The notes under the pieces: generated by a model | Told to the model about the DNA's origin: nothing | The model's database searches: none | The model's input: the letters and a program-made list of their open reading frames with translations, nothing else | DNA from: Erythrobacter litoralis | GTDB taxonomy: Bacteria > Pseudomonadota > Alphaproteobacteria > Sphingomonadales > Sphingomonadaceae | Length of the DNA stretch: 64,000 bases | Assembly: GCF_029760855.1 (NCBI RefSeq) | Contig: NZ_SOSI01000002.1 | Coordinates: 124,001 to 188,000, forward strand | Direction: 5' to 3' | In this document: positions 1 through 64,000 of the stretch, one piece after another | Layout of the letters: each line of letters begins with the position of its first letter | Position numbering within the stretch: position 1 is the stretch's first letter | Position numbers and translations under genes: made by a program

Positions 1-153
1 CAAGTTGATTGCCGCCCACACCTTACGGTCGACATAGATTACATAGGCCACGGCCAGCATCAACGGCAGCGCAATCAGCAGAATGCCCGCGATGGTCGCG
101 ATGGTCCACGCCGCCTCGTAAGTGAGGCCGAGAGATTGGAAGAATGCGGTCAT
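1..153 (-). CDS. nuoH: NADH-quinone oxidoreductase subunit H (N-terminal part, cut by window edge)
   Basis: Membrane subunit of complex I next to the quinone-binding site. Only the first 51 residues are present. The protein starts MTAFFQSLGL and continues into a hydrophobic helix (WTIATIAGILLIALPLMLAV), then YVDRKVWAAINL, which fits the conserved first helix and first cytoplasmic loop of NuoH. Its ATG overlaps the nuoG stop by 4 bases (ATGA), so it is translationally coupled and is the next gene of the nuo operon. The C-terminal part lies beyond position 1. The identification rests on the motif and on operon position. Confidence 0.9.
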   Translation of the reverse strand, partial: MTAFFQSLGLTYEAAWTIATIAGILLIALPLMLAVAYVIYVDRKVWAAINL

Positions 154-2165
154 TCCGCAGCCTCCGCCAGTTCGTCGCCATGGAAAAGTTCGGCGGAGCA
201 TTGCTGCATCACCGCGCTCGCTCGGGCGATCGGGTTGGTGAGATAGAAGTCCGCGATCGGATACCGGTCGATAGAGCCTTCCGCCTTCGCATTCATGTCG
301 GCTTTCGGCAATGCACCGAAGGACGCAACACCCTCTTCGCCCAGTGCCGGCACTTCCGCGATCATCGCCGATTGAAGCTCGGCGAAGCTGTCGAACCCGA
401 CCTTTACGCCGAGCGCATCGGCGAGTGCCCGCAGAATCGTCCAGTCCTCACGTGCGTCGCCCGGAGCGAACACGGCCTTCTCGGCGAATTGCACCCGGCC
501 CTCGGTGTTGACGTATGTACCGTCCTTCTCCGCGAAGCTGGCACCCGGCAAAACAATGTCCGCCGCGTGTGCGCCCTTGTCGCCATGGTGGCCGATATAG
601 ACCTTCAGGCTATTTGCGAACGGCGCGTAATCCGTCTCGTCCGCACCGAGGCTTAGAAGCACGTTAGGGTTTGCGGCTGCAATATCCGCCATGCCCCCGC
701 TTTGCGCAAAGCCGAGCATCAAACCGCCCATTCGCGCCGCCGAGAAATGCAGGACGTTGAAGCCGTTCCAATCCTCCTTCACGAGACCGAACGTCTCGGC
801 GAAAGCCAGCCCTGCATTCAGCGCGCCGCGCGCCAGTGCCGCGCCGCCCATGATGATCGCAGGCCGCTCCGCCGCTTCGAAGGCATCACTGACATGGCCA
901 GGCAGATCATTCAGCACGGCAAGATCGGTGCCGAGGAATTCTGCCGGGAAGGTCGTATCCCAGAGCGGACCGACGAGGAAAATCTTCGCACCGCGCTTCG
1001 CCGCCTTGCGCAGGCGAACGTTCACGAGAGGCGCTTCCCAACGCACATGGCTACCGACGATCAAGATCGCATCGGCAGTTTCGATCCCGGCTAACCCGCT
1101 GTTGAAGTTTACGGCAGCGAGGTTGGACACATCGTAGTTCATCCCGGTCTGGCGACCTTCGATAAACGAGGAACCGCATGCCTTTATAAGCGCCTTGGCA
1201 GCGAACATGGTCTCGCAATCGAGCATGTCGCCTGCGACCGCCCCGATGGACGATTTGTCCGAACCAAGCCGGTCCGCGATCGTCCCGAATGCTTCGTCCC
1301 ACGTACTTGCCGCGAGTTTCCCGTCCTTGCGCAGAAACACCTTGTCGAGCCGCCGCTTGCCAAGCCCATCGACTTGGTAGCGCCCCTTATCGCTCAACCA
1401 CTCCTCGTTGACCGCATCATTTATGCGCGGCAGGGCGCGCATCACTTCGCGGCCCCGACTATCGAGCCGGATATTGGCGCCGACAGCATCGGATACGTCG
1501 ATGCTCATCGTTTTCTTCAATTCCCACGGACGCGCCTCGAACGCGTAAGGGCGGGAGGTCAAAGCGCCGACCGGGCACAGGTCGATCACATTGGCGCTAA
1601 GCTCATGCTCCGCCGCCTGTTCGAGATAGGTTGTAATCTGCATGTCCTCGCCGCGGCCGACCGCGCCGATCTCGTCCACCCCGGCGATCTCTTCGGAAAA
1701 GCGGACACAGCGTGTGCAGTGGATGCAGCGGGTCATGATCGTCTTGATCAGCGGGCCCATATATTTCTCGGTTACAGCGCGCTTGTTCTCATGATAGCGC
1801 GTAGCGCCGCGACCATAGGTCATCGACTGGTCCTGCAAGTCGCACTCGCCGCCTTGGTCGCAGATCGGGCAATCGAGCGGATGGTTGATGAGGAGGAACT
1901 CCATCACCCCTTCGCGCGCGGTCTTGACCATCTTGGTGTCGGTGCGGATCTCCTGTCCGTCCGCCGCCGGAAGCGCACAACTTGCCTGCGGCTTTGGCGG
2001 TCCGGGTTTCACCTCGACCAAGCACATACGGCAATTGCCAGCGATGCTGAGACGTTCATGATAGCAGAAGCGCGGGATTTCCTTCCCGGCAAGCTCGCAA
2101 GCCTGCAGGACGGTCGCGCCGTCGGGAACTTCGATTTCCTGGCCATCTACGGTAACTTTAGGCAT
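150..2165 (-). CDS. nuoG: NADH-quinone oxidoreductase subunit G
   Basis: Iron-sulfur subunit of the peripheral arm of complex I, carrying electrons from NADH towards quinone. The 671-residue protein has an N-terminal [2Fe-2S] ferredoxin domain (C34, C45, C48, C63), a His-Cys3 [4Fe-4S] site (H95, C99, C102, C108) and a second [4Fe-4S] site (C147, C150, C153 with C197). A long molybdopterin-oxidoreductase-like domain follows, without an obvious cofactor site. The length is usual for alphaproteobacterial NuoG, which is shorter than the E. coli form. The start shares one base with the nuoF stop (TAATG), and the stop overlaps nuoH. Confidence 0.97.
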   Translation of the reverse strand: MPKVTVDGQEIEVPDGATVLQACELAGKEIPRFCYHERLSIAGNCRMCLVEVKPGPPKPQASCALPAADGQEIRTDTKMVKTAREGVMEFLLINHPLDCPICDQGGECDLQDQSMTYGRGATRYHENKRAVTEKYMGPLIKTIMTRCIHCTRCVRFSEEIAGVDEIGAVGRGEDMQITTYLEQAAEHELSANVIDLCPVGALTSRPYAFEARPWELKKTMSIDVSDAVGANIRLDSRGREVMRALPRINDAVNEEWLSDKGRYQVDGLGKRRLDKVFLRKDGKLAASTWDEAFGTIADRLGSDKSSIGAVAGDMLDCETMFAAKALIKACGSSFIEGRQTGMNYDVSNLAAVNFNSGLAGIETADAILIVGSHVRWEAPLVNVRLRKAAKRGAKIFLVGPLWDTTFPAEFLGTDLAVLNDLPGHVSDAFEAAERPAIIMGGAALARGALNAGLAFAETFGLVKEDWNGFNVLHFSAARMGGLMLGFAQSGGMADIAAANPNVLLSLGADETDYAPFANSLKVYIGHHGDKGAHAADIVLPGASFAEKDGTYVNTEGRVQFAEKAVFAPGDAREDWTILRALADALGVKVGFDSFAELQSAMIAEVPALGEEGVASFGALPKADMNAKAEGSIDRYPIADFYLTNPIARASAVMQQCSAELFHGDELAEAAE

Positions 2166-3457
2166 TATTCCGCCGCCTCCGCGAATTGTGCATTATGCTC
2201 CTCGATGCGACGTTCCAGTTCGGGGCGAAAGTGACGGATCAGGCCTTGAATCGGCCAGGCCGCAGCATCGCCAAGTGCGCAGATGGTGTGGCCTTCCACC
2301 TGCTTCGTGACCTGCTGCAGCATATCGATTTCCTCGATTGCCGCATCGCCATCGCGCAAACGCTCCATCATGCGCCACATCCACCCCGTGCCTTCACGGC
2401 AGGGGGTGCACTGGCCGCAGCTCTCGTGCTTGTAGAAATAGGAGAGACGCGAGATTGCACGGACGATGTCGGTCGATTTGTCCATCACAATGACCGCCGC
2501 CGTGCCGAGGCCTGAACCGAGTTCTTTAAGCCCGTCAAAGTCCATCGGCGCATCCCAGATCTGTTCAGCCGGAACCAAAGGCACCGACGATCCGCCCGGA
2601 ATGACCGCGAGGAGGTTGTCGCGCCCCCCGGTAATGCCGCCGCAATGCTTCTCGATCAGTTCGCTGAACGGGATGCTCATCGCCTCTTCGACGACGCACG
2701 GCTGTTCGACGTGGCCGCTGATCTGGAACAGCTTGGTGCCCGCATTGCCCTCACGCCCGAAACTGGAAAACCATGAAGCGCCGCGCCGGAGGATCGTGGG
2801 TGTTACGGCGATGCTTTCGACATTGTTAACCGTGGTGGGGCAGCCATAAAGACCAGCGCCCGCCGGGAAGGGCGGCTTAAGGCGCGGCTGGCCCTTCTTG
2901 CCTTCGAGGCTTTCGATCATCGCAGTTTCTTCGCCGCAGATATAGGCGCCTGCCCCGCGATGCAGGAACACGTCGTAATCGTAGCCCGAACCGCTGGCGT
3001 TCTTGCCGATCAGTCCGGCATCGTACGCCTCGTCGATCGCGGCCTGCAATGTCTCGGCCTCGCGAATATATTCGCCGCGAATGTAGATGTAGGCGGCGCG
3101 TGCCCGCATCGCGTAGCCGGCAACCAAAGCGCCCTCGATCAGCTTATGCGGATCGTGGCGGATGATTTCCCGGTCCTTGCAGGAACCGGGTTCGGATTCG
3201 TCGGCATTGATGACGAGGAAGCTTGGGCGACCGTCCTTGCTCTCCTTCGGCATGAACGACCATTTGAGGCCCGTCGGGAAGCCCGCCCCGCCCCGGCCAC
3301 GTAGCCCAGACGCCTTGATCTCTTCGATGATCGCATCCTGCCCGCGGCCGAGCAGTGCCTTCGTATCGTCCCAGTCGCCGCGCTGCTGCGCCGCTTTCAG
3401 GCCCCAGTCCTGGAATCCGTAGAGGTTGGTAAAGATACGGTCCTTGTCAGCGAGCAT
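2165..3457 (-). CDS. nuoF: NADH-quinone oxidoreductase subunit F
   Basis: NADH-binding flavoprotein subunit of complex I; it accepts hydride from NADH on FMN and passes electrons to a [4Fe-4S] cluster. The 430-residue protein shows the glycine-rich nucleotide/FMN segments [13 protein letters not shown] and [19 protein letters not shown], plus [13 protein letters not shown]. The N3 cluster motif [11 protein letters not shown] sits near residue 350, with a further Cys at CALGDAA. The ATG shares one base (TGATG) with the stop of a 45-residue membrane ORF upstream, an unusual neighbour. The length is typical. Confidence 0.98.
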
Positions 3458-3594
3458 CAGCCCATTCCTCCGAATACGACGATTGCCGCGACGATCAGAA
3501 TGCCTACGAGCGCGATAGTCTTAACAACGCCCGCGAGCACCTTCCATGCGATGAAAACCGCGACCAGCGCGATAATGATGGTAACGATGTCCAT
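3457..3594 (-). CDS. 45-residue hydrophobic small protein within the nuo operon
   Basis: An unrecognised micro-ORF between nuoE and nuoF. It starts ATG GAC ATC and encodes [17 protein letters not shown], then KVLAGVVK, then a second very hydrophobic stretch ([18 protein letters not shown]), ending MG. Both halves could span the membrane, with a Lys-containing turn around residues 18-25. Its start shares one base with the stop of the preceding 60-residue ORF, and its stop shares one base with the nuoF start (TGATG both times). Such reinitiation junctions argue that it is translated. Function unknown. It may be a complex I assembly or accessory peptide, but that is inference only. Confidence 0.6.
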
Positions 3595-3776
3595 CAGTGG
3601 TCGCTCTCCCCACCCTTCGGCTTGCCTTTACCAGCCTGCAACGCGACCAGAAGCGCTCCGACTACAATCAGTGCGGTGCCAATTACGTAGGATGTACTGA
3701 AGACATCGATCAGGATGCCGACCACGATCAGGGTGACACCTATCCAGATCATCGGCGAATTGCGTTTTTTCACCAT
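3594..3776 (-). CDS. 60-residue two-helix small membrane protein within the nuo operon
   Basis: An unrecognised gene between nuoE and the 45-residue ORF. It encodes a short basic N-terminus (MVKKRNSP), two predicted transmembrane segments (about residues 9-25 and 29-47, separated by FSTSY) and a polar basic tail (GKGKPKGGESDH). The ATG lies inside the last codons of nuoE (7-base overlap, ATGGTGA), and the stop shares one base with the following ORF. Tight coupling on both sides suggests stoichiometric co-translation with the peripheral-arm subunits. No family assignment can be made from sequence alone. Confidence 0.7.
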   Translation of the reverse strand: MVKKRNSPMIWIGVTLIVVGILIDVFSTSYVIGTALIVVGALLVALQAGKGKPKGGESDH

Positions 3777-4438
3777 TCGCTCCGATAATCGTAGTTAGCG
3801 TCGACCATCTCTTTCAGTGTCGTTACACCATCTGACGGCTCGCTGGTGTGGCGGCCTGGCTCCTGTGTGCCGGGCTTCGGCTGTTCGCCGGCGGCCAGCG
3901 CATCGAGAACCGCGTCGAGACGTTCCGGCGTAAGGTCTTCGTAATTATCGTCGTTGATCTGGGCCATCGGCGCGGTGGCGCAATTGCCCATGCATTCGAC
4001 CTCGGTAAGGGTCCAGAGGCCGTCTTGCGAGACGTGGCCTTTCACCATGCCGCGCTTCTTGCAGGTTTCGAACAAAGCATCCGAGCCGCGCAGCATGCAC
4101 GGCGTCGTGCCGCAAACCTGCACGTGATACTTCCCGACCGGCTTCAGATTGTACATAAAGTAGAAGGTCGCGACCTCGAGCACGCGGATTACCGGCATGT
4201 CGAGATACTCGGCGACATATTCGATTACCGGAAGCGGCAACCAACCCTGCGTGTCCGTCTCCTCGCCGACCTGCCGCTGGGCAAGGTCAAGCAGCGGCAT
4301 TACCGCCGATTTCTGGCGTCCATCCGGATAACGCGCGATCGCCTCGTCGGCCTTTGCCTTGTAGGTTTCCGTAAACGCAAAGCCTCCCCAGCGATCGCGA
4401 AGTTCGGGAGTGTCGGGTGCCGGGGAACGGTCAGCCAT
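3770..4438 (-). CDS. nuoE: NADH-quinone oxidoreductase subunit E
   Basis: Thioredoxin-like [2Fe-2S] subunit of complex I, bound to NuoF. The 222-residue protein carries the expected four cysteines: C109 and C114 (CGTTPC), and C149 and C153 (CMGNC). The helical N-terminus resembles other NuoE (AIARYPDGRQKSAVMPLLDL). A polar tail of about 50 residues follows the domain, ending DYRSEW. The start overlaps the end of the upstream 68-residue ORF by 8 bases, and the stop overlaps the next small ORF by 7 bases. Confidence 0.97.
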   Translation of the reverse strand: MADRSPAPDTPELRDRWGGFAFTETYKAKADEAIARYPDGRQKSAVMPLLDLAQRQVGEETDTQGWLPLPVIEYVAEYLDMPVIRVLEVATFYFMYNLKPVGKYHVQVCGTTPCMLRGSDALFETCKKRGMVKGHVSQDGLWTLTEVECMGNCATAPMAQINDDNYEDLTPERLDAVLDALAAGEQPKPGTQEPGRHTSEPSDGVTTLKEMVDANYDYRSEW

Positions 4439-4637
4439 TGGTATATCTCAAAGCAGAACGATTCCGTCTTACAAATACTGAAAAGAGCAAATTCAGGGTA
4501 AACACCGCAAACACGGTCCGGGAAAAGCCTTCGAGGCCACCGTATCCGGCAAGGCGGAGTCCGATCAAGGTAAGGTAGGAGCCAGCCGTCGCGCACCGCA
4601 ACTTGTCGAGCAAATCAAGAAAACTTGTTTTGCTCAC
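4431..4637 (-). CDS. 68-residue small membrane protein between nuoD and nuoE
   Basis: An unrecognised gene with a GTG start overlapping the nuoD stop (GTGA, 4 bases) and an 8-base overlap with the nuoE start. It encodes [15 protein letters not shown], a helix around residues 17-33 ([16 protein letters not shown]) and a second hydrophobic stretch ([18 protein letters not shown]), then a basic tail ([12 protein letters not shown]). It is probably a small inner-membrane protein. The coupling on both sides supports translation. The role is unknown; location suggests a complex I accessory or assembly function. Confidence 0.65.
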
Positions 4638-5851
4638 CGGTCACACTCCCCGAACACCACGTCGATCGCGCCCAAAATGGCGGTCGCGTCGGGCAGCATA
4701 TGGCCGCGGCACATCATGTCCATCGCCTGCAAATGGCTGAAGGCCGTCGGGCGGATCTTGCAACGATAGGGTTTGTTCGACCCATCGCTTACCAGATAAA
4801 CGCCGAACTCGCCCTTGGGGCTTTCGGTCGCAACGTAGACCTCTCCGGCGGGCACGTGGAAGCCCTCGGTGTAGAGCTTGAAGTGATGAATCAGTGCTTC
4901 CATCGACTGCTTCATCTCCGCACGTTTTGGCGGAGCAACTTTGCGGTCGTCGCTCGCGATCGGTCCGGTGGGAATCTGTGCGAGGCACTGCTTGATGATT
5001 TTCTTGCTCTCGTAAACCTCGTTCACGCGAACCATGAAGCGATCGTAGCAGTCGGAATTCGTGCCGACGGGGATGTCGAACTCCATCCGGTCGTACACCT
5101 CGTAGGGCTGCGACTTGCGCAAGTCCCACGGGATGCCGGCGGCGCGGATCATCGGGCCGGAGAAGCCCCATGCCAGCGCGTCTTCCTTGCTCACCACGGC
5201 GATATCGACATTGCGCTGCTTGAAGATGCGGTTGCCGGTGACGAGGCTCATCGCATCGCCGAACAGTTCGGGAAGGCGATTGTCGAGCCAGTCTCCTATA
5301 TCGACCAGCAGCTTTTCCGGCACGTCCTGGTGGACGCCGCCCGGGCGCAGATAGGCATGGTGCATCCGCGCGCCGCTCATCCGCTCGAAGAAGTTCATGC
5401 AATCTTCGCGCAGCTCGAACACCCACAGGTTCGGCGTCATCGCACCGACGTCCATGACGTGCGCACCGATGTTGAGCATATGATTACAGATGCGAGTCAG
5501 CTCGGCGAAAAGTACGCGTAGATACTGAGCGCGCTCAGGCACTTCGATGTTGAGCAGCTTCTCGATCGCGAGGACGTAGCTATGCTCCATGCAGAGCGGA
5601 CTACAATAATCGAGCCGGTCGAAATAGGGCAGCGCTTGCAGATAGGTCTTGTTCTCGATCAGCTTTTCGGTGCCGCGATGCAGCAGGCCTACATGCGGAT
5701 CGACGCGTTCGATGATCTCACCGTCCAGTTCCATGACCATGCGCAGAACGCCGTGCGCGGCAGGGTGCTGCGGCCCGAAATTGATCGTGTAGTTGGTGAT
5801 CGTTTCGTCACCGGTGGTGGGCGACTCTTCGATTTGCAGGGCGTGGCTCAT
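4634..5851 (-). CDS. nuoD: NADH-quinone oxidoreductase subunit D
   Basis: 49-kDa-type subunit of complex I that forms the quinone pocket with NuoB; homologous to the large subunit of NiFe hydrogenases but without the metal cysteines. The segment [18 protein letters not shown] near the N-terminus and the C-terminal [12 protein letters not shown] are diagnostic. I choose the ATG at 5851 (MSHALQIEE, 405 residues) because it overlaps the stop of the upstream lipoprotein gene as ATGA. An ATG four codons upstream (5863) is possible. The stop is coupled to the GTG start of the 68-residue ORF. Confidence 0.97.
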
Positions 5852-6390
5852 GCGCAGATCCAATTGCCGGAGTAGCTTTTCCGCGTACCCGCCGCATCCG
5901 CGACCGTAATCCGGGCACGCCGGCTTTGTCCGGCGGCACCGGTGGGCTGGACGGAAACGGTCACGCCCTCTCCGGTGAAGGTCGTGCCGTTCTTGATGCT
6001 GTCGAGGCCGCCCGGCCCGCTGTCGAGCAAGGTCAGACCGTCACCTACACGGATCACGGCCTTGCCGGGAATGCTGCCGTCGCGAAGGCCCGCTGCTATA
6101 AGCATCTCGCGCGAACCTTCCATGAACGTGCAGCCGCCTTCGCGCGGGCCGAGATTGACGTTGGCGATATCGCCGAGCTGCTGGAGCTGGGTGACATCGG
6201 CGCCCTGCGGCGGTGCGGTCTCGGCTGTGTTAGGCAGATCCATCCTTCGCTGCGAGGATTCAGGCGCGCCACTCTGTTCACCACCGCCGATGCGCGCCGC
6301 GAAATCGTCGGCACCTTCTTGTTCGGCTGCGGGTTCCTGCGAGCAGGCGGCAAGCGCACATGCTGCGACCATTGCGAAGGTAAACCGCAT
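5848..6390 (-). CDS. Lipoprotein of unknown function within the nuo operon
   Basis: A 180-residue predicted lipoprotein between nuoC and nuoD. The N-terminus [20 protein letters not shown] has a short signal peptide and a lipobox (LAAC, lipidated C16). A low-complexity acidic and Gln-rich linker to about residue 60 follows. The rest is a small domain with the segments [17 protein letters not shown] and [18 protein letters not shown], ending SYSGNWICA. Two cysteines (in GGCTF and WICA) could form a periplasmic disulfide. The start shares one base with the nuoC stop and the stop overlaps nuoD. I do not recognise the domain. It would face the periplasm, whereas NuoC and NuoD are cytoplasmic. Confidence 0.75.
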
Positions 6391-7241
6391 CAGTCCTTGA
6401 CCTCCTTCGGCGTGGTAGCAGCCGGCGTATCAGTAGTTTCACCCTCGCGCTTTGCACGATCGGGACGGTCCTCGGTCGGCTCGGGCGGCGGGGTGCGATC
6501 TTCACCGCCATTCTCTTCGGCAGGAGAGCCGGCGCTGACCTTCTCATCGGCCTTAGCATCGGCTTCTGGACCAGCTCCGGTGTCCTTCGTACTTTCCGTT
6601 ACCTTCGGATCGTCGACTGGCGGGGTGGACGCTTTTTCGTCGCCGGGCAGCACGTAATCCGCGCCCTCCCAAGGCGAGAGGAAATCGAACTGGCGCAAGT
6701 CCTGCGCGAGCTGGACGGGTTCGTACACAACGCGCTTTTCGTCTTCCGAATAGCGCAGTTCCACATAGCCGGTAAGCGGGAAGTCCTTACGGAAAGGATG
6801 TCCCTCGAACCCGTAATCGGTGAGGATCCGGCGGAGGTCGGTGTTGCCGTCGAACAGCACGCCGTACATGTCGAACACTTCGCGTTCCAGCCACCCGGCA
6901 TTCGGCCAAACGCCGGTAAGCGTCGGCACCGGGGAGTCTTCACTCGCCCGGACCTTGACCATGATGCGGCTGTTCTTTGTCACCGAAAGCAACATGTATA
7001 CGACTTCGAACCGCTCCGGCCTGCCCGGATAATCGACCCCGGCGATTTCCATGAGCTGCTGGTATTCGAATTCGTCGCGGAGCATCCGTAAAACGTCGGC
7101 GATGCTTTCGCGGCGCACGCGAAACATCAACTCGCCATGCTCGTCGTGCGCATGCTCGAGCGCATCGCCGATCGCGTTCGACAAGGTTGCCTGAAGCCCG
7201 TCGATCTGCGTGAAGCGCGGGGCAGAGTGCAGCGTCGTCAT
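6390..7241 (-). CDS. nuoC: NADH-quinone oxidoreductase subunit C
   Basis: 30-kDa-type peripheral-arm subunit of complex I, separate here rather than fused to NuoD as in E. coli. The conserved core runs to about residue 200, with [20 protein letters not shown] and [20 protein letters not shown]. After [11 protein letters not shown] comes a C-terminal extension of about 80 residues rich in Asp, Glu, Lys, Pro and Thr, with no predicted fold. That makes the protein (283 residues) longer than the usual 200 or so. It is preceded by nuoB with a 10-base gap. Confidence 0.96.
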
Positions 7242-7251
7242 CGCCTGAACC

Positions 7252-7830
7252 TCAACGCTCGATCGTGCCGACGCGGCGAATCTTCCGCTGCAATTGCATC
7301 ACGCCATACAGCAGGGCTTCGGCCGTGGGCGGGCAGCCCGGCACGTAAATATCGACCGGAACGATCCGGTCGCAACCACGCACGACGCTGTAGCTGTAGT
7401 GGTAATAGCCGCCGCCATTGGCGCAGCTACCCATGCTGATGACGTATTTCGGGTCCGACATCTGGTCGTAAACCTTGCGCAGTGCAGGCGCCATCTTGTT
7501 GCACAGCGTCCCCGCCACGATCATCACGTCGCTCTGACGCGGGGAGGCGCGCGGGGCGACCCCGAACCGCTCCATATCGTAGCGCGGCATATTGACGTGG
7601 ATCATTTCGACCGCACAGCAAGCAAGCCCGAAGGTCATCCACCATAGCGAGCCGGTGCGCGCCCACTGGAACAGGTCCTCGGTACTGGCGACAAGGAAGC
7701 CCTTGTCGTTCACTTCGGTCTGGAGCGCGTTGAAATATTCTTGGTCCGGCTGGCGCACATTGCCGGGCTTCGCCGTCGGCTGGATATGGGCGTCGCGGCC
7801 ATGCGGGCTGGTGGTCATCTGTTCGGCCAT
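7252..7830 (-). CDS. nuoB: NADH-quinone oxidoreductase subunit B
   Basis: PSST-type subunit holding cluster N2, the electron donor to quinone. It shows the cluster motifs [47 protein letters not shown] and [14 protein letters not shown], giving the tandem CC plus two further cysteines. I choose the ATG at 7830 ([11 protein letters not shown], 192 residues), 4 bases after the nuoA stop. An upstream in-frame start at 7869 would overlap nuoA by 35 bases and add 13 non-conserved residues. Confidence 0.97.
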
Positions 7831-7834
7831 CGGA

Positions 7835-8209
7835 TCACTCCCACTCCAGCGCGCCGACTTTCCAAGCATAGGCGAAGCCGACGATCAGTTCGCCGAGGAA
7901 CACCATCATCGTAATCCAGCCTGGCCAACCGGTCAGATCGAGGCTGACCGCCCACGGAAACAGGAACGCCGCTTCGAGGTCGAAGATGATGAACAGGATC
8001 GCGACGAGGTAGAACCGCACGTCGAACTGGCTGCGCGGATCCTCGAAGGCAGGAAAGCCGCACTCGTATTCGCTCAGCTTTTCCGCATCGGGATGGTGGC
8101 TACCGGTCAGGCGCGAAACGCCCATCGGCAGGAACACGAACGCCGCCGACAGGGCGACCGCGATGAACAGGAAAATAAGTATGGGTAGGTATTGACCGAG
8201 ATCGACCAC
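7835..8209 (-). CDS. nuoA: NADH-quinone oxidoreductase subunit A
   Basis: Small membrane subunit of complex I at the junction of the two arms. It has three hydrophobic helices: near the N-terminus ([19 protein letters not shown]), around [20 protein letters not shown], and at [18 protein letters not shown]. The conserved loop [20 protein letters not shown] lies between the first two. I choose the GTG at 8209 (protein MVDLGQYLP, 124 residues), which has TTGGA a few bases upstream. A TTG at 8221 would add four residues. It is the first gene of the operon, and the promoter probably lies in the 88 bases before the upstream flippase stop. I could not pick a convincing -35/-10 pair there. Confidence 0.96.
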
Positions 8210-8296
8210 GCGCGATTCCAAATTTCAAGCTGTTTTCCGGCCTGCACCTAGGCCTCGGAGGGCTGAAACGCAAGGGTCGCAACCAGGGTGATGCGC

Positions 8297-9646
8297 CTAT
8301 CCGTCGACCTTGCTGTGGGTTTTTTTCGCAGATGCGAAAACCTCGCGACCGATACCGGCGAGATAAAGGTTCAGTGCGACCGTCACCACCGCCATTACGA
8401 CGGCCGCGCCCATTGCGCCATACCGTCCGGTAAACACAATTACGCCGATCAAAGTCGCTGCGGTCGCGACAATTGCGCTCCACAGAACCTGTCGTTCGCG
8501 ATCCGCCAGGGTAAGTAGCACGCCAAGGGGGCCGCAGGCATTGAAGAGCGCTTGCCCAAGTGCGAGGACGAGCAGGACAGGTGCGAAGTTGCTATAGGCT
8601 GGGTCGAATAGGGCTAGGAGATCGGCTCCGAAGAACAGCAGGACGATCATGAAGGCGGCGCTCGTCCCGCCGGCGACAATGGACGCGGTGCCGAAGACCC
8701 GCTTCGCTTTGTCGAAATCGTTCGCCGCGAAGGCGCGCGAAATCTGCGGGCCCATCGCCGTATTGATCGCGACCGAAACCATTAGCAGAACCGAAGCGAG
8801 CCGCTGAGCAGAGAAAAACGCTCCGGCAACCTCCGGGCTGATCATGAGCCCGACGACGATCGTTCCGAGCTGCCCCCGAGCGGGCCAGATCAGACCGAGG
8901 CCCCAGAAAGACCAGAACGACGCGTTCATATCCGCGTTCAAGCCATTCCGATCGAGGCCCTCGTCACGGACGATACGGCGCCAGTCCATAGCGAGGCGGA
9001 GAATTTGTATACCGAGCGCGATAAGCAGGAGGGCGGCGGTCCATGCGATCAGTGCTGATGCGGAAAACAGGTCCGCGCGAAAGGTGATTGGGGCGTAAAG
9101 GAAGAGGGCAGCGCCGAAAAAAACGATCATAAATCCGCGCCAAAGGATATCGCGCGGCCACATGCCTGCCAGCAACATGCCGCGGGCGCGGAAAAAGCTC
9201 GAAAAAAATTCCGCTAGGCCGAGCAAAATGCTCAGAGCAACGGTCCAGAGCACCAAAGGCAAATCGATCGTTAGTCCGATATCGCCAGCCAGAGCGGAGA
9301 GCACGAACCACACCGGGATGGCGGCACCGAAAGCGGCAAGCGCGATCAGACCGATCCTGCGCAGGGCCAGCCCCGTGACGTAACCTCCCGCCGCCGACAT
9401 CGGTCCTTCCTCGCTGACGCGCGGGTAGACCTTCAGGATCGCCGTGTGCTGGCCACCCACGATAACGTAACAGGCCAGCATCGCGATCGAGAACAGGATC
9501 GAGAACAAGCCGTATTGCTCGGCCGACGCGGCGCGCGCGATAAAGATGAAGCAGGCGAAGGTCAGCAGCCCCCCGCCCCCCTTCATCGCACCCGATATCA
9601 GAAGCTGGAACAGCAGGCCGCGCCGCTCGCCGGGCGATCGTGTCAT
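8297..9646 (-). CDS. Polysaccharide/oligosaccharide flippase (MATE/Wzx-like)
   Basis: A 449-residue integral membrane protein with about 12-14 predicted helices, of the polysaccharide-biosynthesis flippase (MOP exporter) type. The N-terminal GGGGLLTFACFIFIARAASA and the following EQYGLFSILF are typical of Wzx-like proteins. The likely role is translocating lipid-linked glycans across the inner membrane. No glycosyltransferase is adjacent; it lies between nuoA and an aldehyde dehydrogenase on the same strand. The substrate cannot be inferred. A second, different flippase lies at 24.8-26.1 kb. Confidence 0.8.
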   Translation of the reverse strand: MTRSPGERRGLLFQLLISGAMKGGGGLLTFACFIFIARAASAEQYGLFSILFSIAMLACYVIVGGQHTAILKVYPRVSEEGPMSAAGGYVTGLALRRIGLIALAAFGAAIPVWFVLSALAGDIGLTIDLPLVLWTVALSILLGLAEFFSSFFRARGMLLAGMWPRDILWRGFMIVFFGAALFLYAPITFRADLFSASALIAWTAALLLIALGIQILRLAMDWRRIVRDEGLDRNGLNADMNASFWSFWGLGLIWPARGQLGTIVVGLMISPEVAGAFFSAQRLASVLLMVSVAINTAMGPQISRAFAANDFDKAKRVFGTASIVAGGTSAAFMIVLLFFGADLLALFDPAYSNFAPVLLVLALGQALFNACGPLGVLLTLADRERQVLWSAIVATAATLIGVIVFTGRYGAMGAAVVMAVVTVALNLYLAGIGREVFASAKKTHSKVDG

Positions 9647-9673
9647 GGGTTGTCGCGTGTTCGAACGGCCGGA

Positions 9674-11089
9674 TTAGCGCTTGCGGCCGTAGGGCGGCTT
9701 CAGCCCGCCAAGCTTCGCGACATCGACCCTGGCCTGCGTGTAGATGCTGCGCGCATGACTGAACTCGCGGAAGCCCTCCACCCCATGATAGCTGCCCATG
9801 CCTGAAGGACCCACGCCGCCGAACGGGAGATCGTCCATCGAAACGTGAAAAATAACATCATTGACCGTGACGCCGCCGCTAATCGTGCGTTCGAGAACCT
9901 TCTCGCGTTCGCCGCTATCCTCGCCGAAGTAATACAGGCCGAGCGGACGGTCATGGTCGTTCACGTAATCGATCGCATCGTCAATCCGGCTATAGGTCTT
10001 GACCGGGAGGATCGGCCCGAAAATTTCCTCCTGCATCGCCTTCATGTCCTCGGTCACGTTACGCAGGATCGTGAGCGGCATCTTGCGGCTGTTGGTGTTC
10101 GAAAAATTCTCGTCGCCGGGATTGATCTCGATAACTTCAGCGCCCTTCTCTCGGGCATCTTCGATCAAACCCTTCAACCGGTCGAAATGCTTGTCGGTCA
10201 CGACGCTCGCATAATCCTCGTTGTCTAACAGGCTCGGATACATGTTCGCCGTACCTTGCCAGATACCGTGGATCGCTTCGTCCTGCCTGCTTTCCGGCAC
10301 ATACAGATAGTCGGGCGCGAGGCAGATCTGCCCGGCATTCAGCATCTTGCCCATTGCGACCTTTTCGCCGGCCTTCGCGAAATCCGCGCTCTCGCCCATG
10401 ATCACAGGGCTTTTACCGCCCAGCTCCAGCGTGACCGGAACGAGGTTGGCCGCCGCGGCTTCCATCACCTTGCGCCCCGTGGCAGTCGAACCCGTAAAAA
10501 CGAGGTGGTCGAAGGCCAGACCGCTGAAGGCCTGCGCAACTTCCGGGCCGCCGGTGAAGACAACGCATTCGTCGGCTGTATAAAATTCCTCGACCAATTC
10601 CTTCATCAAAAGGCTTGTTTTCTCGGTGAATTCGCTCGGCTTGATCATCGCGCGATTACCCGCGGCAAACACCTGCATCAGCGGCCCAAAGGTCAGGTTG
10701 ACCGGGAAATTCCACGGGCTGAGAATGCCGACGACGCCTTTGGGCTCGTACCGCACCTCCGCCTTCGCGCCCAGTAAGCTTAGCGGAAATTGCAGGCTGC
10801 GCTTATCGGGCTTGGCCCAATTCTCGATATATTTCAGGCAGTATTTGCCGAAATTGACCGTTCCTTCGATATCGGTTTTCATCGACTGATGGGGTGAGCG
10901 ATTGCCGAAATCTTCCGCCATCACGGTGCACAGGTCGGAAGAATTGTCGTTCAGAAGTTTGATCGCGCGCTCGATCCGGTCGCGCCGCAGCGCCATCGGC
11001 TCGGGACGCATCTGATGATGGGCGGCCCGCTGCCGCTTCAGCACGGCGTTCATCTCGTTCGTCCGGTCGTCTGCCATCATCGTCTCCAT
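9674..11089 (-). CDS. Aldehyde dehydrogenase, coniferyl-aldehyde-dehydrogenase type
   Basis: NAD(P)-dependent aldehyde dehydrogenase of 471 residues. It has the conserved GVVGILSPWNFPVNLTFGP segment, the cofactor motif VFTGSTATGRKV, the general base Glu222 (LELGGKSP) and the catalytic Cys256 (GQICLAPDY). The QICLAPDY signature and the short C-terminus resemble coniferyl aldehyde dehydrogenases rather than betaine or succinate-semialdehyde types. The exact substrate is not certain; general detoxification of aliphatic or aromatic aldehydes is equally possible. Starts at 11089, 11080 and 11077 are all plausible. Divergent from the thiolase gene at 11182. Confidence 0.88.
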   Translation of the reverse strand: METMMADDRTNEMNAVLKRQRAAHHQMRPEPMALRRDRIERAIKLLNDNSSDLCTVMAEDFGNRSPHQSMKTDIEGTVNFGKYCLKYIENWAKPDKRSLQFPLSLLGAKAEVRYEPKGVVGILSPWNFPVNLTFGPLMQVFAAGNRAMIKPSEFTEKTSLLMKELVEEFYTADECVVFTGGPEVAQAFSGLAFDHLVFTGSTATGRKVMEAAAANLVPVTLELGGKSPVIMGESADFAKAGEKVAMGKMLNAGQICLAPDYLYVPESRQDEAIHGIWQGTANMYPSLLDNEDYASVVTDKHFDRLKGLIEDAREKGAEVIEINPGDENFSNTNSRKMPLTILRNVTEDMKAMQEEIFGPILPVKTYSRIDDAIDYVNDHDRPLGLYYFGEDSGEREKVLERTISGGVTVNDVIFHVSMDDLPFGGVGPSGMGSYHGVEGFREFSHARSIYTQARVDVAKLGGLKPPYGRKR

Positions 11090-11123
11090 TTGATTTCGTG
11101 CGGTCCGCGGCCTAAATCCTGCG

Positions 11124-11153
11124 GCATATCCACCATCGCTTCAAGCGATATGC
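11124..11153. promoter_or_regulatory. Nested inverted repeat between divergent genes (candidate operator)
   Basis: In the 92-base gap between the divergent aldehyde dehydrogenase and thiolase genes, GCATATC (11124-11130) pairs perfectly with GATATGC (11147-11153). Inside it, TCGCTT (11136-11141) pairs perfectly with AAGCGA (11143-11148) around one base. Such dyads are typical of repressor sites, but the protein is unknown and no regulator gene is adjacent. A weak -35/-10-like pair (TTGATT and TAAATC, 17 bases apart) lies just upstream on the plus strand. Confidence 0.4.
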
Positions 11154-11181
11154 GTTTCACAAACCGAGGACCAGCACAACC

Positions 11182-12378
11182 ATGACCCAGTTCGCCGCGA
11201 ACGATCCCGTCGTCATTCTATCTTACGCACGGACGCCCATGGGCGGCATGCAAGGCGCTTTATCCGACGCTTCGGCGACCGACCTCGGAGCGACGGCGGT
11301 GAAGGCGGCGGTCGAGCGTTCGGGCGTGCCGGTCGATAAGTTCGACCGCACCTATATGGGCTGCGTCCTCCCCGCGGGCCTCGGCCAGGCGCCCGCCCGG
11401 CAGGCGAGCATAAAGGCCGGTCTGCCGAAATCGGTGCAGGCCACCACGGTGAACAAGGTCTGCGGCTCCGGCATGCAGACGGTCATCATGGGTGCCGAAG
11501 CGCTGGCCAGTGGTTCGATCGACTATGTCGTCGCCGGCGGCATGGAAAGCATGACCAACGCGCCTTACCTGCTCAAGAAGCACCGCTCGGGGGCGCGCCT
11601 CGGCCACGATACGGCCTACGACCACATGTTCCTCGACGGGCTGGAAGATGCTTACGAAGAGGGCCGCGCGATGGGTACGTTTGCGCAGGAAACGGCCAAC
11701 GAATACCAGATGACGCGTGAGGAGATGGACGATTATTCCATCGAGTCCCTTCGCCGCGCCAACGCCGCGATCGAAAGCGGTGCCTTCGCCGATGAGGTGG
11801 TGCCGGTCACCATGTCGACGCGTAAAGGCGATGTCACCGTCGAGCACGATGAAGCGCCCGGCAAGGGCAATCCGGACAAGATCCCGCAGCTCCGCCCCGC
11901 CTTCGCGAAGGACGGCACGATAACCGCGGCGACGTCCAGCTCGATCTCAGACGGTGCGGCCGCCGTCGTTCTCACGCGCCAGAGCTGTGCAAACGATAAT
12001 GGCCAGCAACCGGTCGCCCGGATCGTCGGGCTGGCGGCGCATGCGCACGAGCCGGAAAAGTTCACCACCGCCCCTATCGGCGCGATCGAGAAAGTGCTCG
12101 AACAGGCCGGCTGGAAAGCCGACGACGTCGAGCTGTGGGAAGTGAACGAGGCGTTCGCCTGCGTCGCCATGTTCGCGATGCGCGACATCGGTATTCCGCA
12201 TGACAAGATCAACGTAAACGGCGGCGGCACCGCGCTCGGTCACCCCATCGGGGCAAGCGGAACTCGCATCATCGTGACCCTGCTCAACGCGCTGAAGCAG
12301 CAAGGAAAGACCCGCGGCGTGGCTTCGCTATGCATCGGCGGCGGCGAAGCCACGGCGGTCGCGGTCGAAATGGTTTGA
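11182..12378 (+). CDS. Acetyl-CoA acetyltransferase (thiolase II)
   Basis: Condenses or cleaves acetoacetyl-CoA; cytoplasmic. The 398-residue protein has the full thiolase triad: nucleophile Cys94 (NKVCGSGMQT), His354 (GGGTALGHPIGASG) and Cys384 (LCIGGGEATA). The length and the NKVCGSGM motif fit biosynthetic/acetoacetyl-CoA thiolases. It stands alone, divergent from an aldehyde dehydrogenase and followed by a rho-independent terminator. A role in acetoacetate/PHB metabolism or short-chain beta-oxidation is inferred. A phaA-like assignment is possible, but no phaB is nearby. Confidence 0.93.
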   Translation: MTQFAANDPVVILSYARTPMGGMQGALSDASATDLGATAVKAAVERSGVPVDKFDRTYMGCVLPAGLGQAPARQASIKAGLPKSVQATTVNKVCGSGMQTVIMGAEALASGSIDYVVAGGMESMTNAPYLLKKHRSGARLGHDTAYDHMFLDGLEDAYEEGRAMGTFAQETANEYQMTREEMDDYSIESLRRANAAIESGAFADEVVPVTMSTRKGDVTVEHDEAPGKGNPDKIPQLRPAFAKDGTITAATSSSISDGAAAVVLTRQSCANDNGQQPVARIVGLAAHAHEPEKFTTAPIGAIEKVLEQAGWKADDVELWEVNEAFACVAMFAMRDIGIPHDKINVNGGGTALGHPIGASGTRIIVTLLNALKQQGKTRGVASLCIGGGEATAVAVEMV

Positions 12379-12473
12379 GCGAAACGTCCGACAAAAAGAC
12401 AGCGGCATCGAATTGCCAAGTTAGTCGGAACGGAATCCGGCGCGCTACGTAACAATGTCGCTTCACACCGATG

Positions 12474-12502
12474 AAGGGCGGTCTTTCAAGGCCGCCCTTT
12501 TT
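12474..12502 (+). terminator. Rho-independent terminator after the thiolase gene
   Basis: Stem AAGGGCGG (12474-12481) pairs with CCGCCCTT (12492-12499) around a 10-base loop and runs into a T5 tract (12498-12502). It lies about 100 bases after the thiolase stop. It is correctly oriented for the plus strand and sits just before the convergent SH3 gene. Confidence 0.85.
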
Positions 12503-12533
12503 CGTTTGAGACGGCCCATTTGATGTTCGGCTA

Positions 12534-13004
12534 TTAGGGCGCGCCGTCGCCCCATAGCCGGTTTTCCTCAATCCAGCCTCTCCGGCCATCGATCTCCACA
12601 GCGCACCACCCGTCCTCGCATTTTCCGAGCGCGCCCGATACGCCCGGCTCGACCCGCCATTTCAGCTCGGCCGTATCGCTGCTATCGGCGCGCATATCGG
12701 CAAGGCCATCGCCAACGACGATGGCCCCGCGATCTGGGCTCAGCAAACGGGCGACAACCCAGCCTTTGTCCCCGTCGGAATCTTCGATCAGCCGCCAGCC
12801 TTCCATAGTGCGCAGTACTTTGACCGGCAGCCCCGCGCGGCGATACACCCAGGCGACCCGGTACTCGGCGCTCGGCCCTACCCGCATGTTCAGTTCGGTT
12901 GCGCGGACTGTCGCCCAGTAAGGGACTTCGCGATCCTGCGCCTGGAGCGACGAAAATGAGAGGGATATCGCCAACATGGCCAAGGAGAAACGGAGCGATT
13001 TCAT
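12534..13004 (-). CDS. Secreted SH3-domain protein
   Basis: A 156-residue exported protein. The signal peptide MKSLRFSLAMLAISLSF is followed by SSLQAQD, with probable cleavage after QAQ. Two bacterial-SH3-like repeats follow: one with LNMRVGPSAEYRVAWVYRRA and GWRLIEDSDGDKGWV, and a second with ADMRADSSDTAELKWRVEPG and WCAVEIDGRRGWI. Bacterial SH3 domains often bind the cell wall, so a periplasmic or peptidoglycan-associated role is likely. The ATG at 13004 is chosen because the signal peptide begins there; the reading frame stays open far upstream over a divergent gene. Divergent from the dehydrogenase at 13084. Confidence 0.85.
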   Translation of the reverse strand: MKSLRFSLAMLAISLSFSSLQAQDREVPYWATVRATELNMRVGPSAEYRVAWVYRRAGLPVKVLRTMEGWRLIEDSDGDKGWVVARLLSPDRGAIVVGDGLADMRADSSDTAELKWRVEPGVSGALGKCEDGWCAVEIDGRRGWIEENRLWGDGAP

Positions 13005-13083
13005 GTCCGTGCCCTTTACGGATCGCGGTTGGGCCTCGCAAGCAACTTGACCGCGCCCGTGCCGCCGCATTAGCCCAGCGGGA

Positions 13084-14109
13084 ATGGACACTCCACTGCC
13101 TTCGAACTTGCCCGGACATTCCCGACTAGACCGCACGCCGCACGTCGTCGTGACACGCCATTTGGAACCGGCCGTCGAAGCGCGCATGGTGCAGTTATTC
13201 GAAACACGCCTCAACGCCGAGGATACGCCGTTCTCTCGCAACATGCTGCGTGAGGCGATGGCGAAGTACGATGTTATCGTGCCCACGGTTACGGATTCGA
13301 TCGATGCGGACCTGATCGAAAATGCCGGACCGCGCCTGAAGCTGATCGCCAGCTTCGGCGCAGGCACCGACCATATCGACCTCCAAGCGGCGGCACGGGC
13401 GAAAATCCTCGTGACGAATACGCCCAGCGTCTTCACCGACGATACCGCCGATCTTGCGATGGCGATGATCATCGGCGTGCCGCGCCGTGTGCGCGAGGGC
13501 GTGGAACTGGTGCGAAGCGGCGAGTGGACCGGCTGGGCGCCGACCGCGCTTCTCGGCCGGAAGCTGGCGGGCAAGACGCTCGGGATCGTCGGCATGGGCC
13601 GGATCGGACAAGCGGTGGCGCACCGGGCCCGCGCCTTCGGGCTTGAAATCGCCTACCACAACCGCAAGCGCCTGCCAGAAGCGGTCGAGCGTATGTTCGG
13701 CGCAACCTATTTTGAAGGTCTCGACGATCTTCTGCGCACGGCAGATATCGTTTCGCTGCACAGCCCGGCCAATCCGGACAGCCTACGCATGATCGATGCG
13801 AGGCGTCTGGGCCTGATGAAACCCGGGGCGAGCCTGGTGAATACCGCCCGCGGCGATCTGGTGGATCAGGAAGCGCTGATCGCTGCGCTGGAAAGCGGGC
13901 ACCTCACAGGGGCTGGACTCGACGTCTATCCCGAAGAGCCGAATGTAGACGAGCGCCTGTTGCGCCACCCGAATGTCATGACCCTGCCCCATATCGGCAG
14001 CGCGACGCGCGAAGGGCGAGAGGACTCCGGAATGAAAGTCATCGCCAACATCCGCATGTGGGCGGATGGTCACAGGCCGCCCGATCAAGTGTTGAGCGGG
14101 CTGGCCTGA
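13084..14109 (+). CDS. D-2-hydroxyacid dehydrogenase (glyoxylate/hydroxypyruvate reductase type)
   Basis: NAD(P)H-dependent reduction of a 2-keto acid. The 341-residue protein has the Rossmann motif GIVGMGRIGQA (residues 167-177) and the catalytic set Arg256 (NTARGDLVDQ), Glu285 (PEEPNVDE) and His303 (LPHIGSATRE). GTDHIDL and the overall pattern fit the glyoxylate/hydroxypyruvate reductase (D-glycerate dehydrogenase) branch. The exact substrate is not certain. The first 18 or so residues are not typical, and a later start is possible. Convergent with the nitronate monooxygenase-like gene, 10 bases apart. Confidence 0.9.
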   Translation: MDTPLPSNLPGHSRLDRTPHVVVTRHLEPAVEARMVQLFETRLNAEDTPFSRNMLREAMAKYDVIVPTVTDSIDADLIENAGPRLKLIASFGAGTDHIDLQAAARAKILVTNTPSVFTDDTADLAMAMIIGVPRRVREGVELVRSGEWTGWAPTALLGRKLAGKTLGIVGMGRIGQAVAHRARAFGLEIAYHNRKRLPEAVERMFGATYFEGLDDLLRTADIVSLHSPANPDSLRMIDARRLGLMKPGASLVNTARGDLVDQEALIAALESGHLTGAGLDVYPEEPNVDERLLRHPNVMTLPHIGSATREGREDSGMKVIANIRMWADGHRPPDQVLSGLA

Positions 14110-14119
14110 ACCGCTGGAT

Positions 14120-15526
14120 CTAGTCCCCCGTCAAAATCCGCTCGACCAACTGCTTCACTGTCGGCGTAAAATTGTTCGAGTAGAACGGGTCTTGCTTGAA
14201 GCGATAGGCCGCGTGGCCGGCGAAGGAGAGGTTTTCGTCCGGGTCGCCCCCGTGGGCGATGTCCTGCAAGGTCTTCTGAATGCAAAAGCTGCGCGGATCG
14301 GCGAGGCGGCCGGTGGTGTGGTTGTCGTGATCCTTCCAGCTCGAGAACTGACAATGCGAGAGGCAGCCCATGCAGGCCTGTTGGTCTTCGCGGATCTGCT
14401 CGGCGCTGGCGGGCGTGGTGAATACGACCGTATCGTCGGGCGTCTTCAAGGCTTCGGTAAACCCTTCATGCATCCATGCCTGCGCTTTGCGCTGGTCGCC
14501 GGGGTGAACGAAGAAATACTTCGCCTTCCCGTGATCGGCGAGCGGTATGGTGCCTTCCTCCTCGTCGCGTTTGAAGATCGGGATCTGCCGCTCGCTGCGG
14601 TGCATCAGATCGTAAAGGAATGGCGTCTTCACTGCGCTGGAATAGAAACCGGTTGGCGAGAATTTGTGCAGAAGCACGTCGCCCGGTTCCACCGTGCGGA
14701 GCATGTCCTTCCAAACCTGCGGAATGGGACTTTCTTCGGTCAGCAGGGGGCGCGTGCCGAACTGGAAGGCGATTTTGCCGAGTTCGGGATTGTCGATCCA
14801 GTCGTTCCATTCGCGCAGGAACCACACCCCGCCCGCCATGACGATGGCGACGTCTTCGGACACACCCTCGGCCCTCATGGTATCCCGCAATGCCTTGACG
14901 CGCGGATAGGGATCTTCGGGGCTGCGCGGATCTTCGGCATTGGATAGGCCGTTGTGACCGCCGGCGAGCCATGGGTCTTCATAGACCACCGCCGCCATAA
15001 GCTCGGGCACCTTGGAATAGCTGCGCTTCCAGAGCGCGCGAAAGGCGCGGGCCGAACTGATGATCGGCAGGTAATGGACGTTGTACTTCGCGGCAATCTC
15101 GGCAAGCTTGTACGGCATTCCCGCCCCGCAGGTGACGCCCGTCACGAGGCCGGGGCAGTTTTCGAGGACGCCTTCGAGCACCTGCTGCGCCCCGCCCATT
15201 TCCCACAGGACGTTGATGTTTATCGCGCCACGACCGTCGGCGATCTCGTGCGCAAGTTTCACCTGCGTGGTCGCGCCGTCGATGGCGTAGCGAACGAGCT
15301 GTTCGAAGCGCTCCTTACGCGTGGCCTGCGGATAGACTTGCGGGATCGGGTTCCCGTCTTCGTCATAGGTGTCGGCATTAACAGCGCTGACCGTCCCGAT
15401 GCCTCCCGCCGCGGCCCATGCGCCGGAACTGGCGTGATTGGTGGCGGACACGCCCTTGCCGCCTTCCACCAGCGGCAAGACTTCGCGGCCGCCGTAGGTG
15501 ATGGGGTTGAGACCCTTGAAGCTCAT
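14120..15526 (-). CDS. Nitronate monooxygenase-family flavoprotein with C-terminal cysteine cluster
   Basis: An FMN-dependent TIM-barrel oxidoreductase of the NAD(P)H-dependent flavin oxidoreductase/nitronate monooxygenase family. Supporting segments are GLVTGVTCGAGMPYKLAEIA, YLPIISSARAFRALWKR, AGGHNGLSNAEDP, DVAIVMAGGVWF and IAFQFGTRPLLTEESP. At 468 residues it is longer than the usual 320-360. The C-terminal extension carries four cysteines (about residues 385, 388, 392 and 415; CMGCLSHC plus RSFC) that could bind a metal or Fe-S centre. The substrate is unknown. The gene is monocistronic or leads a small unit on the minus strand. Confidence 0.83.
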   Translation of the reverse strand: MSFKGLNPITYGGREVLPLVEGGKGVSATNHASSGAWAAAGGIGTVSAVNADTYDEDGNPIPQVYPQATRKERFEQLVRYAIDGATTQVKLAHEIADGRGAININVLWEMGGAQQVLEGVLENCPGLVTGVTCGAGMPYKLAEIAAKYNVHYLPIISSARAFRALWKRSYSKVPELMAAVVYEDPWLAGGHNGLSNAEDPRSPEDPYPRVKALRDTMRAEGVSEDVAIVMAGGVWFLREWNDWIDNPELGKIAFQFGTRPLLTEESPIPQVWKDMLRTVEPGDVLLHKFSPTGFYSSAVKTPFLYDLMHRSERQIPIFKRDEEEGTIPLADHGKAKYFFVHPGDQRKAQAWMHEGFTEALKTPDDTVVFTTPASAEQIREDQQACMGCLSHCQFSSWKDHDNHTTGRLADPRSFCIQKTLQDIAHGGDPDENLSFAGHAAYRFKQDPFYSNNFTPTVKQLVERILTGD

Positions 15527-15561
15527 GATACTCTTTCTTCCTCGCCCGCCTTCGCGACCGG

Positions 15562-16284
15562 TTATCCGCCCGCTTGCGAACTTTCATTGCGGCACGGCTT
15601 GATGTCTTGCGGTACAGGCCTGTTAGCGCCTGCCTTGAACTGTGCATAGTAGCCCGACAATTGCGGCGCATCTCGGAAGGCGACCAGTTCGTATCCGACC
15701 TGCCGGAATTCGCAGGACAGAAGAAGCGGGTCGATGCCGTGCTGATCGGTCGGCCGGTCGATATCTACGACCACGACTTGCCCGCCATCGCGCAAAGCTG
15801 GCCACATCCGCCACAGAAACTCGTAAGGCTGCGCGATCTCGTGATACATGTGGACCATGAAAATGCGATCGAAACTGTCGGGAGGAAGCTTGGGGTCGCC
15901 CTCACTTCCACCGCGGATCGAAATATTTTCAAGCCGTTCACGTTCGACGCGGCGCGCAAGGCGGTCGAGTGCTTCGCGATCGATATCTTGGGCAAGGACG
16001 CGCCCGTCGGGGCCGACCCGTTCGGAGAGGCGTACGGTATAGTAGCCATTGCCCGCGCCGATATCGGCGACGGTCATGCCCGGCTCGATCTTGGCCAACT
16101 CCATCACCGTCTGTGCTTCGCCGCGGCTGTCGCGCTGGTCCTCGGTCGAGAACTGGTTCGATCCGAGACCGGAAACGGGCCGATCGGGCGGCGGAAAGTT
16201 GGCCGCAGAGCTTCCGTCGGAACCCGCCGCGTTGCAGGAGGCAAGCAGCGCAAAGGACAGCACTGCCGCACCGACCCGCATCAT
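15562..16284 (-). CDS. SAM-dependent methyltransferase with lipoprotein signal peptide
   Basis: A class I SAM methyltransferase fold. Motif I is VADIGAGNGYYTVRLSERVG and motif II DGRVLAQDID; the acidic loop is SFDRIFMVHMYHEI and the later strand QVVVVDIDRP. Unexpectedly the 240-residue protein begins [20 protein letters not shown], a clean lipoprotein signal with lipobox LASC (C17), followed by a Ser/Pro-rich linker. That would place the enzyme domain in the periplasm, where SAM is not expected. The start overlaps the prfB stop by 4 bases (ATGA). The substrate is unknown; it is not PrmC, which lacks such a signal and has an NPPY motif. Confidence 0.8.
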   Translation of the reverse strand: MMRVGAAVLSFALLASCNAAGSDGSSAANFPPPDRPVSGLGSNQFSTEDQRDSRGEAQTVMELAKIEPGMTVADIGAGNGYYTVRLSERVGPDGRVLAQDIDREALDRLARRVERERLENISIRGGSEGDPKLPPDSFDRIFMVHMYHEIAQPYEFLWRMWPALRDGGQVVVVDIDRPTDQHGIDPLLLSCEFRQVGYELVAFRDAPQLSGYYAQFKAGANRPVPQDIKPCRNESSQAGG

Positions 16285-17408
16285 TCGGTATCTTCCACTT
16301 CGACGGTCTCGCCGGTTACCCGCTGCGCAAGCGCCGCGGAGATGAATGGGTCAAGCGCGCCGTCCAGCACGTCGTCGGGTGTCGGAGAAGTGACGCCAGT
16401 GCGCAAATCCTTGACCATCTGGTATGGCTGCAGGACGTAGCTGCGGATCTGGTGTCCCCACCCGATTTCGGTCTTGCTCTCGTATTCCGTGCCTGCCGCC
16501 GCCTCGCGCTCCGCCATTTCGCGCTCGAACAGCCGCGCTTTCAGCATGTTCATGGCCGTGGCGCGGTTCTTGTGCTGGCTGCGGTCGTTCTGGCTGGCCA
16601 CCACGATACCGGTGGGTTGGTGCGTGATGCGCACGGCGGAATCAGTCGTATTGACGTGCTGCCCGCCCGCCCCGCTCGCGCGGTAGGTGTCGATTTTCAA
16701 ATCGGACGGATTGATCTCGATATCGATATCGTCGTCGATGACCGGGTAGACCCAGACCGAACTGAAACTGGTGTGCCGCCGCGCGCTGCTATCATACGGG
16801 CTGATGCGAACGAGGCGGTGGACGCCGCTTTCCGTCTTTGCATAGCCATAAGCATTTTCGCCCTTCATCAGCAGCGTCGCGCTTTTGATGCCGGCCTGAT
16901 CTCCGGCTTGGTATTCGACCGTCTCAACCTTGAAGCCGCGTCGTTCGGCCCACCTCGCGTACATGCGGAAAAGCATTTCAGCCCAATCCTGGCTTTCGGT
17001 CCCGCCCGCGCCGGCATGGATTTCGAGATACGTGTCGTTTCCGTCGGCTTCTCCCGATAGCAAGGCCTGTACCTTGTCGCTGTCCGCCCGGTCCGCCAGC
17101 CTCTGCAACGTCGCTACGCCCTCGTTCGCGACCTCGTCATCGCCTTCCTCTTCGCCCATCTGGACGAATTCTATGGCGTCGTCCATTTCGCTCTCGATCT
17201 CGCGCACTGTCTTGATCGCAGTTTCGAGGCGCTTCTGTTCCTGCGTTATCGCCTGCGCTTCCTTGGGATCGTTCCAGAGATTGGGATCCTGCACACGCGC
17301 ATCGAGCTCGTCGAGGCGGCGCAAGGCGCGTTCCCAATCGAGCGACTGGCGCACCAGTGCCAATGCAGCCTCGATACGGTCGATATTGGCCTGCCCTTCG
17401 GCACGCAT
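16281..17408 (-). CDS. prfB: Peptide chain release factor 2
   Basis: Recognises UGA and UAA stop codons and triggers peptide release. The 375-residue protein has the GGQ motif at 248-250 (SGAGGQHVN) and the stop-codon-recognition tripeptide at 203-205, read as SPY where E. coli has SPF. The helical N-terminal domain aligns through [16 protein letters not shown]. The frame is open from the ATG: the internal stop used for autoregulatory +1 frameshifting in E. coli prfB is absent at the corresponding place (SLDW). GAGAGG runs 8-13 bases before the start region. Coupled to the downstream methyltransferase. Confidence 0.97.
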
Positions 17409-17486
17409 GGACTTTCCTCTCGATCAGTGAAGCCGCTCACCTAGTGCGCGCCAGCCTTTTGTAAAGCCGAGCGGAGCGCGGACGGC

Positions 17487-19997
17487 TCAGTATATGCCGC
17501 CTTGCTCTTCCACGAAATCCTCGACCGGCTCCTCTCTTCGGGCCACCGCCGCCGCGGATCGGGGCCCCTGTCGCGCACGACGGATGAGGTCGAGTACTTC
17601 GCTGCGACGCGCGGCGAGTTCGTCGGTTCGGGTGGAACGCGGCGGTTCGGTATCGGGCTTGAACGCTTCCCAGATGACCGCAGCTTTGGGATCGTCGGAC
17701 GGCGTTCCGGCGAAAACCCGCTTGCCGCTGCGCCGGTCGATCTTGACCATGCGCACGCCGGGCGGCGCAATGAAATCGTCGCTCGTCCAGCGTTCCTTGG
17801 TTTCCTCGACGAATTGCTTGAACACCGGCGCGGCCGTATTCCCGCCCTGCACCCAGCCCCCCAGATTGCGAGGCTGATCGTAGCCGATATAGGTGCCGGC
17901 CACCATGTCGGGCAATCCGCCTACGAACCACGCGTTGGTCGGTCCGCTGGTTGTGCCGGTCTTGCCGAAAATCGGAAGTTCGAGACTGCGCAGGCGTACC
18001 GCCGTGCCGCGGGTTACCACGCCCTGCAACATGTGAACGACCTGGAACGCCGTACGCGGGTCCATCACCTGCTTGCCGGATGGTTCGAAGCGCGGCATCG
18101 GCTGCCCATCCCATTCGGGCATGTTGCAGCTGTCACATTGCCGACTGTCGGCGCGCCAGATAACCTTGCCACGGCGATCCTGTACGTAGTCGACAACGCT
18201 CGGGGCATTCTGGCGGCCCCAGTTCGCGAGCGCGGCGTAGGCATTGACCATGCGTTCGACAGTCGTATCCCCGGCACCAAGAGCAAAGCTTGGATAGTTT
18301 TCGTAATCGCCGATGCCAACGCGCGAGAACATCTTGTTCACCGCGGGCATTCCCGCATCCATCGCAATGTGAACGGTCATGAGGTTGCGGCTCTGTTCGA
18401 GCCCCCATCGCATCGTGTGCGTACCGCCTCCGCCGCCGCCGAAATTGCGGAAGCACTTCTCACCGAGGCCGGCACCCTGCCAGAAGCAATAGGTCTGGTC
18501 CGGCACTTGGGTCGCCGGGGTCATCCCGGTGTCGAGCCCGGTGGCATAGACGAAAGGCTTGATCGTCGATCCCGGCTGCCGCAGCGCCTGCGTCGCACGA
18601 TTGAAACTGCCGAGCCGGCTGTCGAACCCGCCCTGCATGGCCATGATCCGCCCGGTATGGGGATTTTCCACGAGGAACGCGCCCGAAACTTCCGGCACGG
18701 TCCGCAAGCGATAACCGCTGCCGGACTTCTCCGAAGCGACGACGTCGCCGACTTTGATCGCGGAAGGGGCGCCGGATAGCGGAAAGGTCTCGCCGTCGGT
18801 AAAGCCGATCGTCGGGGGCGAGCCGCCTTCCGTAATCACACCGACCCGCCAGTCCTCGTAGTTGATCGAAAGGTTGGACGAGGCGAGCTGCGACGTGAGG
18901 TCGCCGTTATCGGGATTAAGCGTCGCAATCGGTTTCGACCAAGCGCGGTTGCCCTGATAGCGCAGCAAACCGGCACGCAGGGCGTCGCGTGCCGCATCCT
19001 GCAATTCGGCGTCGAGGGACGTCCTGACCCACAGGCCGCCGGCATACACGCTGTCCGGTCCGTCATCCGCAGTCTCACCGAACCGCTCCATCAACTGCCG
19101 CCGGACTTCTTCCAGAAAATAGCCTGCATCCGCCGAGCGTTCCGTCCGCTGCTGGACGAGCCCAAGCGGTTCGGCTTTCGCAGCGTTGGCCGCAGAGGCA
19201 GTGACGAAGCCGTTTTCTGCCATCTTATCGAGAACGAAATTTCGCCGCTCGATCGCCATGTCGGTGTAGCGCGAGCGGCCGTAGCGCTCAGGCGCTTTCG
19301 GAAGAATTGCGAGGAACGCCGTCTCGGCAAGATCGAGATCTTCGACGTCCTTATCGAAATAGGCCCGCGCCGCCGCCTGCACGCCGAAGCTGCGCCGTCC
19401 GAGCGGGATCTCGTTGAGATAGAGCTCGAGGATTTCCTGCTTGGTCAGAACCTCTTCGATGCGCCGCGCGAGGATCATTTCCTTCAGCTTGCGCGTGACG
19501 GAATATTCGTCCGACAAAAGCAGGTTCTTCGCCACCTGCTGTGTGATGGTCGAGCCGCCGACCGCACGCTCGCCTGATCCGTATTTGGTCGCATAGTCGA
19601 GTACGGCATTCAGCGTCCCGGTCAGGTCCACACCGCCATGGGTGAAGAAGGTTTTGTCTTCGGCGGAGAGGAACGCTTCGATCAGTGGCGCGGGAAAATC
19701 GACATATTGCAATTGCACGCGGCGTTCGCGAGCATAGCTATGGACGATCTCACCATCGATGCCGCGGACGACCGTGGGAAGCGGAGTCTCGTAATCGAGC
19801 AGGGTGCTGGCTTCGGGCAGGTTTCGCGCCAGCGTCGACCAAGCCAAAACCAGCAGCGCAAGAAATATACCTACAAGATAGGTCGCGATCCGCAGACGGC
19901 GGCTATAATTCCAGTTTTCGCGCATCCAGACAAGGAATCGTCGCGGATCGCCGGCCAAGCGGTTGCGCCAGTAGGGGAGCGTCGGAGTATCTGACAT
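17487..19997 (-). CDS. mrcA: Penicillin-binding protein 1A (bifunctional glycosyltransferase/transpeptidase)
   Basis: Polymerises and crosslinks peptidoglycan in the periplasm. It has a cytoplasmic N-terminus and one membrane anchor (about residues 38-55). The GT51 domain has catalytic Glu113 (SAEDKTFFTH), GGSTITQQVAKN and RKLKEMILARRIEEVLTK. The transpeptidase has Ser477-Thr-Ile-Lys480, SRN at 536-538 and the FGKTGTTSGPTNAWFVGG box near residue 660. The ATG at 19997 (836 residues) is preferred over a GTG at 20018. The C-terminal tail is acidic and Arg-rich. The gene lies between the amidase and prfB on the same strand. Confidence 0.96.
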   Translation of the reverse strand: MSDTPTLPYWRNRLAGDPRRFLVWMRENWNYSRRLRIATYLVGIFLALLVLAWSTLARNLPEASTLLDYETPLPTVVRGIDGEIVHSYARERRVQLQYVDFPAPLIEAFLSAEDKTFFTHGGVDLTGTLNAVLDYATKYGSGERAVGGSTITQQVAKNLLLSDEYSVTRKLKEMILARRIEEVLTKQEILELYLNEIPLGRRSFGVQAAARAYFDKDVEDLDLAETAFLAILPKAPERYGRSRYTDMAIERRNFVLDKMAENGFVTASAANAAKAEPLGLVQQRTERSADAGYFLEEVRRQLMERFGETADDGPDSVYAGGLWVRTSLDAELQDAARDALRAGLLRYQGNRAWSKPIATLNPDNGDLTSQLASSNLSINYEDWRVGVITEGGSPPTIGFTDGETFPLSGAPSAIKVGDVVASEKSGSGYRLRTVPEVSGAFLVENPHTGRIMAMQGGFDSRLGSFNRATQALRQPGSTIKPFVYATGLDTGMTPATQVPDQTYCFWQGAGLGEKCFRNFGGGGGGTHTMRWGLEQSRNLMTVHIAMDAGMPAVNKMFSRVGIGDYENYPSFALGAGDTTVERMVNAYAALANWGRQNAPSVVDYVQDRRGKVIWRADSRQCDSCNMPEWDGQPMPRFEPSGKQVMDPRTAFQVVHMLQGVVTRGTAVRLRSLELPIFGKTGTTSGPTNAWFVGGLPDMVAGTYIGYDQPRNLGGWVQGGNTAAPVFKQFVEETKERWTSDDFIAPPGVRMVKIDRRSGKRVFAGTPSDDPKAAVIWEAFKPDTEPPRSTRTDELAARRSEVLDLIRRARQGPRSAAAVARREEPVEDFVEEQGGIY

Positions 19998-20063
19998 GAT
20001 CGGACGGGCGCTTAGCACGGCTTATCTAAACTTCGCCAGAACAAGAACGCGTGGCGCCCCGGT

Positions 20064-20924
20064 TTATGCCTCGCTGGCGAGATAGATGCGTATCGCCTGC
20101 GCCATGGCTTCGGCAAATTGCTTGCGGCCTTGCGGGCTCGTCAGACGCTCCGCATCCTGCGCGTTGGTGATGAACCCGCTTTCGAACAGCACCGAGGGCA
20201 CATCGGGCGCGCGCAGTACCCGTAGCGCGGCATACCGCCGGGTCTGCGGATGGAATTTCAAAACGCCCTCCCCTTCTCGGCGGATCAGTTGGGCAAACGC
20301 ATCCGATTGTTCAGATGTTTGGCGCTGTGCGAGATCAACGAGGATCCCGTTCACATCGTCGCTTTGCCCGCCAAGGTCGATCCCGTTGACGAGATCGGCT
20401 GCGTTTTCGCGCGCCGCGAAACGAGCCGCCGCCTCGCTGGAGGCTTGGTTGGACAAGGTATAGATGCTCGCGCCCCCGACGCTGTCATATTCGCCGCCGC
20501 TATCGGCATGCAGCGAGAGGAACAGCGACGCGCCCGCCCGGCGCGCGATTTCGTAGCGTTCGGCATGGGGCAGATACACATCGTCGTCGCGCGTAAGTAT
20601 GACGCGAACGCCGCCTTCGCTTTCCAGTTGGTTGCGGATCGCGCGCGCAAGAGCCAGAACGACGTCCTTCTCCTGAAAGCCGCTACCCGAAGCGCCCGGA
20701 TCCGATCCGCCATGGCCTGGATCGATGACGACAAGCGGCCAATTCTCCTGACCCGGCGCAACCTCTTTTCCGGTTGTCGCGCTGCCGACATCCGACAGAC
20801 GGACCCGCAATACCGGATCTGCACGCAGCCAAATCGCCTGTGTAATCAAAAGCAGTACGGCGAACGCGCCGACAATCGCGAAGCCTGCTGCCGGGTATAT
20901 CGATTGGTCGCCTCTGGCTCGCAT
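20064..20924 (-). CDS. N-acetylmuramoyl-L-alanine amidase (amidase_3 family)
   Basis: A zinc amidase that cleaves peptide stems from peptidoglycan. The 286-residue protein has one N-terminal membrane helix (about residues 13-32). The catalytic domain has His71 (IDPGHGGSDPG), Glu85 (GFQEKD), a later His (SLHADSGG) and Glu (LFESGFITN). No AMIN or LysM domain is visible; the region between helix and catalytic domain is short. The neighbouring PBP1A gene suggests a shared role in cell-wall synthesis and division. The start is divergent from rne. Confidence 0.93.
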   Translation of the reverse strand: MRARGDQSIYPAAGFAIVGAFAVLLLITQAIWLRADPVLRVRLSDVGSATTGKEVAPGQENWPLVVIDPGHGGSDPGASGSGFQEKDVVLALARAIRNQLESEGGVRVILTRDDDVYLPHAERYEIARRAGASLFLSLHADSGGEYDSVGGASIYTLSNQASSEAAARFAARENAADLVNGIDLGGQSDDVNGILVDLAQRQTSEQSDAFAQLIRREGEGVLKFHPQTRRYAALRVLRAPDVPSVLFESGFITNAQDAERLTSPQGRKQFAEAMAQAIRIYLASEA

Positions 20925-21370
20925 ATCGATATGGCGATTACCCCCCCATTGCGTAAGTTTGCAATACAGTTGCCGTTGATCCTGTGCGGTGCTAGCGAGC
21001 AGATGCCGGATGACCGGCGCCTCCGATCGGCGCGATTTCGACCGCGACGAAGAGGGTCGCCGCTATGCGGCAGGTCGGTCCGATACCGGAGCGACCTCGC
21101 TTACCAGGTTGATGCAGTCCATGTCCGAAACAAGCACGTTTCCGCTCGCATTCCGCTCCGCCATCGGCGGCGCGGGTGAGCGGCTCGGCGCTAGCGCGCG
21201 GCGCAGGACGGAATCTGCAGTCACGAATCGCCGGACGCGCCAACACGTGCGCTTCCGGCCGCAAACCATCGTCGCTTCCGCCGGTCGCGGCGACTATCAT
21301 TCACAACATGAACAATCGCACGGTGCGTCGGCAGGCTTTGCTCCGCCCGGCCGTGTGTGGAGACGAATAC
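20925..21370 (+). promoter_or_regulatory. Intergenic region: divergent promoter zone and long putative rne leader
   Basis: 446 bases between the divergent amidase and rne starts. No conserved small gene is visible. The plus frame is open in phase with rne from 21176, but those residues do not look like RNase E. The middle is rich in inverted repeats, for example GGTCGC (21055-21060) with GCGACC (21091-21096) enclosing shorter CCGC/GCGG and CCGG hairpins. A long structured leader fits the known habit of rne genes, whose mRNA is autoregulated by RNase E cleavage in the 5' untranslated region; applying this here is inference. No confident promoter hexamers were found. Confidence 0.4.
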
Positions 21371-24016
21371 ATGGCAACGCGCATGCTTATCGATGCGCGC
21401 CACCAGGAAGAAACCCGGGTGGCGGTTCTCACGGGAAACCGGATTGAGGAATTCGATTTCGAATCTGCCGACAAGAAGCAGATCAAGGGCAATATCTATC
21501 TAGCCAAGGTTACGCGGGTCGAACCGTCGCTGCAGGCGGCGTTCGTCGATTTCGGCGGCAATCGCCACGGCTTCCTCGCTTTCAGCGAGATTCACCCCGA
21601 CTATTACCAAATTCCCAAGGAGGACCGCGAGGCGCTTCTTGCTGCAGAAGCGGAAGTCGCCGAAGAGGAAGCTCGCCTCCGCGCCGAAGAGGAAGAGCGC
21701 GGCGAGATGCCCGGCGACGAATACGACGCCGAGGACGAAAGCGCCGAAGCGCTGGCCGAAGATCTCGCCGAGGATGGTCTGGAAGAAGTGGACACGTCGG
21801 ACAAGGACGATGTCGCCACCATCGAAGAAGGCCAGCTCGACCGAGACGATGCGGACGAGGACGACGACAGCGAAGACGATGCGAACGGCGGCAAGAGCCG
21901 TGGTCGGGGCCGCAAAGGCCGCGGGCGGCGTCAGGGCGGCGGGAAAGCGCGCGCGAAGGATGTAGACGATGCGCGTTCGCGTCGTCTCGCCTTGCGCCGC
22001 AAGTACAAGATCCAGGACGTCATCCAGCGCCGCCAGGTACTACTGGTCCAGGTCGTCAAGGAAGAACGCGGCAATAAGGGCGCGGCGCTAACGTCCTATC
22101 TTAGCCTCGCTGGCCGCTACACCGTGCTTATGCCGAACAGCAGCCATGGTGGTGGCATCAGCCGCAAGATTTCCAGCGCTAGTGACCGCAAGCGCCTCAA
22201 GCAGATCGTAGGCGATCTTAGCTTACCGCGCTCGATGGGCCTGATCGTCCGCACTGCGGGTCTCAGCCGCACCAAGACCGAGATCAAGCGCGACTTCGAC
22301 TATCTTGCACGCCTATGGGATGAGATACGCGAGAAGACGCTGGCTTCGGCGGCCCCGAATCTAATTCACTCAGACAGCGATCTTATCAAGCGCGCTATCC
22401 GCGACATCTACAATCGTGAGATCGAGGAAGTGGTGGTCGAAGGCGAAGAGGGCTACAAATCCGCCAAGGCCTTCATGAAGATGCTCATGCCCAGCCATGC
22501 ACGGCGGGTAAAACAGTATGCCGATCCCGTGCCGCTTTTCCAGCGGTATGGCGCGGAAGACCAGTTGAAGGCAATGTACGATCCGGTCGTGCAGTTGAAG
22601 AGCGGCGGCTATCTGGTCATCAACCCGACTGAAGCGCTGGTCTCCATCGACATCAACTCCGGCCGCTCTACTCGTGAGCACAATATCGAGCAGACCGCCC
22701 TTTCGACGAATATCGAGGCAGCCAAGGAGATCGCCCGGCAGCTTCGCTTGCGCGACATGGCCGGCTTGGTCGTGATCGACTTCATCGACCAGGAATACAA
22801 CAACAACACCCGTAAGGTTGAGCGTGCAATGAAAGACGCGCTCAAGTCCGACCGGGCGCGCATCCAGGTGGGCCGCATATCCAGCTTCGGCCTGATGGAA
22901 ATGAGCCGACAGCGCTTGCGTACCGGCGTACTCGAAGCAACTACCCGCGAATGTCCGCACTGCGACGGTACGGGCTTGGTGCGTACGGCTTCGTCCGCCG
23001 GGCTGTCCGCCCTGCGTCTGATCGAAGAGGAAGCGGCCCGCGGGAAGGGAACGCGCATTCGTCTGGCGGCGAGCACCGAGGCCGCCGTGTATCTTCTGAA
23101 CGAAAAACGCCACGACCTGATGGAGATCGAACAGCGCTACGGCGTATCGGTGGAAGTGGTGCCAGAAGGCGAGGATGAAGGTGCCAAGATGGCGGTGACC
23201 AGCCACGGCCCGAAACCGGCCGAGGCTCCTCGTTTCGAACCGCTCGTCGAAGATGACGAAGAGGACGAGGTCGTCGAAGCCGGCGATGATGGCGAAGACG
23301 AAGCTCGCAGCGATGGTGACGACAAGCCGCGCAAGAAGCGCCGTCGCCGTCGCGGGGGCCGTGGTCGCAATCGCAATCGTGATCAGGATGAAGACGCCGA
23401 TAGCGATGAAGACGACGAACGCGAAGACGCGTCTGATACGCAGGACGACGATACGACGAAGAAGAACCGCCGTGGCGGACGTCGTCGCGGTGGCCGCGGT
23501 CGCGGCAAGAAGGACGAAGCAAATGTGACCGCCGAAGACGCGAAAAACCTTGAAGAGGTTTCGGATAAGATCGTGGAGGACATGGCGGTCGTCGCCGGAC
23601 CAGACGATGCCCCCGAAACGGCGGAGGAAGCTGCTGAGGAGGAAAAGGCGAAACCAAAGCGCCGTGCGCCCCGCCGCAAAAAGGCTGACACGCCTTCGGC
23701 GACCAGCGAGGATACTGGGCAGGCTGAGGCCGAAGATAAACCTGCAGTGAGGAAACCGCGGCGCAAAAAGGCTGTGCCTTCCGACGCGGATACAGCAGGC
23801 GAAGAGCAGTCCGAAATCGCGCAAAGCGAAAAGCCGAAGCGCAGTCGTCGCAAAAAAGTCGAGGCGTCCGCAGCCGATGATACGAAGGTTGTCGCCAAGG
23901 ACGATGCCTCTGCCGATGTAGAGAACGCTCCGGACGCGGATAAGACGGAAGCATCCTTGAGCGCTGAGCCTGCCAAACCGCGCCGCGGATGGTGGCAGCG
24001 AACCTTCGGGGAATAA
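21371..24016 (+). CDS. rne: Ribonuclease E
   Basis: The essential endoribonuclease that initiates mRNA decay and scaffolds the degradosome. I start at ATG 21371 (MATRMLIDARHQEETRVAVL, 881 residues). The S1 domain (about 37-90 and 205-250) is split by an insert of about 115 residues, acidic then Arg/Gly-rich. Catalytic aspartates lie in SIDINSGRS and VIDFIDQE, and the Zn-link is CPHCDGTG. The C-terminal half is disordered with alternating acidic and Lys/Arg-rich blocks (KKRRRRRGGRGRNRNR; NRRGGRRRGGRGRGKK). It ends RRGWWQRTFGE; a GWW motif is the reported PNPase-binding site in Caulobacter RNase E. Confidence 0.97.
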   Translation: MATRMLIDARHQEETRVAVLTGNRIEEFDFESADKKQIKGNIYLAKVTRVEPSLQAAFVDFGGNRHGFLAFSEIHPDYYQIPKEDREALLAAEAEVAEEEARLRAEEEERGEMPGDEYDAEDESAEALAEDLAEDGLEEVDTSDKDDVATIEEGQLDRDDADEDDDSEDDANGGKSRGRGRKGRGRRQGGGKARAKDVDDARSRRLALRRKYKIQDVIQRRQVLLVQVVKEERGNKGAALTSYLSLAGRYTVLMPNSSHGGGISRKISSASDRKRLKQIVGDLSLPRSMGLIVRTAGLSRTKTEIKRDFDYLARLWDEIREKTLASAAPNLIHSDSDLIKRAIRDIYNREIEEVVVEGEEGYKSAKAFMKMLMPSHARRVKQYADPVPLFQRYGAEDQLKAMYDPVVQLKSGGYLVINPTEALVSIDINSGRSTREHNIEQTALSTNIEAAKEIARQLRLRDMAGLVVIDFIDQEYNNNTRKVERAMKDALKSDRARIQVGRISSFGLMEMSRQRLRTGVLEATTRECPHCDGTGLVRTASSAGLSALRLIEEEAARGKGTRIRLAASTEAAVYLLNEKRHDLMEIEQRYGVSVEVVPEGEDEGAKMAVTSHGPKPAEAPRFEPLVEDDEEDEVVEAGDDGEDEARSDGDDKPRKKRRRRRGGRGRNRNRDQDEDADSDEDDEREDASDTQDDDTTKKNRRGGRRRGGRGRGKKDEANVTAEDAKNLEEVSDKIVEDMAVVAGPDDAPETAEEAAEEEKAKPKRRAPRRKKADTPSATSEDTGQAEAEDKPAVRKPRRKKAVPSDADTAGEEQSEIAQSEKPKRSRRKKVEASAADDTKVVAKDDASADVENAPDADKTEASLSAEPAKPRRGWWQRTFGE

Positions 24017-24020
24017 TTAC

Positions 24021-24056
24021 GCTAGCCGGTCCCGTCTTCCGTCGGGACCGGCTAGC
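24021..24056. terminator. Perfect 14-bp hairpin between convergent rne and nucleotidyltransferase genes
   Basis: GCTAGCCGGTCCCG (24021-24034) pairs perfectly with CGGGACCGGCTAGC (24043-24056) around an 8-base loop. It starts 4 bases after the rne stop and ends 8 bases before the stop of the convergent gene. There is no T-tract on the plus side and a short AT-rich run (TAATTATT) on the minus side. It probably serves as a bidirectional 3'-end or stabilising hairpin for both transcripts. Confidence 0.7.
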
Positions 24057-24064
24057 CCCGAACG

Positions 24065-24814
24065 TCAGGTTTCGATCTTTTGGCGAACCGCTTTGAGATC
24101 GCTCTCCTTATCGACATCGACAGCAGCGAGACCGTTATTGGCGGGCACCATTGCCGCCTTGATGCCGGCACGAAGACCCAACCGACTGATGGCCTCCTGA
24201 AGGTCGAGCCGTTTAAACAACATCATGACAAGCGTAGACAAACCGAGTTTTGCGGCGATACGCCATGGCTGCTTGCGATCGGCTTCGACCATTTGCCACA
24301 AGCCAACAGCCGCCTGAGCGCGTTCGGTTCGCAACAGGAACAGATTGCATCCTGACCAGTCGCCATCGGCGAAAGATAGATAAGTCCGCGCCGACCCGGG
24401 CATCGCAGATTGGACACGGTCTCTATGCGCCATCAGTATTGCGACGTCCGCATCTTCAGGTGCGCTATCGAGAAAATCGTGAACCATATCCGCGTCCAGC
24501 AGCGCATGGTCGCTGGTAGTGATGATTGTCGGCGTGCCTATTATCTCAATCGCAGCAGCAACACTCTTGCTCGGTCCTGGTTCGGCTGCCATCGCCTCGC
24601 ACCCCTGCCCGATTGCCAAATGCCGGACGCGAGCATCGTTTGTTGACACTACGATCCGCTTGATCCCAGCCGCCCTCAGCGCAGCTACGACACGAGTTAG
24701 CATCGGCTGATCGCCGATTTCGATCAAAGACTTGTGCGAGACGCCATGAGCTTCGGCAAGCCCGTCGCCCTCTGCTCTCGTCCCGGCAAGGATTAGGGCG
24801 GCGATCTTCCTCAT
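24065..24814 (-). CDS. MobA-like NTP transferase (nucleotidyltransferase, GT-A fold)
   Basis: A 249-residue protein with the sugar/alcohol-phosphate nucleotidyltransferase pattern: an N-terminal AALILAGTRAEGDGLAEAHG loop, the following Lys (HKSLIEIGDQPML) and an acidic site at ITTSDHALLDADMV. The signature of true molybdenum-cofactor MobA (LAGG with conserved Arg-Met-Gly) is not preserved. Activation of a sugar or alcohol phosphate (for example CDP-linked) for the adjacent transferases is more likely, though inferred. The ATG at 24814 overlaps the flippase stop as ATGA. The C-terminal half includes an unusual segment (LMMLFKRLDLQEAISRLG). Ends opposite rne. Confidence 0.65.
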   Translation of the reverse strand: MRKIAALILAGTRAEGDGLAEAHGVSHKSLIEIGDQPMLTRVVAALRAAGIKRIVVSTNDARVRHLAIGQGCEAMAAEPGPSKSVAAAIEIIGTPTIITTSDHALLDADMVHDFLDSAPEDADVAILMAHRDRVQSAMPGSARTYLSFADGDWSGCNLFLLRTERAQAAVGLWQMVEADRKQPWRIAAKLGLSTLVMMLFKRLDLQEAISRLGLRAGIKAAMVPANNGLAAVDVDKESDLKAVRQKIET

Positions 24815-26133
24815 GCCCCACCCCGTGAGCAAAGGATAGCGCGGCGAACGACGATCGCGAAAGCAAGGTAGATCACCGCGAATGCAAGAGCCACCGCCCA
24901 ACTCACTCCGATCACACCAAAGCCGACGAATAGCGCGGTAGATAAGGTCATTGCTGCTACTCCGAACAAACGAACGCCTAGTGACCAATGCGCCTTTCCG
25001 TGAGCGTGAAGGACCGGCTCGAATGCAACCGCAGCCAGGTCAAAAGACGCTGCGATCGCAAGAGGCAGCAATAACGGTGCCCCTTGGGAAAATTCCGGTC
25101 CCCCGATAAGTTCGAGAACTTGCCGACCGACCAACAATGCGATCAGGACGATGAGAGCTCCTGCCCCGAACACAATCAGGCTTATGCGGGTAATAAGCCT
25201 CTGAAATTCGGCCTCAGGAGCCTGGTGTTTCTGTCGATTCACTTCCGGGTAGATCGCCTGCGTTACGAGCGTAGCGAGCTTACTCAAAGCTTTCGCCAAT
25301 TGATCCGCAATCCGGTAGACACCGGCCGCACGGGTGCCGAGAAAATAACCTACAGCCAGCAGCGGGCCATGTTGCAGAACAGCCTGAATAGTTTGGCTTG
25401 CATAAGTCACACCGAGGAAGCCAAGTAATCCAGGGTTTTCTCTTACGGTTCGCCGCCATTGCGTTATGTCGGAGAACTTCAGGTTCCCTTTCTGGAGGCG
25501 ATAGGCAATCGCCCATAATAACCCCGCCGAGAACAATTCGATTGCCCCCCAAGCGAGAAGGAATCGAACGACTGTGGCGCCCGTATTCCATATATAGAGC
25601 GCAGCAAAGAGGCGCGCCACGGGCGTGATCGCTCCTGCTGCTACCGCCAAATCATATCGGTCGAGAACGCGGATGATTCCTGTCGGCGCGGTTCCGCGAG
25701 CAAACAGGAGCGTCGCAATGAATAAGAAAGCTGCTGTCACATAGCGAGGGTTGAGCTCGAGCTGGTCGCCGAAACCGTAAATGACAATACCGGCAAAAAG
25801 CGTACCTAGAACCGACCCGATGATGTCGATTGCCCCTCCAAATACAGCGAGGCGCGCAAACCGATCTTCCTTTTTGGCTGTAAGGTGGCGCGCGCCGAAC
25901 CGAACGATCGTTTGCCAGGTTTGAAAACCCGCGATGGCAACCATCGCCTGCGCCGTGCCGAATATCAGCGAGAAGTGCCCGAACCCTTTCAGTCCGAGGG
26001 ATCGAGCGAGTATGGCGAGGTAGACCAGGCTGACGATCGCGGCGAAGCCCTTGCCGCCAAGCAGCCACCCGATGTTTCTGATGATCCGGCGCAGCCCCTC
26101 AGAAGCGTGAATATCTTCCAGCTTTCCCGCCAT
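24811..26133 (-). CDS. Oligosaccharide flippase (polysaccharide-biosynthesis export family)
   Basis: A 440-residue inner-membrane protein with about 12-14 helices of the Wzx/MOP type. Examples are the N-terminal GGKGFAAIVSLVYLAILARS with GLKGFGHFSLIFG, and the mid-protein FLGTRAAGVYRIADQLAKAL with LATLVTQAIYPEVNRQ. It probably flips a lipid-linked polymer precursor. I choose the ATG at 26133 (MAGKLEDIHASEG), because the open frame further upstream overlaps the divergent gene's promoter region. Translationally coupled to the nucleotidyltransferase. Lower G+C than the flanking core genes. Confidence 0.82.
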   Translation of the reverse strand: MAGKLEDIHASEGLRRIIRNIGWLLGGKGFAAIVSLVYLAILARSLGLKGFGHFSLIFGTAQAMVAIAGFQTWQTIVRFGARHLTAKKEDRFARLAVFGGAIDIIGSVLGTLFAGIVIYGFGDQLELNPRYVTAAFLFIATLLFARGTAPTGIIRVLDRYDLAVAAGAITPVARLFAALYIWNTGATVVRFLLAWGAIELFSAGLLWAIAYRLQKGNLKFSDITQWRRTVRENPGLLGFLGVTYASQTIQAVLQHGPLLAVGYFLGTRAAGVYRIADQLAKALSKLATLVTQAIYPEVNRQKHQAPEAEFQRLITRISLIVFGAGALIVLIALLVGRQVLELIGGPEFSQGAPLLLPLAIAASFDLAAVAFEPVLHAHGKAHWSLGVRLFGVAAMTLSTALFVGFGVIGVSWAVALAFAVIYLAFAIVVRRAILCSRGGA

Positions 26134-26181
26134 TACGTGGCCTTGGACGAAGTGCTCGGGCAAGACAAGTCGGTCCACCGT

Positions 26182-26209
26182 TTGCGGTTTGCGGGACACA
26201 TCGTATGTA
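26182..26209 (+). promoter_or_regulatory. Candidate promoter for the glycerophosphotransferase-like gene pair
   Basis: In the 90-base gap between the divergent flippase and transferase genes, TTGCGG (26182-26187) and TATGTA (26204-26209) are 16 bases apart, resembling a sigma-70 type promoter. The start codon at 26224 would be about 8 bases from the expected transcription start, giving a very short leader. That weakens the call. Confidence 0.3.
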
Positions 26210-26223
26210 GCCGCCCTCGACTT

Positions 26224-27369
26224 ATGGAACGCGAACCCTTGCGCCTGGCCTTTCTCTTCATCGCCGAAGCCTATCAGGTATATCATGCGGCCGCGGTGAT
26301 GTTCGAATTGATGAGGCGCTCGGATATCACGGTCGACGTGTTCTACATCGATCCGGCGTCACCGGCTGCGCTCGAGCGATTGCGAAAAACGCACAATGCG
26401 GCGTCATTCGAAATGACCCGTCTGCCGAGCGGTCTTGCCGGGGCCGCCATCCAGTCGGTTCGCATCCTCGGTCTGGCGAAACCGCAGGTGCTTAGAAAAA
26501 ATGAAGCTAAGCTGAGAAAGTACGACGCCATCGTTTCGACTGAGGACGGAATTACGGCCCTGTTTCGAGATTTGCAGGAGGCCAATCGCCCGGCGCGCAT
26601 CTTGATCACGCATGGAGCGGACGCACGAGCAGTCCCGGATCGCCAGAAACGCAGAGACTGCGACCTTATTCTTGCCAAGGGCCCACGGGACGTCGCCCTT
26701 CATCTCGAGAAAGGTCACTCGGAGCCAGGCAAGATCGTCGCGGCAGGCTATCCAAAATTCACCTCCCTTTTAGCTTTGGGCCGTGACGACAAGCCCCTTT
26801 TCGCTAACAGCAATCCTACCGTTCTGTACAACTCACACAAGGAACCGCGCCAACGCAGCTGGGATCGGTTCTTCAAACCGATGGTGCATCTCTTCGAAGA
26901 ACATACAGATCGCAATCTTGTCGTGGCTCCCCATATCAAGTTGTTTCGTCGGAGACCCTCCGGCTATCGTGCCAGGATCGAGTCGCGCACTGCCGATAAC
27001 ATTAAGATCGATCTTGGCTCCGATCGATTGCTCGACGGTACGTATCTCGAGCAAGCAGATATCTATGTCGGTGACGTGAGCAGTCAGGTGTACGAGTTTC
27101 TTGCAAATCCAAGACCCTGCATTTTTCTTAACGCGCACAAGGTTCAGTGGCAGCAAGATCCGGCCTACGCCATGTGGCATTTGGGCGAAGTGATTGATGA
27201 TCCTCAAGACCTGCTTCCTGCCATTCGGCGCGCTCCTAAGCTGCATTCGGAGTTCGTCGCGCGCCAGAAAGAGGCGGCAGAGCGTTCCTTAGGCGATACG
27301 TCGCCAAACTCCGTTGTTTACGGTGCCGATCTCATAGAGACGTTCGTGCGTAATTGGCCGAAAGGATAA
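26224..27369 (+). CDS. CDP-glycerol glycerophosphotransferase-like protein (first of a tandem pair)
   Basis: A 381-residue protein with a GT-B-like layout resembling the teichoic-acid glycerophosphotransferase family. It has an N-terminal domain (LRLAFLFIAEAYQVYHAAAV), a central His-Gly element (ILITHGADARAVPD), then VLYNSHKEP, VVAPHIKLFRRR and the C-terminal YVGDVSSQVYEFLANPRP. In that family the His residues and the DxSS-like motif bind the CDP-polyol donor; extending this here is inference. No signal peptide or membrane helix; probably cytoplasmic or peripheral. ATG at 26224. Divergent from the flippase and followed by a related paralogue overlapping its 3' end. Confidence 0.55.
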   Translation: MEREPLRLAFLFIAEAYQVYHAAAVMFELMRRSDITVDVFYIDPASPAALERLRKTHNAASFEMTRLPSGLAGAAIQSVRILGLAKPQVLRKNEAKLRKYDAIVSTEDGITALFRDLQEANRPARILITHGADARAVPDRQKRRDCDLILAKGPRDVALHLEKGHSEPGKIVAAGYPKFTSLLALGRDDKPLFANSNPTVLYNSHKEPRQRSWDRFFKPMVHLFEEHTDRNLVVAPHIKLFRRRPSGYRARIESRTADNIKIDLGSDRLLDGTYLEQADIYVGDVSSQVYEFLANPRPCIFLNAHKVQWQQDPAYAMWHLGEVIDDPQDLLPAIRRAPKLHSEFVARQKEAAERSLGDTSPNSVVYGADLIETFVRNWPKG

Positions 27370-28553
27370 CGAACATTCCTAAGGTCCTTTTTCTTTTCAA
27401 TCACGATGCAGCGCATCAGGCAGCGCACATTGCCGGCATCATGGCTACTCTTGCCGAATATCGGCGGGATTGGCGAATTGAGGCCGCAGTAGGAACGCCT
27501 GATATCGAGAGGCAGGTTCGCGCTCTTGTTCCGGCGGATCAGCAAACGAAAATAGAATGGCGATCACTTGATCTTTCGGGGACTCTCGATGCTGCTTTGA
27601 CGCCATTCAATTCTTTGGCACCGGTGAAGCGTCTTGCGCGCCTTCGTCGATCGATTAGCCTTTTCGAATCTGCCGATCTGGTTGTTTCGCCGGAAAGAAC
27701 CTGTCTTGCTATCAAGCGGTTATTGATCATAAAGCATAGAAGCTCCCCGCCGTTCGTGTTCGTGCCGCACGGGGCAGGAGACCGAAGCGTAACCTATCAT
27801 CCCGATCTTGCGGGGTTCGACTACTTCCTGGTGAGCGGTCGAAAAGTGAAAGACGAATTCGTCGCTCACGGAATTGCCCAGGCTGACCAGTGCTTCATCA
27901 CGGGATACGCAAAATTCGACACCGCTTCGCCCAAAAGTTCCAACAAGCTGTTCGAAAACGACCGACCGACCGTCGTTTACAATCCCCACTTCGATCCGGC
28001 GCTCTCGTCATGGTATGATCATGGACCTGACATCCTGCGCCTTGCCGCTCAAATTCCCGACGGTTTGAATATTATTTTTGCGCCGCATGTAATGCTCTTC
28101 AGAAAGAAATTGCATGTTTCGCTCGAGCATCGCGCAGTTCGGCTAAGGCCCGAGATACCGCAGGCAGCCATCGATGCGCCGAACATCCTGATCGATACGG
28201 ACAGTCCAAGTTTGTTCGATATGACCTATACCTCTGCAGCCGATTTCTACCTCGGTGACGTCAGCAGCCAGATTTACGAGTTTCTGCGCACTCCGAAACC
28301 AAGCGTTTTCATAGATGCAAACGGTCACGGTAAAGAAGCGTACCAGTTCTGGCAGAACGGGCCAGTCGTAAATTCAGGCGTGGAGGCACTGACGAAACTG
28401 ATCGATGCAAATGAATGGAGCACCACCTTTGTCGCTAAACAGAAGGCGCTTTTCGAATACACGATGGACATCGATCCTAAGCATTCGGCGAGCGAACGCG
28501 GTGCTAGAGCGCTTGAAGAAATTCTTGCGGCTGAGATACTAGTGGATGCATGA
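27354..28553 (+). CDS. CDP-glycerol glycerophosphotransferase-like protein (second of a tandem pair)
   Basis: A paralogue of the preceding gene, about 392-399 residues. Shared elements are a Pro-His-Gly box (FVFVPHGAGDRSVTYHPDL), VVYNPHFDPALSSWYD, IFAPHVMLFRKK and FYLGDVSSQIYEFLRTPKP. The first residues (IPKVLFLFNHDAAHQAAH) look like a true N-terminus, yet no ATG or GTG lies there. The frame begins with TTG at 27354, inside the previous gene, or could start at ATT 27375, which has AAAGGA 9 bases upstream. The next in-frame ATG would remove about 30 conserved-looking residues. The 3' end overlaps the convergent HAD gene by 50 bases. The substrate is unknown, probably a polyol-phosphate or sugar-phosphate polymer. 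Confidence 0.55.
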   Translation: MAERITNIPKVLFLFNHDAAHQAAHIAGIMATLAEYRRDWRIEAAVGTPDIERQVRALVPADQQTKIEWRSLDLSGTLDAALTPFNSLAPVKRLARLRRSISLFESADLVVSPERTCLAIKRLLIIKHRSSPPFVFVPHGAGDRSVTYHPDLAGFDYFLVSGRKVKDEFVAHGIAQADQCFITGYAKFDTASPKSSNKLFENDRPTVVYNPHFDPALSSWYDHGPDILRLAAQIPDGLNIIFAPHVMLFRKKLHVSLEHRAVRLRPEIPQAAIDAPNILIDTDSPSLFDMTYTSAADFYLGDVSSQIYEFLRTPKPSVFIDANGHGKEAYQFWQNGPVVNSGVEALTKLIDANEWSTTFVAKQKALFEYTMDIDPKHSASERGARALEEILAAEILVDA

Positions 28554-29181
28554 CCTCCCATCCACGAGACTGAGCAGACAGACGCTTTCGTTCGGACCTT
28601 GAAACGAAAACCGGTTCGTCAGCGAAATCCAGCATTGGCGCATCTGCGAAACTGTCGCTTACAAACTTAATATGATCGAATGCGTCATCGCCCTGTTCTG
28701 CAAGCCAACACCGAACGCGAGCCAATTTTTCCGTTCCATAGCAATTCGAGCCCCATATCTCACCATTCTCCCAAATTGTGGCAACGACGTGCTCGATACC
28801 CAAGCGCTCCGCGAAACGGCGCGAATAAAACTCGAACGCTGCGGTAGCGAGTAGCACAGTTGTGCCCTCCTCAAGATCGGAACGAAGCATTTCAACCGGA
28901 CCGGTCATGAAGTCACCGGTCTCAAGACGCTTTACGAATGATTGTCCGAGGTATTCCAGTTCGTCTGCGGAAACGGATCCGATCATCAGGCGCATACCGA
29001 AGGTTTTCAAAGCACTTCTTGAGCAGAAACCGATCTTGTAGCCAGCCATAGCGAGCAGCCAAAGCGGCAGGAGCAATAGACGAACCGGTGCACGGTTTCG
29101 TGCGGCAAATACAAGGAAGGGCGTGAATGTGGCGCGGCGGACTAGCGTCTTGTCGAGGTCGTAAATTGCCAGCTTGCGCAT
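28504..29181 (-). CDS. HAD-IB family phosphatase
   Basis: A 225-residue haloacid-dehalogenase hydrolase of the SerB-like subclass IB. Motif I is DLDKT at 8-12 (nucleophile Asp8, acid Asp10), motif II is TVLLATAAFEF and motif III/IV KFVSDSFADAPML. A hydrophobic stretch (about residues 30-50, VRLLLLPLWLLAMAGYKIGF) suggests a membrane-associated cap, as in HAD-IB proteins linked to lipid or polymer synthesis. A phosphomonoesterase role on an alcohol or sugar phosphate for the neighbouring locus is inferred. It converges with, and overlaps by 50 bases, the transferase gene on the plus strand. Confidence 0.72.
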   Translation of the reverse strand: MRKLAIYDLDKTLVRRATFTPFLVFAARNRAPVRLLLLPLWLLAMAGYKIGFCSRSALKTFGMRLMIGSVSADELEYLGQSFVKRLETGDFMTGPVEMLRSDLEEGTTVLLATAAFEFYSRRFAERLGIEHVVATIWENGEIWGSNCYGTEKLARVRCWLAEQGDDAFDHIKFVSDSFADAPMLDFADEPVFVSRSERKRLSAQSRGWEVMHPLVSQPQEFLQAL

Positions 29182-29303
29182 AGTCGGCGCGTGGCAGGGT
29201 GCGCCTTGAAATTCAAGCGAACCCTACCGAATTGGGGTTGCAAACCTTGCGTGGCGGACACGTTTCGCTAGAGAGCTTGCAGGCAGATAGAACGGATTCA
29301 GCG

Positions 29304-30086
29304 ATGGCGACTTTCACCCTTCCCAAGAACTCGAAGATCAGCAGCAAGGGGCAAACCCACAAGGCGACAGATGCGGGCCGGGTTAAGTCGTTCAAAATCT
29401 ATCGTTACGACCCCGACAGCGGGAAGAACCCGCGCTACGATACCTTCGAGGTCGATCTCGACGCCTGCGGGCCGATGGTCCTCGATGCCCTGTTCAAGAT
29501 CAAGAACGAGATCGATCCCTCGCTCACCTTCCGGCGTTCCTGCCGCGAAGGCATCTGCGGTTCGTGTTCGATGAACATGAACGGCAAGAACGGTCTCGCC
29601 TGCACCACTGCGATCGACGATTTGAAGGGCGAAATCCGCATCACTCCGCTCCCGCATATGGAAGTGGTAAAAGACTTGGTGCCGGACTTCACGCATTTCT
29701 ACGCGCAATACGCCTCGATCCGTCCCTGGCTGCAAACCGTCTCGCCGACGCCGAGCGGCAAGGAGCGCCTTCAGTCACCTGAGCAGCGCGAACGGCTTGA
29801 CGGGCTGTACGAGTGCATTCTGTGCGCTTGCTGCTCGACTGCATGCCCCAGCTATTGGTGGAACAGCGACAAATTCCTCGGCCCGGCGATCCTGCTGCAG
29901 GCCTATCGCTGGCTGGCCGACAGCCGCGACGAGATGACCGGGGAACGCCTCGATCAGCTCGAGGACCCTTTCCGCCTCTATCGTTGCCACACCATCATGA
30001 ATTGCGCGAACGTCTGCCCGAAGGGTCTGAACCCCGCAAAGGCCATCGCCGAAACTAAGAAGATGATGGCCGAACGCGCTATCTGA
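29304..30086 (+). CDS. sdhB: Succinate dehydrogenase iron-sulfur subunit
   Basis: Electron-transfer subunit of complex II. The 260-residue protein has the [2Fe-2S] region ([16 protein letters not shown] with a later Cys in GLACTT), the [4Fe-4S] motif [16 protein letters not shown] and the [3Fe-4S] motif [17 protein letters not shown]. The start at ATG 29304 ([13 protein letters not shown]) is chosen because the open frame before it is not conserved-looking. sdhC, sdhD and sdhA are not adjacent; upstream is a divergent HAD gene, so sdhB stands apart here. Downstream genes follow within 1-4 bases. Confidence 0.96.
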
Positions 30087-30087
30087 C

Positions 30088-30555
30088 GTGCCGCCCGAAG
30101 AGCTGTTCGATACCGGTCCCGATCCGGACAATCCCGGCTGGCGTCACTGGAACCTGAGAGACTCGACGCTGTTCAACGGCGCGGTGATGGGTCCGCTGAT
30201 CGCACGGCGCGACGATGATGGCAAAGCGCGCCTGCGTATGGTGCCGGAGCGGCGGCACGAGAACCTTCAGGGTATCGTCCACGGCGCGGTAACGCTGTCG
30301 TTGATTGACATAGCCCTGTTCACGACGATGCATTTTGCTGGCAGCGGCAATGCGGGGCCGTCTGTAACGCTCGAACTTTCGACCCAGTTTGTCGGTGGCG
30401 GCGACCCCAAACGCCCCCTCGATGCGGTAACGGAAATCGTGCGAGAAACCGGCAAGCTCGTTTTTATCCGCGGCATGGTCGAGCAGGAAAGCGATGTGGT
30501 CGCATCCTTCTCAGGCATCATTCGCAAGATGAACCGGCGCGCGATCCCATCATGA
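30088..30555 (+). CDS. PaaI-type hotdog-fold thioesterase
   Basis: A 155-residue acyl-CoA thioesterase-like protein. The hotdog signature NLQGIVHGAVTLSLID, with the conserved His-Gly and the Asp of the following helix, is present, followed by TLELSTQFVG and a beta-rich end (EIVRETGKLVFIRGMV). The start is GTG 30088, one base after the sdhB stop; the stop overlaps zapE (ATGA). The substrate is unknown. Co-transcription with sdhB and zapE is likely from the spacing. Confidence 0.8.
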   Translation: MPPEELFDTGPDPDNPGWRHWNLRDSTLFNGAVMGPLIARRDDDGKARLRMVPERRHENLQGIVHGAVTLSLIDIALFTTMHFAGSGNAGPSVTLELSTQFVGGGDPKRPLDAVTEIVRETGKLVFIRGMVEQESDVVASFSGIIRKMNRRAIPS

Positions 30556-31667
30556 GCGGCATTCTCGCGCGGTATCGCGATCTCGTCGCAAGGGACGAAT
30601 TGCACGCGGATGCGGATCAGGAGGCGGCGGCCGAGCGATTGCAGCTTTTACAGGACGAGCTCGAACAGCGCAAAGACACAGGTTTCTTCTCCAACCTGTT
30701 CGGCGGGAAGAAACACCAATTACGCGGCGTGTATATGTGGGGCGGCGTCGGGCGCGGGAAATCCATGCTGATGGACCTGTTCGTCGAAACGCTGGACATA
30801 AATGAAAAGCGCCGCGTGCATTTTCACGCGTTCATGCTCGAGGTTGATCGGCTGATCAGTCACGAACGTACGCGGCGCGCAGGCAATCCGATCGCCCCGG
30901 TCGCGGCGAAGATCGCCAGTGAGGCACGTTGCCTGGCTTTCGACGAAATGGTTGTCACCAATACTGCCGATGCGGCGATTATGGCCCGCCTGTTTACCGC
31001 GCTCATCCGCGACGAGGGGGTGATCGTCGTCACTACCAGCAACCGTCCGCCGAAGGACCTTTACAAGGACGGGCTCAATCGCTCGCTATTTTTGCCCTTC
31101 ATCGATCTGGTGGAGGCGGAACTCGACGTGCTGCCGCTCGATGGGCCCACCGACTACCGGCTCGACCGACTTGGTGATCTTGACACTTGGCATACGCCCT
31201 TGGGCGAAGCGGCGACCGGGCAAGTGCGTGAGGCATTCTTCCGCCTGACCGATTACGAGCCGGAAGATGCGGACAATGTGCCATCCGCCGAACTCGATCT
31301 CGGCGGCGGGCGCACGTTGCATGTTCCCAAGAGCCTGAAAGGCGTCGGCGTGTTCAGCTTCAAGCGGTTGTGCGGCGAAAATCGCGGGGCGGCCGATTAC
31401 CTCGCCGTCGCTCACGCCTATCATACCGTCATCGTCGTGGGTATCCCGCGCATGGGTCCGGACAATCGTAATGAAGCGATCCGCTTCACCAAGCTGATCG
31501 ATGCTTTGTACGAGAACAAGGTTAAGCTTTTCGCGGCGGCCGAAGCCGAACCCGAAGACCTTTACGTGACAGGCGACGGAGCATTCGAGTTCGCACGGAC
31601 CGTCAGCCGGCTGAAGGAAATGCAGAGCAGCCAATACATGGCGCAAGGCCACGGCGCCGACGCTTGA
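30552..31667 (+). CDS. zapE: Cell division protein ZapE (AFG1-like ATPase)
   Basis: A 371-residue P-loop ATPase of the AFG1/ZapE family, which acts on the FtsZ ring and in membrane-protein quality control. It has Walker A GGVGRGKSM (Lys70-Ser71) within YMWGGVGRGKSMLMDLF, and the conserved HFHAFMLEVDRLI. Walker B is CLAFDEMVVTNTADAAIM, followed by VVTTSNRPPKDLYKDGLNR. The family usually ends with LYxGxxxFEFART; here DLYVTGDGAFEFARTVSRL. Coupled to the thioesterase gene. Confidence 0.93.
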   Translation: MSGILARYRDLVARDELHADADQEAAAERLQLLQDELEQRKDTGFFSNLFGGKKHQLRGVYMWGGVGRGKSMLMDLFVETLDINEKRRVHFHAFMLEVDRLISHERTRRAGNPIAPVAAKIASEARCLAFDEMVVTNTADAAIMARLFTALIRDEGVIVVTTSNRPPKDLYKDGLNRSLFLPFIDLVEAELDVLPLDGPTDYRLDRLGDLDTWHTPLGEAATGQVREAFFRLTDYEPEDADNVPSAELDLGGGRTLHVPKSLKGVGVFSFKRLCGENRGAADYLAVAHAYHTVIVVGIPRMGPDNRNEAIRFTKLIDALYENKVKLFAAAEAEPEDLYVTGDGAFEFARTVSRLKEMQSSQYMAQGHGADA

Positions 31668-31737
31668 AGCGCCGCTGCACAGACCATATCTCGCACCCGT
31701 TCCGGCGGCTCGCTCTCCCGCCGATGTGGAAATTTCT

Positions 31738-32436
31738 ATGATCGATATTCGACCGTTCGACAGTCTGGGCCATGCAGATCACGGCTGGCTCGATGCCCGA
31801 CACCATTTCAGTTTCGCGAATTATCACGATCCTTCGCGCATGGGCTGGGGCGCCATCCGCGTATGGAATGACGATACGATCGCTGCGCAATCCGGCTTCC
31901 CGCCCCATCCGCATCGCGACATGGAAATCGTGACCTTCGTGCGCAATGGAGCAATCAGTCACCGCGACAGTCTCGGCAATGAAGGCCGCACCGGCGCGGG
32001 CGACGTACAAGTCATGAGTGCTGGCACCGGCATTACGCACGCCGAATTCAATCTAGAGGACGAGGCGACGACACTGTTCCAGATCTGGATCCTGCCCGAT
32101 CGCAACGGTGAAGCTCCGGGATGGGGCCAACGCGAGTTTCCTGCCGCCACACGCGACGGCAATTTCGTCGTCCTAGCGAGCGGAACCCCGAATGTGGACG
32201 ATGCGCTCTCGATCCGCTGCGACGCCAAGGTGGCGGCGGCGACACTCGAGAAAGGCCAGGCGGCCGTTTGGGAGACATCCGGAAAGCGACATCAATATCT
32301 GGTTGCCACGAAGGGGCCTGTAATCGTCAACGGCGAAAGGGCCGAACCCCGGGATGGCATCGCCATAACCGGCGAAACCCAAATTCGCGTCGAGGCGGAG
32401 GAAGACTCGGAAATCGTATTAGTCGACGCGCGTTGA
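31738..32436 (+). CDS. Pirin-family protein (quercetinase-like bicupin)
   Basis: A 232-residue pirin. The four metal ligands are all present at His57, His59 (PPHPHRDMEIVT), His101 and Glu103 (GITHAEFN), the same numbering as E. coli YhhW. The N-terminal cupin holds the metal; the C-terminal cupin is degenerate as usual. Activities reported for the family include quercetin dioxygenase and regulatory interactions; the role here is unknown. ATG 31738 is preferred over a GTG four codons upstream. Convergent with the XrtA-associated ATPase, 7 bases apart. Confidence 0.92.
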   Translation: MIDIRPFDSLGHADHGWLDARHHFSFANYHDPSRMGWGAIRVWNDDTIAAQSGFPPHPHRDMEIVTFVRNGAISHRDSLGNEGRTGAGDVQVMSAGTGITHAEFNLEDEATTLFQIWILPDRNGEAPGWGQREFPAATRDGNFVVLASGTPNVDDALSIRCDAKVAAATLEKGQAAVWETSGKRHQYLVATKGPVIVNGERAEPRDGIAITGETQIRVEAEEDSEIVLVDAR

Positions 32437-32443
32437 TTGCAGG

Positions 32444-33706
32444 TCAGGGCATTTCGGACGGGCTTCGCGTCTCGAAATGCTCGATCATCGTTTGCAGAAT
32501 GTTTCTAAGCGAACGCTCTTGTTCGCTTACTCTGTCTTCCAAGTCGCTCAAGCGCCGGTCCAACCTATCATCGTAGGATGGACGGGCTGGTTGGGCGTCT
32601 GCGGTGTTTTCAATTAATTCCCTCAATGCATGCAGATGCGCGTCGCGTTCTGCGAACGCCAGTTCGATCGCATCGAGCTGCTCTTGAATCTCTTCCACCT
32701 TACGCAGGTCCGCGTAATCGTCACTCCCAGATATCTCCTCTGTAGCACTAAGCTCTTCCTCGACCTTGTCGGCTGAAGATTTGGTATCCTCGATATCGGA
32801 CGAGATAGCTTCGTCGGTCCGACCTTCTACTTCCTGAGCATCCTCGCCCCGGCTTGTGGCCAGATTTTCCCGACTTTCAACAGACCGATGCGCGTTCCCG
32901 TCGGGAGACATTTCCTCCAAGACGGAATTCAGCATCGCCAAATCTAGCCGGTCTGCTTGCTCGATGCTTCCAAGAAGCAGAAGCCGGGTCATAACCTGAT
33001 TGATTTTGCGCGGAATACCGCCGGTTACTTCGCCCAACCGATGCCAAAGCTCGCCATCGAATGTTGGCAAACCGCGCCATCCAGCCCGCGTGAGTCGGTG
33101 CAGGACATAAGGCTCGATCTCTTGCGCGCTCATTGCTTCCAGATGATGCGACGCGATAATCCGCTGGCGAAGCTCCTCGAGCCGGCCCGCCTCCGCCAAT
33201 TCGTCCCGAAGACGGGGTTGGCCGAGCAAAACCACCTGGATTATCGGCTGGCCGGACAGGTGAGTGTTCGATAGCATCCGAAGGGCTTCCAGCGCATCTA
33301 CGGACAGCGCTTGAGCCTCGTCCACAAAAAGCATCGTTCGCCGACCTTCGAGAGCCTCGTTCCGTAAAAAGCGCTCGATGGTAGCCTGCGCCGTATGCCG
33401 TTCCTGAGCCTTATTGAGACCGAAGCTCGATGCGACGGCGAACAGCATCGCTTCGCCTGTAGACGCGCTGGCCGCGACCTTGCCGATGGTTACATTGGCG
33501 GAAGCCAATTCGTTAACGAAACGCTCGACAAGAATTGTTTTACCTGCACCGATTTCACCGGTGATAATGACGAACCCTTCTTGCTGCTGGAGCCCGTAAT
33601 CCAAGTGACTCAAGGCTTTACGATGCGTGGCGGATTGGAAATAGAACTCGGGATCCGGAGTCAGCCGGAAAGGCGCTTTGTCGAATCCGTAGAATTCCTC
33701 GTACAT
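32444..33706 (-). CDS. Exosortase A (XrtA) system-associated ATPase
   Basis: A 420-residue AAA ATPase of the ExeA/GspA-like type found in PEP-CTERM/exosortase loci. The N-terminus MYEEFYGFDKAPFRLTPDP is the hallmark of this subfamily. Walker A is GEIGAGKT at 50-57 and Walker B is MLFVDEAQAL (Asp129-Glu130), followed by sensor-like VVLLGQPRLRDEL. The last 130 or so residues are acidic and predicted coiled coil (EEIQEQLDAIELAFAERDAH), longer than in the minimal family. A likely role is energising or regulating polymer export. It follows the decarboxylase with a 54-base gap. Confidence 0.87.
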   Translation of the reverse strand: MYEEFYGFDKAPFRLTPDPEFYFQSATHRKALSHLDYGLQQQEGFVIITGEIGAGKTILVERFVNELASANVTIGKVAASASTGEAMLFAVASSFGLNKAQERHTAQATIERFLRNEALEGRRTMLFVDEAQALSVDALEALRMLSNTHLSGQPIIQVVLLGQPRLRDELAEAGRLEELRQRIIASHHLEAMSAQEIEPYVLHRLTRAGWRGLPTFDGELWHRLGEVTGGIPRKINQVMTRLLLLGSIEQADRLDLAMLNSVLEEMSPDGNAHRSVESRENLATSRGEDAQEVEGRTDEAISSDIEDTKSSADKVEEELSATEEISGSDDYADLRKVEEIQEQLDAIELAFAERDAHLHALRELIENTADAQPARPSYDDRLDRRLSDLEDRVSEQERSLRNILQTMIEHFETRSPSEMP

Positions 33707-33760
33707 GGCGGCTTCCTTATCAGAAACCGCTTCTTCGGAAGCGCCGACATCGTAGGTGTC

Positions 33761-34987
33761 TCAAACAAGGATTTCAGCAGCGGGGCCATGTCCCAAAAAG
33801 GCACTCGGCGATGCGCTTGCGCCATATGCTCCAGCACAGAAAACCGCCACGATGTCACCTACCCCCGCTTTTGGCATACGCACCTTGTCAGCCAACCTGT
33901 CGAGCGGCGTACATAGGCGCCCCACGATATTGACCGTCTCTTCCGCTGGCTTATCGAAGCGCGTCGCGATGCCGACGGGGTAATTTCGCCTTACGACCGT
34001 TCCGAAATTGCCTGAGGCCGCCAGTTGGTGGTGCAGACCACCGTCCGTAATGAGGTACGTTTCGCCATAACTCTCCTTGCGGTCGAGTATGCGTGTCAGA
34101 TACACGCCCGCCTCGCCGACAAGGTATCGACCGAGTTCTATGTGAAATTCGGTATCGGACAAAGTTGATGGAAGGTTCTGCATCCCGACCGAAATACCTT
34201 GTCCGAGCCTTGCAAGGTCAAGAGGCTTGTCGCCTGGAAAATATGGGATGCCAAAGCCGCCACCCATATTGAGCAGGGGAATACCGATGCCGGAATCGCG
34301 CGCGATCTGATCGGCGAGAGCTAATACGTTCGCTTGTGCTTCGAGAACCGCCTGCGCGTCGAGTGACTGGCTGCCGGTGAAAATATGCAGGCCTCGCCAT
34401 TCGCAGTCCTGTGTCGCCAACTCCCGAACCAGTGCGGGGATGCGTTCCGCATCGATGCCGAACGGTTTCGCGCCCCCACCCATTTTCATGCCCGAGCCGC
34501 GAAGCTCGAACCTGGGATTGACCCGTATTGCCAGGCAGGGCGTTAGATTGCCCCTTCGACCGATTGCCAAAGCACGTTCCGCTTCGTGCTCGCTCTCCAG
34601 ATTGATCGTAACGCCAGCTTCGATTGCGGCGGCAAGTTCGTCATCGCCCTTACCAGGCCCTGCGAAACTGATCGACGATGGTTTCATACCGCTTGCGAGC
34701 GCCATCTCCAATTCGCCTCGGGAAGCGATATCGAACCCGTCGACCAGCGCCGCCATCCGGTTTAGCAATGGTGCGAAGCTGTTTGCCTTGATGGCGTAAT
34801 TAAGCCGTATTGACGCTGGCAAATGCTCACGCAGATCGGAGATACGCTGCGCGATCATATCCGCGGAATATACGAATAGCGGCGTCGCACCGGCTTCGGA
34901 AACAAGCGAGCTCACTGGTCTGCCGCCTATCGCGAGTTCGCCAGTCTGGTCAGCAAACCCCGGCGGTATCGGGCCAACCGGTTTCAC
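33761..34987 (-). CDS. PLP-dependent decarboxylase, exosortase A system-associated
   Basis: A fold-type III (alanine-racemase-like) amino-acid decarboxylase related to diaminopimelate/ornithine decarboxylases. The Schiff-base lysine is Lys67 (YAIKANSF). Other segments are LEMALASGMKPSSISFAGPG, HIFTGSQ, the glycine-rich phosphate site NMGGGFGIPYFPGD, and near the end VFCAGAYGAS. In exosortase-A loci this enzyme is paired with an AMP-forming ligase and an acyl carrier protein. The GTG start overlaps the ligase stop by 4 bases (GTGA). The actual substrate is not established. 408 residues. Confidence 0.88.
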   Translation of the reverse strand: MKPVGPIPPGFADQTGELAIGGRPVSSLVSEAGATPLFVYSADMIAQRISDLREHLPASIRLNYAIKANSFAPLLNRMAALVDGFDIASRGELEMALASGMKPSSISFAGPGKGDDELAAAIEAGVTINLESEHEAERALAIGRRGNLTPCLAIRVNPRFELRGSGMKMGGGAKPFGIDAERIPALVRELATQDCEWRGLHIFTGSQSLDAQAVLEAQANVLALADQIARDSGIGIPLLNMGGGFGIPYFPGDKPLDLARLGQGISVGMQNLPSTLSDTEFHIELGRYLVGEAGVYLTRILDRKESYGETYLITDGGLHHQLAASGNFGTVVRRNYPVGIATRFDKPAEETVNIVGRLCTPLDRLADKVRMPKAGVGDIVAVFCAGAYGASASPSAFLGHGPAAEILV

Positions 34988-36504
34988 AATGAATACTCCG
35001 CGATCAAAGCAGCTCTGTCGATCTTGCCGTTGGGGTTTATCGGCATTTCAAACCGCCAATGTATCGCATCCGGTTGCATGAACCCCGGCAATTCTCGCTT
35101 CAGTGCGCCCCGTAAAGCCTCATCGGCATCGCGACCTCCCAGTGTCCGCACGATCAGCACTATCCCCTGCCCCTTCTCTTCATCCGGGATCCCGAAAGCG
35201 ACCGCATCTGCCACGAACCCGGTCGCCACTGCCGCCGCTTCTATCTCTTGCGGACTGATACGATTACCCATGGTCTTGATCATGGCATCGCGCCGTCCAG
35301 CGAAATACAGCAGCCCGTCTTCATCAGAAATGACCCTGTCGCCCGAATAGACTGCTAAGCCGCCATAGCGCGAAGCAGGCGGCGCCGGTTTGAATCGTTC
35401 GGCGGTCCTCTCTTCATCCTGCCAATAACCTTTCGCAACCAGAGGGCCACAGTGCACCAGCTCGCCTTCTTCCCCCGGTTGGCAAAGGCTATTGTCGTCT
35501 CGAACCACGAGTATCTCTGCAAACGGTATAGCCGATCCCATTGAAGTCGGATGGCTATCGACAAGATGCGGCGGAAGATAGGTCGAACGGAACGCCTCCG
35601 TCAGTCCGTACATCGGGTAGATTTCCGTCGATGGGAAGACGGACTGCAGACGATGGACAAGATCTGTCGTCAATGCACCGCCGCTATTGGTGATCCGCCT
35701 CATGCAATCGATCGCAGCTTCAGGCCAATCGACCTCCGTCAACTGTCGCCAAAGCGGAGGAACAGCCGCAAGCGTCGTAATGCCGTACTTCTCGCATGCC
35801 TTCGGCACATCGCGGGCGAAAAGATAATCGAACGGCACCGCGGATCCGCCCGAGTAGAATGCGCTGAGGATCTGGTTCTGGCCGTAGTCGAAGCTAAGCG
35901 GCAAGACCGCCAGTGTACGGTCGGAGGGAGCAAGACCGAGATATTGCACCACCGCCGCCGCGCCGAGCCACATATTGGCATGGGACAACACGACCCCCTT
36001 CGGTGCTCCTGTCGATCCACTCGTATAGAGGATCGCGGCGATCGCGTTTGGATCGACCGCAGACAGCTGCGCTTTATCGAACTCGCGGGCCGATCCTAGC
36101 GCTCGCTCTTCCTCGACAAGTTCGCAATTTGCAGGAACGTCGTCGGCTTCGAGCAAGGTCAACCGCGATGGTGTTCCCACGATAAGCCGCGCGCCGCTAT
36201 CGCGAAGGATATGGGCAACCTGGGCCCTTTTGAGCAATGGGTTGATAGGCACATGTATCATTCCAGCTCTCGCTGCCGCGAGCGGCATGAAGCATGTCAA
36301 TTCGCCTTTCGCCGCCCAACTCGCCACTCGATCGCCCGCTTGCCCTTTTGAAGTCAGCCAGGACGCGAGGCGCCCGACATTCCGGGAAAGGTCGTCATAA
36401 GTAAGGGATCGGTCACGAAGTATCAGCGCGATATCGCTCGGCTTGCCCCGCTCGGTAAGGTGATCGAGTGGAAAGGCTTCGGGGTTTGGCAAGCTGCTAT
36501 CCAT
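34984..36504 (-). CDS. AMP-forming acyl-CoA/amino-acid ligase, exosortase A system-associated
   Basis: A 506-residue ANL-superfamily adenylating enzyme. The P-loop is ILYTSGSTGAPKGVVLSHAN, with the A5-like YPMYGLTEAFRSTYLPP, the hinge region YSGDRVISDEDGLLYFAGRR and the catalytic Lys near the C-terminus (MPINPNGKIDRAAL). Together with the divergent acyl carrier protein (36620) it probably loads an acyl or aminoacyl group onto the carrier Ser. First gene of the minus-strand cluster ligase-decarboxylase-ATPase. The family is consistently seen in exosortase A loci; the product is unknown. Confidence 0.88.
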   Translation of the reverse strand: MDSSLPNPEAFPLDHLTERGKPSDIALILRDRSLTYDDLSRNVGRLASWLTSKGQAGDRVASWAAKGELTCFMPLAAARAGMIHVPINPLLKRAQVAHILRDSGARLIVGTPSRLTLLEADDVPANCELVEEERALGSAREFDKAQLSAVDPNAIAAILYTSGSTGAPKGVVLSHANMWLGAAAVVQYLGLAPSDRTLAVLPLSFDYGQNQILSAFYSGGSAVPFDYLFARDVPKACEKYGITTLAAVPPLWRQLTEVDWPEAAIDCMRRITNSGGALTTDLVHRLQSVFPSTEIYPMYGLTEAFRSTYLPPHLVDSHPTSMGSAIPFAEILVVRDDNSLCQPGEEGELVHCGPLVAKGYWQDEERTAERFKPAPPASRYGGLAVYSGDRVISDEDGLLYFAGRRDAMIKTMGNRISPQEIEAAAVATGFVADAVAFGIPDEEKGQGIVLIVRTLGGRDADEALRGALKRELPGFMQPDAIHWRFEMPINPNGKIDRAALIAEYSL

Positions 36505-36525
36505 CGTTCGTGCATATCCGCATTG

Positions 36526-36590
36526 GCGCCTTTAGGCGCAAGTGCTCCTGCTTTCACGATCGGATCGGCTTGCGCCGTGGTTTCACGGCG
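36526..36590. promoter_or_regulatory. Paired inverted repeats in the divergent ligase/acyl-carrier promoter region
   Basis: The 115-base gap between the divergent ligase and acyl carrier genes holds two dyads. GCGCC (36526-36530) pairs with GGCGC (36535-36539), and CGCCGTG (36573-36579) pairs perfectly with CACGGCG (36584-36590) around GTTT. The second hairpin ends 29 bases before the acyl-carrier ATG, whose ribosome-binding site is GCAGGAG. They could be operators or leader hairpins; no regulator is known. Confidence 0.35.
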
Positions 36591-36619
36591 AGTAGACGGC
36601 CTCGCAGGAGAATGCGAGC

Positions 36620-36925
36620 ATGACAGCGAAAACCGCGCAAACCGCATCGGCAGTCGGTCCGAGCCGTGAGGCGATCGATGGCGAGCTGCGTCAGATCCTT
36701 ATCGATGTACTCGCGTTGCCGCCTTCGCAAGTCGCCGAATTCGACGCAGATACCGGTTTGTTCGGATATTTGCCGGAATTGGACTCCATGGCTGTTGCCG
36801 GGCTTCTCACCGAGATGGAAGACAGGCTCGATATCGTGATCGACGACGACGATGTCGATGGCGAGATGCTTGAAACTTATGGTGGCCTGCTCGCCTTCGT
36901 AGAGGCCAAAACAGTTACCGCTTAA
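36620..36925 (+). CDS. Acyl carrier protein, exosortase A system-associated
   Basis: A 101-residue four-helix carrier protein. The phosphopantetheine attachment Ser56 is in LPELDSMAVAGLLTEMED, the conserved DSM/L box. An N-terminal extension of about 15 residues precedes helix 1. Expected to be made active by a phosphopantetheinyl transferase encoded elsewhere. It is transcribed divergently from the ligase/decarboxylase/ATPase cluster, and the pairing with the ligase is characteristic of these loci. The stop overlaps the rlmD stop by 4 bases on opposite strands. Confidence 0.88.
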   Translation: MTAKTAQTASAVGPSREAIDGELRQILIDVLALPPSQVAEFDADTGLFGYLPELDSMAVAGLLTEMEDRLDIVIDDDDVDGEMLETYGGLLAFVEAKTVTA

Positions 36926-38118
36926 CGCATGAACAGACTGGTCAACTCGACATGGGTAGACCAGCGAAACTGTCCGACCGGTCGGACTTTTTCGAGCCTG
37001 AAACCGGCATCGATCAGAGTCTTCGCGTCGCGCGCCCAGCTTGCGGGATTGCAGCTCACATATGCGACGCGCTCGATATCGCTTTGCGCTATCTGTGTCA
37101 CCTGTTTGTGCGCGCCGGCGCGGGGCGGATCGAGTATTGCCGCATCGAATCGGCCGATTTCTTGCGGCTGCAAAGGGTTGCGGAACAAGTCGCGGTGCAT
37201 GGTGTGGACGGGAAGTTGGCCGCGGTCCGCGGCGAGCTTGCAAGCCAGATGCGCATCGCGAGCGGCTTCGACGGCGAGGACTTTGGCAGGTCCGACAACC
37301 GAGAACGCGAAAGTGCCAAGACCTGCGAAAAAGTCCGCGACGGTGGTGGCCGAACCGACAAATTCGCGAACGTCTGCGCACAAGCGCTGCTCGCCGTCCT
37401 GCGTGGGTTGGAGGAAGCTGCCGACCGGCAAACCGACAGGCGTCCTGCCGAGCGAAACGGTGACGGGTTCCGGCTCCCACACCGTCTGAGGCGTATAGCC
37501 GTCGTGAACGGTCAATCGGGTCAAGCTATTGGTTCGAGCAAGCTCGAGGATACCCTCGGTCGCCGCGAGCCCGTCCAGTTCGATACCGCTGATCGTGCAA
37601 TCGACGCCCTGATCTGCCAGCGTCAGTGAAATATCGACCGGCCGCTTCCCGGCATATCGTGCGATCGCGTCGCGCAAGGGGGCGATCAGGCGAAACAGCG
37701 CCGGATCGAGTACCGGGCACTCACGCAAATCGAGAACGTGGTGCGAACGTTGCTGCTTGAATCCCAGAACCGCGCCGGACCTCGTTTTCATGCCATGTAG
37801 CGTCGCGCGTCTGCGGGACTTCGGCGGCGACAGGTGGGTTTCAAGCAGTGTCCCGATTGCGAGACCCTGTCCCTCCGCCGCGTTGACCACCCGGTCGGTC
37901 ACGAACTGGCGGAGTACACTCTCGTCCGCATACTGCAATTGGCATCCGCCGCATTCGGGGAAATGGCGGCACGGTGGTTCGACATGGTGCGGACCGAATG
38001 AAAGAGTGCCGTCGCTCTCAACGACATCGCCGGTGACACCGCCAAGAACATGTCGGCCCGAAGCTGTGACGCCATCGCCTTTCGCGGCAATGCGGATGAC
38101 CGCTTCACTTTCGCTCAC
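36922..38118 (-). CDS. rlmD: 23S rRNA (uracil-C5)-methyltransferase, RlmD/TrmA family
   Basis: A SAM-dependent RNA methyltransferase of 398 residues. The Fe-S cysteines CRHFPECGGC and CPVLDP fit the RlmD/RumA subgroup. The SAM site is VADFFAGLGTFAFSV, the acidic/PP motif ILDPPRAGAHKQ, and the catalytic Cys is in VSCNPASWARDA. The protein begins with GTG 38118 (protein MSESEAVIRIAAKGDGV), overlapping the nnr stop as GTGA; the longer open frame upstream is antisense-like and Cys/Arg-rich. The TRAM-like N-terminal segment is short. Which uracil is modified (1939 or 747) cannot be decided here. Confidence 0.87.
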   Translation of the reverse strand: MSESEAVIRIAAKGDGVTASGRHVLGGVTGDVVESDGTLSFGPHHVEPPCRHFPECGGCQLQYADESVLRQFVTDRVVNAAEGQGLAIGTLLETHLSPPKSRRRATLHGMKTRSGAVLGFKQQRSHHVLDLRECPVLDPALFRLIAPLRDAIARYAGKRPVDISLTLADQGVDCTISGIELDGLAATEGILELARTNSLTRLTVHDGYTPQTVWEPEPVTVSLGRTPVGLPVGSFLQPTQDGEQRLCADVREFVGSATTVADFFAGLGTFAFSVVGPAKVLAVEAARDAHLACKLAADRGQLPVHTMHRDLFRNPLQPQEIGRFDAAILDPPRAGAHKQVTQIAQSDIERVAYVSCNPASWARDAKTLIDAGFRLEKVRPVGQFRWSTHVELTSLFMR

Positions 38119-39500
38119 AGGAACGCCCTCATCGCCGATCCGACACAGTGGGTCAGTTCGCTTGCGGTGAACGCGGGAGCAGCAAGGCGCGCCGCTTCGG
38201 CGTGGAGCCAGAAACCTTCCTCGGCCGCCTGGAACGGATCGCCATCCATCGCAAGCCGCGCGGCGATGATGCCAGCTAGTACATCGCCGCTTCCTGCGAC
38301 CGACAGCCACGGGGTTGCCGCCGGGAAATAACGCATGCCATCCTCGCCGACCAAAATTGTATCCGGTCCCTTGGCAAGAACCGTCATGCCGGTTTTCGCA
38401 TGAAGCGCACGGGCGCGGTTCGCCTTTCCTTCGTCCCTGATATCGAAGGTGTTGCACAAGGCCGCCAATTCGCCCTCGTGCGGCGTACATACGAGTTTGG
38501 TGGCGTCGAGACCTTCAAGCGTGTCGCTATCGATCAGATGGAGGGCGTCGGCATCAAGGACAGTTGGCATGCCTTGATCGAGGACGGCGCTTAGCCTGTC
38601 TCGCGACAGTGAAGACCGGCCGAGGCCCGGTCCGATGAGGCAGGCATCAATCCGCCTATCGTTTAGCGCTTCTGCAAGCTCCATCTCGTCGACGACGAGG
38701 TCGGCCGGAGCAGCCGGATGCGAATGCTCGCTAATAAGTTTCACATAGCCTGCCCCGGCCCGCATCGCCGCCTCCGCCGAAAGGAGTGACGCACTGGGCA
38801 TCTCGCCCGCCGCAATGGCGAGCAACCCACGTATGTATTTCTGACTGTCAGCTTGCGGCACTTGGAACTTCGGCCGGGAAGAAGAGCGCTTAAACGTGTC
38901 CTTCGTATCGATCCCGATCGGTACTAGACGGGTCGTACCCATGTATTGTCGCGCAGGTATCGTAAAATGGGCAGGTTTCCACGCGCCCAGCGCGAGGGTC
39001 AGATCGAACTGCGGCACCGTTCCGAGCAGTTGGCCGCTATCGGCCACGACACCGCTCGGTACGTCGACGGCGATCCGATAGGCATCCATGTTCGAGAGCT
39101 GTTCGAGGAGCTGCGCGTAAGGCCCTTCAACGGCTCGCGAAAGGCCATATCCGAACAAACAGTCGACGATCACGGGATCCGAGAGATCGCCATCCCGTTC
39201 GACCGTGCCTTCGTACAGCGCGCGCGCTTTTTTGGAGAGGTCCGTATTCGGCAGTTCGGGTGCCACGACGCGGACTTTCGTACCGCCAATCGCCAGAGTT
39301 TGCGCAATGACGTAGCCATCGCCGCCGTTGTTGCCGGGCCCGCACAGAACGGTGACCGCTCTGCCCGCCGCCATGCGTCGAACCCATTCTGCTGCGCCTT
39401 CGCCCGCGCGGCGCATCAAATCCCATTCGGACACACCATCCGCCGTTGCTGCCCTTTCGGCGGCACGCATTTCCGCAACGGAGAGGACGGCGTTGCTCAT
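38115..39500 (-). CDS. nnr: Bifunctional NAD(P)H-hydrate repair enzyme (epimerase/dehydratase)
   Basis: Repairs hydrated NAD(P)H. The N-terminal YjeF_N epimerase domain (about 1-200) has VLCGPGNNGGDGYVIAQTLA and IVDCLFGYGLSR. The C-terminal YjeF_C kinase-like dehydratase has LIGPGLGRSS, VLDADALHLI, LVCTPHEGELAAL, VLAKGPDTILV and the catalytic GSGDVLAGIIAARLA. At 461 residues both domains are complete. It starts 9 bases after the ilvD stop and is coupled to rlmD. Confidence 0.94.
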   Translation of the reverse strand: MSNAVLSVAEMRAAERAATADGVSEWDLMRRAGEGAAEWVRRMAAGRAVTVLCGPGNNGGDGYVIAQTLAIGGTKVRVVAPELPNTDLSKKARALYEGTVERDGDLSDPVIVDCLFGYGLSRAVEGPYAQLLEQLSNMDAYRIAVDVPSGVVADSGQLLGTVPQFDLTLALGAWKPAHFTIPARQYMGTTRLVPIGIDTKDTFKRSSSRPKFQVPQADSQKYIRGLLAIAAGEMPSASLLSAEAAMRAGAGYVKLISEHSHPAAPADLVVDEMELAEALNDRRIDACLIGPGLGRSSLSRDRLSAVLDQGMPTVLDADALHLIDSDTLEGLDATKLVCTPHEGELAALCNTFDIRDEGKANRARALHAKTGMTVLAKGPDTILVGEDGMRYFPAATPWLSVAGSGDVLAGIIAARLAMDGDPFQAAEEGFWLHAEAARLAAPAFTASELTHCVGSAMRAFL

Positions 39501-39509
39501 GATCGCAGG

Positions 39510-41228
39510 CTAGATATCGGCGAACACATGCGTTTCGCGCGCCGCGCCGGGGTGGGTCACCGCGCCTTCGGATGCAGGGCCGACATTTTGCGCGAAGCGC
39601 CACAAAGCGCCTGACTGGTAATCGTTCTGGCGCGGCTGCCACGCTATCCGCCGCTCGTCGAGTACGGACGGTTCGACGTTGAGGTCGATGGTTCCCGCTT
39701 CGGCATCGATGGCGATCTCGTCGCCGTCCTCGATCAGGGCGATCGGGCCGCCTTCGGCAGCTTCCGGCCCGACGTGGCCGATGCAGAAACCCCGCGTCGC
39801 GCCGGAGAAGCGCCCGTCGGTTATAAGTGCGACTTTCTCGCCCATGCCTTGCCCGTAAAGAGCGGCAGTCGTGGCAAGCATTTCGCGCATGCCGGGGCCG
39901 CCTTTCGGTCCTTCGTACCGGATGACGATTACGCTTCCCTCGGCGATGTCGCGATCCTCCACCGCTCGGAAAGCGTCTTCCTCGCATTCGAACACGCGGG
40001 CCGGACCGGTGAATTGAAGCCGTTTCATCCCGGCGACTTTCACGATCGCACCTTCGGGCGCCAGCGAACCTTTCAAGCCGACCACGCCGCCAGTCGGGGT
40101 GATCGGCGTCTTGACGTCGTAAAAGACTTTCTGATCGCGATTCCACGTAATCTCGTCGATATTTTCGCCGAGCGTCTTGCCGGTCACCGTAAGCGGTTCG
40201 GGATCGAGAAAACCACCGTCGAGCAGGGTTTTCATCGCCATGTAAACGCCGCCCGCCTCGTGCATATCTTTAGCGACATAGCGGCCGCCGGGCTTCAGAT
40301 CGGCGATGTACGGGGTCGATTTGAAGATTTCGGCGACGTCGTGAAGGTCGAATGCGATCCCCGCCTCGTGCGCCATGGCCGGCAAATGGAGCGCTGCATT
40401 GGTGGACCCACCGGTCGCCGCCACGACGCGCGCGGCATTCTCGAAGGCGGCACGAGTGCAAATGTCGCGCGGGCGCAGATTGCGCTCCAGAAGCGTCATC
40501 ACCTGCCGTCCCGCAGCCATCGCAATTTCCTCACGCGATTTATACGGTGCGGGAGCCATATTGCTGTTCGGTAAGGACAATCCAATCGCTTCCCCGACGC
40601 ATGCCATGGTGTTTGCGGTGAATTGCCCTCCGCACGCCCCGTGCCCGGGACAAGCGACCTTCTCCAACGCGGTCAAGTCTTTCAGCGGGCAATTTCCGGC
40701 GGCATGCTGCCCTACCGCCTCGAACACATCGACCACCGTGACGTCTTCACCTTTGTAAGTGCCCGGCAGGATCGAGCCGCCATAGACGAAGATGCTCGGC
40801 ACATTCAGGCGCAGCATCGCCATCATCATGCCCGGCAAGCTCTTGTCGCAGCCTGCGAACCCGATCAGCGCATCATAACAATGGCCGCGCACCGAAAGTT
40901 CGACCGAATCCGCGATTACCTCCCGGCTGACGAGCGAGCTTTTCATGCCCTGATGGCCCATCGCGATCCCGTCGGTCACGGTGATGGTGTTAAAACGGCG
41001 CGGCATTCCGCCCGCTTCGTCCACGCCGCGACGGCAGATGTCAGCCTGTGCATCGAGCGTAGTGTTGCACGGCGCGCTATCGTTGCCCGCGCTCGCCACA
41101 GCGACGAAAGGCCGCGCGATCTCTTCTTCGGTCAGGCCCATAGCATAGTAATAGGACCGGTGTGGCGCGCGCTCCGGGCCGACCGAAACGTGGCGGCTGG
41201 GGAGTTTCGATTTATCGAATTTGGGCAT
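39510..41228 (-). CDS. ilvD: Dihydroxy-acid dehydratase
   Basis: Dehydrates dihydroxy-acids to 2-keto acids in valine, leucine and isoleucine synthesis. The 572-residue IlvD/Edd protein has three Fe-S cysteines: Cys54 ([11 protein letters not shown]), Cys127 ([12 protein letters not shown]) and Cys199 ([15 protein letters not shown]). Mg-binding and substrate segments include [14 protein letters not shown] and [23 protein letters not shown] homologues (6-phosphogluconate dehydratase) are distinguished by other motifs. No ilvBNC gene is adjacent. Upstream lies a repeat element at 41251-41323. Confidence 0.95.
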
Positions 41229-41250
41229 CGCGCTCGCTTCCTATCCGCTC

Positions 41251-41330
41251 GTCATGAGCCTGTCGAAGGACTCTCATGATTTTGCAGGCGGTAGAAGAAA
41301 AGGCGTGGCTTCGACAAGCTCAGCTCGAAC
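41251..41330. repeat. Intergenic inverted-repeat element
   Basis: ATGAGCCTGTCGAAG (41254-41268) and CTTCGACAAGCTCAG (41309-41323) are inverted copies with two mismatches, separated by about 40 bases. Motifs of the form TTCGACAAGCTCAG are widespread as small intergenic repeats in sphingomonad genomes, from general knowledge. The element sits in the 131-base gap between ilvD and the downstream-oriented amidohydrolase gene. It could fold into a long imperfect hairpin in either transcript. Copy number in this genome cannot be seen from one window. Confidence 0.65.
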
Positions 41331-41359
41331 AGTCTTTTCGATAGGATTACTGATACGCT

Positions 41360-42088
41360 CTAAACCTCGAGCGCCACTCGCCCCATGATGTCCGCCAGTA
41401 AGGTCGCCCAGCGCGATTGCCCGGCGGCCGTGTTCACCTGGTCCTGCCGAATCTCCACGGTGCAGTACGGAATGCCGCGCGCTTCCGCATGGCGATCCAT
41501 CGTCGCGTTGAGCTGTTTGCCGGAATAAGGTTCGTTGTCGCCGACGGTCAGGCCCTGCTCGCCGAACAGACGGATTGCGTGGCGGGCGGCGCGGTCGTCC
41601 TGATTGTAGAGGAGGCCGACTTCCCATGGCCGCGTTTCGTCGCTTGTCTCCAGGCTCGGCGTAAAGCTGTGTAGCGCGAGGATAAGGCGCGGTTGCAACC
41701 GGTCGATCAGCTTGCCGAGCGCGGTATGATAGGGCCGGTGAAAGCGTTCGAGCCGCATCGCAAGGTCCGCGCCGATATTGCCGGGAATAAGATGTCCGTC
41801 GCTTTCGCTGGGAACCACCGCCGCTTCGTTTTCCTTGCGGTGAAGGTCGCAAACAAGGCGACTAACGGTTGCGATATGCGCCGGGAGACCATGCTTGCGT
41901 GCAAGGCGATCGGCCATACCGCCGACCCCGATATCGACTGCGATATGCGCGTTCAGCAATTTAGGATCGATGCCTAACTGGATATCGTCCGGGACATAGT
42001 TCGAGGCGTGATCGGCAACGCACAGGATGCCGCCCGCACGCGCATCTTCCACGCCGACCTGGCGGTAAGGAAGATTGTCGATCATCAT
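41360..42088 (-). CDS. N-formylglutamate amidohydrolase-family protein
   Basis: A 242-residue zinc amidohydrolase of the HutG/FGase type. Conserved elements are CVADHASNYVPDD near the N-terminus, IAVDIGVGGMADRLA, VSRLVCDLHRKENE, ILALHSFTPSLE and the late ATMDRHAEARGIPYCTVEIRQD. It probably removes a formyl or acyl group from a Glu-like substrate, though no histidine-degradation genes are adjacent. ATG 42088 overlaps the ispE stop (ATGA); starts upstream would lie within ispE. The substrate is uncertain. Confidence 0.82.
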   Translation of the reverse strand: MMIDNLPYRQVGVEDARAGGILCVADHASNYVPDDIQLGIDPKLLNAHIAVDIGVGGMADRLARKHGLPAHIATVSRLVCDLHRKENEAAVVPSESDGHLIPGNIGADLAMRLERFHRPYHTALGKLIDRLQPRLILALHSFTPSLETSDETRPWEVGLLYNQDDRAARHAIRLFGEQGLTVGDNEPYSGKQLNATMDRHAEARGIPYCTVEIRQDQVNTAAGQSRWATLLADIMGRVALEV

Positions 42089-42897
42089 CGCAGGGAACCC
42101 TTCATTTGCCACCAGTAAGAGTGGCTGCTGGCAATTTGCTCCGCTGCTTGGTCGCGCCTTTTCTCATCGTCGTACAAAGCGAAACACGTGGCACCGGAGC
42201 CCGACATACGGGCGAGAATCGGCGAAGTTCCGCGCAGTGCGTCAAGAATCTCCGAGATAGCAGGGCAAAGGGCGATGGCGGGATCTTCGAGGTCGTTGCG
42301 CCCGTCGAGCGCGATCCGTCGCGCGTCACCTTCCGGCAGGGGGCCGCGATCCCCGCCGCTCCATCGTGCGAACACATCGGCGGTGGACAGCCCTTCTCGC
42401 GGATTGACGAGCAGAACCGGGGTTCCGGCGAGCCCGTCGTCAGCACGCTCGAGTTCCGTTCCCGTCCCCCGACCTATGCAGGTGCGGCTTTTGACGCAGG
42501 CCGGCACATCGGCGCCTAGGGCAGCAGCGCGCGCGTGCCAATCGTCGGGCAAGCCGTACATTTCGCGCACGATGCGGAACACCGCACCGGCATCCGCCGA
42601 TCCGCCACCAAGCCCTGCCGCGACGGGTAATCGCTTGTCGAGTGCGATCGTCAGCCCCGTCGGCCGCGGCAATTTGCCAAGCGCCCGCGCCACGAGATTA
42701 CCGAAAGGCAGTCCGAGATCGTCCGCGAACTCACCCTGTTGATGCAGCGCATCGGCATCAGCAGGATGCGCCGTCAGAACATCGCCTTGGTCGACGAAGG
42801 CGAATAGCGTTTCGAGTTCGTGATAGCCATCATCGCGGCGCGCACGGACGTGCAGCGCGAGGTTGATCTTCGCGTAGGCGGTTTCGGTCGTCGGCAA
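42085..42897 (-). CDS. ispE: 4-diphosphocytidyl-2-C-methyl-D-erythritol kinase
   Basis: A GHMP kinase of the non-mevalonate isoprenoid pathway. The 270-residue protein has the N-terminal AYAKINLALHVRARRDDGYH, which is typical of IspE, the phosphate loop PVAAGLGGGSADAGAVFR, and the C-terminal MSGSGATCFALY. It is followed with a 4-base overlap by the N-formylglutamate amidohydrolase-like gene and preceded by the ETF-ubiquinone oxidoreductase gene with a 1-base gap. The order suggests co-transcription without an obvious pathway link. Confidence 0.95.
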   Translation of the reverse strand: MPTTETAYAKINLALHVRARRDDGYHELETLFAFVDQGDVLTAHPADADALHQQGEFADDLGLPFGNLVARALGKLPRPTGLTIALDKRLPVAAGLGGGSADAGAVFRIVREMYGLPDDWHARAAALGADVPACVKSRTCIGRGTGTELERADDGLAGTPVLLVNPREGLSTADVFARWSGGDRGPLPEGDARRIALDGRNDLEDPAIALCPAISEILDALRGTSPILARMSGSGATCFALYDDEKRRDQAAEQIASSHSYWWQMKGSLR

Positions 42898-42898
42898 G

Positions 42899-44545
42899 TC
42901 ACATATTCGGATAATTCGGACCGCCGCCGCCTTCGGGCGTGGTCCATTCGATGTTCTGGTTCGGGTCCTTGATGTCGCACGTCTTGCAGTGGACGCAGTT
43001 CTGCGAGTTGATTACGAATTTCGGCTCGGCCTCGCCTTCGGTCACCCATTCGTAGACGCCGGCGGGGCAATAGCGCGTCGAGGGGCCGCCATAGACGCCC
43101 AACTCGCTTTCCCGCTGCAATTCCATGTCCTGGACTTGCAGGTGATTGCGCTGATCCTCGGCGTGGTTGGTGTAGCTGTAGGCGACGTTGGTCAGCCGGT
43201 CAAAGCTGAGTTTACCGTCAGGCTTCGGATAATCGATTGGCGCATGCAGATCCATGCGTTCGAGCATGGTGTAGTCGCGGTGGTGCTTCATGGTGATCGG
43301 AAGGCCGATCTTGAGCTGACGCATCCACATGTCGATTCCGGCGAGCACGGTTCCAATGTCCTCGCCATATTTCGCGACAGCGGGCTGCGCATTCTTCACC
43401 AGTTTCAATTCGTCGGCGATCCAGCTGGAGCGAACGGCGTCGTCATACTCCATCAGTTCGGCATGCTCTTTGCCCGCGGCGATCGCGGCAGCCATGCTTT
43501 CTGCCGCCAGCATTCCGCTCTTCATCGCGGTGTGGCTGCCCTTGATGCGCGGCACGTTGACGAAGCCGGCTGCGCAGCCGACTAGCACGCCACCGGGGAA
43601 GGCGAGCTTTGGCACGCTTTGCCAACCGCCTTCGTTGATCGCGCGCGCACCATAGGCAACCCGCTTCCCGCCTTCGAGAATTGCCGCGATCTCCGGATGG
43701 TGCTTGAAGCGTTGAAATTCCTGGTAGGGCGAAACGTAGGGGTTGCGGTAATCCAGCGCAGTGACAAAGCCGATGGCCACCTGGTTGTTCGACTGGTGGT
43801 AGATAAACCCGCCGCCCCAGGTGCCGCTTTCGGACAATGGCCAACCTTGCGTGTGGATGACACGGCCGGGCATGTGCTTGTCCGGCTCGATGTCCCACAA
43901 TTCCTTGATCCCAAGACCGTAGACCTGCGGCTGGCAGTTCGCTTCCAGATCGAAGCGCTGCTTCATCTTCTTCGTGAGATTGCCCCGCACCCCTTCAGCG
44001 AAGACGGTATATTTTGCATGAATTTCCATGCCCGGTTCATATTCCGGCTTGTGCGTACCGTCGGCAGCGACGCCCATATCCTGCGTTATAATACCGGTGA
44101 CTGCGCCGCTTTCGTCGAACATGACCTCGGATGCCGGGAAGCCGGGGAAGACCATGACGCCCAATCCCTCGGCCTGCTCGGCCAGCCAGCGCGACAGATT
44201 GCCGAGCGAACCGGTGTAGTTGCCGTCATTCCCCATGAAGGGCGGTAGCATCATTTCGGGCAGGTTGGACTTTCCCGTTTTCGAGAGCACCCAGTGATGA
44301 TTCTCCACCACAGGCGTTTCCGCCATCGGACAATCCATCTCGCGCCAGTCGGGCAGGAGCTCGTCGAGCGCCCGCCCGTCGACCACCGCACCGGACAATA
44401 CGTGCGCACCGATCTCGCTACCCTTTTCGAGCACGATGACTTCGAGTTCGTCGTTGATCTGCTTCAGCCGGATCGCCGTTGCCAGACCGGCCACGCCGCC
44501 GCCGATGATGACGACATCGCAAGGCATGGATTCACGTTCGCTCAT
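42899..44545 (-). CDS. Electron transfer flavoprotein-ubiquinone oxidoreductase
   Basis: Passes electrons from electron-transfer flavoprotein to ubiquinone, a membrane-associated flavoprotein with a [4Fe-4S] cluster. The 548-residue protein (start ATG 44545, MSERESMPCDVVIIGGG) has the FAD motif VVIIGGGVAGLATA. The ferredoxin-like C-terminus has SQNCVHCKTCDIKDPNQNI and ends PNYPNM; further cysteines lie in the YCPAGVYEW region. GSHTAMKSGMLAAESMA is also characteristic. Divergent from the UDG-like gene. No etfA/etfB in the window. Confidence 0.95.
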   Translation of the reverse strand: MSERESMPCDVVIIGGGVAGLATAIRLKQINDELEVIVLEKGSEIGAHVLSGAVVDGRALDELLPDWREMDCPMAETPVVENHHWVLSKTGKSNLPEMMLPPFMGNDGNYTGSLGNLSRWLAEQAEGLGVMVFPGFPASEVMFDESGAVTGIITQDMGVAADGTHKPEYEPGMEIHAKYTVFAEGVRGNLTKKMKQRFDLEANCQPQVYGLGIKELWDIEPDKHMPGRVIHTQGWPLSESGTWGGGFIYHQSNNQVAIGFVTALDYRNPYVSPYQEFQRFKHHPEIAAILEGGKRVAYGARAINEGGWQSVPKLAFPGGVLVGCAAGFVNVPRIKGSHTAMKSGMLAAESMAAAIAAGKEHAELMEYDDAVRSSWIADELKLVKNAQPAVAKYGEDIGTVLAGIDMWMRQLKIGLPITMKHHRDYTMLERMDLHAPIDYPKPDGKLSFDRLTNVAYSYTNHAEDQRNHLQVQDMELQRESELGVYGGPSTRYCPAGVYEWVTEGEAEPKFVINSQNCVHCKTCDIKDPNQNIEWTTPEGGGGPNYPNM

Positions 44546-44624
44546 GTCTCTCTCTTCTCGTCGCAAGCTTGTGCCTGTTCACTTGATTGCTGGGGCGTTT
44601 GAGGTCAAGACCCGCGGCGGACGG

Positions 44625-45386
44625 ATGATGGTTGCACAGCCTTATAAAAACGGCGTTTTGCCGGGAAAGGACGCGCTCGCCGCCGCGTTCGACTGGTGGC
44701 GCGAAGCCGGGGTCGATTTCGACTATGCCGACACGGCGAACCAATGGCTTCGGGCCGATGAAACGGACGAGGCCGTAACGTCGCCGCCCGTGCCGCTTCC
44801 AAAAGAGCCCGCACGCAAGACAGCGCTCGAACGTGCGCTGGGCGATGAAGATGCGGGCAGGATCGGCGGAAATGAACGGGATTGGCCGCAGGATTTGCCA
44901 GCGTTTCACAACTGGTGGCTGACCGAAAAAAGTTTGAGTGACGCGTCTGAAGACCGTCGTGAACCACCGATCGGCGCGCGCGGCGCGGAAATCGCAGTGC
45001 TGACGCCATTTCCGCTTGAAGTGAACGAACAGGACTTTCTCGCCGCAATTTTGCGCGCGTTCGGGTCGCAGGAGATGCAGGTCTATCGCGCCAGCGCGGT
45101 GCCGGCAGCGATCGGCCTTCCCGATTGGCAAGAGCTTCGATCGCGCGGTCTGGCCGCTCTGACGAGGCACCACATGGCGCTGGCACAGCCGAAGCGCCTG
45201 CTTGTATTCGACCGGGGCCTCGCGCCGCTGTTCGACATCGGACCGAGCGCGGCGCGCACGCCGACTGTACTGGAACTCGGTGCACGGCAGATGCCCCTGA
45301 TGCTCGCCCCCGCCCTCGCCGACCTCATGCGCTCACCCGAGCGCCGCAAGACTTTCTGGAACCGCTGGCTCGAATGGACCGCATGA
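44625..45386 (+). CDS. Degenerate uracil-DNA-glycosylase-like protein
   Basis: A 253-residue protein whose layout resembles family 4/5 uracil-DNA glycosylases. An N-terminal AAAFDWWREAGVDF helix is followed by a core ending TRHHMALAQPKRLLVFDRG and MRSPERRKTFWNRWLEW. The position expected to carry the catalytic GEAPG motif instead reads IAVLTPFPLEVNEQ, and no Fe-S cysteine pattern is present. It is therefore probably a non-catalytic or repurposed UDG-fold protein. Starts at 44625 and 44628 are both possible. The stop overlaps the lytic transglycosylase start (ATGA). Confidence in the family is moderate. Confidence 0.6.
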   Translation: MMVAQPYKNGVLPGKDALAAAFDWWREAGVDFDYADTANQWLRADETDEAVTSPPVPLPKEPARKTALERALGDEDAGRIGGNERDWPQDLPAFHNWWLTEKSLSDASEDRREPPIGARGAEIAVLTPFPLEVNEQDFLAAILRAFGSQEMQVYRASAVPAAIGLPDWQELRSRGLAALTRHHMALAQPKRLLVFDRGLAPLFDIGPSAARTPTVLELGARQMPLMLAPALADLMRSPERRKTFWNRWLEWTA

Positions 45387-47098
45387 CTTCGCTTCGCTCA
45401 TCTCTCGCTGCTTTTGCGTTGATCGCCGTCGCCTCGGCTGCGCAGCCCGTTTATGCCGATAGTACGACCTACTTCACGCGCTCGCATTCCGCTGCCCTTC
45501 CGCGCCTCCTTTCGACAGAGGACCGCCTCTATTACGGCTCGCTGTTCGAGGCGATCGACGGGCAGAACTGGGACCGGGTCGAAGTGCTACTGCTGCAGCG
45601 CGAGGATGGTCCGCTGCACGGCGCTGCGCTGGCCGAATATTTCCTTCATCCGAACAGTCCGCGCATTCCGCTGGAGCGCGTACAGTCTTGGCTCGCACGC
45701 TATAGCGACAGTCCGGAAGCGGAGGGCATCATCCGTCTCGGCCAAACGCGCGGGTTGGAGAATCCACCTTCTCTTCCTCCGGAACGGCAACTCGTCCGGC
45801 AGACCGGCATGTCGAAGCGCATCCTGCCGCGTTCGGTCGAGGACGGCACCATGCCCGCCGAACTGCGCACGGCGATCTTGGAGCGCATCGTCGCGGACGA
45901 TCCCGATGGTGCGCGCCTACTGCTCGACGGGATCGACAATTCGCTCTCGCGCGAGGCGCGGGCAGAGTGGCGGCAGCGCGTCGCGTGGTCCTACTATATC
46001 GAAAATCGCGACGCCGATGCCTGGGGCATGGCCAACCTCGTGCGCGAAGGCAGCGGCGCATGGGTCGCGGAGGGCGAGTGGGTGGCGGGTCTCGCCGCCT
46101 GGCGACTAGGCGACTGCGACGCAGCGGTCGACGGTTTCCGCGCCGCCGCGCAAAATTCGACCAATCAGGAACTGACCTCCGCCGCACGCTATTGGGCCGG
46201 CCGCGCCTTTACCCGGTGTCGCAAGCCGATCGATGCGCAGGAGCAGTTCCGCGCTGCCGCGCGCTACGACGAGACGCTGTACGGTATGCTCGCGCTTGAA
46301 CAGCTCGGGCAGGATATGCCGGGCGACCACGCGACGCCCGACCTGACGGCGGATGACTGGCGCCGCTTGCAGGACGAACCGGCCGTGCGCGAGGCGGTGA
46401 TGCTTGCCGAGATCGACCGGCGCGATGCAGCGGACGAGGCGCTGCGCTGGCAGGCTAGGCGCATCGATGTGCGCGACTACCCGGCCCTCACCCGGCTTGC
46501 TCGCGCCTTAGGTCTTGCTGGCACGCAGAGCTTCATGGCGTATAACGCCCCGCGCGGTGCGGTCTCGCCGCCGAGTCTGCGCTGGCCGGTGGCCTATCAT
46601 ACGCCGCATGGCGGGTGGCAGGTCGATCCGGCACTCGCTTTCGCCCACGCCTTGCAGGAGTCGAACTTTCGCGAAAGCGTGGTCAGCCCTGCAAACGCCA
46701 TCGGCCTCATGCAGATCAGGCCGATTGCTGCGCGCGAATACGCCTCGTCTATCAATCTCAGCGCTTCGGCCGACCTCAAGGATCCGAAGACCAATCTCGC
46801 CTTCGGACAGCGGACGCTGGAAGCGCTGAGCCAATCCGGAGCCACGCGCGGCCATCTGCCCAAGGTGATGGCAGCCTACAATGCCGGCCTTACCCCCGTG
46901 ACACGGTGGAATACCGAGGTGAACGATCAGAACGATCCACTACTCTGGATGGAATCGATCCCCTATTGGGAGACGCGCGGCTATGTTGCCATCGTGATGC
47001 GCAATTACTGGATGTATCTCCGTCAGGCCGAGGCGAACCGGCCCAGTGCCGAAGAACTTGCCCAGAACCGTTGGCCTAGCTTTCCGAGGACGCGGTGA
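45383..47098 (+). CDS. Soluble lytic murein transglycosylase
   Basis: A 571-residue exported Slt70-like enzyme that cleaves peptidoglycan glycan strands. The signal peptide is MTSLRSSLAAFALIAVASAA with cleavage near VYADS. A long helical superhelical N-terminal domain has many short helices. The SLT domain holds catalytic Glu426 (FAHALQESNFRESVVSP), followed by ANAIGLMQIRPIAAREYA and VMAAYNAGLTPVTRWN. ATG 45383 overlaps the preceding stop; an ATG three codons earlier is possible. The stop overlaps moaB (GTGATG). Confidence 0.93.
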   Translation: MTSLRSSLAAFALIAVASAAQPVYADSTTYFTRSHSAALPRLLSTEDRLYYGSLFEAIDGQNWDRVEVLLLQREDGPLHGAALAEYFLHPNSPRIPLERVQSWLARYSDSPEAEGIIRLGQTRGLENPPSLPPERQLVRQTGMSKRILPRSVEDGTMPAELRTAILERIVADDPDGARLLLDGIDNSLSREARAEWRQRVAWSYYIENRDADAWGMANLVREGSGAWVAEGEWVAGLAAWRLGDCDAAVDGFRAAAQNSTNQELTSAARYWAGRAFTRCRKPIDAQEQFRAAARYDETLYGMLALEQLGQDMPGDHATPDLTADDWRRLQDEPAVREAVMLAEIDRRDAADEALRWQARRIDVRDYPALTRLARALGLAGTQSFMAYNAPRGAVSPPSLRWPVAYHTPHGGWQVDPALAFAHALQESNFRESVVSPANAIGLMQIRPIAAREYASSINLSASADLKDPKTNLAFGQRTLEALSQSGATRGHLPKVMAAYNAGLTPVTRWNTEVNDQNDPLLWMESIPYWETRGYVAIVMRNYWMYLRQAEANRPSAEELAQNRWPSFPRTR

Positions 47099-47625
47099 TG
47101 CCAATCGATGAAAGCCGGGCCTTCAAGCCAATCAATATCGCGCTTCTGACGGTTTCGGATACGCGTACACGGGACGATGACACCTCCGGCGATATTCTAG
47201 CCGAGCGGATCGAGGGAACTGGTCACAGCGTTGCCGCGCGCGAAATTCTGCGTGACGACGTCGATGAGATCGTCACACTGCTCGAACGCTGGATTGCCGA
47301 CGGCGAGATCGACGCCGTAATCATCACCGGGGGCACAGGCCTGACCGGACGCGATGTCACGCCCGAGGCGCTCGGACGGGTTAAAACCAAGGACATTCCG
47401 GGCTTCGGTGAATATTTTCGTTACATCAGCATTGCCAGCATCGGCACTAGTACAATCCAAAGTCGGGCCTGCGCGGTGCTAGCGCAAAGCACCTATATTT
47501 TTGCCCTGCCCGGCTCGAACGGCGCGGTGAAAGATGGATGGGACCAGATCCTCGCTCTGCAACTCGACAGCCGCCATCGGCCCTGCAATTTCGTCGAACT
47601 CATGCCTCGATTGCAGGAGCGCTAA
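47095..47625 (+). CDS. moaB: Molybdenum cofactor biosynthesis protein B
   Basis: A MoaB/Mog-like adenylyltransferase-fold protein of 175-176 residues. It has [56 protein letters not shown] and [19 protein letters not shown], all typical of MoaB. It starts with GTG 47095 or ATG 47098, directly after the transglycosylase. No other moa/mog/moe gene is in the window, so it stands apart from the rest of the pathway. Confidence 0.93.
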
Positions 47626-47655
47626 GGCCACTTCCACCATTCCTATGTTCCGTGT

Positions 47656-48753
47656 ATGTTCTCCTGCATGGAGCCGAGCAACGAGTCGCCGATCACGGGC
47701 CGGGGAGCGCAATCCGCCGCGGTTTCGACACGCTTCGGACTGGACCAGCGCGAAGCGGATGGCGACTGGCGCGATCACATGGAGGCATTGGACGGTCCGC
47801 CGGTCAAGCTACGCACCCATGTGACCGAAGAACATCCGAAGACGATCCTCAGCTTCAATCAGTCGCCTGATATCTTTTTCGACCGTTCAATAAACGCCTA
47901 TCGTGGCTGCGAGCATGGCTGCGTCTATTGTTTCGCCCGGCCGACCCATGCTTATCACGACCTTTCGCCTGGGCTGGATTTCGAGACGCAGCTTTTCGCG
48001 AAGCCGAATGCGGCGGACTTGCTACGCGCCACGCTCGCCAAGCCCAAGTACAGACCCAAGCCGATCGCTATGGGGACCAATACCGATCCCTATCAACCGA
48101 TCGAGCGTCGCTATCGCATCACACGGCAGGTGCTGGAGGTCTGCCTGGACGCGCGACATCCGGTCACGATCACGACCAAGTCGGACCGGGTACTGGACGA
48201 TCTCGACCTGATCGCCGAAATGGCGGAGCAGCGGCTCGTCGCGGTGGCGATTTCGGTGACAAGTCTCGATCCCAAGCTTTCGGGCAAGCTCGAACCGTGC
48301 GCCGCTTCGCCTGCCAAGCGGTTGCAGGCCTTGGCGAAATTGTCGGAGGCTGGGGTGCCTACGCACTGTTCGGTCGCCCCGGTGATACCGGCTATCACCG
48401 ACGAGTTCATGGAAGAGATCGTGCAGCGCGCCGCCGCGCTCGGCGTGGCAAGCGTAGGCTGGATACCGTTGCGCTTGCCGCACGAAGTCGCGCCTTTGTT
48501 TCGGGAATGGCTCTCGGTCCACTTCCCCGATCGCAGCGACAAGGTAATGAGTATCGTGTGCTCGATCCGCGACGGGAAGGACAACGATCCGAGCTTCTTC
48601 AACCGTCTGCGTCCGGTCGGCGTATGGGCTGATCTGTTCCGCGCCCGCTTCCGCCTGGCCTGTAAACGCGCCGGTCTGGACAAGACGCAATTCGAACTCG
48701 ATTGCACGCAGTTCCGCCCGCCGACGGTAGGTGGTCAACTACGGTTACTGTGA
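47656..48753 (+). CDS. Radical SAM protein, PA0069 family
   Basis: A 365-residue radical SAM enzyme. The cluster motif is RGCEHGCVYCFARPTHAYHD (CxxxCxxC), with downstream GLDFETQLFAKPNAADLLR and AMGTNTDPYQPIERRYRITR. The C-terminal part contains SVAPVIPAITDEFMEE and IPLRLPHEVAPLFREWL. The family is found in many bacteria and its substrate is not established. An internal start at ATG 47668 (MEPSNESPITGRG) is also possible. A 9-bp hairpin lies after the stop. Confidence 0.88.
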   Translation: MFSCMEPSNESPITGRGAQSAAVSTRFGLDQREADGDWRDHMEALDGPPVKLRTHVTEEHPKTILSFNQSPDIFFDRSINAYRGCEHGCVYCFARPTHAYHDLSPGLDFETQLFAKPNAADLLRATLAKPKYRPKPIAMGTNTDPYQPIERRYRITRQVLEVCLDARHPVTITTKSDRVLDDLDLIAEMAEQRLVAVAISVTSLDPKLSGKLEPCAASPAKRLQALAKLSEAGVPTHCSVAPVIPAITDEFMEEIVQRAAALGVASVGWIPLRLPHEVAPLFREWLSVHFPDRSDKVMSIVCSIRDGKDNDPSFFNRLRPVGVWADLFRARFRLACKRAGLDKTQFELDCTQFRPPTVGGQLRLL

Positions 48754-48757
48754 AATA

Positions 48758-48784
48758 GCGGGGGAGAGACAGTCCCTCCCCCGC
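48758..48784. terminator. 9-bp hairpin between convergent radical SAM and PEP-CTERM genes
   Basis: GCGGGGGAG (48758-48766) pairs perfectly with CTCCCCCGC (48776-48784) around a 9-base loop. It lies 5 bases after the radical SAM stop and 10 bases before the end of the convergent gene. There is no T-tract on either strand. It is probably a shared 3'-end structure. Confidence 0.6.
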
Positions 48785-48793
48785 CGCCAAGGC

Positions 48794-49651
48794 TCAAGCG
48801 AAGTCGTAAGCGACTTTCGACTGTACGCTTCTGCGCTTCTGGCCGCGCACCGCCGCGCCGACGAAACCGAAGCCGAGGATCATCATCATCCAGGCTGCCG
48901 GTTCCGGCACTGCGCCCATAGCCGGTGCGACTGCAATGCCGAATACCGGACGTTCGAGGGTGCCGATAAGCGTAGCGGTACCGGTCGAAAGATCGACGGT
49001 GTGGAATGTGCTCACATCCGACAGGTAGGCAGTGCCATCGAAATCGATGTCGAAGCCGACACGTGGCCCGACTTCACGCCCGAGCGAACCGACCGTCGTC
49101 AAAGTGCCGGCATTGTTAGCCTGCATTACGAGCGAGTCGGTGTTCGTACCGATGGCGAATTGCTGGGTCGTCCCGTGCAGATACGCGTTCCCGGTTACTT
49201 GCGGGTCCGTACCGAAATTGGGGTCGCCGGCACCGTATGCGACATCCGTAAATTGCGACGCAGTTCCGGCCTCGGGATTCACGACGTAATTGCTGTCGTC
49301 ATTGCTGACCACGCGGATAGCATCGACCACCGTATTGAAATCGAAGCCGAAATTGCTTCCGGTGATGTTGAGTACGTCGGTCACCGCAGTAGCGAGACCG
49401 CTCATCATGTTGATGGTGTAGACGCGCAGGTCATCAGCAAGGCCATACAGCAAGCCGTCGCTGTCGCGAAAATCCAGAGCCAGGAAGGTTGCTGTAGTTC
49501 CGGAAATGCGAGTGCTGCTGTCGAAGCTTTCCGGTGTGCTGGAATCGAAGGTGACGAGGTTATTGTTTTCATCGACGCCGACGATGGTTGCAGCGTTTGC
49601 CGTACTCGCAGTGCAGAGGGTGATAACAAGTGCAGTAGCTAGTCTTTTCAT
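48794..49651 (-). CDS. PEP-CTERM sorting-domain protein with DUF4394-like repeats
   Basis: A 285-residue exported protein and likely exosortase substrate. The signal peptide is MKRLATALVITLCTASTANA. The body (ATIVGVDENNNLVTFDSSTP; FLALDFRDSDGLLYGLADD; LYGL-type repeats) matches the DUF4394 beta-propeller pattern. The C-terminus carries the PEP-CTERM tripartite signal: VPEPAAW (PEP from residue 249), a hydrophobic helix MMMILGFGFVGAAV and a basic patch RGQKRR, then 11 further residues. It should be anchored by XrtA and then cleaved, linking it to the accessory cluster at 32-37 kb. Convergent with the radical SAM gene. Confidence 0.9.
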   Translation of the reverse strand: MKRLATALVITLCTASTANAATIVGVDENNNLVTFDSSTPESFDSSTRISGTTATFLALDFRDSDGLLYGLADDLRVYTINMMSGLATAVTDVLNITGSNFGFDFNTVVDAIRVVSNDDSNYVVNPEAGTASQFTDVAYGAGDPNFGTDPQVTGNAYLHGTTQQFAIGTNTDSLVMQANNAGTLTTVGSLGREVGPRVGFDIDFDGTAYLSDVSTFHTVDLSTGTATLIGTLERPVFGIAVAPAMGAVPEPAAWMMMILGFGFVGAAVRGQKRRSVQSKVAYDFA

Positions 49652-49700
49652 GACGAAAGATCCTTACGCAACGAACCGACCAGATTGGAAGATTCGCGCG

Positions 49701-49729
49701 TAGTTAACAGTTTTGAAACCCGTTAACTA
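49701..49729. promoter_or_regulatory. Perfect inverted repeat upstream of the PEP-CTERM gene
   Basis: TAGTTAAC (49701-49708) and GTTAACTA (49722-49729) are perfect inverted arms around a 13-base spacer, and each contains the palindrome GTTAAC. The element is 50-78 bases upstream of the PEP-CTERM ATG, in an AT-rich island within otherwise G+C-rich DNA. It looks like an operator for a dimeric regulator, whose identity is unknown. Confidence 0.5.
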
Positions 49730-49780
49730 TCTTTTAATCTCCAATTGTCGCTGCGAAGGGCATGAAAAGCCGATACGTCG

Positions 49781-50272
49781 TCAAACCTCATCGCCCGGGG
49801 TGACCTTCGCAATCACGTGCCGGATAGTGCGATAGAGCATGATGACCGTTGCCCCCAGCAGAGCGATAACAAGGACCACGCCGCCGAACAGCGTCTCGTA
49901 GAGTATCGGATACCAGTTGCTCGGCATGCCGTCGAACTCGCCTACGGGGAACACGAGAATCATGAGCAAGATAAGACTGGTCATCAGGGAAATAACCGAA
50001 AGTCGCGCGATCCGCTCGACGTTGCCGTAAATTCGGTGAGCGAATTCCTGATCGGCTCGCCGTACCATCCCGATCAGGGTCAGCATCAATGCCAAGGTCG
50101 TCGCCGAAGCGGTAGCCGTGGCTGATCCTAGATAGAGACCGGAGCGTGCCAGCGATTCAAGCAGCACCATCGCTTCGCCGGAACCGTATACGGAGCCGAT
50201 CGCCTGCCGCGCGCCATAACCGAACGTGCAAATGAGAAGAAACGTAACCCCGGGCCAAATCCAATGTTTCAT
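49781..50272 (-). CDS. Membrane protein of unknown function, four helices
   Basis: I do not recognise this family. The 163-residue protein (start ATG 50272, MKHWIWPGVTFLLICTFGYG) has four predicted membrane segments: near residues 5-22, 47-68 (ATTLALMLTLIGMV), 89-109 (VISLMTSLILLMILVFPVGE) and 126-148 (LFGGVVLVIALLGATVIMLY). The final tail HVIAKVTPGDEV is cytoplasmic-looking. Upstream is the DUF1330 gene, downstream the PEP-CTERM promoter region. The topology resembles small integral membrane proteins annotated only as hypothetical. Confidence 0.65.
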   Translation of the reverse strand: MKHWIWPGVTFLLICTFGYGARQAIGSVYGSGEAMVLLESLARSGLYLGSATATASATTLALMLTLIGMVRRADQEFAHRIYGNVERIARLSVISLMTSLILLMILVFPVGEFDGMPSNWYPILYETLFGGVVLVIALLGATVIMLYRTIRHVIAKVTPGDEV

Positions 50273-50334
50273 GGCCGGCAAACGGGAAACGGCAAGCCGC
50301 GGGGCCCAAACTTCGAATTGTTGGGTGGGATCTT

Positions 50335-50766
50335 CTAAAAACCGTCACCCGCTGCGCCCGGCTTGAACCGTACCAACCTGCTGTCCAGCAACGCCGCCGT
50401 CCGGTTCACCACCGCCTTCTGGTATTCCGGATCGCTGATCATCTCGAAGAACGCAGCCGCGCTGGGGTAACTAGCCACGAAGCCATCATGCCAGTGCATG
50501 TTCTCTGGTCCGGTAACGACCGCCTCGTAAGCGCCGCGCCACACGATGCTGCCGCCTACGCGACGGAAGATCGGGCCGCTCGTCTTACCGTATTCCTCGT
50601 AAGCGCGGCGACCGCTCCAGCCCTTATCGGTGTTCTCTTGGCCGTCCGGGTAAGCAGCCTTATCACGATATTGGAGAAGGTTGAGCATATGGATCGGCTC
50701 GTCGCGGGGCAGCGCCTTGAAGGCATCGAAGTTCTCGCGGCTTGGATCGATATAGCGGTCAGTCAT
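50335..50766 (-). CDS. DUF1330-like dimeric alpha-beta barrel protein
   Basis: A 143-residue protein starting MTDRYIDPSRENFDAFKALP. It resembles the DUF1330/NIPSNAP-like ferredoxin-fold family: MLNLLQYRDKAAY, EEYGKTSGPIFRRVGGSIVW, NMHWHDGFVASYPSAAAFFE and MISDPEYQKAVVNRTAALLD. No enzyme activity is known for the family. Its ribosome-binding site (GAGGAG) lies immediately after the stop of the upstream pseudouridine synthase gene. The start at 50766 rather than 50781 is set by that site. Confidence 0.75.
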   Translation of the reverse strand: MTDRYIDPSRENFDAFKALPRDEPIHMLNLLQYRDKAAYPDGQENTDKGWSGRRAYEEYGKTSGPIFRRVGGSIVWRGAYEAVVTGPENMHWHDGFVASYPSAAAFFEMISDPEYQKAVVNRTAALLDSRLVRFKPGAAGDGF

Positions 50767-50777
50767 GCGGGTTCTCC

Positions 50778-51323
50778 TCAAACGTCGATCATGCGATAGG
50801 TGCCGGGCGCGATGCCGTCCACACTCCAGTCGCCCACGCGCCAGCGAATAAGGCGCAGGGTGGGAAGGCCGACGGCCGCGGTCATGCGGCGGACCTGGCG
50901 GTTGCGGCCTTCGGTGATTTCGAGCGCGATCCAGCTATCCGGCACGCTCTCGCGATAGCGGACCGGCGGGTCGCGGTCCCACACAGGCGGCGGGTCGATC
51001 CGTTTGACGCGGGCGGGCCGGGTCTTCCCATCTTTGAGAATTACGCCGCGCGACAGCTTCTCCAGCGCAGCGTCGTCCGCCTCTCCTTCGACCTGTGCGA
51101 GGTAGGTCTTGGTCATCTTGTGGCGAGGCTCGGCGATGCGCGATTGCAGCCACCCATCATCGGTAAGCAGCAACAGCCCCTCGCTATCCTTGTCGAGCCG
51201 CCCGGCGGGATAGACGTCCGGCACATCGACCAGATGCGCCAGCGTATCGTCCGCCCCTTCCTTCCCGCCGGTGAACTGCGACAGCACGCCGAACGGCTTG
51301 TTCAGCAGGACCAGCTGGCTCAC
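50778..51323 (-). CDS. RNA pseudouridine synthase, RsuA/RluE family
   Basis: Converts uridine to pseudouridine in rRNA. The 181-residue protein lacks an S4 domain, and its size fits RluE-type synthases of 23S rRNA. Core motifs are LVLLNKPFGVLSQF and GRLDKDSEGLLLLTDDG (catalytic Asp), then KTYLAQVEGE and EGRNRQVRRMTAAVGLPTLR, and the final LIRWRVGDW. The GTG start overlaps the ligase stop (GTGA). Which uridine is modified is not determined. Confidence 0.88.
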   Translation of the reverse strand: MSQLVLLNKPFGVLSQFTGGKEGADDTLAHLVDVPDVYPAGRLDKDSEGLLLLTDDGWLQSRIAEPRHKMTKTYLAQVEGEADDAALEKLSRGVILKDGKTRPARVKRIDPPPVWDRDPPVRYRESVPDSWIALEITEGRNRQVRRMTAAVGLPTLRLIRWRVGDWSVDGIAPGTYRMIDV

Positions 51324-52936
51324 CCCTCGCGCGCTTCGGGAAGCACGTAATCCGCATGCCGGTCGCGCAAATCCTTCTTGCTGATCTTGCCGGTCGCAGT
51401 GTGGGGAATGTCGTCGACGAACTCGACCGCATCGGGCAGCCACCATTTGGCGACCTTGTCCGACAAAAAGGCGATAACGCTCTCTGCATCGCATTCCGCG
51501 CCCGATTTCTTCACCACGAACAGCACCGGCCGCTCGTCCCACTTCGGGTGATACATACCGACGCAGGCTGCTTCGGCGACGGCGGGGTGGCCGACAGCCG
51601 CATTTTCCAGCTCGACCGAGCTGATCCATTCGCCGCCGGACTTGATGACGTCTTTCGTGCGGTCGGTCAGTTGCAATGTGCCGTCGGGGTGCAGGATGCC
51701 GACATCGCCGGTGTCGAACCAGCCATCCTCGGTAGTCGCGTCCTCTTCCGCCTTGAAGTATCGCTTTACCACCCAAGGCCCGCGGATCTGCAGGGCGCCT
51801 GCCGTCTTGCCGTCTCGCGGCAGCACTTTTGTAAAATCATCCAGATCGACGGTGCGCAGCTCGACGCCGAAGACCGGACGGCCCTGCTTCATCGTCTTCA
51901 CCACCTGCTCTTCGAAGCTGAGTTCGTCCCAATTGCCCGTCGGCCCGCCGACGGTGCCGATAGGCGAGGTTTCGGTCATCCCCCAGGCGTGCTGGACGCG
52001 GGTACCGTTCCGCATAAGCCGCTCGATCATGAAGCGCGGCGCCGCAGAGCCTCCAATGGTCGCGGCTTTCAGCGGCGGCAGGTCGAGGCCCTCACTGTCA
52101 CAATACTGGAAGTGGGCGAGCCAAACTGTCGGCACGCCGGCACTGTCTGTCACCCCTTCCTTCAGCATCATCTCGTGCAGTACGGCGGGCTCGTTGACGG
52201 CGGAGAACACGAATTTGATGCCCGCCATGCCGCCGGCATACGGCAACCCCCAGCTCGCCGCATGGAACATCGGCACCACCGGCAGCATCACACTCGACGC
52301 ACTGAAATTGAAAGCGCTCGGCTGAAGACCGGCCATCGCGTGCAACAGGGTCGAACGGTGTTCGTATTGCACGCCCTTGGGGTTACCGGTCGTGCCGCTG
52401 GTGTAGCAGATCATGCACGGATCGCGCTCGTCGCCGGAGACCCATGCGTAGTCGCCGTCCTGCTCGCCAATCCAGCTTTCGAAGCCCTGTACGTCCCCGC
52501 CCTCAGGTGGATCGTAACAGATGTAGTGTTCGACGTTCGGCCAGCGGTCGCGCATCAGATCGACGATGGGCTGGAACGCCGCATCGTAAAGCAGCACGCG
52601 GTCTTCGGCGTGATTGACGATGTATTCGAGCTGATCTTCGAACAGGCGCGGGTTCACGGTATGGAGAACGCCGCCCATGCCCGCGACGCCGAACCAGCTG
52701 ACAAGGTGGCGGGAGTGATTCATCGCGAGACTGGCGACCTTGTCGCCTTTCTTCATGCCGAGCGCCTCGAGCGCCTGCGCCATTTTCAGCGCATCCCGGC
52801 GGATGCCCGCCCAGTCCGTCCGCGTTTCGCTGCCGTCCGCCCAGCGAGTGACGATTTCGCGGTTGCCCGCCTCGCGCGCCGCATAATCCACCACATGGGT
52901 GACGCGCATCGGCCATTCCTGCATCGCTCCGAGCAT
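51320..52936 (-). CDS. Long-chain fatty-acid-CoA ligase
   Basis: An AMP-forming acyl-CoA synthetase of 538 residues. It has P-loop [21 protein letters not shown]5-like [19 protein letters not shown] and the hinge [20 protein letters not shown]. The C-terminal segment is [20 protein letters not shown] and the catalytic Lys lies in [15 protein letters not shown]. FadD-like length and motifs suggest medium- to long-chain fatty acids as substrate. Starts at 52936 and 52924 are possible. The stop is coupled to the pseudouridine synthase start. Confidence 0.88.
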
Positions 52937-52994
52937 TGTTCTCTCCCTTTAAGGCCGATCGAGGTACCTCAGCTCGACGACGTCGCGAAGAATG

Positions 52995-55900
52995 CTACGC
53001 CACGAGCCGAAGATGCGCCCCGCCGCGCCGTTTATCGAGCTGCACCTTGGCAAGCCCGGCGACGCTTGCCAAGCGTTCCGCAAGTTCCCCATCGAGGGCG
53101 AAGTCGCGTCCAAGGCGGATCATCGGCTCGTCCTCGCCCCCGGTTCGCAGGGTCAGCAGTACTTCATCCTTTCCGCCGCGTGCCTCTGCGAGTTCGGCTT
53201 GCAACGTCCCAATCGCAGCGGGGTCGGTTACATCGAGGCTCAGCAGCATCGGCGTCGACCCCCGCACCTCGGCAAGCGGCGTGCCGCCGCGCACGGTGAT
53301 GCGGGGCGGCTCGTCGGGGCTGGGCGAATCCAGTTCGACCTGTAGAAGGATGCAGGTTTGCTCCTCCGCCCATTTGAGAAACCGTTCGACCATGCCTTCT
53401 TCGAAACAGGCGGCACTGAATTGGCCCGAGGCATCGGAAAAATCGGCACGGATGAAGGGCTTGCCGCGCCGGGTCGTGCCCTTGTTCACGCTTTCGACCA
53501 TCGCCGCCATGACCGCATTCGCGCGCCCGCCCGCAGGTGCCCCGCCGGTCATCAACGAGGCGTAGGAGCGCGCGCCATTGGCCGAAGCGACATCGCGCCA
53601 TGCGGCGACTGGGTGGGCGGAGAAATAGAAGCCGAAATTCTCGCGCTCCCGTGCCATGCGCTCGGCCCGTGTCCATTCCTCGGTTTCCTTTAGGCGCACG
53701 CTCTCGCCCGCCTGATCCTCGCCGCCGAACAGGCCGCCCTGCCCGCTCGTCCGCTCGCGCTGCGCCGCATCGGCGACGGCGAGCAGCATATCGGCATTGG
53801 CGAAGACCTTGGCCCGATTGGGCTCCAAGGAATCAAGCGCTCCAGCGCAAGCCAGACCTTCGAGCTGCCGGGAATTCATCGCGCCCTTAGGGACACGCTC
53901 GAACAGATCCTGCAGGCTCGCGAACCGCCCTGCGTTTTCGCGCTCCGCCACGATCGCTTCCATCGACTTCTCGCCGACATTGCGGATGCCGGCGAGGGCA
54001 TAGCGAACGGCGAACCCATCGTCTGTCTGCTCGACGGTGAATTCCGCTTCCGACGCATTGATGCAGGGCGGAGCGACCACGATGTCCTGCCGCCGGGCAT
54101 CGTCCACAAAAATCGCCAACTTTTCCGACTGGTGCATATCGAAGCACATCGATGCGGCGAAGAACTCCTCGGGGTAATGCGCCTTAAGCCACGCGGTCTG
54201 ATAAGCGAGCAGCGCATAGGCGGCGGCGTGGGACTTGTTGAAGCCGTAGCCTGCGAACTTGTCGATCAAGTCGAACAGCGCATTGGCTTCGGCCTTTTCG
54301 ATTCCCGAGACCTCACGGCAACCGTCAACGAAGCGCTGGCGCTGCGCGTCCATTTCCGCCTGCACCTTCTTGCCCATTGCGCGGCGCAGAAGGTCGGCAT
54401 CGCCGAGCGAATAGCCCGCAAGGATCTGCGCGGCCTGCATGACCTGTTCCTGATAGACAAAGATGCCGTAGGTCTCGGCCAGGATGCCTTCGAGCTTGGG
54501 ATGCGGATATTCGATCGGCACCTCGCCGCCCTTGCGCTTGCCGAACAGCGGGATGTTGTCCATCGGGCCAGGACGGTAGAGCGAAACGAGGGCGATAATG
54601 TCCTCGAACTTGGTCGGCTTCACCGCAGTCAGCGTGCGGCGCATGCCTTCCGATTCAAGCTGGAACACGCCCACCGTGTTGCCGGACTTCAGCAATTCGA
54701 ACACTTCCGGATCGTCGAGCGGAAGCTGGGAGAGATCGATGGCGATCTCGCGCTTCTGCAGAAGATCGGTTGCCTTCTTCAGCACTGAAAGGGTCTTCAG
54801 TCCCAGGAAGTCGAACTTCACCAGCCCGCTCGTCTCGACATGCTTCATGTCGTATTGCGTCACCGGCATGTCTGACCGGGGATCGCGATAGAGCGGCACC
54901 AGCTTCGCCAGCGGCCGGTCCCCGATCACCACGCCCGCCGCATGGGTAGAGGAGTTGCGCGGGAAGCCTTCCAACTGCATCGCCAGATCGACAAGGCGCT
55001 TCACCTGGTTGTCGTTATCGTATTCGCGCTTGAAATCTGCCGAGCCGTTGAGCGTGCGCGGGAGGGTCCACGGGTCGGTCGGATGGTTGGGTACCATCTT
55101 GCAGATGCGATCCACATGACCGTAGCTCATCTGCATGATGCGGCCCGTATCGCGCAATACTGCACGTGCCTTGAGCTTTCCGAAGGTAATGATCTGCGCG
55201 ACGTGGTCGTGGCCGTATTTTGCCTGCACATAGCGGATCACCTCGCCGCGGCGGGTTTCACAAAAATCGATGTCGAAGTCGGGCATCGACACACGTTCCG
55301 GGTTGAGGAAACGTTCGAACAACAGGCCGAGCTTGATCGGATCGAGATCGGTGATGGTGAGCGACCAGGCGACGAGGCTGCCCGCACCCGATCCGCGCCC
55401 CGGTCCGACCGGAATGTCCTGCTCCTTCGCCCATTTGATGAAATCGGCAACGATCAGAAAGTAGCCGGGAAATCCCATCTGGTTGATGATGCCGACTTCG
55501 AATTCGAGACGATCCAAATACGCTTCGCGCTCTTCCTCGCTGAGATCGCCATAAAGCGCGAGCCTCGCTTCCAGCCCCTTTCGCGAATCCTCGGCCAGCA
55601 TTCGCGCTTCGCCTTCGAGATCGCCGGCCAGGCTCGGCAGAATCGGCTTACGATAGGGCGGCGCGTAGGCGCACCGCTGCGCGAAGACGAGCGTGTTGGC
55701 CGTTGCTTCCGAAAGGTCCGCAAACGCCTCCTCCATCATATACGCTGTTTTCACGTAGCTTTCAGGGTTCGACTTCGCGCGGTTCTCTGCCTCGATGTGC
55801 GTCGAGCCGGCAATACAGAGCATGGCGTCATGCGCCTTGTGCATGTGCGGTTCGGCAAAATTGGCGGGATTGGTCGCGATCAGCGGCAGGTCGCGGGCAT

Positions 55901-56468
55901 AGGCAAGATCGATCAACGCGCCTTCCGCCGCCTCTTCCACCGGATCGCCGCGCCGGGCGAGTTCGATATAGAGCCGCTCGGGAAAAAGGCGCTGTAACTC
56001 GTCCAGCATCGCGGCGGCACGGCTGGCCTGCCCTTCGGCGAGCAGGCGGGTCACCCCGCCCTCGCTCGCGCCTGTCAGCGCCAGCAGGCCCTCGGTTCGG
56101 CCTTCTAGATCGCTCCATTTAACGTGGGGTTCGAATTCCAGCGGGCGTTCGAGGTGGGCGACCGAAACGAGGTGACACAGATTGTCGTATCCTGTTTCGT
56201 CCTGCGCATAGAGCGGCAGGTAGTCGACGACCTTTCCGTCGTCCCCACGCCCCACACCGAGCAGCGCGCCGACGATCGGCTGCACCCCTTCCGCCTTGCA
56301 GGCAGAGGCGAACATCACCGCGCCATACAGACCGTTGCGATCGGCGATGGCAATGGCGGGGAAGCCGCGCTCCTTCGCCAGTTTCGCCATCGCCTTGGGA
56401 TCGATGGCCCCCTCGAGCATCGAATAGGCAGACAGGATGCGCAAGGGAACGAACGGCTTGAAAGGCAT
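52995..56468 (-). CDS. dnaE: DNA polymerase III subunit alpha
   Basis: Replicative C-family DNA polymerase of 1157 residues. It has an N-terminal PHP domain (FVPLRILSAYSMLEGAIDP; AIAIADRNGLYGAVMF). The polymerase core has catalytic PDFDIDFCE near residue 400, followed by VIRYVQAKYG and KLKARAVLRDTGR. Finger and thumb segments include FPRNSSTHAAGVVIGDRPL and GIFVYQEQVMQAAQILAGYS. The tail contains a helix-hairpin-helix region and an OB-fold (FIRADFSDASGQFSAACFE). The length is normal. Preceded by a small membrane protein gene. Confidence 0.97.
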   Translation of the reverse strand: MPFKPFVPLRILSAYSMLEGAIDPKAMAKLAKERGFPAIAIADRNGLYGAVMFASACKAEGVQPIVGALLGVGRGDDGKVVDYLPLYAQDETGYDNLCHLVSVAHLERPLEFEPHVKWSDLEGRTEGLLALTGASEGGVTRLLAEGQASRAAAMLDELQRLFPERLYIELARRGDPVEEAAEGALIDLAYARDLPLIATNPANFAEPHMHKAHDAMLCIAGSTHIEAENRAKSNPESYVKTAYMMEEAFADLSEATANTLVFAQRCAYAPPYRKPILPSLAGDLEGEARMLAEDSRKGLEARLALYGDLSEEEREAYLDRLEFEVGIINQMGFPGYFLIVADFIKWAKEQDIPVGPGRGSGAGSLVAWSLTITDLDPIKLGLLFERFLNPERVSMPDFDIDFCETRRGEVIRYVQAKYGHDHVAQIITFGKLKARAVLRDTGRIMQMSYGHVDRICKMVPNHPTDPWTLPRTLNGSADFKREYDNDNQVKRLVDLAMQLEGFPRNSSTHAAGVVIGDRPLAKLVPLYRDPRSDMPVTQYDMKHVETSGLVKFDFLGLKTLSVLKKATDLLQKREIAIDLSQLPLDDPEVFELLKSGNTVGVFQLESEGMRRTLTAVKPTKFEDIIALVSLYRPGPMDNIPLFGKRKGGEVPIEYPHPKLEGILAETYGIFVYQEQVMQAAQILAGYSLGDADLLRRAMGKKVQAEMDAQRQRFVDGCREVSGIEKAEANALFDLIDKFAGYGFNKSHAAAYALLAYQTAWLKAHYPEEFFAASMCFDMHQSEKLAIFVDDARRQDIVVAPPCINASEAEFTVEQTDDGFAVRYALAGIRNVGEKSMEAIVAERENAGRFASLQDLFERVPKGAMNSRQLEGLACAGALDSLEPNRAKVFANADMLLAVADAAQRERTSGQGGLFGGEDQAGESVRLKETEEWTRAERMARERENFGFYFSAHPVAAWRDVASANGARSYASLMTGGAPAGGRANAVMAAMVESVNKGTTRRGKPFIRADFSDASGQFSAACFEEGMVERFLKWAEEQTCILLQVELDSPSPDEPPRITVRGGTPLAEVRGSTPMLLSLDVTDPAAIGTLQAELAEARGGKDEVLLTLRTGGEDEPMIRLGRDFALDGELAERLASVAGLAKVQLDKRRGGAHLRLVA

Positions 56469-56531
56469 TCCGCGTATTTAAGAATTTTCGCCGGGAATCG
56501 CAAAGCGCGAAGCACGCTTTCTCTCCACAGG

Positions 56532-56870
56532 TCAGACGGTCGGTTTGTCCTTCTCCGCAGCAATCTTGCGCCGTGTGTCGCGCACCGTGGTCCATGCGCC
56601 GTACAAAACCAGCGCGGCGAGGAACAGCCAGACCCAAACGGGAATATTCCGTCCCACCACGGCCAGATAGAGATAGGCCGAGACGAAGAAGAACCCCGCC
56701 AGCATGGTCGGCAGCAGGGTCGAGCGCCCGGCCCGCGCGCGTTTCACCAACCACGCGATCGAGGCGAGGAAAAAGGGTATGGCGCCGACATAGATCGCGC
56801 CGAATATATACGGGTTCACCCCATATTGCTCGCCGAGCGAGAGGAACCACTGATGCATCGCGTCAAGCAT
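56532..56870 (-). CDS. Small membrane protein of unknown function
   Basis: A 112-residue protein, MLDAMHQWFLSLGEQYGVNP at the N-terminus, with three hydrophobic helices: PYIFGAIYVGAIPFFLASIA, TMLAGFFFVSAYLYLAVV and WVWLFLAALVLYGAWTTV. A basic tail (RDTRRKIAAEKDKPTV) follows. I do not recognise a family. It follows the glutathione peroxidase gene after 5 bases, on the same strand, so it is probably co-transcribed. Confidence 0.65.
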   Translation of the reverse strand: MLDAMHQWFLSLGEQYGVNPYIFGAIYVGAIPFFLASIAWLVKRARAGRSTLLPTMLAGFFFVSAYLYLAVVGRNIPVWVWLFLAALVLYGAWTTVRDTRRKIAAEKDKPTV

Positions 56871-56875
56871 GGCAA

Positions 56876-57355
56876 TTACAACAGCTTTTCAATATCACCG
56901 GCGAGGTCTTCCGGCTTGTCCGTGGGCGCATAACGGGAGACGACCTTGCCTTCGCGGTCGATCAAAAACTTGGTGAAGTTCCATTTGATCGCCTTCGTGC
57001 CCATCACACCCGGCGCTTCGGCCTTGAGCCAGTCGAACAGCGGCGCCGCATCGGATCCGTTGACGTCGACTTTGCTCATGATCGGGAAGGTGACGCCATG
57101 ATTCACCCGGCAGAACTCGCCAATTTCCGCAGCATTACCCGGTTCCTGCGATCCAAACTGGTTGCATGGGAAGGCGACCACTTCGAAGCCCTGCGCCCCG
57201 AACCGCTCGTATAGCGCCTGAAGACCGTCATATTGCGGCGTAAATCCGCACTTGCTGGCCGTGTTTACGATCAGGAGCACCTTGCCGCGCTTGTCTGAAA
57301 GGTTCACCGCCGATCCGTCATTCGCCTCGACGGTGAAATCGTGAAGCGATGTCAT
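56876..57355 (-). CDS. Glutathione peroxidase (cysteine type)
   Basis: A 159-residue thioredoxin-fold peroxidase. Catalytic Cys36 (NTASKCGFTPQYDGLQ) replaces selenocysteine, and the conserved FPCNQFGSQEPG and KWNFTKFLIDREG boxes supply the Gln and Trp/Asn of the tetrad. Such enzymes reduce hydroperoxides using thioredoxin or glutathione. The ATG overlaps the stop of the upstream 95-residue gene (ATGA). Downstream is the small membrane protein. Confidence 0.93.
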   Translation of the reverse strand: MTSLHDFTVEANDGSAVNLSDKRGKVLLIVNTASKCGFTPQYDGLQALYERFGAQGFEVVAFPCNQFGSQEPGNAAEIGEFCRVNHGVTFPIMSKVDVNGSDAAPLFDWLKAEAPGVMGTKAIKWNFTKFLIDREGKVVSRYAPTDKPEDLAGDIEKLL

Positions 57356-57639
57356 TCGGCGTCGCGGCGCGGAAAATCATCGCGGGCGGCGAGCCGTTCA
57401 GCTTCGGCGGCAGTGTAGGCGCGGTCGCCGGCCTTCTGGATTACGTACTGGTCACGCTCGTTTTCCGGCAGCAACAGCATGTGATTGATGATGTCGGCAA
57501 AGGTGCCGCTGCGCAGGCCCTTGCCACCGTCGAGGACGCCTTGTCCATCATCGGCGCGATGAAGCGAGGCGCGATCTTCCCACGAGATTTGGCCGGTTAC
57601 GGCAGGTTCGGCATCGAAGGTCGTCGGATGGTCGGGCAT
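57352..57639 (-). CDS. Hypothetical protein, 95 residues
   Basis: Unrecognised family. It starts ATG 57639 (MPDHPTTFDAEPAVTGQISW) after a strong AGGAG ribosome-binding site. It is soluble and acidic, with a helical middle (GTFADIINHMLLLPENERDQ) and a charged C-terminus (LAARDDFPRRDAE). The stop overlaps the glutathione peroxidase start by 4 bases, suggesting co-expression. Open frame upstream of this start is not conserved-looking. Confidence 0.65.
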   Translation of the reverse strand: MPDHPTTFDAEPAVTGQISWEDRASLHRADDGQGVLDGGKGLRSGTFADIINHMLLLPENERDQYVIQKAGDRAYTAAEAERLAARDDFPRRDAE

Positions 57640-57697
57640 GAATACTCCTTTTTGCCAGTAACGCGGCAAGACGCGTGCGGGTCCAGCGGGCACGACG

Positions 57698-58372
57698 CTA
57701 TTCGAGATGTCCGTCGTGCAGGCGCACCACGCGATCCATCCGCGCAGCAAGCCGCTCATTATGGGTAGCGATCAACGCCGCACTGCCCTCTCCGCGCACA
57801 AGTTCGAGGAATTGGCCGAGCACTTTGTCCGACGTGACCTCGTCCAAGTTGCCCGTCGGCTCGTCGGCCAGCACCAACTTCGGCCGATTGGCAAGACCGC
57901 GGGCGACCGCAACGCGCTGCTGCTCTCCGCCCGAGAGCTGGCTAGGCCGATGGTCGAGCCGATGGCCGAGGCCGAGCGCTGTCAGCAATTCACGCGCCCT
58001 CGCTTCCGCTTCGGCCTTCGGTTTTCCGGCAACCAGCTGCGGCAGGACGACATTCTCGGTCGCGTCGAAATCGGGCAACAAATGGTGGAACTGATACACG
58101 AAGCCGAGATGATCGCGCCGCAGTGCCGTTCGGGCATGGGCATCGGACTTCTCCGCAGCCTGGCCTGCAATGCTGATCTCACCGCCGAACCCGCCTTCGA
58201 GCAGGCCAACCGCCTGAAGCATGGTGGACTTTCCGGATCCCGAGGGGCCCAGCAAGGCGACGATCTCGCCCGGCATGATTGCGAGGTCCACTCCGCGCAG
58301 CACGTCGATCCGGACGCCACCTTGCTCGAAACTGCGGGTCAGCCCGCGAAGCTCGACGACCGGACTACTCAT
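57698..58372 (-). CDS. lolD: Lipoprotein-releasing ABC transporter ATP-binding protein
   Basis: The ATPase that drives lipoprotein release from the inner membrane. The 224-residue protein has Walker [13 protein letters not shown]-loop [18 protein letters not shown], the ABC signature [16 protein letters not shown], Walker [14 protein letters not shown] and the switch His in IATHNERLA. [13 protein letters not shown] is typical of LolD. ATG 58372 overlaps the permease stop by 8 bases; longer open frame upstream lies inside the permease. Permease and ATPase form one unit. Confidence 0.94.
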
Positions 58373-59606
58373 AACGCAGCACCTGCACCGGATCGGTGTT
58401 CGCCGCCTTGATCGCCGGATAGAGCGTTGCAAGAAAACTCATCACCAGCGCCAAGCCGACGATGGCGACGATCTCGACCGGATCGACCTTGGAAGGAATG
58501 GTAGAGAGGAAGCGAACCTGCGGATCCCACAGGTTCTGCCCGGTCAGTTTGCTGATAAGCCACACGATCTGTTCGCGGAAAGCGAGGACCAGCGCGCCCA
58601 GAGCCAAGCCGGCCAGCGTCCCGATCGCGCCGACCGTAAAACCGGTCGTGACGAAGATCTTCACTAGACTGTTCCTCGCGGCGCCCATCGTGCGCATGAT
58701 GGCGATATCGCGGGTCTTTGCTCGGACCAGCATGACAAGGCTCGAAAGGATGTTGAACGCCGCCACTAAGACCATGAAGCTCAAGGCAAATGCCATTGCT
58801 GCGCGCTCGACCTGGAGCGCTTCGAACAGGGTCCCGTTGATTGTCTTCCAGTCCTGAATCACAGCCCTGCCTGCCAACCTCTGCTGCAACGGTGCGAGGA
58901 TTTCCCCCACCCGGTCGGGATCGGTGACCGAAAGCTCGATCATCTGGACCGCGTCGCCGATCAGCAGCAGCGTCTGCGCATCCTGCATAGGCATGACCAC
59001 ATAAGCCCCGTCGTAATCGTAGATGCCGATCTCGAAAATCGCAGCTACTTCGTAGCCGACCTGCCTCGGAACCGTGCCGAACGGCGTCGAGCGGCCCTGT
59101 GGGTTGATGACGGTGATCGTATCGCCAACCCGTGCACCGATATTTTCCGCAAGCCGCGATCCGATGGCGACTTTGCTGGCACCGGGCTGCAATTCAGACA
59201 GGTTCCCGCTGATTACGTTCGGCGCGAGATCGCCGATATCCTGCATCGTATTCCCGCGTAGCAGGATCGCTTCGACACGTCCGTTGAAGGTAGTCAGCAA
59301 TGGCTGTTCGATCAGCGGGGCGGCCTTCGTTACCTCGGGCGTCTGCCGCACTTCGTTCAGCACGCTTTCCCAATCGTCGAGCCGTCCGCCATAGGCTTGC
59401 ACGATAGCATGGCCGTTCAAACCCACGATCTTGTCGAGTAATTCGGCACGAAATCCGTTCATCACGCTCATTACGATCACCAGCATGGCGACCGAAAGCA
59501 TCACGACGGTTATCGATATGCCCGCTACGAGCGCGATGAACGCCTCGCTGCGCCCGGGCAGCAGATAGCGTCTGGCAATCGTGCGTTCGAAGGGGGAAAG
59601 GATCAA
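58365..59606 (-). CDS. Lipoprotein-releasing ABC transporter permease (LolC/LolE family)
   Basis: A 413-residue inner-membrane permease with an N-terminal helix (about residues 24-50, [20 protein letters not shown]), a large periplasmic MacB-like domain and three C-terminal helices ([58 protein letters not shown]). Only one such permease gene is present beside lolD, as in bacteria that use a single LolC/E-type protein. The start is ATG 59606, divergent from purF. Confidence 0.92.
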
Positions 59607-59778
59607 GGCGGGTCCGTATCTGTCCGTCTGCTTGTGGCGCCTCTAGGCAGTCAATGCTGGCCGCGCAATGAATTGCTCGCAGCCCATGCACCATCCGGCG
59701 CGTGGGCAGCCTTGTAATCGGACCGTAACATCGCCATTGGAGCGCTTCCCCCCACGGCCTGCGGCGACGGTACCAGCG

Positions 59779-61251
59779 ATGAACTTCACCCACCCGTTTA
59801 ATGACGAGGATGGCGACACCCTGCGCGAGGAATGCGGTGTGTTCGGTGCGATGAACGCAGCCGATGCCGCGGCCGCCACCGCGCTCGGTCTCCATGCCCT
59901 GCAGCATCGCGGGCAAGAGGCGGCGGGCATCGTGGCGTTCGACGGAGCGGAATTCCGATCGCGCCGCGGCCTCGGCCACGTCGCGGAGAATTTCTCGAGC
60001 AGCGAAGCTATCGCCGAACTTCCCGGCATGATGGCGGCGGGCCATGTGCGCTATTCCACCACCGGCGGCTCGGGCCTGCGCAACGTGCAACCGCTCTATG
60101 CCGATCTTGCCAGCGGCGGCTTCGCCGTGGCGCATAATGGCAATATTTCGAATGCCGGAACCTTGCGGCAGGAGCTGGTACAGCGCGGCGCTATCTTCCA
60201 GTCGACCAGCGACACCGAAGTCATCATTCATCTCGTCGCGACGAGCCGTTATCCCACCATCGTCGACCGGCTGATCGATGCATTGCGCCTGCTCGAAGGC
60301 GCCTATGCGCTGATCGTGACGACACCGGAAGGCATGATCGCCTGCCGCGACCCGCTTGGCATCCGGCCACTGGTGATGGGCAAGATCGGCGATGCGACAT
60401 TGTTCGCCAGCGAGAGCGTCGCCTTCGACGTCGTCGGAGCGGAAATGATACGCGAAGTCGAACCGGGCGAACTCATCAAGGTCGATTTCGACGGCAACGT
60501 CGATTCGCTTCATCCCTTCGGTAATCACCGCTCGCGCCCCTGTATTTTTGAGCACGTCTATTTCAGCCGCCCCGACAGCGTTTTTGCCGGGCGTAGCGTT
60601 TACGAGGCGCGCAAGGCGATCGGGATGGAATTGGCGAAGGAAAAGCCGGTCGAGGCCGATCTGGTCGTCCCAGTCCCCGACAGCGGCGTGCCGGCGGCAA
60701 TCGGGTATGCGCAAGCTTCGGGCCTGCCGTTCGAACTTGGGATCATCCGTTCGCACTATGTCGGACGAACCTTCATCCAACCATCCGACGGCGCGCGCCA
60801 TGCCGGGGTCCGCCGCAAGCACAACGCCAATCGCGGCCTTGTGAAAGGCAAGCGCATCGTTTTGATCGACGATTCGATCGTGCGCGGGACAACGTCGATG
60901 CAGATCGTCGAGATGATGCGCGATGCAGGCGCGACCGAAGTGCATTTTCGCGTTGCCAGCCCGCCGACCGCGCATAGCTGCTATTATGGCGTCGATACGC
61001 CCGAACGTTCCAAGCTGCTCGCGGCCCGGATGGACGTCGGACCGATGCGGGAGTTTATCAAGGCCGACAGCCTGGCCTTCATCTCTATAGACGGCCTATA
61101 TCGCGCGGTCGGGCACGAGGCGCGTGATGCGGCTTGCCCGCAATTCTGCGATGCCTGCTTCACCGGGGACTATCCCACATCGCTTACCGATCTCGCCCGA
61201 CGCGAGGATCGGCAGCAGGAACTGGCCTTGCCGGTCGGAAAGGTGGCCTGA
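59779..61251 (+). CDS. purF: Amidophosphoribosyltransferase
   Basis: First committed enzyme of purine synthesis: PRPP plus glutamine to phosphoribosylamine. The start at ATG 59779 gives 490 residues with a short propeptide and catalytic Cys19 (LREECGVFGAMNA). Glutaminase segments are ALHALQHRGQEAAGIVAFDG-like (here GLHALQHRGQEAAGIVAF) and VAHNGNISN. The PRPP motif is VLIDDSIVRGTTS, and the C-terminal CPQFCDACFTGDYPT holds extra cysteines (possible Fe-S type). The stop shares one base with the downstream SDR start. Confidence 0.96.
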   Translation: MNFTHPFNDEDGDTLREECGVFGAMNAADAAAATALGLHALQHRGQEAAGIVAFDGAEFRSRRGLGHVAENFSSSEAIAELPGMMAAGHVRYSTTGGSGLRNVQPLYADLASGGFAVAHNGNISNAGTLRQELVQRGAIFQSTSDTEVIIHLVATSRYPTIVDRLIDALRLLEGAYALIVTTPEGMIACRDPLGIRPLVMGKIGDATLFASESVAFDVVGAEMIREVEPGELIKVDFDGNVDSLHPFGNHRSRPCIFEHVYFSRPDSVFAGRSVYEARKAIGMELAKEKPVEADLVVPVPDSGVPAAIGYAQASGLPFELGIIRSHYVGRTFIQPSDGARHAGVRRKHNANRGLVKGKRIVLIDDSIVRGTTSMQIVEMMRDAGATEVHFRVASPPTAHSCYYGVDTPERSKLLAARMDVGPMREFIKADSLAFISIDGLYRAVGHEARDAACPQFCDACFTGDYPTSLTDLARREDRQQELALPVGKVA

Positions 61252-61961
61252 TGGCCGGACAACTCGATGGACGTCTCGCCCTCGTAACCGGATCGAGCAA
61301 GGGCATCGGCGCGGCGACAGCGGTGGAATTGGCGAAGGCTGGCGCGCACGTCATTCTGACCGGCCGCGACGTGCGGGCACTGGAAACGGTCGAGGACCGG
61401 ATCCACGATGTCGGCGGCGCATCGACCATCGCGCCTGTCGATCTCGAAGAGAGTGACGGGATCGCGCGGCTCGCCTCGGCCGTCGCTGGACGGTGGGACA
61501 AGCTGGATTATCTTATCATTTCTGCGGCTTACTTGCCGACCCTTACACCGGTTACACAGATCGACGGCAAGCAGTTCAGTCGTGCCGTCACTGTCAACCT
61601 GCTTGCTACGCAGGCTCTGCTCGCCAATTTCGATCCCTTGTTGAAGCGGGCTGATGCTGGCCGGGTGATCGGCCTGACCAGCAGCGTGGGAGATAACGCG
61701 CGCGCCTACTGGTCGGCCTATGGTTCGACCATGGCGGCATTCGACAACCTGCTGGAGAGCTACGGCAGCGAGGTCGAAAAGATCGGCAATGTGCGGGTCG
61801 CCATCGTCGATCCCGGCGCGACGCGCACCGCAATGCGGGCCAAAGCCTATCCCGGCGAAGATCCGCAGACCGTCAAGCCGCCTGAAGTCGTCGGCGAGCG
61901 GCTCGTCGAACTGCTCGTTAACGATTTTCCCGTCGGTCATCGAGAGCGGATCGAGAGCTGA
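61251..61961 (+). CDS. SDR-family protein with catalytic Lys replaced by Met
   Basis: A 236-residue short-chain dehydrogenase/reductase fold starting at ATG 61251, overlapping the purF stop by one base. The cofactor motif VTGSSKGIGAATAVELA is intact, and the DVEESDG-like region after APVDLEESDG binds the adenine side. Ser145 (GLTSSVGD) and Tyr157 (WSAYGST) are present, but the YxxxK motif reads Y157-G-S-T-M161 with ATG at 61731. NNAG is replaced by SAAY. The protein is probably a reduced or altered oxidoreductase; the substrate is unknown. Confidence 0.85.
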   Translation: MAGQLDGRLALVTGSSKGIGAATAVELAKAGAHVILTGRDVRALETVEDRIHDVGGASTIAPVDLEESDGIARLASAVAGRWDKLDYLIISAAYLPTLTPVTQIDGKQFSRAVTVNLLATQALLANFDPLLKRADAGRVIGLTSSVGDNARAYWSAYGSTMAAFDNLLESYGSEVEKIGNVRVAIVDPGATRTAMRAKAYPGEDPQTVKPPEVVGERLVELLVNDFPVGHRERIES

Positions 61962-62072
61962 GTTAACCAATTCGCGCTAGATTTCTTCAAGCCGATTACG
62001 CGAGAATGCGTAATGCGGGCGCTTCGGCGGATCGCCCACAACAACCGGCTTAGAACGGGGATCGGACGGCCA

Positions 62073-62420
62073 ATGACTTATCAGACCACAGACCGCTATA
62101 CGCTCGCCGCGCAAGAAGACCGCTGCGCGCCGCGCACGCGCCTTACCATCCCGGGCCAATTGCGTGCGAGCGGCGGGCGTGCCTTCCAGACCGTCGTGCA
62201 TGATCTTTCCATCTCCGGCTTTTCCGCTGCGGCCATCAACCGCATGCATGAAGGCCAACTCTGCTGGCTCACCCTGCCCGGCCTCGAATCGCTTCAGGCG
62301 CAGGTCGTATGGTGGGAGAATTGCCTGGTCGGCTGTGCCTTCAGCGAATTGCTCTCCCCAATAGTGCACGACAATATCCTCGCCCGCTATTCGGGCCAAG
62401 GTGCGTACCGCTCGTACTGA
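62073..62420 (+). CDS. PilZ domain protein
   Basis: A 115-residue candidate c-di-GMP receptor. The start is ATG 62073 (MTYQTTDRYTLAAQEDRCAP). The RxxxR motif (RCAPR near residue 18-22) and the DLSISGFSA box (D/NxSxxG) are both present, followed by LCWLTLPGLESLQAQVVWWE and a CAFSELL end. Stand-alone PilZ proteins regulate motility, exopolysaccharide or adhesion. An upstream start at 62013 would add 20 non-conserved residues. Confidence 0.85.
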   Translation: MTYQTTDRYTLAAQEDRCAPRTRLTIPGQLRASGGRAFQTVVHDLSISGFSAAAINRMHEGQLCWLTLPGLESLQAQVVWWENCLVGCAFSELLSPIVHDNILARYSGQGAYRSY

Positions 62421-62503
62421 GCGCACCAAATAGCGACGACCATGCTCGCATCTTGGTGGCGGCCTCCGGGCCCGGCCTGAACCGCGCTTGGCAGTCCGTC
62501 GCC

Positions 62504-62535
62504 GGTGGCGGGGAGCCTTGACGGCCCCCGTCACC
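62504..62535. terminator. Hairpin between convergent PilZ and serine-hydrolase genes
   Basis: GGTGGCGGGG (62504-62513) pairs with CCCCGTCACC (62526-62535), nine Watson-Crick pairs and one G-U, around a 12-base loop. It lies in the 126-base convergent gap, close to the minus-strand gene's stop at 62547. No T-tract follows on the plus strand, so it may be a stabilising or bidirectional end. Confidence 0.5.
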
Positions 62536-62546
62536 ACTCCGTCACA

Positions 62547-63740
62547 TCAGTTAGGGCTCGCCGCCAACTCGCCGACCAGCGCGCGAAATTCGTCGCGATA
62601 GGCATTGCTCGTCGCCGTCGGCCAGTTGCTGACGACGGCCACGACGAGGTTCTTTTCAGGCACGATCGTCACCGCCTGCCCGAAAATGCCCTGTGCTCCG
62701 AACGCGCCGCCGGGATAGGTCCACCATTGATAGCCATAGCCGAAGCCCGGCGCGCGCGGCGCGAAACTGACTTGCGGCGCGGTGGCCTCGGCGAACCAGC
62801 CTTGCGGCACGACATCTCCGCCACCCTCCAGCACGAACTGGCCGAAGCGAGCGTAATCCGAAAGGCGCAGCGAAATACAGCATCCGGCGATATTGCCGCC
62901 GGTAAGATCCTGCATCCAGAACATGCCGCCCTCCAGCCCCGCCGGCTCGACGATCTTGGACGCCGCATACTCGGCAAGCGGCATGCCGACGGCCCGTTCG
63001 ACGAGCAGCCCCAGCAAATTGGTCTCGAGCGTCTTGTAAACCCACTTCTCACCGGCTGGCGCTTCGCGTGACAGCGACTTGGCATAAGTGACGGCTTGCG
63101 ACTCGCCCGCAACCGGGGCGACGGCAAGCATCTTTGCGACATCGCTGTTCGGGTCGCTGTAATCTTCGTTCCAGGCCACGCCCGAAGTCATGGTCGCCAC
63201 CTGGCCGACCGTCACGCCATCATAGGCCGTCCCGGCCAGTTCAGGCAGGATGGAGGTCACCAACGTGTCGACGCTTTTGATCCGGCCATCGCGAATGGCC
63301 GCGCCGAGCAATGTCGATGTGAAACTCTTGGCGACGCTGAAACTGGTCCAACGTTGATCGGACCGGAAGCCGAGGCCGTAATCCTCGAAGCGGACTTTGC
63401 CATCTTGCAGCACCATCAGGCCGGCTGCATCGGTTTTGGCCATATAGGCCCGCAGGGCGTCCTGCTGGGTCTGCGAAAGAGCATTGCCCTCGGGCAGCTG
63501 GCGCACCTCGTTCGCAGGTGCGACGTTCAGGCCGGTAAAATAGCCCTGCATTGCACGAAATGCGGCGGAGCGGCGATCAGCATCCCAGAACAGGATCGAA
63601 TCCTGCGGGGCCATGCTGGGCGCGGTCGCCGGATTACTTTGTGTAACGCGCGGCGGGGCGTCCGATGCGGCGGGCGGAACGGTCGACGTGGCGCAGCCTG
63701 TCAGCGCCACCGCAGCGCTTGCTGCCAAAAAGATTCGCAT
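62547..63740 (-). CDS. Serine hydrolase lipoprotein, class C beta-lactamase/PBP4*-like
   Basis: A 397-residue lipoprotein with MRIFLAASAAVALTGCATST (lipobox LTGC, C16) and a Pro/Ser linker. The beta-lactamase-related domain has the active serine in the SxxK motif (SFSVAKSFTS), the Tyr-x-Asn-like region (WVYKTLETNLLG) and the later GYGYQWWTYPGGAFGAQGIF. This fold includes esterases, DD-peptidases and beta-lactamases; function here is not decided. Anchored to a membrane facing the periplasm. The ATG is 3 bases from the stop of the upstream cyclopropane-synthase-like gene, so probably co-transcribed. Confidence 0.87.
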   Translation of the reverse strand: MRIFLAASAAVALTGCATSTVPPAASDAPPRVTQSNPATAPSMAPQDSILFWDADRRSAAFRAMQGYFTGLNVAPANEVRQLPEGNALSQTQQDALRAYMAKTDAAGLMVLQDGKVRFEDYGLGFRSDQRWTSFSVAKSFTSTLLGAAIRDGRIKSVDTLVTSILPELAGTAYDGVTVGQVATMTSGVAWNEDYSDPNSDVAKMLAVAPVAGESQAVTYAKSLSREAPAGEKWVYKTLETNLLGLLVERAVGMPLAEYAASKIVEPAGLEGGMFWMQDLTGGNIAGCCISLRLSDYARFGQFVLEGGGDVVPQGWFAEATAPQVSFAPRAPGFGYGYQWWTYPGGAFGAQGIFGQAVTIVPEKNLVVAVVSNWPTATSNAYRDEFRALVGELAASPN

Positions 63741-63743
63741 GGA

Positions 63744-64000
63744 TTATCTCTCCGGTTTCTCGAGGGTCACATGGTGGACGTCGATCCCGCCACCGCGGAA
63801 CCCGCCCTCGCAATACATCAGGTAATAGCGCCACAAATCACAGAATTGCGCGTCAAAACCCGGCGGAAGCCGTCCTGTGGACAAGGCGGTATCGAAATTC
63901 TCCCGCCAGATGCGCAGCGTTTCTGCATAATCGAGGCCGAAATCGACCTGATCTTTCCAACGTAATCCGCGCTGCTCGGCCAGTCGGCGGAACTCGCTGG
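63744..64000 (-). CDS. Cyclopropane-fatty-acyl-phospholipid synthase family protein (C-terminal part)
   Basis: The last 84 residues of a SAM-dependent methyltransferase of the CFA synthase family, cut by the right window edge. The recognisable end is FGLDYAETLRIWRENFDTAL with GFDAQFCDLWRYYLMYCEGG and FRGGGIDVHHVTLEK. The YAETLRxWRxxF and LWRxYLMYCEGGF blocks are typical of this family. Co-directional with the serine hydrolase, 3 bases apart. The catalytic domain is outside the window, so the exact lipid substrate is uncertain. Confidence 0.88.
   Translation of the reverse strand, partial: SEFRRLAEQRGLRWKDQVDFGLDYAETLRIWRENFDTALSTGRLPPGFDAQFCDLWRYYLMYCEGGFRGGGIDVHHVTLEKPER

Follow-up and report, generated by a model that had tools for sequence, protein, structure and literature searches.

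What is made by the compact gene cluster between rne and sdhB of Erythrobacter litoralis? Five open reading frames fill positions 24065-29181 of the window, the 64,000-nucleotide stretch analyzed here. A sequence-only reading had taken them for a free-standing surface-polymer locus consisting of an activating enzyme, two TagF-like transferases, a HAD phosphatase, and a flippase. The five frames are confirmed (Table 1, where likely start codons set the coordinates) and conserved as a cluster in relatives, and three of the predicted assignments agree with matches to the Pfam families NTP_transf_3, HAD, and Polysacc_synt, all above their cut-offs. What the transferases are, and which pathway the cluster serves, is considered below.

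Organization of the cluster

Table 1. Features of the cluster and the basis of each assignment.
Feature	Position	Strand	Length	Basis
NTP, MobA/CofC-like nucleotidyltransferase	24065-24814	-	249 aa	Pfam NTP_transf_3 58.1 bits, cut-off 27
FLP, Wzx/MATE-like lipid flippase	24811-26133	-	440 aa	Pfam Polysacc_synt 55.1 bits, cut-off 28.2
Divergent intergenic region FLP/TrA	26134-26223	.	90 bp	Coordinates
TrA, TagF-like transferase	26224-27369	+	381 aa	Family profile and hhalign
TrB, TagF-like transferase, TTG start	27354-28553	+	399 aa	32% identity to TrA
HAD-IB family phosphatase, convergent with TrB	28504-29181	-	225 aa	Pfam HAD 80.5 bits, cut-off 27

Neighboring genes overlap by 4 bases (NTP/FLP), 16 bases (TrA/TrB), and, convergently, 50 bases (TrB/HAD), and the intergenic region likely carries the promoters of both the FLP and the TrA arm. 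The GC content of the cluster is 55.0%, against 60.7% for the window. No tRNA gene was found across the window, and a repeat scan of the cluster returned nothing beyond a motif stretch shared by TrA and TrB and weak inverted pairs; thus, no mark of integration was found. A scan of viral contigs with TrB gave two pattern matches, neither of which was confirmed.

Searches of Pfam and NCBIfam recognized no glycosyltransferase, Wzy polymerase, ABC exporter, or initiating transferase among the five proteins. The earlier statement that the first three are missing therefore stands for the five genes themselves but does not extend to the genus: a GT4-type gene of ~1.1 kb lies between TrB and HAD in 6 of the 11 congeners read (Pfam was run on one, L044). 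Loci with the TrA-TrB pair lack this gene, and many TrB-only loci have it.

TrA and TrB belong to a remote branch of the TagF superfamily

Neither TrA nor TrB has any Pfam match, and hence none to the Pfam glycosyltransferase families; the PF04464 cut-off (22.1 bits) is reached by no protein of the genome, these two included. TrB matches NCBIfam TIGR04396 (surface carbohydrate biosynthesis) weakly (E 0.05, 12.8 bits, cut-off 125), and Cps3D, TarL, and TagF are the leading, although weak, PDB matches of the family profile. Alignment of the transferase (Tr) family with PF04464 members by hhalign gives 98.8% and E 5.5e-17 over 241 columns, the PF04464 side being six rows, two of which (L268 and L270) were themselves weak matches to the Tr profile. 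Tr homologues in five of the nine class-wide genomes with Tr (G118, G151, G262, G290, and G335) pass the PF04464 cut-off. Seven residues (H130, G131, G175, H237, D284, S286, and S287) are invariant in all 30 rows of the family alignment, and the motifs HG, GY-K, APH, and GD-SSQ align with those of PF04464 members.

Judged from these profiles and motifs, TrA and TrB are two separate members of a single family, which branches off remotely within the TagF/TarL/Cps3D (PF04464) superfamily, and the original TagF-like guess therefore holds; the profile match to PF04464 members rules out assignment to an unrelated family. TrA falls in a 6-row clade (support 99/89) and TrB in a separate 28-row clade (100/100), which excludes a fresh tandem duplication. 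Profile-level homology and motifs are thus shared with the wall teichoic acid polymerases TagF and TarL and the capsule polymerase Cps3D. TrA and TrB differ from these in their length of just 381-399 aa, their scores below the Pfam cut-off, their Gram-negative host, and the partial association of Tr with sphingolipid genes.

Assignment of NTP, FLP, and HAD

The top match of the NTP profile is TTHA0179 (2dpw; 5.7e-39), followed by KdsB chains, and the 3-phospho-D-glycerate guanylyltransferase 7p97 is matched at 3.8e-5. NTP is accordingly a sequence-profile relative of CofC, this guanylyltransferase, and the MobA-like TTHA0179, the closest solved protein, but it represents a family of its own, in which 14 of 16 rows share the motif R-T-x5-D-G-x-x-S-G-C-N. 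It probably activates a small phosphorylated compound. In the tree, NTP groups with the NTPs of loci of the CPG2 type described below (a 31-row clade, 100/98). This group includes NTPs that adjoin bCerS-like genes, and its likeness to Caulobacter CC_1153 is by gene position. A second locus in the genome, L063, carries a paralogous NTP and flippase together with ATP-grasp and glycosyltransferase genes. That paralogue was considered as the true CC_1153 counterpart and ruled out by its separate clade (100/99), the long branches of which leave its exact place unsure.

FLP belongs to the same Pfam family as the Wzx/Polysacc_synt flippases; in contrast to those systems, its companions are NTP and genes for lipid head groups, and no Wzy polymerase was recognized among the five genes. 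FLP homologues share the locus of NTP in 65 of the best 80 NTP loci. The phosphatase scores 93.1 bits against NCBIfam TIGR01490, below the cut-off of 98.3, and its homologues occur near CpgD/CpgA-like genes in three relatives (G037, G045, and G051).

Conservation in the genus and the wider class

Within the genus, Tr lies at most ~2.6 kb from NTP in 19 of the 20 genomes having both, the exception being G016, where they are far apart. The genes are thus not dispersed in relatives, and the cluster is not a chance arrangement. Tr and the cluster-type NTP coincide (20/20 against 0/17), with statistics weakened by the interrelatedness of the genomes. The survey of the rne-sdhB site left out three congeners that lack Tr (G002, G012, and G028). 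Across the class, NTP is found in eight of nine Tr genomes (our own included) as against 32 of 289 overall, again among interrelated genomes and with two weak Tr matches of 60-66 bits (G312 and G325) left out of the count; the ninth, G151, has Tr and no NTP.

The association with lipid genes is less even for Tr. Besides our own locus and those of G235 and G331, six further class-wide Tr loci were read, and in five of them (G118, G335, G151, G290, and G316) ceramide or head-group genes were not recognized beside Tr. The sixth, G262, has CpgD-like and HAD genes ~6 kb away. Glycan-type frames surround Tr in both G262 and G316, with two GT4-like genes in the latter. Among eight Tr loci from other families of the order, three (G053, G058, and G038) contain NTP and further pathway genes; the remaining five contain FLP alone (one), HAD alone (two), or none of the query set (two).

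Comparison with the Caulobacter sphingolipid pathway

The ceramide phosphoglycerate (CPG/CPG2) pathway of Caulobacter crescentus is encoded by CC_1152-CC_1168, and its CpgD makes CDP-glycerate (PMC11324152, PMC12275187). CC_1167 was called probably unrelated, with a mutant cofitness of 0.57 with spt (PMC11324152). Our genome resembles this system in having SPT-, bCerS-, kinase-, and CpgC-like genes and a flippase gene, in an NTP that groups with those occupying the place of CC_1153 in other genomes, and probably in the logic of an activated donor. The SPT-like gene shows 50% identity (432.6 bits; another homologue scores 163.9 bits) and the bCerS-like gene 42% identity (272.3 bits) to query proteins chosen by domain and gene order. 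A lipid kinase and a CpgC-like gene form a pair, tentatively equated with CC_1160/CC_1161 by gene order. At L263, two permease-like frames, one of them matching an LptF-like query at 29%, adjoin the bCerS-like gene and may relate to the dedicated LptC2/F2/G2 export of that pathway. The CpgC-like protein has no Pfam match and no meaningful PDB match, so a resemblance to TAM41 finds no support.

The genome differs from Caulobacter in its TagF-like TrA/TrB and HAD phosphatase and in that no full-length CpgD- or CpgA-like gene was found. The best match to a CpgD-like query, picked by locus context, covers 72 aa (residues 4-75, 39 bits), and a query resembling CpgA, a CDP-alcohol transferase, gave no match; of 36 congeners, 27 likewise have no CpgA-like match and nine only a short one (≤26.3 bits). 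The pathway genes are also scattered over contigs, with the cluster on a different contig from the SPT-, bCerS-, and kinase/CpgC-like genes, so the link to the pathway is made through relatives and co-occurrence.

Exchange of putative head-group gene sets in relatives

In the best 80 NTP loci, CpgA-like genes alone are found in 37, Tr alone in 27, both in ten, and neither in six; Tr matches of ≤600 bases were dropped, and L132 is for this reason counted among the last. CpgD is present in none of the 27 Tr-only loci, and the kinase and CpgC-like genes accompany Tr in 14 of the 37 Tr-bearing loci. Because both sets occur together in ten loci, replacement is not strict. In two pairs of relatives, the TagF-like set and the CpgD/CpgA-like set are exchanged between collinear flanks, in one pair between the flippase and the lipid kinase. 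In L103, L108, L125, and L134, Tr lies between flippase and lipid kinase.

G331 and G235 carry, in order, CpgC-like, kinase, CDP-alcohol transferase, phosphoesterase, HIT, LptF, LptG, hydroxylase, bCerS-like, and NTP genes. Except for the hydroxylase, this is the order of CC_1161 to CC_1153 as described (PMC11324152). Both genomes also contain a run of FLP, Tr, AMP-ligase, and epimerase genes, the latter two with domains as in aasR and cerR. In G323, AMP-ligase, epimerase, ACP, and SPT-like genes precede a CpgC-like gene. By hand count, 20 relatives outside the genus have the CpgC-like gene, and in 18 of them an SPT-like gene lies ≤1.5 kb away from it.

Proposed function and alternatives

In the best 80 NTP loci, and in some genomes from across the class, the gene neighborhoods link NTP and FLP to ceramide-synthesis and phosphosphingolipid head-group genes, Tr less evenly, and the free-standing polymer locus of the sequence-only reading is not upheld in that form: the phosphosphingolipid pathway is the better-supported setting. 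We infer, with a probability of roughly 0.57, that the five genes constitute an alternative head-group cassette for an anionic phosphosphingolipid pathway of the Caulobacter type, with the Wzx-like flippase as its end step. In such a pathway, the lipid kinase would phosphorylate ceramide and the CpgC-like enzyme process the product. NTP would turn a small phosphorylated substrate, either a polyol phosphate or a compound similar to phosphoglycerate, into an NDP donor, from which TrB and TrA, in unspecified order, would transfer phosphate-linked units onto the lipid. HAD might trim or recycle a phosphate, and FLP would move the completed lipid across to the periplasmic face, from which it would be exported to the outer membrane. 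A polyol is no likelier as the cargo than phosphoglycerate or some other small phosphate.

An unlikely alternative is a teichoic-acid-like surface polymer locus, in which NTP would supply a CDP-polyol, one transferase would carry out priming and the other the polymerization of polyol phosphate on an acceptor linked to undecaprenyl, and export would fall to the Wzx-like protein. The superfamily of Tr, the flippase, the GT4-type gene of many relatives, the glycan-type surroundings of Tr in G316 and G262, and the five class-wide Tr loci without pathway neighbors all fit this scheme. It is at odds with the lack of a recognized Wzy, ABC exporter, or initiating transferase among the five genes, with the membership of NTP in the group of ceramide loci, and with the position of Tr between flippase and lipid kinase in four loci. 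Decoration of a glycerolipid, such as a phosphatidyl head group, by a kinase acting on diacylglycerol would agree with the kinase's Pfam matches, which are to general kinase families alone, DAGK_cat first. This appears improbable given the adjacency of CpgC-like and SPT-like genes in non-genus relatives and the GGDG motif visible in our kinase, a motif also carried by the Caulobacter ceramide kinase CpgB (PMC10331486).

Glycosyl transfer has also to be weighed. TagF-like enzymes and glycosyltransferases have a GT-B-like fold in common, and TrA and TrB could be GT-B enzymes that use an NDP-sugar to form a glycosphingolipid. The GT4 gene's absence from pair loci and presence in many TrB-only loci, the TIGR04396 match of TrB, and the remote PF04464 scores would all be compatible with this, but the motifs shared with PF04464 members, the five homologues above that family's cut-off, and the lack of any Pfam glycosyltransferase match make it scarcely probable.

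A bolder form of the cassette reading, which we put forward as a long shot, is that in some sphingomonads TagF-like enzymes build a teichoic-acid-like, phosphate-linked chain on ceramide phosphate (a "sphingo-teichoic" envelope lipid), with Wzx-like flipping and with head-group genes that relatives exchange as cassettes. Should the TagF-like pair indeed take the place of CpgD/CpgA in Qipengyuania and its relatives, the head groups of sphingolipids would be modular, and the chemistry of teichoic acids would have a counterpart in the sphingolipids of Gram-negative bacteria. Natural exchanges, such as that between the two Novosphingobium profundi genomes (strains EaN21-2 and F72), would then allow the steps to be read. 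In one relative, G038, a Tr domain is fused to the FLP homologue.

Cluster layout and gene families

The five genes proposed as a cluster in the sequence-only reading were all found where it had placed them, arranged as two divergent arms and a convergent phosphatase gene, with a GC content of 55.0% versus 60.7% for the window. Above curated Pfam cut-offs, the MobA/CofC-like nucleotidyltransferase (NTP) matches NTP_transf_3, the Wzx-like flippase (FLP) Polysacc_synt and the phosphatase HAD; TrA and TrB matched no Pfam family. The gene next to the cluster matches the succinate dehydrogenase iron-sulphur subunit; farther along, two more match XrtA/PEP-CTERM-associated models. XrtA/PEP-CTERM-associated ATPase and decarboxylase genes at window 32444-36504, a few kb past sdhB and accompanied by another AMP-ligase-like ORF, place an exosortase-linked region nearby. 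Only 48 bases separate rne from the NTP gene in the window; at the congener loci L031, L041, L044, L045, L047 and L048 a small methyltransferase-like ORF lies between them.

Genes of the cluster, with positions counted within the window
Gene	Position	Strand	Remark
NTP	24065-24814	-	likely start
FLP	24811-26133	-	likely start
TrA	26224-27369	+	likely start
TrB	27354-28553	+	likely start
HAD	28504-29181	-	likely start

The transferases

Alignment of 30 Tr proteins (A1) reveals invariant H130, G131, G175, H237, D284, S286 and S287. The top five PDB matches of the A1 profile are Cps3D (E 0.0014), then TarL and three TagF sequences (E 0.03-0.044), below which come unrelated proteins at E 0.43 and up. 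The cut-off of Pfam's own PF04464 model is passed by Tr proteins from five of the nine full-Tr genomes among 289 of the class (G118, G151, G262, G290 and G335), those of our own genome, G235, G316 and G331 falling below it. The resemblance to teichoic-acid-type transferases, first proposed from the sequence alone, was upheld when A1 was compared by hhalign with six PF04464 members (98.8% probability, E 5.5e-17, 241 columns), two of which had already matched the Tr profile weakly. Taken together, the PDB matches, the PF04464-passing homologues and the hhalign result make TrA and TrB (TRANSFERASES) a distant branch of the TagF-like superfamily.

In a 71-sequence maximum-likelihood tree, one clade (99/89) unites the TrA partners of six loci, namely those of the window, Q. 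polymorpha, Pontixanthobacter rizhaonensis, Novosphingopyxis baekryungensis, N. colocasiae and Sphingomonas jeddahensis. The second partners do not form one clade: the copies of the window, L082 and L140 fall among genus TrB proteins (28 rows, 100/100), and those of L103, L125 and L129 constitute a separate clade (100/99). This placement of TrA and TrB in different clades rules out a fresh duplication, but the pair may have been assembled more than once. At L040:13150-15612 (genome G038), a Tr domain and a Wzx-like flippase share one 820-aa ORF, with NTP and metallophosphoesterase genes adjoining: a natural fusion that joins transfer to flipping.

Distribution

With TrA as query, a Tr homologue was detected in 28 of 61 relatives and in 20 of 37 genus genomes, our own included. 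Twenty stretches around Tr matches were fetched, 12 of them from congeners, and 11 of these 12 hold a contiguous NTP-FLP-Tr-HAD set; the exception is G016, where Tr and NTP lie far apart and HAD-FLP-NTP stand alone at the rne-sdhB site. The 11 sets are flanked by rne and sdhB in nine cases, by sdhB alone in one and by neither in one. Six carry a ~1.1-kb GT4 glycosyltransferase-like gene between TrB and HAD, an assignment with which Pfam agrees for the one at L044. The genus genomes with full-length cluster-type NTP (a profile A2 score of at least 369 bits) are the very 20 that have Tr, against 0/17 others (Fisher 6e-11; genomes not independent), high genus scores being expected because genus genomes supply 13 of the 16 A2 rows (12 cluster NTPs plus our own paralogue). 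The distance between Tr and NTP is at most about 2.6 kb in 19 of the 20.

Among 289 genomes of the class, Tr (at least 250 bits) is present in at least nine and full-length NTP (over 150 bits, hand count) in at least 32, these being lower bounds from scoring the best few candidates per genome (up to 9 and 6). NTP accompanies Tr in eight of the nine, our own included (hypergeometric P 8e-8, relatedness uncorrected). Eight Tr loci were read from other families of the order. NTP and further pathway genes accompany Tr in G053, G058 and G038; in G045 only FLP does, in G039 and G056 only HAD, and in G050 and G051 none of the query set.

Proposed link to sphingolipid synthesis

Caulobacter CpgD is reported to make CDP-glycerate, the proposed donor for ceramide diphosphoglycerate, and the analogy to TagD/TagF is drawn in that report itself (PMC12275187). 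The Caulobacter locus, as described in PMC11324152, spans CC_1168-CC_1152 and comprises the nucleotidyltransferase CpgD (CC_1152), a CofC-like NTP (CC_1153), ceramide genes (CC_1154, CC_1165-1162), LptG2/F2 (CC_1155/1156), a phosphoesterase (CC_1158), a CDP-alcohol transferase (CC_1159), ceramide kinase (CC_1160), a CDP-DAG-synthase-like protein (CC_1161) and a flippase (CC_1166). With genes equated on the basis of order and domains, genomes G331 and G235 show the series CpgC-like, kinase, CDP-alcohol transferase, metallophosphoesterase, HIT, LptF, LptG, fatty acid hydroxylase, GNAT (bCerS-like) and NTP, and also carry FLP, Tr, an AMP-ligase (aasR-like) and an epimerase (cerR-like). The CpgC-like gene of G323 comes after AMP-ligase, epimerase, ACP and SPT-like genes. 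Of the 20 non-genus relatives with a CpgC-like gene, a hand count puts it within 1.5 kb of an SPT-like gene in 18 (exceptions G038 and G048), and the family adjoins SPT-like genes in other families; its members L117:9096-9989 and L169:9762-10664 matched nothing in Pfam and nothing meaningful among solved structures.

A profile search of genome contigs with the NTP alignment found at least 447 relatives, of which the best 80 were kept, mostly from Novosphingobium, Qipengyuania, Erythrobacter, Croceicoccus and Sphingomonas; several seem to duplicate congeners of the genus survey. Recurrent neighbours among these best 80 are FLP, CpgD-like nucleotidyltransferase, HIT protein, CpgA-like CDP-alcohol transferase, CpgB-like DAGK-type kinase, CpgC-like protein and NTP. 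CpgA-like without Tr is found at 37 of the 80, Tr without CpgA-like at 27, both at 10 and neither at six, with CpgD-like in 30/37, 0/27, 10/10 and 0/6, respectively; some contigs are short, making absences soft. Tr occurs together with kinase and CpgC-like at 14 of the 37 Tr-bearing loci, and the Tr proteins of the "both" loci belong to clades other than those of TrA and TrB.

Our own genome contains an SPT-like gene at C4:513619 (50% identity, 432.6 bits; the other homologue scores 163.9 bits), a bCerS-like gene at C2:401839 with two permease-like ORFs beside it, one of them LptF-like, and adjacent kinase and CpgC-like genes at about 221.8-223.6 kb of C5, on a separate contig from the SPT-like gene. 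Unlike the Caulobacter CPG2 (ceramide phosphoglycerate) pathway, which has both CpgD and CpgA, it gave no full-length CpgD-like match and no CpgA-like match. The front end of the pathway thus appears present with the TagF-like cluster in place of the usual last enzymes, and the cluster would function as an alternative end to the CPG2 pathway, not as a strict member, since CpgD and CpgA were sought and not found. Against a sphingolipid role count G151, with Tr but no NTP; G118, G335, G151, G290 and G316, where Tr has no recognisable ceramide or head-group gene beside it; and G262, where CpgD-like and HAD genes lie about 6 kb from Tr.

If the cluster does supply this alternative end, the most likely route would begin with a kinase converting ceramide to ceramide-1-phosphate, followed by a CpgC-like step. 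NTP, which has KdsB and a 3-phosphoglycerate guanylyltransferase among its PDB relatives, would yield an NDP-activated small phosphate compound, from which TrB and TrA would attach phosphate-linked units; HAD would strip or recycle a phosphate, a role perhaps filled by the metallophosphoesterase in other loci, and FLP would flip the lipid. Gene content and homology are observed; donor, acceptor, chain length and order of steps are proposed from them. Among the open-licence papers listed in literature searches, none describes TagF-like transferases in sphingolipid synthesis, judged by title and abstract start.

Cassette exchange

The genomes EaN21-2 (L115) and F72 (L134), both titled Novosphingobium profundi, are collinear at 74-84% DNA identity, and so are hardly one species. 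Their flippase-kinase intervals, without a blastn match at 1e-20, hold CpgD-like, Tr, HIT and CpgA-like genes in one versus TrB-like and GT4-like genes in the other. Q. huizhouensis (L121) and G022 (L044) have flanks at 91% and 79% and differ from the HAD end to the NTP start, flippase included. The NTPs of both pairs are sisters (L115 and L134, 100/100; L121 and L044, 100/98) in a tree with several long branches elsewhere, indicating that NTP stays while its neighbours change.

Twenty of the best 80 NTP loci have sdhB and rne, with the Tr set at 13, the CpgD/CpgA set at four, both at two and neither at one. The rne-sdhB site was read in 14 of the 17 Tr-less congeners, and 11 (L285-L293, L296, L302) have there an ATP-grasp ligase gene homologous to the D-Ala-D-Ala-ligase-like gene of L063, a second locus of our own genome; six of the 11 have the second ATP-grasp gene too. 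This site, occupied in the window by the TagF-like cluster, looks like an exchange point for alternating envelope cassettes.

L063 itself (L063:5963-11256, about 280-285 kb of C4) carries a second NTP and Wzx-like flippase pair with a GT4 glycosyltransferase and two ATP-grasp proteins (one sugar-transfer-associated, one D-Ala-D-Ala-ligase-like), another putative envelope cassette. Genome G030 may have another cassette type: at about 1471-1475 kb of C1, a divergent CpgD-like match over the full length (51 bits, 30%) lies about 3 kb from a weak match to a CDP-alcohol transferase (21.8 bits).
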